From: Pempheris klunzingeri | Lineage: Eukaryota > Chordata > Actinopteri > Acropomatiformes > Pempheridae | Length of the DNA stretch: 64,000 nucleotides | Assembly: GCF_042242105.1 (NCBI RefSeq) | Contig: NC_092034.1 | Span: forward strand, 17,476,644-17,540,643 | Direction: 5' to 3' | In this document: positions 1 through 64,000 of the stretch, one piece after another | Numbering within the stretch: position 1 is the first letter of the stretch | Layout: every line of letters starts with the position of its first letter | The notes under the pieces: generated by a model | Told to the model about the DNA's origin: nothing | What the model saw: only the letters and a program-made list of their open reading frames with translations | The model's database searches: none | Position numbers and translations under genes: made by a program

Positions 1-680
1 AACACACTGACTAAATAACCGACTCTACCACTTACTGCTACTGAGTTTGCGTCATTAGAACTTCTCTTTCAAATCAAACGTCAGGAGAGTTTTGTTCTTG
101 CACCTGAGTTTATGAAACATAACTATACTCTTCTCTACACATGAAGAACAAACGTTACTGGGACGACACAAAATGACATTTAGAATCCATTAGGTACCAC
201 TGCCTGTCTGTGGTAGAGTCTATTCAGCACATCGAGCAGCCATACATGCTTACATCCTTAAAATAGAGCATGGCCATACATTATTTTCAGCTGTCACATT
301 CCCCAATCTGGAAATCTTGTGCAAATCTCTTTCATTGTGCAGTGGAAACAGCCTGGTTGGAAGAGTCTTTCCAGAGAAGCTGATGCTGCTGACTCCAGTT
401 TCAGAAGCTCAGCCTCCAGCGATGGACTAAAATGTTTTTGCGCGTGTTATCAAGCAAGATGGTCTTAAGACACTAAAGGTGTGTTTTCATGTTCCCTTCA
501 TGTGTTCAAAGCTAGGAGCAGCCACTTTCCCTGTGATTTAAGGCACAGGCCTATACTTTCTCTGTTCAAGGATTTCCTGCTTAAATCAAACAAACACTAC
601 TGATATTATTATATTGAACAGATCTGTGCTCAGTAGGTCAGTAGTAATATTCATCAGCTACGTGCACAGTGTGAAACCAT
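1..680. other. Non-coding stretch, nothing recognised
   Basis: No coding-like ORF, RNA gene or repeat that I can name. Confidence 0.5.
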
Positions 681-682
681 AT

Positions 683-1200
683 TCAATTCAATTTCAATTC
701 AATTTATTTGTATAGCCCAATATCACAACAGAGTGTCTCATAGTGCTTTTTGTTTTAAAAAGGGACAGACTATTTAATTTAATTGTATTTTATTGTGTCT
801 AAGTTTCTGTTCAATTTTGTATTTCAATATTTTGTATTGTTGTGACTTGACCTCTGTACCGCACTCTGGCACAACAATTTCCTCCAGGATAAATAAAGTC
901 ATTCTTATTCTTATTCTTATTCTTATTTACAAAGTTCACTTAAATAAACAAGAAGTGTAAGCAAACAAACAGTCTAATAAAGAGTCCAGCAGTCGATGAG
1001 GCCAATGGATCAGTCCGATGGATCAGACCCTCCTTCTACTGGAAGGAAAAACTCAAAAAACCCAGTGGGAAAAGAGAAACCTCCAGGAGCACCACAGTGA
1101 AGGAGAGATCCAGCTCCCAAGGACGGACAGGCTGTAGCCTTGGACAGACGCACATCCATACATCCTTTATCAGCTGTGGGTCGATCTGCCAGCTAAGCAC
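683..1200. mobile_element. Dispersed fish repeat split by a nested LINE tail
   Basis: ATTCAATTCAATTTATTTG, then TATAGCCCAATATCACAACA and AGTGTCTCATAGTGCTTT recur at 19571-19655. Here that sequence stops near 749 and resumes as TACAAAGTTCACT at 927. The intervening bases end in a LINE-type tail (TTTCCTCCAGGATAAATAAAG) followed by an ATTCTT repeat. Sequence from about 1040 to 1150 (AACCTCCAGGAGCACCACAG) continues the host repeat. The family name is not assigned. Confidence 0.65.
750..926 (+). mobile_element. LINE 3' tail (L2-like), nested insertion
   Basis: Ends CACAACAATTTCCTCCAGGA, then TAAATAAAG and (TTATTC)n, the usual 3' end of L2/Rex-type fish LINEs. Only the tail is present (5' truncated). 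Confidence 0.55.
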
Positions 1201-4200
1201 ATATGACAGCAGCGCACTGTGGACATGGACGGTCTTCATGTTCCAACATGGAGGCCGAAGACCTGAACACATCAGTCAGACTATCACGAACACAGTCAGA
1301 TGCCACATCTTCACTAATCACTAGACATTAGATCTTGCATGACAACACACATGCCAAACTACAACCAGTGCAGTATGTACTCAACCATGCCCCCACCCCC
1401 CCGATCCCCCCACCCCCAGGCCTGCATGGACACTGACTGCTGGTCATCCTGCCCCTGTTTGCATGGGGAGGGAAAGACGGAGACAGTGGGCTGTGTGAAT
1501 AAATGTGTTGACAAAAGTAGAAAGACTAGGGTGTCCATGTTGGCCTTTCCTATTTTTTCTCTCCCTTCCATGATTAATACAATAATGCCTCCATGCTTTC
1601 AATCCCAAATACCAAAGTGTCAAAAGACATCAGATCACATCCAAACCCCTCTCTCTCTCTTTCCCTCTTTCTCTCTCTCTCTCTCTCTTTCTCTCACTGA
1701 CAACAGAAAGTATTTCATTTGCACGTCGCCATGCAAAAGAAAGGTATGTCAGAATGTGATGATGATGATGACGATAGAGGAGGATGGTCAGGTGGCACCT
1801 GTCCCACCTGTATTTAAGTCAAACTGATGAATAGTTCTATCTTAAGGATGGATCAGATCACTATGTGTCATGTGAGGAAGCTTTTTAGCCTCCTTCAGTG
1901 AGCTGCTTTGCTTTTACGGCCACAGACTGCTCTCACCAGTCAACTTCACAGACCCAGCAGGCATTTTTTTAAGTTTGGGGTAGAATTTAGCATCTTAAGA
2001 ATCAAATATTTTAGGTGGAGACCAAAACTAAAAGAAGAGAGAATATAGGACTTTTCAACCTGGTTTGTATTCTGCTAAAGCCAAGTGGCAGAAGCAAGCC
2101 ACAGCTTCACACATGTGAACAAAACGGCTTCCACAGATGGCAGCAGGGGGCTAGTTTGGTTCTCAGGCAAGCTGCCCATATGTCATTATATATCATCGCT
2201 AACTCAGGGGGTTCATTAATGTTTAGGTAGGACTCTTATTTCTGCAGTGTGCAGTTTGCCAAAAACATCTTTTTATTTACTATAGTTGCTTCCCACAGCA
2301 GGGAGGTGGCACGTGTGAATTCAGCATGAGCCATAGTCAGAATAAGACGTGTTGAAAAGTACCAGAATTCAGCATTAAAATCATCAGACAAAACAAAACT
2401 AACTACATTTTTGCTAATATATTACATCCATATCAGCTTTATAACGTGTCAGATGCTGTTTTCAGCTGGTTTGCTGCCCCCAACTGGTCAAATAATCAAT
2501 GAATGCAGCTTTAAGTCTCACTGCACTGACACACACACACCTACCAAACTACTGTTGCAGCCTACAAGCAAATCAAAGTAAACTCTTCCAGTAAAACCTG
2601 TGCATTCGTGTCACATCATGTCATAATAACAACATTATGTTCTTGTTAAATCTTTCCAAATGTTCCGAAGTCCCACATCTTGTGTCTGAGCATCCCTCCA
2701 CAGAGATGATTAGCACTAAGACAGAGCCATTTTGATAAAGCAGCACCACAGAGAATCCTCCACGAGCAGTCGTGGTCCTGGCCCTCCATTTCATGCGCTC
2801 TAATCTAGTGTTGTGTGCCCCATTTCTATTTGGGATGAAGGAGCAGTGGTTATCTAGAGTCCAGATGGTCCGCCAAATGGAGCATTTCCACATGCATAGT
2901 CAAATCAAGTGAGACAAGAATTTTCCCAGAATACATTGCAACTGGCTGCAGAATGGTTAATGGTGTATATACACACACACGAAGCCTAAATATTTTCATA
3001 TTATGGAAAAAAAGTCAAATTAGATAGAATCTTTTGCGCACGCAGCACCTAACAACTAACAACAGAGAACAATACATATGGACATAACGGCCAGAACAAC
3101 TACAGCCTCTTCATAACTCAACCGTCATCGGCTGGAACTGGCAGCCCAATTCATAGTTACACATCCACCCCGCGGTAGCTCCATTCCACGGGGCCATTAC
3201 CCAATCAGGAGCACTTAAGGGTGAACGGCAGGGTTACAGGAGACGTAATGGGAGAGGGAGCGTGTCTGTTAGTGTCACATGAGTCTTACATATCTGCTTA
3301 CACTCCCAATATAAAGCAGGATTCTCATTGTGCACAAACACCTGTGAGTCTGATCTAATCAGTGTGAGCAATCATTTAGTAGAGGTTTCACAAATAATAA
3401 TAATGCAATACTTAATCTTTTTGCCATCTGCACCATATCATGGTAAGTGGATAATATTGGAGGAGATTAACTGTTTTTTCTGTAGGGTGAAACGGCCGTT
3501 AGAGGTCGACCACAAAGCGAGCTCTTCATTCCCGTATTAGTCCGTCTCTGTCTTGAGATTTTATAGTTTTACTCTTACAAAATTACGACTTTAATTTTGT
3601 AATATTACTACTTGTTTCCCTAATTTACAACTTCATTCTCATGATCTCATTTACCTCTTCCCCTCTCTGTGTCGTACAGCTCACATCAGCCAGTCCACAT
3701 GTTTGCATGTTAGCAAACTGCACACGAAACATTATTACGCTACGTTTGACATGTTACATGTTTGGCTTGTTAAAACACTAAATGTACAAATGAATCCAAT
3801 TAGTTCATCAATTAGAAATGCATTATTATACCAAACGGTATATAGTGCTGTACACACATTACAATGTTCTCCCAGCATGGCCTGCTAATGTAAGTATTCA
3901 GTGCAAAGCACAGCTGATGCAGTCACAGTGTCGTCGTACAATTGTGATGTTTGGACCTTGAGTTTGTCCGTACTGCTAGGAGCCTAAATGAGTTGTTTTT
4001 ATCTCTGACAGTTGCTGACAGTGTCCCTGGCTGCTGGATGAGTCATTCAAGCAGATAGACGGGGCTTTGTAGTATTAAGCAGCACATCTGAATGTGTTGC
4101 GATGATAAGTGGCGTTTAGTCACGTCGGACTACAGACTGGTAGCTTTGCAGCCATTTTATTCATTCATTCTAATGAGCGGTAGCTTTAGGAAAGATGCCT

Positions 4201-6740
4201 ATATGGTCAGCACATGCACGCATCAGACAACTCCAGATGATGATTGCTGGTATTGCTATTAATGTGTGCAATTAATAACAATGAGCTGTGCTATATTCCT
4301 ATGCTCAGCAGAGTAGATTGTTAGATTGGGTTCTTTATTTGTCTTGAATAATAGACTTAAGTTGGTACTGAGGTATCCTGGTTTGTTTGCTTTTCAGAAA
4401 CTTTTGGATTATTTTGCCCCAATATATATAATAACAGTCAAACTACTGCTTTGATAATCCAAACACAGGAGGGGGCCAAACAGCACATTTTTGCCGTAGG
4501 GGCCCAGCAGCAGGTTAATCCTGCCATGATTGAATGATAAAATGAATAGTATTCACAACATTAATCCCAGTCTGCGAGGTTCAGAGTCATGTTTGGGCAG
4601 GATCTCGTGTGCATTATGCCCTGGTGTCTGCAGAAAAGAGAAGTCTAAAAATAGAAACATCCCAGATACAGTATCTGCAGCCTACATCCTCTTCCTCACT
4701 TGCCATAAGGTGTTTCGTTGTCCAAACTGAGTGTAGCTGAGGGTGACAATGCACACCTCAGGGAGTTGGGGTACAGACTGGGTTTTAGACATCCTCAAAC
4801 TGTACACAGGATAAAGCCGTTAGATTCAGGGGCTTATGCCAGCCGGCCCAGTCCAACCCTGATGTTTCTGGCCCTGTTGGTGGTACAGACCTAAAAATAG
4901 AAAAGTTGTCTTTCCATTTTCCATCCAGCTAACTTGGTTTATAGTGCATAATGAGTGTTGGAGCCTGACCGGGACAAAGGTTTTTCATCTTGTTTTAACT
5001 AGGATGGCATTGGGTGATATCAATAGAGGCGTCCTACACAAAGATGACCTTGTTTTCTACCCAGTGTGTGCCCCTTATGGGCAGCTGTGGTGCTCATCGG
5101 TCATGGAGCACTGCCTAGAAAATATAGATCACTTTCTAAAGTTGTCTTTGTTCCAGATTATACAAGGAAGCTGAGTACATTATAATGAACCCCTGACGGT
5201 CTGAGCCCATAAGGATCAATGACACTACTCTCCCCGGAAAAATGATCGGTGCCCATGCTGCTACTACAGCTACCCTGTGGGCTTGTTTAGGGTCTGACTA
5301 CGCTGACGGGATACCATGCCTGTTTAAGTGATGAATCCAACAAGGTACATACTGATCCAGAGGTTCTGGATCACGGGCAGGAAGGATGGGACACAAGTTA
5401 AACCCCTGGTGTATCTGGCTGACTGAAACGGCTGCAGACCTTGTCCTTAACGCTCACCACTACATTGTTGTTTCTGGCTTTTTTTTTGTCCAAATTGGCA
5501 AAAACACTAAATTTGATCAAATTCTACCTGAATCAACATCTGACTGTACCAAAACATGGAGCACAGGTTTCACTTCATGTGCCTCTCCAATATACACATA
5601 GTGATTATTATTGCATTGAAATGCTTGAAACAACTGGTTAGTCTACCAACAGAAAAGACCTGTAATATGACAGCACTGCAGAAACAGGTACCAGTCCAGG
5701 TCTGGGGTGATGTGATCGGGTCCAGTAGTGTCTGGCTCATTAGTTTGGAGATGAAAACCTTATGATATTCCACATAGCTGCAGACTGCATCCTTATCATT
5801 GCTGACAGGATTAATCAATTAATGAATTAAACATTCAAGTCATAAATCAGAGAGAAACAGAAACATTCTCTGGTCTTAGCGTCTTAGTCCCTGCTTTTCT
5901 CTGAAGGACGTCATTGAGAGCTGATTTAAACTGATGGGATTAGGACTGTATATAAGGGTGAGATGAAATGTCACTATTATCTGACATCTAGATGCTTTAA
6001 TCTTAAAAAAAGAATCAATACATCAATCTAGAGATGCAACAAAAAGTCATTCTTCATTGTTGTTGTTGTAATGAGAAGTTCTAGATCAGGACTAGCCTTT
6101 AGCCCTTCTAACATTAGAAAACAGTGACAAACGTCCATCACAACATCCCAGCTCCCAGGGTGACCTCATCAGATGCTTTGGTTCGCCCAACAAATCATCC
6201 CAAACCCAAAAGATTCAAATTCTTAGCGTGCAAAACCAAAACGCAGCGCACTTTCCCTTTAAAAACCTGCAACAGTGTACGTTTTTTCTTGAAAAAGTAA
6301 ATGTACAGAACCAAGACAGGTTCTCCACTACAGCTCCAGCCCCAGCAAACAGCCCCGCTGCCAAAACACATATCCGCACATTAGAAATGCATTCAAAGTG
6401 CTTTCTGCTGGGTGTATTTGCTGCTAATATCATTGGAATGGCATTAAGGCCAAATGCAACATCCACCTGAAATGTGTGACTACATGGTGTTATGGTGAAA
6501 CATTGTGCTGGCCCACAAATCATCTCTCCAGGTGTAAGGAAGTGCACTGGTGGTGTACAGGCCAAAAAAAATCATTCTTTTTTAGATTCTTATCAGTGAA
6601 AAATGAATGAAATGCAAAAATTACAAATCCTGCTGAAACTCATAGCGCAGGATCTCTCCAAATAAATGCATTTCATTTCATTTGACCCATTTGCTCTGTT
6701 CTGTTTAGTGCAGCCTTGCATTGGAGTGAACGTGTTGCAT
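1201..6740. other. Intergenic, no gene recognised
   Basis: Short ORFs here have no recognisable protein features and AT-rich composition. A (TC)n tract lies at 1648-1695. 6180-6570 has a long minus-strand ORF of 116 codons without family resemblance. No exon of MAMLD1 was seen. Confidence 0.5.
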
Positions 6741-6749
6741 GTATGTGAC

Positions 6750-7300
6750 TCTCGGGCTGAGCGTGGTGAGGCTGAGGCTTCGTGCTGCCGTGCTGCAGGA
6801 GAGGATGGATGGATGGAGGTGGACTGTGGAGCGGGAGCCTCTCTCATGGCTGAGAATGTGTCAGGCTCCATGTCCACTGGTGCCGTGTGTCGTCATCACT
6901 GATACACCGCGACCAGCGAGCGGAGGATGAAAAAGAGCCGAAATAATCCGGCAAGGTCACAGTCCTGTCAGTACGGAGGACAGCGTAATACCACTGGAGA
7001 TTAAAAGCACACATTAGCAGAAACAATGAACCCGGTGGGCCTACGGAGCAGCAGGACCGGGCTCCCCAGCCTACAGAGATGTGACGGGCCGGTCATTTTC
7101 CTGCACACATCCTACAGGACAGCGTGACCGAGCCGTCCCTTATCTAACCGGCAGCCGCTCTCCGGCGGCCGCTCTGCGGGTCTTACCGCGGATGATGGCC
7201 GGCGGTGGCGTCCTCGGTGAGTCTGGTCGGAGGAGACGGGATGGGACACGGGATCACGGATGATGCACGAGCTGCACAGTTCCGGTGATGAATGGAAGAC
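6750..7300. promoter_or_regulatory. Orphan CpG-rich block, possible promoter or first exon
   Basis: CpG density is far above the flanks, with runs such as GGCGGCCGCTCTGCGGG near 7165. Good donors exist on both strands (plus CTCG|GTGAGT after ATGATGGCCGGCGG at 7192-7216; minus GCG|GTAAGA near 7189). It resembles a CpG-island promoter, but no gene in the window can be linked to it. Confidence 0.35.
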
Positions 7301-7854
7301 AGAGAGACCGGCTCTGCTGGCGATCCGCTGGAGACTCAGCACCGAGCGCAAGCCCCGCCCCTCCCAGTCCTCTACGTCAAGCCCCCATACTGGACTCACT
7401 GGGGGGCTCAGCATCACTGCGCACACGCACCCCCTCCTCCCCCCTCACACACACACCTCCCCCCTCCCCCTCCCCCCTCCCGTGCGTGTGTGCGTGTTCC
7501 AGTATCAAAGCGAACGTGCTGAGACTTCCAAGAAGCACGAGCTCACCTCATCTCTGCCTTTTTCCATCATTTGGCATCAGCCCGGCTCAAGTGCTTGATT
7601 CTGAGTTGCTGAGATCCCATCAGGCTGAGGCTGCTGAAACAAACTGGAGGGGGCCCAGTGCTCTTTAAACAGCAGAGTAGACTTCAGAGAAAGCAGGGCC
7701 ATTTTCTGACCTCAATAACCAAGAATGCTCACTCTGTGTATTTTTAGACATCTCACAAGCATTGAGTAGCTTCGGAGGTATACAATTCAAGAGATTATTC
7801 TCAAATTCTTTGTCCTACATCTGACAGAGAGCAATTTGTAGCCACCGATGATGA

Positions 7855-8015
7855 CATGCAAAGGTCCGACCATGGGGAGCTCCAGAGATCTATTCTTGGC
7901 CCACTGCTTTTTAAAATCCATCTCAACACGCTGCCTGTATCTCTTTTTGTAGGCTGTTTGCCGATGATACAAATCTTGTAGTTTCACGTGACGATCGTAG
8001 CACATCACAAGGCAA
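7855..8015 (+). pseudogene. Decayed non-LTR reverse-transcriptase fragment
   Basis: One frame reads QRSILGPLLFKIHLNTLP and a shifted frame reads LFADDTNLVVSRDD. These are the adjacent QGS-LGPLLF and F-ADD motifs of LINE reverse transcriptases. A frameshift between them and the short length show a dead fragment. Confidence 0.75.
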
Positions 8016-8040
8016 ACTAAAAGTCTTTAAAAGTTTATCT

Positions 8041-11000
8041 GCTGTTAGGTCTTATCTTTTAATATTGGTTTCAATGAGGAAACGTCAATGGGAGGAAATC
8101 CAAAGAGCTGATGAAAGGTGGAAGAGTGGACATGCACACAATCGAATAATACAGTACGTAAAGCAGTAGGGTTATACCAAGAAAAGGATATAACCAAGAA
8201 GTAAAATAGACTAAAACACAAAAAGACATTAATGAATTAATAGACAAATAAATAAGTTCAATACAAACTCTTTTAGATGCACATTGGACTGAGGGGTTTT
8301 GAAAAGGACTTCAGTTCTTGTAAAGATTCCTGCTATGGTTGGACAGGAATGTTTTTGGCTGATACAGCAAAAGGAATATGTGAGGGATCGACATGGTTCA
8401 TCATAGTACTGTTCACTGGACCCTCTCATCAGTCTGTCCTGCTCAGTGATTTGCAACATTTCCCTCAGTTCTCTACTGATGAGTCTGTGATGGCTGAAAC
8501 TAAAACTATAGAGGTTTTACTACAAGTAAAACTGGGCAGTGTGAGCTGTCTGTCAGCATCAGGGACTTTGACAGTTGCCCCTCCACACATTTTTATGGAC
8601 ACACCTAGCAAAGCTCTTCGGTGGCGTGGTGCCAGATGACTCTATTGTGACGCTAAATGCTTTTATTTTGGATGAACCAGTTGAGGGGATGTGTATTAAG
8701 TTAGACAGCATCAGTCTGGAGTGTTCCATTCGTGTTATTAAAGGATCACAATCAGTTATCAAGTCATAAATACACACATATAACATTAGTTACGATTTAA
8801 ACTATGAAAAATACAAAGTTCAAAATAAGGGCTACCAATAGATAATTTGGTTTCCGTCTTCTGTTTTGAAATTGATGCGTAACAGAACTGTAAAGTGACC
8901 AGCTGTTGACCTCTGACCCTGAAGCCCACCACCTGTTCCTGCTTGCAGCAGAAAACGACAGCTGGCCAATCAGAGGTCCTGCTGCTGCTCTTTGGGTCAG
9001 ACCTCATTTCATTTCTGCAAAGTAAAACAGAAGAAATGGAAAACTGGAAATACCAAAACACAATGGAGTGTAACAATGGAGTGGGGGGGTTACCAACACA
9101 TCAGTACAGAATTTTCCATTTCTGGTGACTGTGGGGGTCAAAGCATTCGCATCATTTTCATACTCAGCGAACCATCTAAGTGACTGATGATTTTCAAGGA
9201 GGTGTCTGACTATGGAAGCCACCACCAGCTGTGCTCGCAATCATTTATTTAACGCCATTATCTCAAGATAATGAGTCAGTTATTTAGTTATCTCGACGTA
9301 ATGAGATAATCAACTTGTCACCACAAGAAAACAAAAAGTGATTTTGTCCTGTTACTGAGAATGCTTGTCAGAGATCAGGAGCGCCACGCTAGCATGCTGA
9401 AAATGTCAGAACAAGCAGAACCCATTGCTGTGTGTGTCCATCAGTAACTGGCACGCTTTAAATCAGCTGCTACAGTTGTCAAGATGCCGTCTATGTGCCA
9501 CCCACACAGAATGGACTCACATTCTTCTTATCCTGATGTAAAATCGAGCCTAACTGTCTTTGGCAGTGATGTTTGGTGTGTCCACTGTAAATCAATGAGT
9601 GTTGGATTCTGCCCAGACCGACGGGGGGCAGTAGAGGACTCTGTCTGATCAGAAATAAACGCTTTTCTTTGATTCTTCTCCCGTCTCGTAAGAATGATTA
9701 AGAATTAGAGGTTATAAGAGGAAACAACCTCAAGATAACAGCATTAAAAATGATCATGGCAAACATGGTCAATATAGAAAACTGGAGGGTTACTGGGGAC
9801 ACAACAGCAATGCACAATATCTCTCTCTCCAATTGCATAGAGCCTTTAGTGGCAGAGGGCAGGACGTCCACCAGCGGTGGGAGGTGATGTATTGACCTGG
9901 AGATACTGTATGTCCCCATCTGGGAGATCAATGCCCTCTGCACAGGGCCAAACTGCTGATAGCACCACAGTCACATTGATTAAAAAAGTAATTTAGTTCA
10001 TTAGTGCTCTCCCAGCTCCCATCATAGGATGGCTGTGACCTCCTAGGTCAGTTGTAAACAGTAGTGTGTCTCTTCCTGTCCCAAATCTCTCTGACATCAT
10101 GTCCCATTCCGCTGAGCGACCCCCCCATTACGTGGAATGTGCCTTCAGCAGTAGGCCACAGGATTTTCCAGCTTCTTCCAGTGCATCAATATTTGAATTC
10201 TTACATTAACAGATATGGAGTTATTTTTAAAAGTCATAACAGTAGTTCACAACACATGAGTTTCTCCAAAGGGAATGAAGGAATGCTGCCTCTGTCTGTT
10301 AGTAACAGCTCCCTAGTCTGTGTATGAACACTCAGAGCTCAATGAACGACATGATTTTTATGATTGTTTCTTGCATGCAGCTCATCCACAAGGGATTCCA
10401 CAACACCAGAAATTCTTTCAGATCCACACATATGCATCAAACAATACTACTCACAAGCCCCAAACTAAAGACAAAAAAATCCAAAGATTCAGGAATCGAT
10501 ATCAAAAGCATTTGTGTGACACTGAAAGTTAATTCTAACGGTCCTTTTTGCTCCATCAGCATCATCTGTTCACCAGAATATTTCAGGCTTTTGTTCATTT
10601 CATGGAAAACTAACATTCTTACATCATCGTACAATGTGCAGCACAAAAGAAAGCGACACTCACTCTCCACCTCTCCCAACGCCCACAGCTCACAGTCTGC
10701 TTTTCAATTATCTATGTATTTCTGAATCAGCCATTCTCAGCAACCAGAGAGGGACTACAGTTACAGTTAACAACTGTGCAGCTAACGATCACTGGCTTCC
10801 AGACAATATGTGTTTCAGGGCCAAAGCTTTGTTTGATATTATGCACATACTGTGTGTCCTTCATTTCGGCTTTGACAAGAAAATATTTTCAAACATTCAT
10901 TCTTCAGACTTCAAGAAAAGCTGATAGTGATTGATATCATTCATTGTGTAGAATCTCTCCTGGTGTGTGCAAGTCTGTACTTCAGTCTCTAAAATGCACT

Positions 11001-12575
11001 GAATCAATCTATATTGAATTGAAGCCAGGTCTGCAACATGCCCTTTTTGTTATATTTGTTGAAATTCTCACAACAGCCTGACAGCAATCAATAAATTAAA
11101 TTAAAAACAAAGAAAACAATCTGGTGTCACAGGACTGTAATAAGCTCATCCAGTCCTGTCATTCAGACCGAATGAATGATTGGATATACCATTTGGTTCT
11201 AAGAAATGATTGGGCAGCTGAACTGCCTGTGTACCTATGTACCTGCCCACCAGCTCGCACTCAACAAGTGTGCCCGTTGTGCATAACAAGAGTCTTGCAC
11301 AAGGCTAAAGCTAGTGACCTAGTCGCACTAGAATGGCAGAGACAGAGCAGCCAATATTTAAATGATGGCGCAGCAACAGACTGAGTCAGCAGCAGGGCGC
11401 TGAGACACCCACTGAGCTGAGGAACTAGAGAGAGCTGCTGCTCAGCGACAGACTGCCATTTAGCTGTATCATTGTCACATTTAATGGAGTTATTTATTTG
11501 TTAGACTGGAAAACTCAGTGAGGCTGTCGGTCAGCTGTTGTGTACAGAATGGACGAGGGACCTGATGGCGGTGGCGGCGGTGGTGATGGTGATGGTGGTG
11601 ATGGTGGCAGCAGCAGTGGTGGTAGCGGCCGGTCTTCTCATTACCAGCATGGACTCGTCCTCCAGCAGTAACATTAGCCAGGCAGCATTCATGCATTAAT
11701 GGGGGAGGAGCTTTGGAGGAAAGGCTTTCAGAACAAGCTACTCTGCTAGTCTCTCCAATGATGCAGACCCTGCCTTCAATATCATATTGAATTAAGACAT
11801 TAAATGTAATGAGAATATAATGTACTGTATGAAAACCTGCTGAGTCACTGTTAATCATGTGTGCTGTAATAGGTCACTGTGATCTTTAGACACAGAGAGG
11901 ATTGTAGAAATCCTTGGAGTGTCTCCATCTGTGGAGACGTGCTGGTGGCAGCCTGATATGTGATGACTGAGAGAGGACAGGATGTCTTGGTGGGAGCATG
12001 AGCATCCTCATCATGAAGTCTGTTTGCTGTGAGCGTAACCAGACTGGTTAACACAAGATCAGCTCCATCCCACAACTGTCTGGTGGGGTCCGTCTCCTGC
12101 CACACAGCTGAGGCTGTCCACATTGTGTTTATTCATGGTCCATTTACAAGTACAATTTTATTCATCGACACTAATAAAACCATCATATAAATAAAAACAC
12201 GACATAACAACATAAAATATAAGCTTCAACCTAAGATATATCCTAAAGTACCAAGGGTTTATAATGAAATAATCAAACCATATTAAAACATGCAAAATGC
12301 AACAACAAGGGAGGCTGCTGGCTGGAGAGAAGGCAGTATTACTGTTGTATGTATTACTGTTCAGTAAATGAGTGGAGATGTAACATGGTATGCATGATTG
12401 TTAGTCACTCACCACACTGTGAAAAGTGCTCCGCTCTTCAGACACCACCTGTGCTCTGCTGCCCTCTCTTGTTACAAGTGACTACGGCATGCCGGGCTGG
12501 TGCTGCAGACAGCATAGCACAACAACAGCAGATGCTGATGCTGATGAAATAAAGTCCTTCAAACATTTTCACTAA
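8041..12575. other. Intergenic, no gene recognised
   Basis: No coding-like ORF. Contains a GGT/GGC/GAT trinucleotide-rich patch at 11565-11630, whose minus frame would read poly-His and is probably not coding. Confidence 0.5.
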
Positions 12576-12582
12576 AAACATT

Positions 12583-12915
12583 AAAGGTCCCATATGGTGC
12601 AAAATGTCCCCTAGAGATCCCAAAAATATGAGAAAGAACATTCTTCCTCTTTTATTTTTGCTAAATCTTTAAACAGATATATGCATAAACGCTTCATTTA
12701 GATGTTGCTCCCCTCCTGACATCAGAAACGGCCTGGCTGGTAATGAGAAGAAGATGCCGAACATATGAGGAAAACACACAAATTCTATCAATCAATCAAT
12801 CAATCTTTATTTATATAGCGCCAATTCATAACAGTGTTATCTCCAGACTCTTTCCATAAAGAGCAGGTCTAGACCAAACTCTTTAATTAGAGAGAGACCC
12901 AACGATTCAGGAATT
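12583..12915. mobile_element. Dispersed fish repeats (two fragments)
   Basis: TTAAAGGTCCCATATGGTGC at 12581 resembles the end of an abundant fish MITE. 12786-12870 (ATCAATCAATCAATCTTTAT, then TTATATAGCGCCAATTCATA) is a familiar fish retroelement tail. Names are from memory of common repeats and not verified. Confidence 0.45.
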
Positions 12916-12968
12916 CAACATTAAGGATTCAAGAATCCCCACATGAGCAGCATCAGATATTATATTAG

Positions 12969-13170
12969 GCAAATTGTGCTGTTGTTGGCTGCAAATACCC
13001 CCACATCAGTCTTCACGTTCTGCCATCGTCTGAAGAAGTCAAGACCCAGTGGATCAACTTTATTTTTGATGGAAATGTCCCCTCACGGACAGGAAAACTG
13101 TTGTATGTCTGCTCGAACCATGTCACTTCAGATTGTTTTCTGAATGAGGGCCAATATAAAGCAGGACTAG
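12969..13170 (+). pseudogene. THAP zinc-finger domain remnant
   Basis: The frame from 12969 reads [20 protein letters not shown], then [21 protein letters not shown] and QYKAGLA. This has the C-x4-C, the conserved Trp, C-x2-H and the DCF block of THAP domains (C2CH zinc-binding, found in P-element-type transposases and derived genes). An in-frame TAG precedes it, there is no start codon, and the frame closes near 13220. It is likely a transposon-derived or retrocopy fragment. Confidence 0.72.
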
Positions 13171-13220
13171 CAACACAAGCATGCACAGCAGTTAGTTTTT
13201 GGTTTAGAGGCGGTTATTGA

Positions 13221-14380
13221 GACAATATTCATGGCAGAAGTGCAGCTACAGTCAGCTATGTGGCTCTGTGGTTTCAGAAACTGTTGTTCTCCTCCATACT
13301 TGTGTTCTTGTGAAACGTCATCATTCGCAGCCCAAGTACTGTTCCAATACCCGGAAGTATTCTTGCTCCGCCCATCTTATCCAGGATGCATCAGGTGGTG
13401 ACTTGTGTGGACTTCTGACAGCCACGTGTCCCAGAATGCTTTTCGTACCAACCAGCGGCAATGGCGGACAAAGCAGATAACTGTACGTTTTATGTTATGT
13501 AATGGGATGTAGTTTTAAGACTTAAAATGTTTAAATGTTGGAGTGGTTTTTTAAATAGAAACAATATTATATTTAATATTCTATTAATTAATATTATGTT
13601 TCGTTTTATTGCAAATATACATTTTAATGACGAGTAGATATGTATTAAGAGCTGCGATGGTGACGTCATCAAGTCCGCTGCCGTTCCAAATGCATTGAGT
13701 CTGGACTGCCGAGTCCGAACCATCGGTACACCAGTCTGAACGGGGTGTACTTTGTACTGGGGAAAGCCTCCGGAAGTACAGTGGGCGGTACCTGCTCAGG
13801 CCTATGAGAACTGACCAACGAGAGCAGACTGGGCTCCACGGGAAGGGGGGTCTTAAAGAGACAGCAGTTAAAATTAATTTCTGGAACCAGTGTCTAATCT
13901 TCAGGCCTCCTGGTGGGTGTTTCCCGTGGCCGTGTCTTCATGTTTGTTGGGTCACAATATCTGTGTATACAGCAATCAGAGCAGTGAGACCATCGGTCGC
14001 AGCCAAACATTCAAGCCCTCTAGGAGGGCGGTGTCAGGACGGTGCAATCAGATGAATATGACTGAACCTTTCGATCCTGTGCCTACAGAGTCTGCAGTGT
14101 CTAGTCTAAACAACTACAGCCCTGGGGCCCTCACTCACACCCATGAAGGTGCTTTGATGAAGCATCTCACATCAAGAACAACATCTAAGCCAGCCTGAAG
14201 CCTCGCCAGTTTACACTGAGAGCCAACAGATGGTCATCCATCCTCGCTGCCCTCCACTCAGCCCCAACACACCTGCAAAATAACAGCTCCTACATCAGTT
14301 GGCTGGTTTCAGCTCAGTACAGCTCAGAAACTGGTTTACTGACTGAGTACTACACTCTGCACCTGGATACTGGACTTCCT
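13221..14380. other. Intergenic, no gene recognised
   Basis: No coding-like ORF; AT-rich near 13540-13620. Confidence 0.45.
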
Positions 14381-14465
14381 CACAATAACACCCCAGGGCT
14401 GCATGCTCGGCCCCCACCTGTTCATGCTGTTTGCCAACAACTGGTCACATCATACAAATATTTAC
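14381..14465 (+). pseudogene. LINE reverse-transcriptase fragment
   Basis: 14388-14435 reads TPQGCMLGPHLFMLFA, matching the PQG-x-LSP-LF motif of L2/Rex-like reverse transcriptases with substitutions. Flanking sequence from about 14200 probably belongs to the same element but is degraded. Confidence 0.65.
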
Positions 14466-14779
14466 AGATTTCATTTATTTAAAGATCATGTAGTCAGATA
14501 CTGTATTATTTGTTTCATTAAAATAGACAAATGAAGAATGTAAGTATGTAATCAAGTGTATGTTTGAGATACAGCACATGTCAACATATTGTTGTGAGAC
14601 AGAGAGAAGACGACTATAATGAACAGCATTGGTTTTATTTAGATATAATACACAGAACAATGCTCTCTCCTGCAAAACACGGCCCGTATTCATGTAAAGA
14701 AACAGACAAAAATGTATCTTAAAACGAAAACTGAAACATTAAAGAAACGTGACCATCCATTTGAAAACTACCTTTCCAT

Positions 14780-14915
14780 GCATTCATTGCGAGCTCCAAT
14801 TTGACAACCAGCCAATCCACGCCATGACAGCCCGGCACGTGATGTAGAGTAAGTTCCTGCTGTGGCTTGAGGGAAACTGGTCGACATTCAGCCACGGGAG
14901 AATCGCACTTTGCGG
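14780..14915 (+). promoter_or_regulatory. mtm1: Putative mtm1 promoter and non-coding exon 1
   Basis: Mammalian MTM1 begins with a non-coding exon, and the first coding exon here (acceptor at 20564) likewise carries only 25 nt of 5' UTR, so an upstream exon is needed. The stretch around 14.8-15.5 kb is CpG-rich against AT-rich flanks. A good donor (GCGG|GTAAGT) sits at 14915/14916, after GC-rich sequence without a TATA box. The transcription start is inferred and the exon 5' edge is unknown. CpGs continue to about 15.5 kb, so the true exon could lie slightly downstream. Confidence 0.4.
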
Positions 14916-16213
14916 GTAAGTTAAGACATTTGGCCGGGACGAGGCCACCAGAGTCCGTATCAGGTGTTCTTCGGAGGGGTTTGCCCGAGGTTTCCGAGCA
15001 CTACGGGGCAGAAATAGCCTGAATGTGGTGGAACAAGCTGTCGTACCGTCTAGGCCTCCGCTATTTCCTGGTGCAACTCCACAGCTGTGCCTATTGGAAC
15101 GGCCAAGTTGGAAAAGTTCAGTTTAGGAGGGTGTTGGAGCAGCTTTGTCCGTCTCCGCTCCGCCGAGAACTGCTCCGTAAGCCCCCACTCCGTCGCTAAC
15201 GCCACCCGTTTTGATGCCGACTGCAGTCTCGACGGTGAAAAAGAGTGAAAGCCCCCCTTTGGCTGTGTACTTGTAGTGTAACGTTACCCAGGAGCTGGTG
15301 TCCACACCGCGAACTGCTCCTGGACATTAGCTGTCAGCGCCCGGTCGGGTGTGGAAAATGTTGGCTAACCGTTCCACGCTGAATCACACTGAAGCTCCTC
15401 ACCTGTTTTTACTGAACACAGGGGCGGTGAACTCCGGTTCGCTTCTCCGCGACAGTTCTGTGTCGGTACTCACAGATAAAACCACGTATTTGTGGACGCA
15501 GGCTGTGTCGTCGCAGTGAAGGTGTGCTGTACTGGGGACATCATCACTACAGGTCAGCAGGGGGCTTCAGGCTGCTCCAACAGGTCTGGTGGGGGCTGGA
15601 CAGCCCTGTGTGCTTCTTCCAGTGTAATGTGTGTATGTGCCTGTGTGTGGGGGGGTCTGCTCTGACCAGCAGCTGGGCTCTGGAGGTCTTTGTCCTGGCA
15701 GTGTGGGCCTGTTCACCCTGCTGCTGGCTTAGCTTAGGGCACCAGCTTCACATCAGCACATGATGCATGCTGTGGTACTGACTGACTGAACTTTTTCCAT
15801 TTTGGCACCTGATCTTGACTTAGTTTCAGATGTGACACAAATGTATATTGATTTGCCACGTGAACAAGATGATTGTCTTGTGGGCACAAGATAATTAACT
15901 CTAACTTCATATGCATCTATATGTAGAATATGAATAGTGATCTTGCATTAGCTATTTCATGTTTTCTCCACATTCTCTGCAGCGTCAAACACCCGTGTGG
16001 GTGGACAGTGGGGGCCCTTAAATCTCCCCCCCCCCACAGTATATAAACCGGTTCAAATGAGCTAAGAGAGACTTTATTTACCCCACACCTGGGGAGCAAC
16101 AGAGGAGACAGGAAAGGTGCAGAAATCAAGTGTCAGTAAAAGAATTAGTGCAAAACCAAGGGCTGTAACAAAATATACAAAGAAATGCAAATATGAAAGT
16201 ATGAGAGAGAAAA

Positions 16214-16353
<140 letters not shown>

Positions 16354-17815
16354 TATTGTCATGAGATTTCTGTAACACTTGTTACAACACTTGTTGTCTG
16401 TCTGAGCTACGTCAGAATGCTGCTTACACGGTAATGTGACAATAACTGGTAAAATATTAGAACACCATGAAAGGATTGACACTGCATAGAGATACATATG
16501 GATTTTTAGTGAATTATTTTGTTTCCATAAGACAATAACTTTTCACAAGATTAGCTCGAGTAGTTTTCTGTCAACTAAAACTAACATTCAGTGTTATTTT
16601 CCTCAGTAAAATTTTTATGTCTTCTGCACATCCCGAGGCTACATCTGTCACCATGTCTGATGTGTAGTTACCATGGTTACAGGTGTTGGTCTGTTGTGAG
16701 GTTAGTAGAAGAGGCCCTGTTTACTGAAGTGCTAATATTCTCAGTAAATCCACTTTTCGTTCCCAAACTGGCTGTTTGGATGGAGCTCCTCACTGTGCTG
16801 TTCATTACTGCAGCAGCTTCCTGTGCTCTACACCATGGAGTCACAAACCGGATACCCTCACCTGTTCACTGTCTGGGTTAGCTGGAGACGGTACACTTTA
16901 AGTGGTAAAATGTACCTTTAACTTCAACATTAAATCCTACACTCCTCCCCACTGAGCCTTTACATATGAAATAATGATTAACTGAACTGAAAGTCCAGTG
17001 GGATTTTTTCTTCCAGTAACACTGCTAACTTTAGCCATAAAAAAGCCAGTTGAACAGTAATTATTTCATTTGTCCATTTGGCTGTCTTGACAAAAATTTA
17101 AATGCATTTTGCCTTAGTTTCCGATATCAAAAGTGCCTTTTCATTTATTTTTTGTCTCGTTTTTTGCTTTACGGAAAAATTATTAAAATATTGTTGACAA
17201 ACTGAACGCTGGTACTCTTATCAACATCTCAACACATCCATCGGAGAGATTGTCCCCCAGAGAGCTGACAAATTCATGTCTACACTGTGAGATGTCTTGC
17301 CTATTACATATATTGATCACAATTCTTCTTAAAGCCAAATCAAAATTTTTTTTAAAACTATAGAATGAAGGCTGATGATGTCTTTATTGGGCTTTAAACT
17401 GTCAAATATCGATATTGGTGACAGCTGTCTGGCTCTACTCTGTGTTAGGGAGCTGCCAGGAAAGCTGCACATCCTCTAGTCCTCCCAAAGTCACTGGCAA
17501 ACTGTGACCACATCACTCATTTTTGGATCCCAATGTCTCAACCATACCTGGGCTCTGGTGCTGATGTCAGAATGTGATGTGTTTTTGAACCGTCACTTTA
17601 AGGAATATTATTTTCTCCTCTTAGTGCTACAAAAGAATTTGGGTTTTTACCGAAAAGGTACAGTACTGAGGGTCACCACCCAGGCCGAAGATAGCCAAGG
17701 GAAGCTGTTTGGCGGTTGTGACTCTTATTTTCCATTAAACCACAGGTTAACCAGACTAGAATTGGTTCACACTGGTTTTTACCTCTCCGGTCTGCTGCCA
17801 CAAGCTTTCCCAGAA

Positions 17816-17896
17816 TGAGGAAGCATTAATTTCTTGCAGTTTCATGTGCTTAATATGATTACACACATGAAACTGCAAGTAATTAATGCTTCCTCA
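17816..17896. repeat. Near-perfect 33-bp stem hairpin
   Basis: Arms 17816-17848 and 17864-17896 pair with one mismatch in 33 around a 15-nt loop. Sense-transcribed if mtm1 intron 1 reaches here. Could be a tiny palindromic MITE or a small-RNA precursor. Confidence 0.85.
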
Positions 17897-18158
17897 TGTC
17901 GATGCACCTGTTTGAGCTTTCTACATCTGGCCAACTTCAGCAATAGAACTACCTACCATACATGGCCAGACTAAATCTGATACAGGACTGATGGTTTTTC
18001 TCATGGCTTCACTTAGTAGACTGGACCAGTGCTTCTTAATAGCTGGTCTGAGATCCGGTACTGGTCCACGCGGTGTTGGCCACCAGACCACAGAGATGTT
18101 ATCTGACATGGAAATCATGTGCTCTGTCCCATCCACAAACACAGGACCATCTCCTATA

Positions 18159-18220
18159 GCTGCTTCACATTAAAAGCACCCCACCAGTTTACTAGTGGAA
18201 GGCTTTTAATGTGAAGCAGC
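18159..18220. repeat. Hairpin with perfect 19-bp outer stem
   Basis: GCTGCTTCACATTAAAAGC (18159-18177) is the exact reverse complement of 18202-18220. The inner CCACCAGT and ACTAGTGG also pair with one mismatch, leaving almost no loop. Confidence 0.85.
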
Positions 18221-18866
18221 AACAGCAGTTTTGCTGAAAGCAATAGTAAACATTAAAGTAATTTGAAAGTACCAACAGGAGCAGAGTGGTTCAGCTAAAC
18301 CGCAGAGATTCAGGTGGAAGCTGAAGACAGGGACTTCTCTCTCCAGTCTGCAGCACATTCCCACAGGAGCTTGGCCACTGAGTCTGAATATCTGGACCTC
18401 CGCTGCTTCATTGTTCACTGCTGGGGTCCCCCTTTAATGGGAGAGTTTCCACACTACCCTACAATATGAGTGTTTGCAAATTAGTTAGTTGTGGTGGTTT
18501 AAAGGGTTAGTTTTTGTCTATCAATGGAGTCTGGAGTCTTTCCACACTTAGAATAACAATCTGAGCCTGTCAGTGACAGATGCTCCAAAGGACTACGTAA
18601 ATAAAAATGTGCCATTCAGTCTGACACTACTGTGAATTCAGTACTTGTCTGGATCCTGGAGAAGACTGAGTTTTGTCAGTGAGCTGTCTGGACAGCAGGC
18701 AGCTGTTTAGATGTTTGGTTCAGTCCTCTGGACCTGGTCCTGCCCTGAGGACCAGTTGACTAGTGGAAGGTTAGCCTGTAGTGTAGCTTACCGTTAGGGA
18801 TGCACCATACTGGATTTTTTGCCGATATCTGACATGCTGATATTTTGCAGCTCATTTCACCGATGC

Positions 18867-18891
18867 ACACACACACACACACACACACACA
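18867..18891 (+). repeat. (CA)n microsatellite, 12 units
   Basis: Uninterrupted AC dinucleotide inside the hAT-like element. Confidence 0.95.
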
Positions 18892-19570
18892 TACCCCTCC
18901 TAGCAGAGATCATTTAATCTTTTCTGTAGTGGAATTAAATACAGTATTATACTCTTATCTTGTTTGCCTGAAAGCAAAAGCAGTCATACGATAAAAAGCT
19001 TAAAATTACGTAATATTAAATCCTTGTATAAAATAACTCTTTAACTTTAACTGAAAACATGCCATATTTATTTAGGACAGTTGCTTTTAAACAAAACAAG
19101 TACCATCCTATCCTACTGATAACAGCCTTGGATGATGCTCTCCCTGAGACAGAAATAGGTTAAACTTGGGACAAATAAACTCAAGCTCTGCTCACATGAA
19201 CATATGAAAAATACATTGTACAACCGTACAGCAATTAAACCTAAATAACAGGAAGTGTGCTTCAGTTAGTATGCTACATATGTGACTGCACAATATCAAC
19301 AGTTATAAACTTAAATCCCGGCTCAGTCTGCACAATGCAAATGCAAAGTGCAAAAAGTGCACAGCTTTAGTTAGTACTTTAAAGGCCAGTGCCTTTACTC
19401 ACCGCCGGTTACCTTTTCCTTCTTTGCTGCTACAAACTCATCTTAACATTCGGGATGACAGATCTTTAGATGGTTGATTAAATTTGTAGTGTTGAAGGAT
19501 TCCGTCTGGGTGTTTAAACAAGTAAGCAGCACCCTATTCTATTGGTTTTGTGATATCGGCATGTCGGCCA

Positions 19571-19660
19571 ATTCAATTCAATTCAATTCAATTTTATTTG
19601 TATAGCCCAATATCACAACAGAGTGTCTCATAGTGCTTTACAAAGTTCACTGATACAATA
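19571..19660. mobile_element. Dispersed repeat nested inside the hAT-like element
   Basis: Shares TATAGCCCAATATCACAACA and AGTGTCTCATAGTGCTTTAC with 683-940. It interrupts the ATCGG-rich body of the surrounding element. Confidence 0.75.
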
Positions 19661-20564
19661 TTGGATAATTAATTTTAAAGCCGATATGGGCTGATACCGA
19701 TATAATATCGTGCATTCCTACTTACCGTACACCCCAATTAGCCAAACTCGTTATATAGGAAATCCTGAGTTGAGCCTCAAGCTAGAATGCTAAGCTGCTT
19801 TCACACAATGACACAGGTCTGATGAAGAAAAGCCTTTCCTATAGACCTAGCATAGTTAGTGCTGTGTCCCATGATGCACTGTTGCATATACAGTGTAGCT
19901 GGGTACGACCTGAGATCCAGCGTTGCATGGAGATGCACTGTAACCATCTTCCAGTGCAGTGAACCTGTCACTCACCTAACTGTACCATGCTGCTGTGTGT
20001 ACTATTGGATGCTGTAATCCAATATTAGAAGAGGGCTAGTTAGTTCATTATTGATGATTCCAACTAATGATATAAGTGGGCTCATTGGTGCTCAAGGGAT
20101 TTTCAACGTGAGTCAGTTTGGGGATATTGATCACTATAATCTGCTGACAATCAGCTAAATGCATTTTTGACTGGGATACAGTTCATGAATATAAAGGATA
20201 CTTCAGAGTTTGTTAACCAGCACACATCCTATGAACATCCTTTAACATTATGGCTTGTGAATGTATGTGTACAAATTATTACTTTACTTTATTGTAGGTA
20301 CTATTCATACAGTATTGTCACCATGTGCCTTCCCAAAGCTAAACTTTTCATCTTTATTGCTAATGATGGTCCTTTAGGATGCCACCAGCAGTTTGCTAAC
20401 AGTGTCCATGCCACTGGTATTGGTGATGACTTACCTGCTGATGAGTCTGTGCTTAGTCTGGTGTTACACTGACAGAAAACTAGAGCCCAGCTGTAGAACA
20501 GTACCGTGTTGCTGGGAGATTTGTCACAACACTGCTGACAGTCTCCGTTTCTCTGTTTCTCCAG

Positions 20565-20637
20565 CCTGTGGAAGCCCCCTCCCTGAGCGATGGCCTCACC
20601 AGTTTCAGTGTACGCCTTGGACACACACATCTCCAGT
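20565..20637 (+). CDS. mtm1: mtm1 first coding exon (25 nt of 5' UTR, then residues 1-16)
   Basis: Acceptor TTTCTCCAG ends at 20564. ATG is at 20590 in GAGCGATGG, with a strong Kozak context. Donor AGT|GTAAGT follows 20637 in phase 0. The peptide [16 protein letters not shown] aligns with the human MTM1 N-terminus but is 5 residues shorter. Confidence 0.9.
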
Positions 20638-23600
20638 GTAAGTGGATGAATGTTTGTGCTGTTAAAGGGGGATGACGATAGTGTTAAAACCACTGTAGTG
20701 TTAAAACCACTGTAGAGATGCAGGTCGCACTGGCAATTGTTATACAATGAGAAGCCAGTGAGGGATGAAGTTTTCATCTCTCAACTAGCGCCACCTCCTG
20801 GATGGTCCAGGGTTTGGACAAGAATATGACACAAATATGTAGCAACAAACGAATAAAGTCGGTAATAAATAACAGTTCTGAACGGCAATAGTTATGTCAG
20901 ATTGGAGCGCCTATTCTCCTCCTCGTTTGCCATCTTCTAGCCATTGAATCAACAAAAACGTGCCAGGAAAGTGTTCATTTACAATTTTTTTGCAAAACTT
21001 AAATTAAATAGGATGAAGAGCAGCCGTGTCAGAGTTTGTTCCTAAATCCTCCTGGTCACAGTTTCAGGCCGGCGTCTTAAAAAGGAAAAAGTGTTGTGTT
21101 TCTGGTGTCTCGTATTACTGGCTGTTGAATCCGACCCCACTTCAACTGGCTCACGGCAAATCTGCTCGTTCTCCCCCTCTTCCACAGATCATGAAGCATC
21201 AAATTGTGACTAACTCACATAGCCTCACCAGGCCTCTGCAGAAGTAGATGTGTTACTGTGATGCATTCTGTTATTTAGTTTGTATGCTTTGTGTTTGTAG
21301 ACCTCCAGAGAGTCTCTGAAGATGGAGCTGTTAGCTGATGTGTCCCTGCTGCCAGGGGAGGAGAAAATCACAGGTGAGAATATGTAGCTCCAACACACTT
21401 AAATCACTGTTCACTCTGGTTTTAACAGATGTGTTTTGTTGCCCCTGTGCTATTACTGTGGTCATGGGCAAGTAATTTGACTCCCCACATCTCTGTCAGG
21501 TGAAGTGCCTGTGGAGCTCAGAGAACAGTGCTCCTACTGTATATGTCAGGATCAGTGTACAAGCAAACACTTGGCTCAGCGAGAGGCTCCAGAAATGGTC
21601 AGAAATCTTTGGTACTAGCCATGAACCCATGTTCAGTTAATGTGTGTGTGTGGATCAGTTGAACACACACTAGTGTGGTCGGACACAGCTTTCTGTCTGA
21701 CACAAGTGCTTGTGTTCACTAGAGGAGAGAGGAATGCAGGTGACAGTTCAATGAAGACTGAGGCCAGTAGGCTGCAGTACTGTCCCCATCACACAGGCTA
21801 TCAAATACTTCATCTGCCTTCCTAAACATGGTGCCAGGTTAGCCAACTAGAAATCAGTGTGGCCAAGCCAAAAGAATTACTTATCTGCACCAAACCGAAT
21901 CTAGAACAGAGCCTGCTTTACATAATGGCCAACATGCTGAGAATGTGGAAAGGTTTAAATACCTCAGTACAGTCCTGTACTCTTAGATTAGAAAACAGTG
22001 GCTATATTTTCTATATATATATTGTCTTCAATTATTCTTTGGTCAGGTATCACCAGATTTAAATCTTTGTGTTGTATTTCATCAAAGCAAAGTTCTTGTT
22101 TGAGTGGTAATGTTAATTGATAATGCAGGTTCATTACAACTTTTTTCTTTTTGATGCCACTGCTCCACACCTGCAGTCCACACCAAGACAGATGACTACA
22201 ACTGTATTTAATTTAAATATTGTTCCAGCTCAATGGATGGCCGAGTCCACACCACAACTATAACGACGAGGATAATGGGGAACTATGGGTTTTGTATCAC
22301 TTTCAGAGGGATGTGGTGAACGACAGAAGCACTGACAGCTGGTCCAATTTCATCCCAATTTACAGAGAATCACATGTGCTGGGATACCATCAAAATGATG
22401 CTGACTCATAGGAGCGTGAATATAATTCTTCCAAAGACGACCGCAGAGAACTCCCCTGGTCTGCTGCTTTTGTTTTCCTTTCTCTGTGAAATCCAGCAGT
22501 TACAGGTCAATAATATCCTTTTTCCTGAGCTGCCAACACAGCTGGAGCATGCAGCGCGTATTTGGCTCCACTGTTTACAGAACACTATTGTTCAGCTGTG
22601 TGGACGCTCTCATTGTTATCCTTTTCATCACAGTTATCATTCCTCGTGTGTTCGGCCCTTTACTGTGGTTACGTGTGCAAGACAGAAGAAAATGTACCTT
22701 GTGTCGCAGCAGTTTAATTTTAAATCAGCTTTCACTGTGTGTTTTTTTTTTTTTTTTTTTTTTCCCAACTAGGGGCAGAGTCAGGCTAACTTTTTCTCCC
22801 CTGCTTCCAGTCACTATGCTAGGCTAGGCTAACCACGTTCTGATGCCAGCTCTGCACTTCACAGACATGAGAATGATATCAATTGCTTCATCGCTCCATA
22901 TTCTTGGATGTAAATAATGATTAAGTGAGTGCAGTGTTATTAGTACTGAAAGGGAAGGAGTGTTACTAAAACTACGACAGGCTCACCCTGTACCAGACTG
23001 GGCATGGAAGACATCACTAAACACTGATGCATTTGAGACCTTTGGGTGCAAATCATTTCTTACATTGAAAAATGTCTTTGTACTTGGCAGAATAAGGTTT
23101 GAAAAAATACAAGAGACAACTGCAGTTGTACGCTGTGGACCATTCTGCCTTAAGGTCACCATAAGGTAGAATGGTTGTCCACCAACCTTTGTTTAAAAGC
23201 CACATATGTTGCCATCAGTTAGTTTTATTCATGACTCAGCCTGTCAATATTCTCCAGTTTTGACTACTCCACCCAAACTGTGACTTGACTGTAAGCAGTT
23301 TACGTACTGCTGAGTGGGTCTGTCCTTGCATCAGGCTCTTACTGAACACTCAGAGTAGATGGTATTTATAGTGTACTTTTGCTGCAGGGCTCTCCGTTTT
23401 CTGCTTCCTCTTTTCTGCGTGCGTGGTGATTTCTTCCCTTACAGTGCTCACTGCCTACCAGCAACATGATGACGTCTGAACCAGAGCACTCGTGATGAAA
23501 GGGATCCTGTTCTGAGCCTGTGCAAGATCAGACATGAGACAAGCAAATCAATAAACGTTTGTATTCATCTATTTCCAGATAAAGACATCATATACATCTG

Positions 23601-23697
23601 TCCATTCAGTGGAGCTGTGAAAGGCAAAGTGTTGATCACCAACTACAGACTCCACTTCAAGAGCTCAGATGCTGTAAGTCCCATTAAAATCATGTGA

Positions 23698-23758
<61 letters not shown>

Positions 23759-26700
23759 CAGATGGAAGCCACCGGCCAGCAGTGAGGTTAAATGACGTAT
23801 CTCGCAGCATCTCTGTGACACGTCTGTGTGTGGGCTGTTGGGGTTTCTTTTAACGTGGTGCATCACAGCTTTGGTCTGTTCTAACGGACTGAAGCCCCGT
23901 TCGGACTGGGTCACCATCACAGGACGAGTGAGAGTGAAATAGTCACCGGGCTCCTCAGGATTTTAACTCATTGGTTCGGACGGCATTTTAACCTTCAGGA
24001 AATGACAGGATGTGCTCCGCTTTAGCTCTTTAGATAATTTATTCTTCAGGTTGTTTCCAGTTTCGCTTTGATTGGCTATGGTTCCTCCTCAGCTCCTTTC
24101 CAACGTTAGCTATCTCCTGACCGCCAAATCAGAGAAAAACGGAGACAAAGTCGTTAAACGTATCAAGAAAGCGAACATTTTGGGAGCTTTGGTTACGAAG
24201 TGACAGTGACAAGGGCAGAGTGGGTGGGTGGGTCGTGGAAATGCAACTTTTTATCCATGGAAAGTCAGGGAAAAGTCTGAGACTTTTCATTATCTAGAAT
24301 AACCAGAGTAAATGACTAGAAATACTCTAAGGAATCATAGATGTTTCCATCTAAACAGTTCAAAGATATTGCTCCAGACATGATTTATTTAACAGGAGGA
24401 GCAGTTAGTTCACAGAAGAACATAAGGGAAGTGTGGGTGGGTGTGGGATTAAAATCACCCCACCTCCTTACAGAAATAAAAACAGTCTGAATGTGGCTTC
24501 GGTATATAGCGTGCAGAACCGTGATGTTTTTCTGGGAATTGTCCACAGTTCCCCTGCACAACGCTCCTTCAGTGCTTCTGACTTCTTTGATCTGGTGGGC
24601 CTTTATCAGGCTGCCACGCACTGGACTACTCTTCCTCCATCACTGTATTGTGTTCACCACACTTCTTTTACTGAAATGTACGCTAAGTGAATTTGTTTCA
24701 CCACATGGAGGCAGCATAAACAAGCTGTAAACACAAGGCTGGCATATTATTTCTTAATCAAGTTGTTGTGGTGAACAAGCAAAAAGCTACAACTACACAT
24801 CCAGCAGACACAGAGCAACATGAGAGACGTCTTTGTATCCACCTGGTGAATGTCTGTCCAATAATCATATTTGGCTCTGCTTTGGTCTCCACCACCCCCT
24901 GACGACAATAACCGGCTCTTGAGCTGCTAAATGCTCCACAGTGTTCACCAGCTGGTCTCTCTGTACTTCTACATGCAGGAGAACACAGTTTGAAAATGTA
25001 ATGCATGTTTACTGATAGCAGTGAGCACTTTATTACTTTATTTCCTATCAGTTGATGTACTTTGTACTTTGTGTTAGTGAATGTAACGATGTGCTGACTA
25101 TGTAGGATGTGGTGCTGGTGCTGGACGTTCCTCTGGGTGCCATCAGTCGGGTGGAGAAGATGGGCGGAGCTTCAAGCAGAGGAGAAAACTCCTATGGCCT
25201 GGATATCACCTGCAAGGTGTGTGTGTGTGTGTGTATGTATGGACTCTTTAGAATCTAGCATTGTTTCTTGACTGTCCCTATTTGATAACAGTCTTCTTCT
25301 TCACTGCCTTTGCTGGCAGTTGCTGCATACCTTGATATGCTCCGGCAGCTGTAGATCAGTGGAACTGTGTGAAACCATTGACAGGACTACTCATGCATGT
25401 GTGTGCACAAGACAAAGCTCAAAGTTGAGTTCCTGAGCCAGTTATCTATAGGGTGGAAGTCTCTTGTTTGATATTTCTTTGCTCCTCGCTTGAAGCGGAA
25501 GGTGTTCTGGCTTAGTTCTTCTCTGAGGGGCGAGGATCCAGGAATGATCTCTGACACAAGTTAGGATACTAGAGAGCAACTTTCATGGAATTCTTTTACC
25601 GGCCGACACCCACTTAGTGGGTATCAGTTATTGATTGGACGATGCAGCTGATCGCACTGATCTGATACATCACAACATGAATGGAGCTCCTCACTGGAGT
25701 AAAGACAGATAACAGATCCTGATTATGTCACTTCCAAGTTTTCTATGTTTTCTGTTTTCTGACTCACCATCTAGTTAAAATCGTTTCATTGTAAGTCTGA
25801 ACATCAAAAGGACCGCAGACAACTGTCTTTATTTATTAAAAGGATTTTTTTCTTTTCATGTCATTTCCCCCATTAACTTTTATTATGGATGCAATTAAAT
25901 TCAGAGAGAGTTAGTGTGTCTGGCTGTCAGCAAGACACTCTTTTCACATCATTTCCATTCACTCACATGAGGCTGATCATTCTTCGTCGTGAAACATTTA
26001 GTCTCATAAATAATTTCCAGTACTCAAAAGACACTCTAATGATATTCTGGGCTATTAAGTGTCATCTGCACAATCAGAATATTGATAAATAATAAAAAGG
26101 CTCGAGTGTGGGAAACAAGGATTCAATAGATCTGAGACTTGAGATGCACCCGTATGCTGGGTTGCATTGTGGGTAAAGTAGGCACCAGGGTTTGCCAAGG
26201 AAGAAGAACGTATGAGATAAAAAAGACAATATCTCTGGTTCTTCTTCCTTTTTTGAATCATTCTTTGTGAGCGCAGTAGTGTCACGTGAGTACAATGCTA
26301 AATCACACATATCTTCTGAAAAAAGTGGAATGGCCCTCTAGAATATGATCTTACTTATGCTGCCTTTGCTGTGTGTGTGTGTGTGTGTGTGTGTGCATGC
26401 ACGCTGATTGTAAAGTTGGTATTTTTCTCTCCTTCTCAGGACATGCGGAACTTGAGGTTTGCCTTGAAGCAGGAAGGCCACAGCAGAAGAGATATCTTCG
26501 AGCTCCTCTTCAGACACGCCTTCCCCCTCTCACATGGTCAGGTAAGGCAGCTCCAACCTCCAGTGCCAGTGACTGCTGGCTTTTCTTGTATCTTGCAAAA
26601 AGAAACCTTATTTGTTGCTCAGCCAGCAAGGGAATTCACGGAGAAGATGCTCCACATGCAGCCTCATTTTCTCAGATACTTCAGTTGGACAGTTAGACAG

Positions 26701-29700
26701 CTGACTTTAAGCCAAATGCTGCAGTGCTTGAATGTTACTCCAGTCTTGAACACCGAATGTATTCATACCAGAAAACCATTTAAATCCACCCAGCACTGGC
26801 TGAGAAAGGACATTTTTCTGCTTCCTGTCATCCTCCGTTTGTTTCAGTGCCCAGTATTCATGCAAATGCTGAAATGCAGAGATGCAGCCCCCTTATATGC
26901 CGTGACACACAGCTACCCGCCCACACCACGGCTACATCTGCTTGACTAATATTTGTGCTCGCTAAAATTTGTGTCAGAGCAAGCCTCAGCACAGCTACTT
27001 TTAAGTCTGTGTTGAGTTGTGTGGAGAGAGGGCAGAGCCCCAAATTCATTCTGCTTGACTACCTGTGGGCCACACTGTACTGAGTATCCAAGCAAGCAGC
27101 ATTACAATTCAGGCACAGGCTTTGAAAATGTTTAAAGCTCCTTTTTAAAACTCCTGTTCTGGAAGGTTAGATGCACGTGAAACTTACTTTCCTGGTTGAA
27201 TCTTCAGTACAAAAGATTTGTTCTTGATTGAAAAGTCAAAGCTGTGCTAAAAACCTAAGAGGGGAAGCCAACCTTGACTCCTTAAGGGGAACTTTAGCCA
27301 GAGCCATCCATTCACAAAGAGCATTCTGTTGCATGGTCTGTTAACCCAACCCAAAACTGAATATTTAATGACAAGGAAATCCCATTGATCCCACTGAACA
27401 TGGGCTACATGTTTTGAGTAATCTCCTGTGGTTGGGGGTCACCCTCACAGTGGGTGATTTATCTGACTTTGAGGCCTTTATCGATCACATCTACTGCCAT
27501 CAAGACAGCATGGGCTCAAACACCGGGATCAGCTCACCCACTACATCTTCCCAAAGATTCCTCTGCAGACGCAGAGGACCTACAGAAACAGACAAAGTTA
27601 GCGTCCCCTCTAGTAGACAACTCATTACAGTCATCGCTTAAAAGAACCATTCAAGGGATCCTAACCTCCTCCTGTATCCCTGAAACTGCCTCCAAAATAA
27701 AGACTGAAGAGTCCCTGAAAATTCACCTTACATTTATGAGTGACCCCTATGTCTCTTTGCTGAGCCATCTAATCAAGGCTAGTTCATCACAAGATGCCAC
27801 TGGTGTGACGTGTGTGTGTCCTCTCCCCTCCATCCAGCCAATGTTTGCATATGTGACTCAGGAGAAGTACGAGGAGAACGGCTGGAACGTCTACAAACCT
27901 ATCGAGGAGTTCAGACGGCAGGTAAGGAGGAATAAAAGCCTTAACTACTACAGGACTGTGTGTGTGTGTATAAGTAAACACACCCCGGACACAACCTGTT
28001 CCAGCTCCTCCTGCATGCCAAAACAACCAGACACAAAAACAGCTTCTATCCACAGGCGACTGCACTATTAAACACTTCAGTCTGTCACAGTGTCAGAAAC
28101 AAATCCCCGTGCAGTAACCCTGTTACACTGTACCTGTACCTACTCTTTCTAAACTAGATTCTTTACAATCCAGAAAACAGCTTGGGTTCGCACACCATTA
28201 CTATACTGTATCCACCCACATCCTACCTACCCCATGTGTATAATGGAACCTGTACATAGTCATTCCATATTTATTCCAGCATCTTATATACTTATATATT
28301 GTACATAGACCATAAGTGTTTTTTTGCTTAAGTTAAATGTGTGTTTCTTTACTTCAGCTTCGTCGTTCTTGTCTCCCTGTTTATCTGTTTGTGTCCGTAA
28401 AGTCAAAGTCCTTGTATGTGTTCACATACATGGCCAGTAAGAGTTGGTTCTGATGCTAAATGCGTCAGAATGTACTGGATGAATGGTTTAAAGCATTCAG
28501 TAGAATCACATTTGAATTAAAGGTAGAATTTCAATAATCCTGCAAATAGAATATTCCAGTGTCTGAGTAAGTAACTGAAGATGGTCCTTGTCTCTTGCAG
28601 GGCCTGCCTAATAACAAGTGGCGCATTACATTTATCAATAAGAACTATGATCTATGTGACACCTACCCCACTGTGTTGGCTGTGCCCTTTAAAAGTAAAG
28701 AGGAGGACCTCAGAAGAGTGGCTGCCTTCAGGTCAAGAGGACGTGTACCGGTGAGTGCAAAACTGATCCATGAGTATAATCTACTGGTGTCATCATTTCT
28801 GCTAATCACTTTTGACATGCCGTCCAAGGTAAACTTCAAGATATCCCCTCTGCTACATAATACAGCAGGCAGTCAACGCTGATGCCTACTTTGTCTCACT
28901 CTGAGTGGATTGAAGAGTCCTTCCTTTCAGGCAGCAAGCAAATCCCATCTCTCTCCCCATACCCTCACTAACCCTGGCAGAGTAGTTGCTGTTGATTTGC
29001 CGTTGTTTTCATGTGAGGCTCAGTTCGGCTTGGCTGAAGTTGGGTTTTTGATTAGAGGTTGTACACAGGTCAGCAGCTAGTGTCGTCAGTGATGCTCCTG
29101 ACGCCTGAAACGTTCTCTGAATAACTATGGAACTGTGAATTGTCTCCGCTATGCAAAGTCCAGTTTATTTGATGTTATATTTGAAACTCTTGCATCAGTC
29201 TGCCCTAGCGCCTGCCTCGTGTTTGTTTCTCAGTCCGTCACAACCCTGGATGTTGTGTTGCCATTACAAGCTACCTGACAGCGAATCCGTGTCGTTGAAC
29301 CCCGAAGAGACCTGTGAACATTCCGTCTGTCTTTGTGCTGCAGGTCCTGTCATGGATCCACAGGGAGAACCAGGCGGTGATTGCCCGCTGCAGTCAGCCT
29401 CTGGTTGGTATGTCTGGTAAAAGAAACAAGGATGACGAGCGCTACCTGGACCTGATCAGGGAGGCGAACGACACCACCAAGCTCACCATCTACGACGCTC
29501 GCCCCAACGTCAATGCTGTGGCCAACAAGGTCAGGAGGGAAAGCATGTTCAGGGTTCATTTCTTTGTCTTTCTACAGCGCCGGGTTGCACAACAACATGC
29601 AAGTTGTAGTCCCATTGTGCTACTGAAGCAAATGTATCATTAATGATGGAGTGGGAGGAAAGAAGCTGACATCCTATTTGCTAGTTCTGATATGGTATAG

Positions 29701-32700
29701 ATATTGTTCAAATAGTTGAGCATTGGGGCTACAAATAACTGAAGTATATATATTATATAATGTTGGATCATATAAATCATGCTGCTCATTTTTTGTCTCT
29801 CTGCGAAACACACACTTTTATGCAAATAATCTTGTCAAGCACTGGCCAAACCAATAGTATGAATAGGTAAAGGTATTTACAGTACTGGCCCCAGAGGCTG
29901 ATTCCTTATGATTTTGACTTAGGAAACACCTCAATGTGTTAAGTGAATGAGTCCCACTCCCTGTTACTGTTACCAACGTATACCAACGATTCATTTGGCC
30001 TTATTCTTTGTCTCATCGTGCTGTAACCAGGCCACAGGAGGAGGTTACGAAGGTGATGAGTACCAAAACGCAGAGCTCGTCTTCCTGGACATCCAGAACA
30101 TCCACGTCATGAGGGAATCCCTGAAGAAGCTCAAAGACATCGTCTACCCCAATGTGGAGGAATCTCATTGGCTGTCCAGTCTAGAGTCCACACACTGGCT
30201 AGAACATGTTAAGGTAAGAAAAAGAAGAGTGTCCGTGCACACATGAATGTCACCATTTCATCTAGGTGGAGATTATCATTGCTTGTTTTCTGAAAGTCCA
30301 AAGCCTTCCTAAATTGTGTCTGTGTGTGTATGTGTGTGTGTAGCTGGTGCTGTCAGGAGCCATCCAAGTGGCAGACAAGGTTTCCAGTGGAAATTCAGTG
30401 GTGGTTCACTGCAGTGACGGCTGGGACAGAACTGCTCAGCTCACCTCTCTGGCCATGCTGATGCTGGACAGTCACTACCGCACTCTCCGAGGGTTCCAGG
30501 TCAGCCCCAGCACGAACAGATTTCAGTGAGTGAGAATAAAGCTGTAGTGAAAATGAATGAACATTTTTGTTTTGTTTCAGGTGCTGATTGAGAAGGAATG
30601 GATCAGCTTTGGGCACAAGTTTGCCTCAGTAAGTAACATTTTTACTCTTATTTTGATGATCTACTTCAGCTTTGTTTTGATAGGAATTCACTTTCAACAG
30701 TGTCAGAAACAGAACTTTGTTCAAGAAGTGACTCATTTGAGTGTGTGTGTGTGTGTGTGTAGAGGATAGGTCATGGGGACAAGAACCATGCAGATCAGGA
30801 CAGATCCCCCATCTTCGTTCAGTTCATCGACTGTGTATGGCAGATGACCAAACAGGTAGGTTTCAAACATCTGAATCATCTAGCTGCAGTCATGTGGGAC
30901 CTCAAAGGCATGAACATCATTTGTCAGGTTGTCACTGGCACACAAGGAGGGAGGGGGGGTTGGACAGCCACCATAACATTATTTTTAGATGGTCCCTTGG
31001 CCCACTAGGATTTGTCCCAGTGTGCCAGAGGGTCGGAGGGTATGGTAGAGAGAGGAACACAAGCTTCACTGCTGGAGCTTGTCAGCTCTTTCAGTCCTAA
31101 GCTGAGCACGCAGCAGCAGCAATGGTTACTGCAAGGCAACATATCACAGGAGTAAAGTGAAAGCAGCAACAGAATCACTCTGTCAACTGTAGACAAATGA
31201 TTCACTTTAACCACTTTATATGTTGATACTGATCCAAACATGTCTAGAGGCTGTTTGTAATTAGAATAGTTAATTTACCTTTCATTTATTGCTGAGCCAG
31301 CATTTAGTTTGCTCTAGTTAAAATGACCACAGTGGCAGCAGATTAACATTGTATTCTCCTTTCAGTTCCCTACAGCCTTTGAGTTTAATGAGCGCCTCCT
31401 GCTGACGATCCTGGATCATCTCTATAGCTGTCGCTTTGGGACTTTCCTCTACAACTGTGAGAGCGCACGAGACCAGCATGTAAGCCTGGGCAGAAAACAC
31501 TGCCCGCTTTAAGTCGGCCAACAACATGCAAGCATGCTTTGAGGGTGCAGCGCATTTCAGCTTTAAATGTGACCCCCTGTCTGTTGTGCAGGAGCTGAGG
31601 TCGAAGACGGTGTCTTTGTGGTCTCTGGTCAACAGTAAGATGGACATTTATTTAAACCCCTTCTACACACCGGAGTCCGGCAGGGTCCTCTACCCCGTTG
31701 CCAGCATGCGCCACCTAGAGCTGTGGGTAACATACTACATCCGCTGGAACCCACGCATACGACAGCAGGTAGGGCTGCTTGTGTGTTTGCTATAATCTCC
31801 CTTAACCAGAGCCCCAGGCTTCCCTGTCTGTGAGGAAAAATACTGTTTTAGTGAATGGAGTCTGGTGTGTGTGCTGTTTGTGGTTAAACCAAAAGGATCT
31901 TCCAGGTCTCTCTCTGTAGGGATCCTTTCCATGATGCTGTCGGGCTAAAAATGACAAAAACATTTAAGGCTGCTGAAAGGAAAAGTTCAAGAATAATGTC
32001 ATAATATTTTATTTCCATTTACCATCGTATTACAGTTTTTCTGTCGTGGATATGTGCAGTTTCACTCAAAATGATACGCTCTATTACAGGTGGTTTCTCC
32101 AAATTGAACACAACTTTTAATAACTACTGCATACAATACACCTAATCTGTAATGGGGCTTGAATACTTTTGAGTGTAGTCAGGCTGTAGTATACAGTCAG
32201 GCAGTGCTCTTAGACTTAGACTTAGACTTCGACTTCTTTATTTGATCCCCCATAGGGGGAAATTTTCTTGTTACAGCAGCAACAATATAAACAGGGAGAG
32301 TGAAAAAAACAGAGCAATAGAAAAGACAAAAATAGCAAAAATAAATATAAATATAAATATATGGATTGTGATGAAATGAAATAAATATTTACACCATAGG
32401 ATATTTTGAAATAAATATTTACACCATAGGATATTCAAACATGAGCATATAATCTCATTGTAACATGCAACATTTGTTAGAGAAAGCTGACAACCTTTTT
32501 CTGTCTTTGTTCTCATCATTTTGTCATAGATGTTTTTAATTCATAATTTTCTTTTAATTATCCTATTAACAAAGAAAAGTCTACTCGAGGTGGGGAAAAG
32601 CCGGCAACTAAGTAAATGATTGCAGCCACAGAGAATCAGGGAATTTTGTGCATCCTGTTAAAAAATGAAAATGTATTTATTTTGTTCTGATTGGCTATGG

Positions 32701-33104
32701 TCACTCCATTTCATTGACAAACTGAGGCAAAGTGAGCAGTCATGCCAGGAAAGTGGGCATTTCAGCAGCTTTGATTAGAGAGTTCTAAAATGGCACGTTA
32801 CATTTGTAGGTCATGGAAATTTCAACGTTTTTGTCATGAAAAGACCTAGAGTGGGAACGATGTGAGAAATGATGTGTGATGTGTGTGTGTGTGTGTGTGT
32901 TGTGTACTCCAGCAGCAGAGTCCAGTGGAGCAGCGCTACAAGGAGCTGTTGGCCCTCAGAGATGAGTACTTAAAGAAGTTGGAGGAGCTGCAGCTGTCCG
33001 ACTCTTCTCCTTCCTCCCGTCTGGCTAACAGCCCCACGGCCAACACCTCGTCCACCTCCTCCACACCATCACAGCAATACACACACCTACACACTCCCCT
33101 CTGA
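20590..33104 (+). CDS. mtm1: mtm1, myotubularin, 15 coding exons, complete (603 aa)
   Basis: Phosphoinositide 3-phosphatase that removes the D3 phosphate of PI3P and PI(3,5)P2 on endosomal and, in muscle, sarcoplasmic membranes (known for the family). Coding exons: 20590-20637, 21301-21373, 23579-23673, 25106-25216, 26440-26541, 27838-27921, 28601-28750, 29344-29529, 30031-30213, 30344-30499, 30581-30628, 30763-30855, 31366-31479, 31592-31768, 32913-33104. All junctions are GT-AG and keep one frame. The 603 residues match the length of human MTM1. Order: PH-GRAM (about residues 29-150), phosphatase (about 160-535) with HCSDGWDR (Cys367, Arg373), Asp272 in LTIYDARP matching human Asp278, then a coiled coil (about 545-580) and a C-terminal T-P-L that fits a class I PDZ ligand. 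Start choice: MASPVSVY has a purine at -3 and G at +4, and the next exon begins TSRESLK as human exon 3 begins TSRD. No frameshift or missing catalytic residue. Confidence 0.97.
21301..21373 (+). CDS. mtm1: mtm1 coding exon 2 (residues 17-40, start of PH-GRAM)
   Basis: 73 nt, the same size as the matching human exon. Acceptor TTTGTAG, donor ACAG|GTGAGA, ends in phase 1. Contains [10 protein letters not shown], the family's LPGE motif opening the PH-GRAM fold. Confidence 0.95.
23579..23673 (+). CDS. mtm1: mtm1 coding exon 3 (residues 41-72, PH-GRAM)
   Basis: 95 nt, with YICPFSG and [14 protein letters not shown] core strands. Acceptor ATTTCCAG, donor GCT|GTAAGT. Same size and phase as mtmr1 coding exon 4. 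Confidence 0.96.
23701..23757 (+). repeat. (GT)n microsatellite, about 28 units
   Basis: Uninterrupted tract starting 28 bp after the donor of mtm1 coding exon 3. Confidence 0.99.
24060..24290. repeat. Dispersed repeat, copy 1 (mtm1 intron)
   Basis: Shares TTTGATTGGCTATGG-like sequence, then GCAGCTTT-like and GTCATGGAAATTTCAACGTTTT-like blocks in diverged form with 32680-32850. The family is not named. Confidence 0.4.
25106..25216 (+). CDS. mtm1: mtm1 coding exon 4 (residues 73-109, PH-GRAM)
   Basis: 111 nt in phase 0, encoding [16 protein letters not shown] and [14 protein letters not shown], nearly identical to human MTM1. The donor is AAG|GTGTGTGTG, where the splice site runs directly into a short TG tract. 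Confidence 0.97.
26440..26541 (+). CDS. mtm1: mtm1 coding exon 5 (residues 110-143, end of PH-GRAM)
   Basis: 102 nt encoding [18 protein letters not shown], as in human MTM1. Acceptor CTTCTCAG, donor CAG|GTAAGG, phase 0. Confidence 0.97.
27838..27921 (+). CDS. mtm1: mtm1 coding exon 6 (residues 144-171)
   Basis: 84 nt encoding the linker between PH-GRAM and phosphatase ([16 protein letters not shown]). Acceptor CATCCAG, donor CAG|GTAAGG. The matching mtmr1 exon is also 84 nt. Confidence 0.96.
27960..28440 (+). mobile_element. LINE 3' fragment (L2/Rex-like) in mtm1 intron
   Basis: Starts with the LINE 3'-ORF-like stretch ACCTGTTCCAGCTCCTCC and AACAGCTTCTATCCACAGGC. Ends AAGTCAAAGTCCTTGTATGT, then TTCACATACATGGCC, a common fish LINE tail. 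No intact ORF. Confidence 0.6.
28601..28750 (+). CDS. mtm1: mtm1 coding exon 7 (residues 172-221, start of phosphatase domain)
   Basis: 150 nt: [20 protein letters not shown], followed by the [14 protein letters not shown] stretch. Acceptor CTTGCAG, donor CCG|GTGAGT. Confidence 0.97.
29344..29529 (+). CDS. mtm1: mtm1 coding exon 8 (residues 222-283, catalytic Asp272)
   Basis: 186 nt: [43 protein letters not shown]. The Asp of YDARP aligns with human Asp278, reported as needed for activity. Acceptor TGCTGCAG, donor AAG|GTCAGG. Confidence 0.97.
30031..30213 (+). CDS. mtm1: mtm1 coding exon 9 (residues 284-344)
   Basis: 183 nt: [47 protein letters not shown], conserved throughout the family. 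Acceptor CTGTAACCAG, donor AAG|GTAAGA. Confidence 0.97.
30344..30499 (+). CDS. mtm1: mtm1 coding exon 10 (residues 345-396, active-site P-loop)
   Basis: 156 nt holding [20 protein letters not shown], the C-x5-R active site (Cys367, Arg373). The acceptor follows a TG-rich run (TGTGTGTAG). Bases from 30398 to the fourth base of the following intron (30503) are identical to mtmr1 50057-50162, probably through gene conversion. The tail HYRTLRGFQ differs from human MTM1 but matches the mtmr1 copy here. Confidence 0.97.
30581..30628 (+). CDS. mtm1: mtm1 coding exon 11 (residues 397-412)
   Basis: 48-nt exon encoding [16 protein letters not shown]. Acceptor TTTGTTTCAG, donor TCA|GTAAGT. mtmr1 has a 48-nt exon at the same place. 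Confidence 0.96.
30763..30855 (+). CDS. mtm1: mtm1 coding exon 12 (residues 413-443)
   Basis: 93 nt: [18 protein letters not shown], then [12 protein letters not shown]. The acceptor is (TG)9-TAG with no ordinary polypyrimidine tract. Donor CAG|GTAGGT. Confidence 0.96.
31366..31479 (+). CDS. mtm1: mtm1 coding exon 13 (residues 444-481)
   Basis: 114 nt: [20 protein letters not shown], then CRFGTFLYN, the SET-interacting region of the family. Acceptor CTTTCAG, donor CAT|GTAAGC. Confidence 0.96.
31592..31768 (+). CDS. mtm1: mtm1 coding exon 14 (residues 482-540)
   Basis: 177 nt: [12 protein letters not shown], then [14 protein letters not shown] and RWNPRIRQQ. Acceptor TTGTGCAG, donor CAG|GTAGGG. 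This is one exon here, whereas mtmr1 splits the homologous region with an 84-bp intron. Confidence 0.96.
31847..31935 (-). repeat. Short dispersed repeat, copy C (mtm1 intron 14)
   Basis: Reverse complement contains GAAAGGATCCCTACAGAGAG, then AACCACAAACAG and CACCAGACTCCATTCAC, also found in mtmr1 introns at 49577 and 50573. Confidence 0.8.
32205..32300 (-). mobile_element. LINE 3' tail, reverse orientation
   Basis: (TTAGAC)n, then CTTTATTTGATCCCCCATAG and GGGGAAATTTTCTTGTTACA. On the minus strand this is the ATCAAATAAAG-type 3' end of fish L2/CR1-like LINEs. Confidence 0.55.
32680..32855. repeat. Dispersed repeat, copy 2 (mtm1 intron 14)
   Basis: CTGATTGGCTATGGTCACTC, then GGTCATGGAAATTTCAACG, a frequent fish repeat block, also diverged at 24060-24290. 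Confidence 0.4.
32913..33104 (+). CDS. mtm1: mtm1 last coding exon (residues 541-603 and stop)
   Basis: Encodes [20 protein letters not shown], a coiled-coil heptad region, then a Ser/Thr-rich tail ending HLHTPL and TGA at 33102-33104. The acceptor is a NAG repeat (CCAG CAG CAG), so use of the second or third AG would drop one or two Gln residues. A CA microsatellite begins 23 bp after the stop. Confidence 0.93.
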
Positions 33105-33118
33105 GGGCTGGTGACACA

Positions 33119-33126
<8 letters not shown>

Positions 33127-33192
<66 letters not shown>
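33127..33192 (+). repeat. (CA)n microsatellite in mtm1 3' UTR
   Basis: About 33 AC units starting 23 bp after the mtm1 stop codon. Confidence 0.98.
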
Positions 33193-33197
<5 letters not shown>

Positions 33198-36100
33198 ACA
33201 CTGACACACTCAGATGTATTTGTTGACTTGCACTTATGTCCTGTTCACTCTGTCAGTCTCACACATACGCAGGGAATTCATTAGTATTGTGCAGTCCTAA
33301 CTGGATAACAAAGAATGCTAATAAGATTTAGATTTGATGGTTAATTCTAACAGCATAGTGGTGATGATGGTGATTTATGCAATATGTCACAGTACAGCCT
33401 TGTCATAAGATTTCTCTCCACACACACACACTCATCATACAGTGAAGCCTTAAAGACTTTCAGTGGCTTTCAGTCCAAGAGCTTGAACACACAGGACACA
33501 ATGGATGTGTGCAGGCGTTCACACCGGCAGTGGAGCAGTGTCCTCACTGTACATCAGAAGCAAACCAGGAAAACACACTGGTGATGGTTATTTGTTGATC
33601 AGATCGCCACAGAATCACACACACACACACTGTAGACTGAGCACCAGTGACGGGCTAGTCTTAACCTTGGGAATATTCGGAATAGTGGCTTGACAAAATG
33701 ATCGTAACTCAGGGTCCGCTTGTTCACACTTTGTGGTTGAAACCTTCAGAAAACAGACACCCAAACCTTACAGCCTCTTCCAAGGTCAGGCTGAAGTTCC
33801 TGTGTGGAAAATGTCGGCTCCCACTCGGCACTAAAACTGCATGCGATGCCACAGGTCCATCACACATAGTCAGGACGTAGTGAGCAGAGCAGTTATCGGC
33901 CGTGTTGTTAAAAGTAGAGCGATGAGAGGCTACTAGAATCAGTGGACAGTTTAGGAGCGATCAGCTGGCAGTTCCCCTCCCTCCCGTCTTTATACATGGA
34001 ACTGATGTTGATGTTGTCATCTGACACGAGGAAAGACAAATGTCAGTGTCCTTAACATAGTTTGATCAGATACCTTCTGAATGTTGATGAGTTACAGAAA
34101 CATTTAAGAGTAGTTGAGCGTTCATATTCATTCTTGACCTTGGAAACAGTAGTTTGTAATAGTAAGAAGTTTGGACACAAAGTCTTTTTCTGGAGGCTTC
34201 TAGAGCAAAGTCAGTTTACTGGCGAAAGACCGCGAGCTACAGTTAAGATTATTTTGTCAAACTACATCAGAAGAGACGACACATTTCTCTGGAAACTCCA
34301 GACATTTCAGTCAGGTGTGAGAACACTGCTAGGCGACAGCTCCGTGTCCTGCTACACAACGGCTGCTGTCCTGTGTGGATTCAACACTTTGTACAATTCT
34401 CACTTCTCACACTTGTTTCTCCTTGCTGCACTGCTGCTCGGTGTTGCCCTGTCCCTCGAAGAATAGATTAGAACCGCCGCAGAGCTCGCACAGCAGAGTC
34501 TGGGGCTGCTAGGAGCTTCTGCGGTGGATGTTAGAGGACGTCTCCAGCTGAGTGGGTCAGGGATTGATGTGGAATTTGTTTCTCATGCCTCGAGGAGAAG
34601 AAGCTAGAGCTGTCTGTGTCGCGTATGTTTTTGCCACTGCTATCAGCTACGCAGTATTTTCCAGCACTTCCTAAGCTATGGCACCGAGAGCACATACGGC
34701 TCTAGCTGACAAGCAGAGTTTGGTCAGAATTAATCAGTAATATACTTTTATGAATGCAGTTTTGACACGGTTTTAAATATATTTCAGGTGCTTGAGATAG
34801 TATAGGGAAATGAAGTGGTGCAGGCCTCGGATCCTAGATCACCTCTTGTACTTAATGCTCTCACTGAAACACAGCCCCTGGGTGGAGAAAAGAAGCCCAG
34901 GTCCACGATAGCCTTACCATGCCAAGGTGTTTGTAACCAGCACACAGCTTTAGGGCCAGCGAGCAGAAATGAACCAGTTAGCTCTCACTCCTCCTTTATA
35001 TCCACTTTTGTAAATCAGATCATTTCCGTCAGCCCCCGCTGACAAGTCCCATGTGATCTCAAAGCACATGTGCCTTTTGGACAGGTGTCAAGTTTTGTTT
35101 CTCCCACGTTTCCATTGGATGTCCCGTGGGACAGTTTTCACATCAAAAAAAAACCAGATGGTGATATCTTTAGATGGTTGGTTGGACTCGTTTACAACGT
35201 CTCATTTACTTGATTGGACTCTTAGTGCTCTGAGCTTTGTGTAGCAGAATGACTGGGACCCCAGATATCAGCGTTAACTCTGTATATATGTAGATGTGTA
35301 AGCAATAGGAATGATGGGGACAGCTATTTTAAAATAGGGTAGCGTTGTCAAATTAAGGGAATTTTCTATGGAAGGCAACTGTCACTTTTACAGAGGAAAT
35401 TCTGTGGAAGATATTTTCCCACAACATTGATGATATGTCAAAATGACCAGGTTCCAGTCAGAGTTATCATGACATAATAAATGAAGTAATTCCAGTCTTT
35501 GGCTTATCTCATAATTTTGATTCACCGCCTCAAAACTCTGGTCTAGTATCTCATAATTCAGACTTTAAAACATTATGGATTCAACATCCTTATGAATTTG
35601 ATTCATCAGGAGTATTTTTCTTTGCGTCATCTGCTTTGGTAACACATGAAAACCAACCTGTCCAAAAAGCACATGCTTTAATGGTTGTCTCTTTGGGTGT
35701 TGGTGCTGTCGTAAAACTGATGTCTACAGAGCAGATGCTTAGAGTCAAACTCAGGACATCATACGGACAACTGTGTGTGTGTGTGTGTGTGTGTGTTGGA
35801 AACAGAATCAATTTGCTCCATCAAGACAGTGGAATTAAAGGGGTTTGAGAAATAGCTTGACATGAGGATTTTCCTATTGACTCAAAAGGCTCCCATTTAG
35901 GTTAGCTTGACACCATTGCTGCTAAAGTGTCTCAAAAAACACACGTACTGTATCTCTCAGTCTTTCAGGATGATGACAGGACTGTTGGAGTCGCTCTTTC
36001 GTTGAAGTTCTCTGCCACCATATTTATTCAGTCAGTCTAATGGGTAATGTCTGGGAGTCCTCTGTCTCTGGCACTCAGTTCCAACCTGGACCCCCTGATA

Positions 36101-36731
36101 AATGACTTGGGAGTACTGTAAGTTCAGCATTTTAGTGGGACACTTGCACCAATCAGTATCTGACACGCTCTTAGATTTCTCTGACAGATGTGGCTGACTG
36201 ATGTGGTGCGTTATTTTCACTGCTAGCTGTGGGCTCCATCTCTGAAAACAAGAATACAGCCGGCGGATGAGTTTTACAAGGAGGTCCAGGTAGCAGTAAC
36301 TTCAAACTAATACAGGGTAGACACACCTAGAGGTCCCCACCACTGTAGACTGAGTCCACCTGCACTATATTTGTAACATTTTCTAAAATCCTCCTTCACA
36401 AATGTCCCAGAAGTTCTTCCTAACAGGAGCAGTCTTATGACCAGTGGACTGCAAGGTACCAAAAAATCCAAATTAGCATTTTCGCAAGTTCGTTTCATCT
36501 CTATGTTGACCCGCTGAGGCTGGATTTTCCTTGTGACTCTGGGAATGACATGGTGCCCAACAGATTTCCAAACTGTGAGGAGCAGCTGGTTCCAGAGCGA
36601 TTTTTCCCCTCAGTAAGAGTGCAGCTGTAATGACCTGACCGCTGTCACAGAGCAGCTCCATTCTCTTAGACACAGGAGAAATGTCCACTAGTTCCTTGTA
36701 GTAATCTTAACCTCAGTGTTCCACAACATAA

Positions 36732-36754
36732 CCCCCCCCCCCCCCCCCCCCCCC
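36732..36754 (+). repeat. Poly-C tract
   Basis: 23 consecutive C. A second C-rich run lies at 37027-37052. Confidence 0.95.
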
Positions 36755-39700
36755 ACTGTCCTGCTGTGGTGAACATTAAACTGCATGTCTAAAAGGTCCT
36801 TAATTCCAACCTGTCTTTATCGGTGCATCCATGTGCTCTTACTGGAACAACAGAACAAATGGCCCGTATGACAGTTGTGAGCTCTCTGTAGGAAGGATGA
36901 GGGTCCCAAACTACCGATAGGTTTAGGAGTCGTCGTGGAAGTGAAGTCATGTTAAATATCTGATGTGAGTTACCTGATGTTGAACAGCAGTCTCTTGGGT
37001 GAAAGTCCTGTGTTTGACCCATCCATCCCCCCCCCCCCCCGCCCCCGCCCCCCTTCCTTTTACTTCTTGAACCCAAAATATCTCCTCCCACTTTTCTCCT
37101 CTACGGATTGAATTCCTCATAAACGGCGTCCGCGGTGAAAGAAGCATTTGTGTCATGATGGCTCAGACTCAGTACCTTTTCCCTCGGTGTGCTCGGCTCA
37201 AGTTGGAAGCGACGATGCATTGAGACGATGCATTGATTTTACAGTGTGACAATTTGAATTGTGAATGAGGTGCAATAAGTGTTTTTGTAAAGTGTGTCGG
37301 GTCATGTCCAGATTTGTGCCTTAATTCTTGTGAGAATCACCTTCATCTCTTCAGAGAGACGCACTCTAGCTGTCCTGGGTCATGTTTGAGATTGACTGCT
37401 CTGTGGTTCAGGCTTCCAAAGGAAGGAAGCCTCGTACCTCTCTGGTTTGGGAGGAAGCCATGCTGGTGTGTCTGTGCCAGTTTGAAGGGGGAGGAGCTGG
37501 ATGACCACGACAGGCGTCTCTCAAGTAACTACGAAGCACAAAAGACAGAGCGGATTACTTTTCCCTGCGTCAAAGGAAGCCTCTGTTCTTCCCCTCCAAA
37601 TCTTACACTGTGCGTCAGTAATAGATCACAGGAGTATCTACACATTGGTCCAACTTTCAGGAAGCCTTGTTGTTGTTAAAACCCATAGCCAGATAAGATT
37701 TAGGTCCAGGGTGTATTTAGCCTAGCCACCAGCCCAGACGCTGCCTTATTTACTGTGACAGTAAGAATGCCCAGTATCTCATTTATTACTGACCCTCAGC
37801 TCTCCATTCTAAAGCACCGCAGTGGCTTTGTTCTGTCCTTCCCTTCCCCACTAAATAACATTCACTAATGACATGTCAGTCCCTCCCAAATGAAGAACAA
37901 TCAGCTTTAGCTCTGCACAAGGTGAAAGAGGCACAACCTGTTCACAACAGGAAGCGAACGCATCACGCTTCCTTGTTGCCGAAAGCACGATTTCAGTGTG
38001 ACCGTAACTTTAAACTGTCAGGATATGTTGATTCCACTTTTAAGCCTAGATTTCCTGAAGACCCTCAAACGCACTGGGTTCTAGGTCGAGCTTCAAAAAC
38101 CTCGACGGAGAGCTCGGACCATCTGCAGTTTGGGTTGCACTAGTGACGTTCCATGCGAGGCACAGCCGAGCAGGAGCGTGTCTGCAAATGGCTCAGTTGT
38201 ACTCCCCAAAAATCATGTGACCAATGCAGGTGTGAGGTGTTACGACAGCTATGGAGCTTTACTCCAGGTCTGTTGTTAAGAAAAATAAATGTCAAACTCG
38301 GCAAGTCTTTCTTTTATTTTGCTCTCCTTGTATCATGTTGTATCCAACCAGGCTGGCCGGGTCCATAAAGCACCTTAGGGCTCTGGTCCCAGACATGCAC
38401 TGGGTCAGGTCTGTAATATCTCGGGCAAAAACAGGTCGACGTGTATGAATATCGTTAACGATCAGAGCAAATGTCCCACGTCCATCAGGCTGAGGGCTCA
38501 TTTTGGAGCTCTCTAGTACAAACTAGTTCTTTTCGAGCGTGATCTGACCTTTAACCCTTTCATGCCTTCCATCCAAATGTAATTCCGATGGGATTTGGCC
38601 AGTAGTTAAAGCAATAAATATCAGGGAGTGGAACCACAGCTAATGGACAGAATCACGTCGTGGCGTTTCACAGAGTTCCAAGAGAGAGCAGGACTGTACT
38701 ACCTGAAGCACGTCACATCTCAAACATGACTCACTTGTGTGTCTCGGTGGGTCTGAGTGTGCAGATCAGAGAGTGAAACCTGATTCCTGTGCTCACACTG
38801 AGCTGAACTGACGGTGGTTCTAACCCACTGGAGGCTCTTGACGGGTGGTAGATGTCCTCGATGACAGGTTTGACGTCATTTAGGAGGCTTGTGGATAGAA
38901 CAACAGACGGGGAAGAAGTGACAGCAGCATAAATGGTGTGCATCGGTCGGATGGTTGTGTTTTTAGGGAAAAACAGATAAAAAATCTATTTTTTTTATTT
39001 TTTACTTTGTACAAGCACCATGATGTAATTACCTCAATCAAAACCTATTTTACTGCCTAAAGTTCTATTGTTGTAAAATACAGTTATTTTATGTAGTGTA
39101 AAATCTCACAGTTTTATAAAAAAGGAAAGTAATGTTGGTTCAGAAATTGTCGGTATAAATTGTGGATTTCTGCTCCATTGGTTAAAATGTTTTTCTTTTC
39201 TTTTTGAGGGCATTTTTGGGGTTTTTTGTTCGCCAACCCAGGATGAAAAGACAGAAGCTTCTGGATTCTGTTCACTTTCACAAACCTTGACATCTTTCCT
39301 CTCAGTTCTCTGATGGATGGATCTTTAAGCTTTAAGATGTGGGCTCTGTGGTGAGGAATCGGAGAAGTTCTCTGTTACAGTTCATTTCAGTTCGACTCTT
39401 TTGTTCACGTAGGGGATTGTAGATTGTGTCATAATATATCCTGCTTTTTAATGAGTACACATGAAATGTGTGTCAGGATCTTTTGGCATCAACAAGGGAA
39501 GGTAAAAAGAGAAAACATTTCAAACATATTTCTTTTAATCATGTTATATCCTCTCCACAGTTTGTTGGATGGCTCCTGTTATGTAAATATTACTGATTAA
39601 ATTAATTTAAGGACTTCTGACTGGCTCCTTGCATGTCTTTATTCAGCCATTTGAGAGTTTGTATTCATCCTGCATTTGAAGGTGGCCCTTCCTTACAGCA

Positions 39701-40289
39701 TCAACACATTTACACCACAACTAAAGATGCTCCAACATGTACAAAGCATTTCAGTGGAAATCACTTTCATAACCAGCCCTGACGAGTAACAGTCCAGGGC
39801 CCTCTTCTGCAAATAGAGCTCAGCTGATTCAGGCTAACATGCTCTTATCAGGTTACAATCATTCTCCCCTTTGGTTCTCTGGAAGCGGTTTGAGGATTGA
39901 TGTGAGTCCTGGAGGAAGAAGATGTGAGGAGCAGCTTTACTTTTCAGCAAATCAAGTTCTGCACTTAATCCTTTCTACTAAAATAATATATTTGAGTGTT
40001 CAAATGACAAAGTTCACCTGTCAAATAGAAAGCCATATGTTTCCTCCATTGCTCCTTTAACAGTCTTGCAGTCTTTCTGCTCAGTTTCTCCAGCTAGACT
40101 TGTTTGGCCCTTTATGTTGCTCCAGCCTGCAGTGTATGAATACTGGTCCCTTCAACCTGAACATGTAGTTGTGGTAATTACATCAACAGATCAAACTGAT
40201 TTCTCAATAAAATACCTTCTCTAAAATCCTGATCCTGATCCAGCACTCTTTCATTATGCACCCCGTCAGACCGGCCTCCCTCCTCCCCC

Positions 40290-40590
40290 CTCCTCCCCCT
40301 CCCTCCTCTCCTCATCCTCGCAGCATCTCTGCCGTGCTGTGAGTGGGCGGAGCTACAGGGTGAGGGAGAGATGCAGGGAGGCTGAGGGGAGGAAGCAGCA
40401 CAAACAACCCGATGAGAGGAAACGTCCGGTCCTCCCGCGGCCTTCACACCCGTCTCACGCTGAGTCCCCGAGCCACAGCACCGCAGACCGGGGACGGACT
40501 CTGGCTTTAAATTTAGGCTGAATTTCATCCGCATCCTCAGAGGACGCCCCCCGCCCCCGGTGACCCAGACAGTAAACGGTCCTCTGGCAG
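40290..40590 (+). promoter_or_regulatory. mtmr1: mtmr1 CpG-rich promoter and 5' UTR
   Basis: GC- and CpG-rich block from about 40.26 to 40.75 kb spanning the first coding exon, with no TATA box, typical of a housekeeping CpG-island promoter. The transcription start site cannot be fixed from sequence alone. Confidence 0.6.

Positions 40591-52328
<11,738 letters not shown>

Positions 52329-52377
<49 letters not shown>
52329..52377 (+). repeat. (AC)n microsatellite at mtmr1 stop
   Basis: 24 AC units starting at the last base of the stop codon. Confidence 0.98.
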
Positions 52378-52378
<1 letters not shown>

Positions 52379-53533
52379 CTCCATGCCTGTTTCAGTGTGT
52401 TTACAGTGGGAGGGAAGCTTGACGATGATGGTCGCCATTTCCAGTTTTATAATCATAATCATCTATTTTCAGCAAGTGAGAGAATCTCTAAAGTTCTAAA
52501 TGTATGGAAAGAAACTTCAAACTAGCCTGACACAACCACGGCGAGCCAAGTGAGGCTCCTGTGCTTCTTATTTATATTATTTAAACATGTCGAGGGGCCA
52601 GCTCGCTGTCCTGTGGTCAGTGTCCCACTGCGTCCTCAGCTCAGTGGAGCTGCCCCCACTCTTACCTGCAGCGTTTGTACTGTGGGAAGAAGAACTGCTA
52701 CTACTCGTCTCAGGGCTCTTATATTCACGTGACAGCCGAACGCTGCCAGTAACCCGTTATCGATGACTGCAGTGACCTGGAGTGGAAGATAAAATCACCC
52801 CCTCACACTTTGTTCCTCCTCGTCAACATTAGACACACCGGCTATGTTTACATGCTCACTAGGGCTCCACTAGTATTCTGAACACGACACATTTCCACAT
52901 TTCTGCTCAGATGGACGCACTGGAACACTGCTAAACATTTGGAGACTTGCATCACCATGGTGTTTTGAAGGAATGATGGTACGCACAACTGCACGTAAAC
53001 GGGATCAGCGTTGGAATATCCATGTTCATCAGCCGTGTAAACAGCTTTACTGTCTCTTTCATTATTAGGACAAAAAGTGGCATCTTTTGTGCATGTAAAG
53101 GCCACAATTCTGTCCAGAGTTCTGACTGCACTGTGTCCACTACGCAGCTCTTCTCTTTATTCTGCCAACAGAGAAGAAAGTTGAACATCATTAAAGTGGA
53201 AAGCAAAAAAAAAAAAAAAAGATTCCATTTTTTTCTACTAGGAATCACAAACGATACGAATCAGTGTTCTCCCTCGTATCTGGTTTGTTTCACCGCCTTG
53301 GCACGTAATTCACGACGCCCCCGGGTCTCTCCCCTACCCCCCACCTGTTAACACTGCTGCGTGTGTTAAACGAGGCTGACTCTGCCTCACTGCACACACT
53401 TCCCTTTATCGGTATGAAAATAGTCTTCCTCGTTCTGTTTCATTTCATTTCTGTTGCCTTGCCAACCGCTAGTCTCACATCCCCAAAGTAGGATTCTCTG
53501 TTCTACAGTCAGTGTTTGTCACAAAGAAGCCAA

Positions 53534-53647
<114 letters not shown>

Positions 53648-54346
53648 CGCCACCATGTGGACACACGGACCGACAGGAGCGAGCTTGGCTCATTTTAAAA
53701 CCATGTTCATGTTGATGTGATGGACTGGAGGGTTGTCATGGTGACCTCTGAGTATTGTAGTCTGACCATTTCTTTCATTTGACCTAGATGCTTAATCACC
53801 TGACCTGAAGTCAGTGACAGACTTTACAGAGTGCTTCAGTCAGAGGTCGAAGGTCGATTACCGCTCTGTCCATCAGTAAACGGACTGCATTTAAATGATA
53901 TGAATGCAGAGTGTGAATACACAGTCACCTAATTAATCACCCATCGCCTCCTCTCACAAACTGTGTGTTCACTGGTCTGAGGTCAGCTTACATTCATTCT
54001 GTAAGAGTGGAGGACTATTTCCACTAAACCACAATCAGTCACAGAAGCAGATTCAGATCCAAGCGGCTCCTTTTATTGTGGGCATGTCGATACAGTTGTC
54101 AGGGGACGACGTGTGAGACCGCGAGTAAAAGATCTGTGATCAAATAAAAACTTTAGATAACAGCCGATCCAGACTGATGAGTGGGAGGTAGAAAAGAAAT
54201 ACTTCATTTAACCCGCAAGTTTATGAAGGAAAGAAACCAGGGAAAAAAATTTATTTCACTGAACTCAGTTTTCTGGAAGTGTGACGTACAATCTGACCAG
54301 TCGATGAGCGACTTAGTCTGAGATCAAAGTGTGACTGGAGCTGTTT

Positions 54347-54349
<3 letters not shown>

Positions 54350-54415
<66 letters not shown>
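54350..54415 (+). repeat. (GT)n microsatellite, about 33 units
   Basis: Uninterrupted, near the putative end of mtmr1. Confidence 0.99.
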
Positions 54416-54416
<1 letters not shown>

Positions 54417-54698
54417 CCAGGAAGGTTTCCCTGCATGAGGAACTCTTTCAGGTGTTCTCTCAGCTTTAAAGGAGCTTCTGTACGAACACACAGAGCATCC
54501 TGTCAGTGAGGCGGGGGCCAGCTGTGAGTGCAGTCAGTCCAGGGTCACTTGCTTTTGTCATGTCGGTGTATTTGTACGGTGTAATGACATCCCTGTTGTT
54601 CTAACCTGAGGGTGCTGTCGGTGTGTCCTCATGTAAATGTTGACATTTATTTGTCTATAAGAAAAACTCCAAACCCCCCAATGACATTCCATTTTCAG

Positions 54699-54704
54699 AA
54701 TAAA
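54699..54704 (+). terminator. mtmr1: Candidate mtmr1 polyadenylation signal
   Basis: AATAAA followed by a GT/T-rich stretch (CTTGTTCTTGTCTTTT) at 54731-54747, as expected for a downstream element. Confidence 0.45.
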
Positions 54705-54755
54705 AAAAAAGGAAGAATTCAAAACTCCAGTCTTGTTCTTGTCTTTTCAAACGGA

Positions 54756-54761
54756 TTTATT
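54756..54761 (-). terminator. cd99l2: Candidate cd99l2 polyadenylation signal
   Basis: TTTATT on the plus strand is AATAAA on the minus strand. It faces the mtmr1 signal from 51 bp away. Nearer minus-strand signals exist at about 59369 and 59405, so the true end is uncertain. Confidence 0.3.
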
Positions 54762-56496
54762 GGTTCATATTAGTAACAAGTACCTGGAACACATTGCCAC
54801 GGAGTAATCAGAGTGGAGTAAGAGAAAAAGCAGAGTTCACTATTACACTTCTAGCAATGAAGACTGTCACACATTCAGGTGTCAGAGAGACACGGAGTTC
54901 AACACTCGGAAGCTACAAGTCACTGCGTACACAGAATGTAGAGAAAAGCATGCATCAAAGTGTGTATGTGTATGGGAAGAGTATACTGGGTGGGTGTGTA
55001 CGTGTTGGCAAAGCCCTCAAACATCACATGAGCTCTGGTGTTTACTTCTCTGTGGAAACAAGACGTGATGCTCTTCTCCTTTACAACTATCGGTCTCTGA
55101 TTGAAAAAGTGAGGCTGCAGGATTTTTGTGGCTTTGCACAACACTGTGACAGGCACCGGAGTGTGCTGTGGGGGGGGGGGTCCGAGAACAGTGGTCGGTT
55201 TTTAAAGGAGCTTAAGATAAGCAGCGTTAACACAGGCGACCTCTAGTGGCCGCGCTAATGATGACAGGAGAGGAGGAGGGGGAGGGAGGAGGAGGGGGAG
55301 GGGGGAGGAGACGTCTTCCATCACTTCCGTCTGTTTCGGATCTAAATTACCATGAAGTTTTCTTAAAGCCAACCACCACACCAGGGAGACTCTTTACAAA
55401 GAGTCATCATCAAGGCTTACTGTCATCAGTGTGTCAGTGCTGGGGGGTCAGGATATGTTGGCCTGTGCTGCTTCCATTTTTAGAACATTCTTCATTCAAT
55501 TTGTTTCTTGCAAGTCTCCCGACTTTATGAAAGTGTAATATTAAATTGGTAGAATGCCCTTTAAAGTTGAGAATTGACATTGTTTTCCTAAAGCCAGTGG
55601 TTACTGTATCCACTGAATGTCTCTGACTAGGACTCAGCAACACATCTCACTCACTGCTGCTCATCACTACACTAAACTAACACTGTGGAAACGTAGTGGG
55701 GCTGGAGAGGCATCAAGTGCTTCCTCAGGTCGCCTCAAATCTGTCATTTCATATCTGTTCAAGTTATTTTTGGAAGAACTGCAGCTCTAAAGTCGGATGC
55801 ATTGTTGTCCGGTACAGTTTGGATTTATTACAGTTATTTATTACAGTTAGGAATATTAGCTTTATTTATTATTTACCATTCTAAATATTCATACGTCAGG
55901 TTTCCACAAGTCAGGACGGCTGCTTTCATTTCCTCTTAGTCGTGTGTGATGACTGGACACATCTGGACTGTGTAGAAATCTCACTTTATGACCCCCCCCC
56001 CCAGCAGTCTGCAGCTATTCAGACACCTGACTATTTACAGGGGATGGACAACACGTCATACACTCCTCCCTCCGCGGTAACCTCACAATGTAAGCAGATC
56101 CCCCCCCCCCACACTGTCACCAGCTCCACACAGCCGTATGGGACGTGTTCCACACTGAGCCTTAAAGCAGCCAATAACCACTGCACCACGCACCCCTCCG
56201 TCTGAGCACCGTGTGTCCTAGTGAGCTGTACGGGTGCATTCGTCTTTTCGTGGATGTAAAAAAGTCGTCCCCCACTCTGTGAGGACGTGTGTGTCACATT
56301 CAGATTCAAGGCCAGATTCACTCATTACCATTATTTCCAAACTCAATTCTCACAAACACTCACAGTCCCAATACATAAAGGCAGAGTCCGTCTCCGTCAG
56401 CGCTACATCTTTGGTGACTTTGTGTTTTTGCTACAAGCCAAAAGGTTTTTTTTGCTACGTGTTCGATACATTCAGTAAACAGAAAGGTTTGTTAGT

Positions 56497-56829
56497 TTGG
56501 GTTTGATTTGTGTGATATTCAGCAGCCCCGAGCTCGACCGAGCACCCGCAGCCGTCAGCCCTCTGGGCACCATAACCGCCCCCCCGGCCCGCAGGAGCCG
56601 ACAGCCGCGGGTGTTGCTCTCGCTCAGGTGCACTTACAGAGTGTTGGATGAATACTTTGGCGCGTCCCTGTGGGGCTGTGCAGGGTATAAGGCAAAGAGA
56701 GAAGCACCATTTGAACTACAGCTGACAGGGCTGAGATCAGTTCAGCGGGCGGCCGGGCTCACCGCTCCGTCCCTGAACACCAGGACGCTGGTCAGGTTCC
56801 AAGAGCAGCTCAAAGCTCCGCTGGACTGA
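56497..56829 (+). CDS. Uncertain GC-rich ORF, 110 codons
   Basis: Not recognised. GC- and CpG-richer than its surroundings; from residue about 11 it could begin after an acceptor-like ATATTCAG at 56522. The predicted chain is Arg/Leu/Ala-rich with no known motif (YRVLDEYFGASLWGCAGYKA in the middle). No neighbouring exon was found, so this may be a chance ORF in a CpG-rich patch. Confidence 0.15.
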   Translation: MGLICVIFSSPELDRAPAAVSPLGTITAPPARRSRQPRVLLSLRCTYRVLDEYFGASLWGCAGYKAKREAPFELQLTGLRSVQRAAGLTAPSLNTRTLVRFQEQLKAPLD

Positions 56830-58176
56830 GTTAAGAACATGTAGACGCCGACTTTACTTTGACTCTAGTTTCTCTAAACGGTCTCTTGTGTGGATGGTCG
56901 TTGTTGCTGCGACTAACAGAAGTCTGACTGGATGGAAGTCAATGAGAAAATGAGCCGACCTGATTTATCAGCTCGGAAAACATTTTCCTGATGAGTTCAT
57001 GGTCTCAGTCGCTAGTTTACTTTTCCATTTAGTAGAATAAAATAGATAAAATGAATAGATAGAATCAAATAGAGCAGGAAGAGGGGAGGCTCTAGGGTGT
57101 GGCTACCCTCTGACTAACCAATCAGAGGTGGCTCACACCGAAGCCGACCCAATGAGAGGCAGGTCCTCGCAGAATATGTGGGGGGGAAAGAAAAATCAAG
57201 CACTCCTGCCGCCAAGAAACCAAAACAACAAGAGCCTGGAGGCTAAACTCAAGGCTTCACAATGGCAGTCCACAAACCGGAGGGGGGCCTCACGGTGGCT
57301 GCGTCCACTGCTTGGCACCAGTACCAGCCATGGGAGACTACAGATCGGCCCTGCTGCTGTCATCACTACAATCCCTTTAATCATATCGGTGACAGTTACA
57401 TTGTTGTACAGTGCACAGGTTCTCCGCCGACACCGTGACCAACAGGCCACAGGTCGGACGTGGAACACTCCTTTTATAGGCCACCAACACTATTTACAGT
57501 TCACACAACACTTCCTCCCTCAGTATCTGAAGGGATATGCAATAGGAGAGTTGAAGCTCATTTAGGCTACCAGCCAGAATCCAAAATCCTTCATGCTTTC
57601 ACCTCGCAGGTTTCTATTAGACACTGATCAGGTCATTAACCATGCATGATGGAAGGTGGTCATCAGTCACTGCTTTTGACAGTTTCATGTCCCGTGTTTG
57701 CCTCTACTGCCCTCTTTCTTCTTAACGTCTTAAAAACCCATCGCCTGTCTGCTCGGCAGTGTTTCCTTAGAGGCTCGGGGCACCACAGAGCGAAAAGCCA
57801 GTCATCAAGGAGCCAAGCGTGTAGTTAAAGCACGAGCTGAGACCACATACGTGTTACTGGGAGGGTTTCCAAAAGGGTGCATGGGAGTAAAGAACCATGC
57901 AAAGGTTCCAGAGAAGATCCCACACGACACACGTGAACATGTTTCTGGCAGCAGACTAAATACCAGACAGAAACAGCGGATGGTTCTAGACGCAGCTCAG
58001 GTCTCCCAGATAAAAGCCTTCTTGTTCAGGAACAGGAAGGCGTCCAGCGGTAATTCATCGGCAGTACACAACAAGCTCGCTCACCAGGAAGCTCCAACTA
58101 TTTACAAAAAGTTAAGCCAAGTTATTAGGAAAAGTCAAGTCAGGTATAAAGTGTAAAAGGAGCAGGTGAGGAGTGT

Positions 58177-58178
<2 letters not shown>

Positions 58179-58218
<40 letters not shown>
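58179..58218 (+). repeat. (AC)n microsatellite, 20 units
   Basis: Uninterrupted dinucleotide tract. Confidence 0.98.
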
Positions 58219-58222
<4 letters not shown>

Positions 58223-59810
58223 GAGTATAGTTTGATATGAAGCAGAATAATAGTAATAATAGTACAAAGACACAACTACTCACAGTAAAATGTACAATCA
58301 CAACGTTCCAAAAGCACTCGTTCTGACACTATTCAGGATCCTACAGCTACCTACTGCGGCTAAAGTCGCCTACACAGCTAACGCAGACCTCTACTTTTTT
58401 TTTTTAAATGCAGTTATCTCACCCAGAGGAAGTCCTCCCTGACCTCAACATCTTTTCATCTCCCACAAATACAAGTCAAGTCCCACGCCTGCTCTGCCTC
58501 TGATGTCTTTCCCCTCACCTAAACCTAACCTTTCGCAGAGACCCTTTGTCCGCCGTGACCGGGCGAACATCACTTCGCGCCCGCCGGCCGTTTACGACTC
58601 GACTTCGACATCGTAGGAAAAAAAAAAAAAAAAGTCTCACAATGGTAGAAATTCAAAATGGCCGCGGTGGGCTAACTAACCTCAGAGACCTCACACGCCG
58701 GTGCCTCGACGCTAACACAATAAAACATACTTCAAACAATATTGGCTCATATTTAGCAATTAGAAATTCAACTATAGTCACATTTCACACGTTTTCTGCA
58801 GGTCCATCACGGCCTGCTTCTCCCACAAAGTGCCAAGCGTTCTCTTTTTGAAATAGCGTTCCCACCGACGAAGATCTCTCTCATATTAGCGGAGAAAGAG
58901 AAGGTCACGCTGCGACTGCAGTGGAACCGATTTAGCGAGCATCATCTTCATGCTACATCGTGGCGAGTCCTTCTGGACGCTTCACATTCAGCTACAGTGA
59001 AGTGAAGTGAATGGTTTTTTACTTCTTTTTCTTTGTTAACTTCACTTCTAGCTTTTCCTTTTCAACAGCTCAGTCATTCAGAAAGGAGCTGACGGATGCT
59101 TCACTGGCACCATCACCATTTTGGAAAAATCAAGCTTCGTCAGGCCTCCTTCATTCAGCATTGTCCTTAGAAACAGAATCGGTGTTTATCATTACTATTT
59201 ACACAAGTAGACAGAAAGGTTTAGACGCCTGGGCTTTTTTTCGTCATTGCAAAAAGATCCAAATCTGATTAAGGCAACTTTGTACGTGAAGTGAGAGCAC
59301 GAGGAGAGCAGCATGTAGCAACTAATGATGCAGCGGTCACATGATGGAAGCAGAGGAACCTCGCTCACTAATGAGCTTTATTAGCCCGTGACAGGTCAAC
59401 ATGATTCTTTATTATAGTAATAACTGATTGTGAAAATCTATTCAATCAAATAGGAACAAGAGAAATAAATATTGTTCATCGGCATCATTATTATATGGTG
59501 TTACTTCAGGTTTATGACTAAGTGCTTCAAACAGAAGCCCTGAGAGGAAGTGAGGAAAGTCAAATGTGCTGCTCCAAAAGGAGTATTACAACAAACAAAC
59601 AAAACGTTCCCACTTATCCTTCAGTCACAATCACAGGAGAGAAAACTATTCAGATCAGACTTCTTCTTCACCACGTGCCTTTCAGGGCTTCTGTAGATTT
59701 GATTTCTCACCTGACTTTCCTTATAAAATAGTGGCTTCTTTGATAATGAATGTGTAAACGGTACATTATCACTTCACATCGTGGATTACAACAACTCAAA
59801 GTGATTACAT

Positions 59811-60047
59811 CAGGGGTGTCAAACATACGGCCCGCGGGCCAAAACCGGCCAGCCAGAGGGTCCAAAAGTGTAGAAATGACACATTTCAGGTCGTTCATGA
59901 TGTTTTGTGAGAAGATAATTCATTAAGTGTGAACATTGTCAGAATGTACTTTACGTTATTTAAAGGTGATTATTTACTGGTCCGGCCCGCTGGAGATCAA
60001 ACCGGGCTGCATGTGGCCCCTGAACTGAAATGAGTTTGACACCCCTG
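59811..60047. mobile_element. Non-autonomous hAT-like MITE, 237 bp
   Basis: CAGGGGTGTCAAAC at one end and GTTTGACACCCCTG at the other are exact inverted repeats. Flanks GATTACAT (59803-59810) and GACTACAT (60048-60055) form an 8-bp target duplication with one mismatch. The body contains ACGGCCCGCGGGCC and GGCCCCTGAACTGAA, typical of a widespread vertebrate hAT family. Confidence 0.9.
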
Positions 60048-60863
60048 GACTACATGATCAGTTGCTACAAGGCTTTGAAGAGAAATCGGGGGAACATGGT
60101 TAGATGCAGGGAGTCGGACCTCAGACCTGTGGGTTCTGCTGTGTTGGGATGTCCAGCATTAACTAAAGTAACATCTATGGTTATGCATCAGACGAAAGAG
60201 TCTGAGAACTGCTGAATTCCAGGTCATGAAATCATACATTGCTGATTACTATTACACAATTTTCATTCACTTAGAAATAAAAAAAAAAAAGAAAGAACCC
60301 CCCCTGGGCGTGTCTCAGGGGAACTCCCTGGTTCACTTCAAGTTCAGCTCCATTAAAATTAAATCCCCAAAATGTTCAGTGAGCATCTTTGCCATCATCA
60401 GGATCTGCTTCTAAAACCACCACTGACTCATCAGAGTCCCAAAATCCAACCAGTCTGCGATCTAATCCGCCTGAAGTCCTGAAGCTCATTCTGAGACACA
60501 GCCGGAGATGCCAAGAGGAGTTTCTTTCTCCAACACATCAGAACGTTAGCTGCTTTTGAATTTTTTTTCCAGTATTCCAGCATCACTGTGTGTCTGGGGC
60601 TCAGCAGCTAAAGCCCCGGCTCACAGCAGACAAAGCTCAGGCTACATGCTGAAGGCTGGATAACCGGAGAGTTCAAACAGTAATCAATAAATGATACGTA
60701 CACAAACGTTTGGCAGGGCGTGAGTGACTGTTGGCCGTGTTTACAGCAGAGAATCAAAAATCTGTTTTCACATTCAGCATAGAAGGACTACAAATCCCAA
60801 CGTCTGCAGTACAGAGCTGCAGCATCAACGAGGACGTGCTACACAATAGACAGTCTATCCTGT

Positions 60864-60865
<2 letters not shown>

Positions 60866-60904
<39 letters not shown>

Positions 60905-60957
60905 AGGAGGGACTAAGTGCAGGGTGTTTGGAAAAGGCCACATCTAGGTGGGAGACC

Positions 60958-61000
<43 letters not shown>

Positions 61001-61052
61001 AGGAGGGACTAAGTGCAGGGTGTTTGGAAAAGGCCACATCTAGGTGGGAGAC

Positions 61053-61085
<33 letters not shown>
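60866..61085. repeat. Tandem duplication of a 59-bp unit with TG tracts
   Basis: The block GGAGGAGGGACTAAGTGCAG through GTGGGAGACC occurs at 60902-60956 and 60999-61053 with identical sequence. (TG)n tracts lie before, between and after them. Period about 97 bp. Confidence 0.95.
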
Positions 61086-61087
<2 letters not shown>

Positions 61088-61182
61088 AGTTGTGTGTGTT
61101 TGTGTGTGCACACGTGTGCCAGGGTGGGGAGGTGGGGGTGGGGAGGTGGGGGTGGGGTGTTTGGGAAAGAGTGTCATGTGTG

Positions 61183-63813
<2,631 letters not shown>

Positions 63814-64000
63814 CTGCAAGAGGAGAAAGAGATCATCACCTCACCGGGGAGAAAGGAGGAGTCACCACATGATCAACTGTTACTCTGATGGAGCTGCTAA
63901 AAGGTGCAGTGACCTGATCATTGCTTCACTCGTCATTCAGTCATTTGGTGTTTGTGATACAGAAGCTGGTGAAAAGTCTTAATTCTGACTCAGAGCTCAG

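Follow-up and report, generated by a model that had tools for sequence, protein, structure and literature searches.

A 106-bp tract that mtm1 shares with the tandem gene mtmr1a in the fish Pempheris klunzingeri is best explained by short interlocus gene conversion between the two, recurrent in teleosts and limited to the active site. We take the tract to record one recent event and put the probability of this reading at roughly 0.87. The sequence-only reading of this DNA had proposed ectopic conversion between tandem paralogues, and our analysis supports that proposal. The window analysed is a stretch of 64,000 nucleotides (NC_092034.1, positions 17,476,644 to 17,540,643 of the forward strand). 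It carries mtm1 (23579..33104, + strand; 13 coding exons) and mtmr1 (46960..52329, + strand; 14 coding exons), both modelled by homology with their N-terminal exons unplaced. The genes lie in tandem in direct orientation, 19.7 kb apart. Both code for lipid phosphatases and have the features of myotubularins, namely the active-site motif HCSDGWDRT and a myotubularin phosphatase domain, and AG precedes and GT follows the exons at the internal junctions printed for the two models. The mtm1 protein is 95% identical to the myotubularins of Micropterus and Amphiprion. For both genes percomorph proteins are the closest among the matches listed, and the closest of those listed for the mtmr1 of the window identify it as mtmr1a type.

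The tract occupies 30398..30503 (+ strand) in mtm1 and 50057..50162 (+ strand) in mtmr1. The two copies are identical at 106/106 bases and the flanking base differs on each side, as the initial claim of identity with immediately diverging flanks had it. In both genes the tract consists of the 102 right-hand bases of exon 8 (34 codons, here called exon 8 right), followed by four intron bases. HCSDGWDRT falls within exon 8 right, confirming that the tract covers the active site. The intron bases had also been counted towards the identity; all four match, but two are the obligatory GT, which leaves only about two informative intron bases and gives them little weight. Directly left of the tract is a codon indel, mtm1 being one codon shorter than mtmr1, and the left parts of exon 8 (mtm1, 30344..30397; mtmr1, 50000..50056; both + strand) are not homogenised. 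The same 10 bases occur in these left parts at 30351-30360 and 50007-50016, coding LSGA in mtmr1, and are possibly a second, tiny converted patch. Exon 9 (mtm1, 30581..30628; mtmr1, 50251..50298; both + strand), which is homogenised in several other teleosts and not in P. klunzingeri, has 75% of bases identical between the two genes, and the mtmr1 copy retains the MTMR1-type GHRF.

Silent sites set the tract apart from the rest of the two genes. Outside it, 62.9% of bases are identical across 518 codon pairs in a codon-aligned comparison of mtm1 and mtmr1. Codons for shared residues, counted with Met and Trp excluded, were identical at 31/31 positions in the tract compared with 152/279 elsewhere (Fisher p = 2.8e-8), and four-fold sites agreed at 18/18 compared with 53/118, in line with the earlier observation that other homologous exons differ at synonymous sites. 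The longest run of identical shared-residue codons was 32 (of 310), a length reached in 0/100,000 label shuffles. Apart from the tract, the genes share only one exact run of 18 bases or longer that is not simple sequence, an 18-base match in exon 12. A search of the genome DNA (645.9 Mb, 439 contigs) matched the tract at two places only among the best candidates scored. The tract is thus a run of identity that includes silent sites and has diverged flanks, the pattern by which conversion is recognised.

An alternative is that the active-site protein is under purifying selection, possibly aided by codon or splicing constraint, and that this keeps the region alike with no copying. No other region of the genes is as conserved: exon 8 right has 92% identity between mtm1 and mtmr1 of different species, and the solved chains of MTMR1 and MTMR2 closely resemble each other in it. 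However, an mtmr2-like gene elsewhere in this genome (locus L004 on contig C14; name assigned from sequence) shares 29/34 residues in the same exon and yet only 15/26 codons are identical. Protein selection therefore does not explain the DNA identity of the tract, as the sequence-only reading had argued, and the similarity goes beyond functional constraint. Nor can constraint put mtm1 closer to mtmr1a than mtmr1b is in one block only, a pattern described below, and we consider this alternative very improbable. The peptide HYRTLRGFQ, which had also been offered as a mark of conversion, does differ in the solved MTMR1 and MTMR2 chains, but it is usual in the percomorph mtm1 rows listed and frequent in those of mtmr1a. 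Because it is common among relatives, the evidence for conversion lies in the DNA. The mtmr2-like gene (C14:9568131-9571340) has short introns and a compact layout. In the examined part of 67 domain matches from this genome, we recognised no third copy of mtmr1b type.

An error of assembly or polishing could in principle have copied one exon over the other in the P. klunzingeri genome, the tract being presumably shorter than a short read. Against this, the flanks are distinct on both sides and the identity is limited to half an exon, and the same block is homogenised in the records of other species, from many sources. We give such an error only a slight chance.

Protein data suggest that conversion has happened repeatedly in teleosts, the window being one example; outside P. 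klunzingeri, the basis for conversion is 50 residues of a conserved region, from proteins only. Searches with each query supplied the best 120 matches, beyond which more existed, as cluster representatives with isoforms included. The mtm1 query gave fish myotubularins (P0003-P0122, including one mammal-like row, P0007), the mtmr1 query gave mostly mtmr1a (P0123-P0242) and a third search supplied mtmr1b and non-teleost rows. Both proteins were among the listed matches for 32 species, which with the window fish formed a paired set of 33. In permutations of this set, two of 13 exons showed mtm1–mtmr1 identity within species in excess of that of shuffled partners: exon 8, with p = 0.0002, and exon 9, with p = 0.0004. 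The other 11 gave p values of 0.10 to 0.99. The Sander lucioperca row P0096 ('Myotubularin') appears to run from the 5′ part of mtm1 into mtmr1-like sequence downstream, probably because gene models were fused across the shared exon, and was dropped.

With exon 8 split at the tract edge, a boundary fixed by the finding, and exon 9 added after the alignments had been viewed, the 32 species without Sander gave p = 0.0003 for exon 8 right and p = 0.0002 for exon 9. No such signal was obtained in this set for exon 8 left (p = 0.30), exon 10 (0.26), exons 1–7 (0.57) or exons 11–13 (1.0). Much of the species signal is due to a few species: after further removal of Aplochiton, Brachyhypopomus and Gymnothorax (29 species), exon 8 right gave p = 0.021 and exon 9 gave p = 0.056, with p = 0.004 for the two combined. 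The 13 pairs judged linked gave p = 0.0003 for exon 8 right and p = 0.0002 for exon 9. At the protein level, species-wise excess identity thus appears confined to exon 8 right and exon 9. The exon clustering check proposed at the outset came out accordingly, as the proteins did not cluster orthologue-wise in these exons. Because relatives often carry the same tract peptide, this species-wise test tells us little more about P. klunzingeri itself.

Rare residues common to both genes of a species point the same way. They include V in AMVMLD in Aplochiton, G in DGHYRT in Esox, K in RTLKGFQ in Albula, T in RTLTGFQ together with V in KEWV in Gymnothorax, FTS in Denticeps and Brachyhypopomus, and IGFGH in Alosa. 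Among the 32 species without Sander, rare shared residues numbered 7 in exon 8 (1.6 expected; 1/500 shuffles) and 5 in exon 9 (1.1 expected; 1/500 shuffles), with 1 in exon 12 (2.1 expected). Exon 13 had 6, from five species (2.6 expected; 13/500 shuffles), a mild and unexplained excess in a variable tail. With Sander included (33 species), exons 12 and 13 joined exons 8 and 9 in showing an excess, and Sander contributed 7/14 of the rare-residue rows of exons 12–13 at a threshold of 0.2.

We compared mtm1 and mtmr1a with mtmr1b, the ohnologue of mtmr1a, in six otocephalan sets, which share ancestry and do not represent six independent events; four are from a single species or genus and two mix related genera, and one carp row was taken as mtmr1a by sequence. 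In exons 1–7, mtm1 and mtmr1a agreed at 985/1806 residues (54.5%) compared with 1411/1809 (78.0%) for mtmr1a and mtmr1b. The same order held in exon 8 left (63/108 compared with 87/108), exon 10 (135/186 compared with 171/186) and exons 11–13 (494/906 compared with 674/881). In exon 8 right plus exon 9, mtm1 and mtmr1a agreed at 296/300 (98.7%), whereas mtmr1a and mtmr1b agreed at 264/300 (88.0%). As read from these protein sequences, the order of relatedness is flipped in this block alone.

Phylogenetic trees were in keeping with this result. In the 505 columns outside the core, all 35 mtm1 rows fell on one side of a branch with SH-aLRT support of 100. Restricted to the 50 core columns, the tree required 11 changes of label for the 26 mtm1 rows taken to be linked, and strongly supported branches forced 9 of them. 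When blocks of 50 codons were scanned, 49 of the 52 required one change; the exceptions, starting at codons 321, 331 and 341, required 17, 7 and 2. On the core block, a single mtm1 clade was not rejected by an AU test (p = 0.295). The topology of the remaining columns was rejected in the core block, with a log-likelihood gap of 187, but this test is not decisive because that topology was also rejected in the sole finished control block (p = 0.0005, gap 76). We regard the tree evidence as supporting only, since high conservation blurs trees too. Together with the permutations and the three-gene comparison, and at the protein level only, it indicates that the segment clusters by species while its flanks cluster by gene.

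We next consider linkage, for which contigs of equal size were taken as the same contig. Among the two Conger mtm1 copies listed, the one on the same contig as mtmr1a matched it at 48/50 core residues, and the one on a different contig at 42/50. Different-contig mtm1 copies matched mtmr1a at 43/50 in Anguilla rostrata, 42/50 in Synaphobranchus and 40/50 in Megalops. All six same-contig pairs from non-teleosts (Acipenser, two; Polyodon, two; Amia; Polypterus) scored 40–41/50. Judged by these core residues, the four different-contig elopomorph mtm1 copies and the non-teleost pairs appear not to be homogenised. Linked teleost pairs from Lepidogalaxias (40/50), Lampris (43/50) and Periophthalmus (43/50) did little or no better than non-teleosts, so conversion is not universal in linked teleost pairs. 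In Scleropages, mtm1 shares its contig with a partner annotated as mtmr1b, and in Paramormyrops mtm1 and mtmr1b share QLSS, DGYYRT and KEWL and match at 48/50. Sturgeon, paddlefish, Amia and Polypterus already have mtm1 and mtmr1 as separate genes. A further alternative for the other teleosts is that the two enzymes adapted in parallel at the protein level within each species, with no copying of DNA. It fits the fact that proteins are the data for those species and the expectation that MTM1 and MTMR1 share their lipid substrates within an animal, but it leaves the identical silent sites of the window unexplained, and neither mtmr1b nor the different-contig mtm1 copies follow; we consider it the least probable of the alternatives.

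Returning to gene conversion, we think it somewhat more probable than its negation that an active-site module, running from the fixed codon indel through exon 9, has been exchanged in both directions since early teleosts, with the core tracking species more than gene, and with homogenisation tracking linkage and ending on separation. Diagnostic residues bear on direction. The MTM1-type Q of QKEW was present in 21/118 scorable mtm1 rows, and the other 97/118 had the MTMR1-type E. The Q-bearing rows comprised 13 from named non-teleost fish, 1 without a species name and 7 from elopomorphs. Of five Q-bearing elopomorph species-copies, four were on a contig of another size than the listed mtmr1a; for the fifth, from Anguilla anguilla, mtmr1a was absent among the matches listed. 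Conversely, the MTM1-type K in GHKF occurred in 104/118 scorable mtmr1 rows. In the third search, which brought mainly mtmr1b and MTMR1 of non-teleosts, 85/89 scorable rows had R at this site. The prevalence of E in mtm1 rows and of K in mtmr1 rows suggests transfer both ways. DSHYRT is usual in percomorph mtm1 rows and patchy in mtmr1a, with SH in 34/119 mtmr1 rows, and the mtmr1 of P. klunzingeri has LSGA where 109/120 listed mtmr1 rows have A. These patterns hint that mtm1 was the donor in P. klunzingeri, with the direction uncertain. Zero changes at about 26 silent and intron sites would bound the age of the event at about 7–29 My (95%), a rough figure that assumes substitution rates between 8e-9 and 2e-9 per site per year.

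Mechanistically, non-reciprocal copying between mtm1 and the tandem mtmr1a would yield the identical active-site half of exon 8. Double-strand-break repair with the neighbouring gene as template may do the copying, and active-site constraint may preserve enough similarity for pairing. The left codon indel and the diverged introns and flanking exons would bound the exchange, and selection would tolerate it if the two catalytic cores are interchangeable. With transfer in both directions over time, the phosphatase active-site loop region (exon 8 right and, in several species, exon 9) would be kept alike while flanking exons diverge as old paralogues.

Tandem cone-opsin genes of fish and primates likewise undergo recurrent conversion, although the copies are usually younger than the mtm1/mtmr1 split. 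We found no report of gene conversion or concerted evolution of MTM1, MTMR1 or myotubularin among the open-licence papers searched. The fugu protocadherin clusters (PMC1852091) resemble mtm1/mtmr1a in the lineage-specific, regional homogenisation of tandem teleost paralogues, but they are large arrays, unlike two genes that agree at 63% of other coding bases and share a block of about 50 codons. Newt sodium channels (PMC8476164) offer a parallel in which short functional stretches, the toxin-binding sites, are copied between paralogues; those authors link conversion to adaptive resistance, whereas the case of mtm1/mtmr1a carries no adaptive claim. The gene for X-linked myotubular myopathy is MTM1, and its zebrafish counterpart mtm1 serves as a disease model (PMC3688503). 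If the catalytic exons of teleost mtm1 partly carry mtmr1a history, trees, selection tests and conservation arguments there can mislead. The pair also offers a natural test of the limits that linkage, an indel and protein constraint set on conversion, with linked, unlinked and non-teleost comparisons.

Two further features were observed. An interspersed repeat of about 150 bases occurs as direct copies at 49576-49727 and 50567-50717, flanking mtmr1 exons 8–9, and was considered as a possible trigger of conversion; an inverted copy lies in mtm1 intron 12, at about 31810-31945. In mtmr1, an extra intron (51414-51497) divides into two parts (51370-51413 and 51498-51630) an exon that is single in mtm1 (31592-31768).
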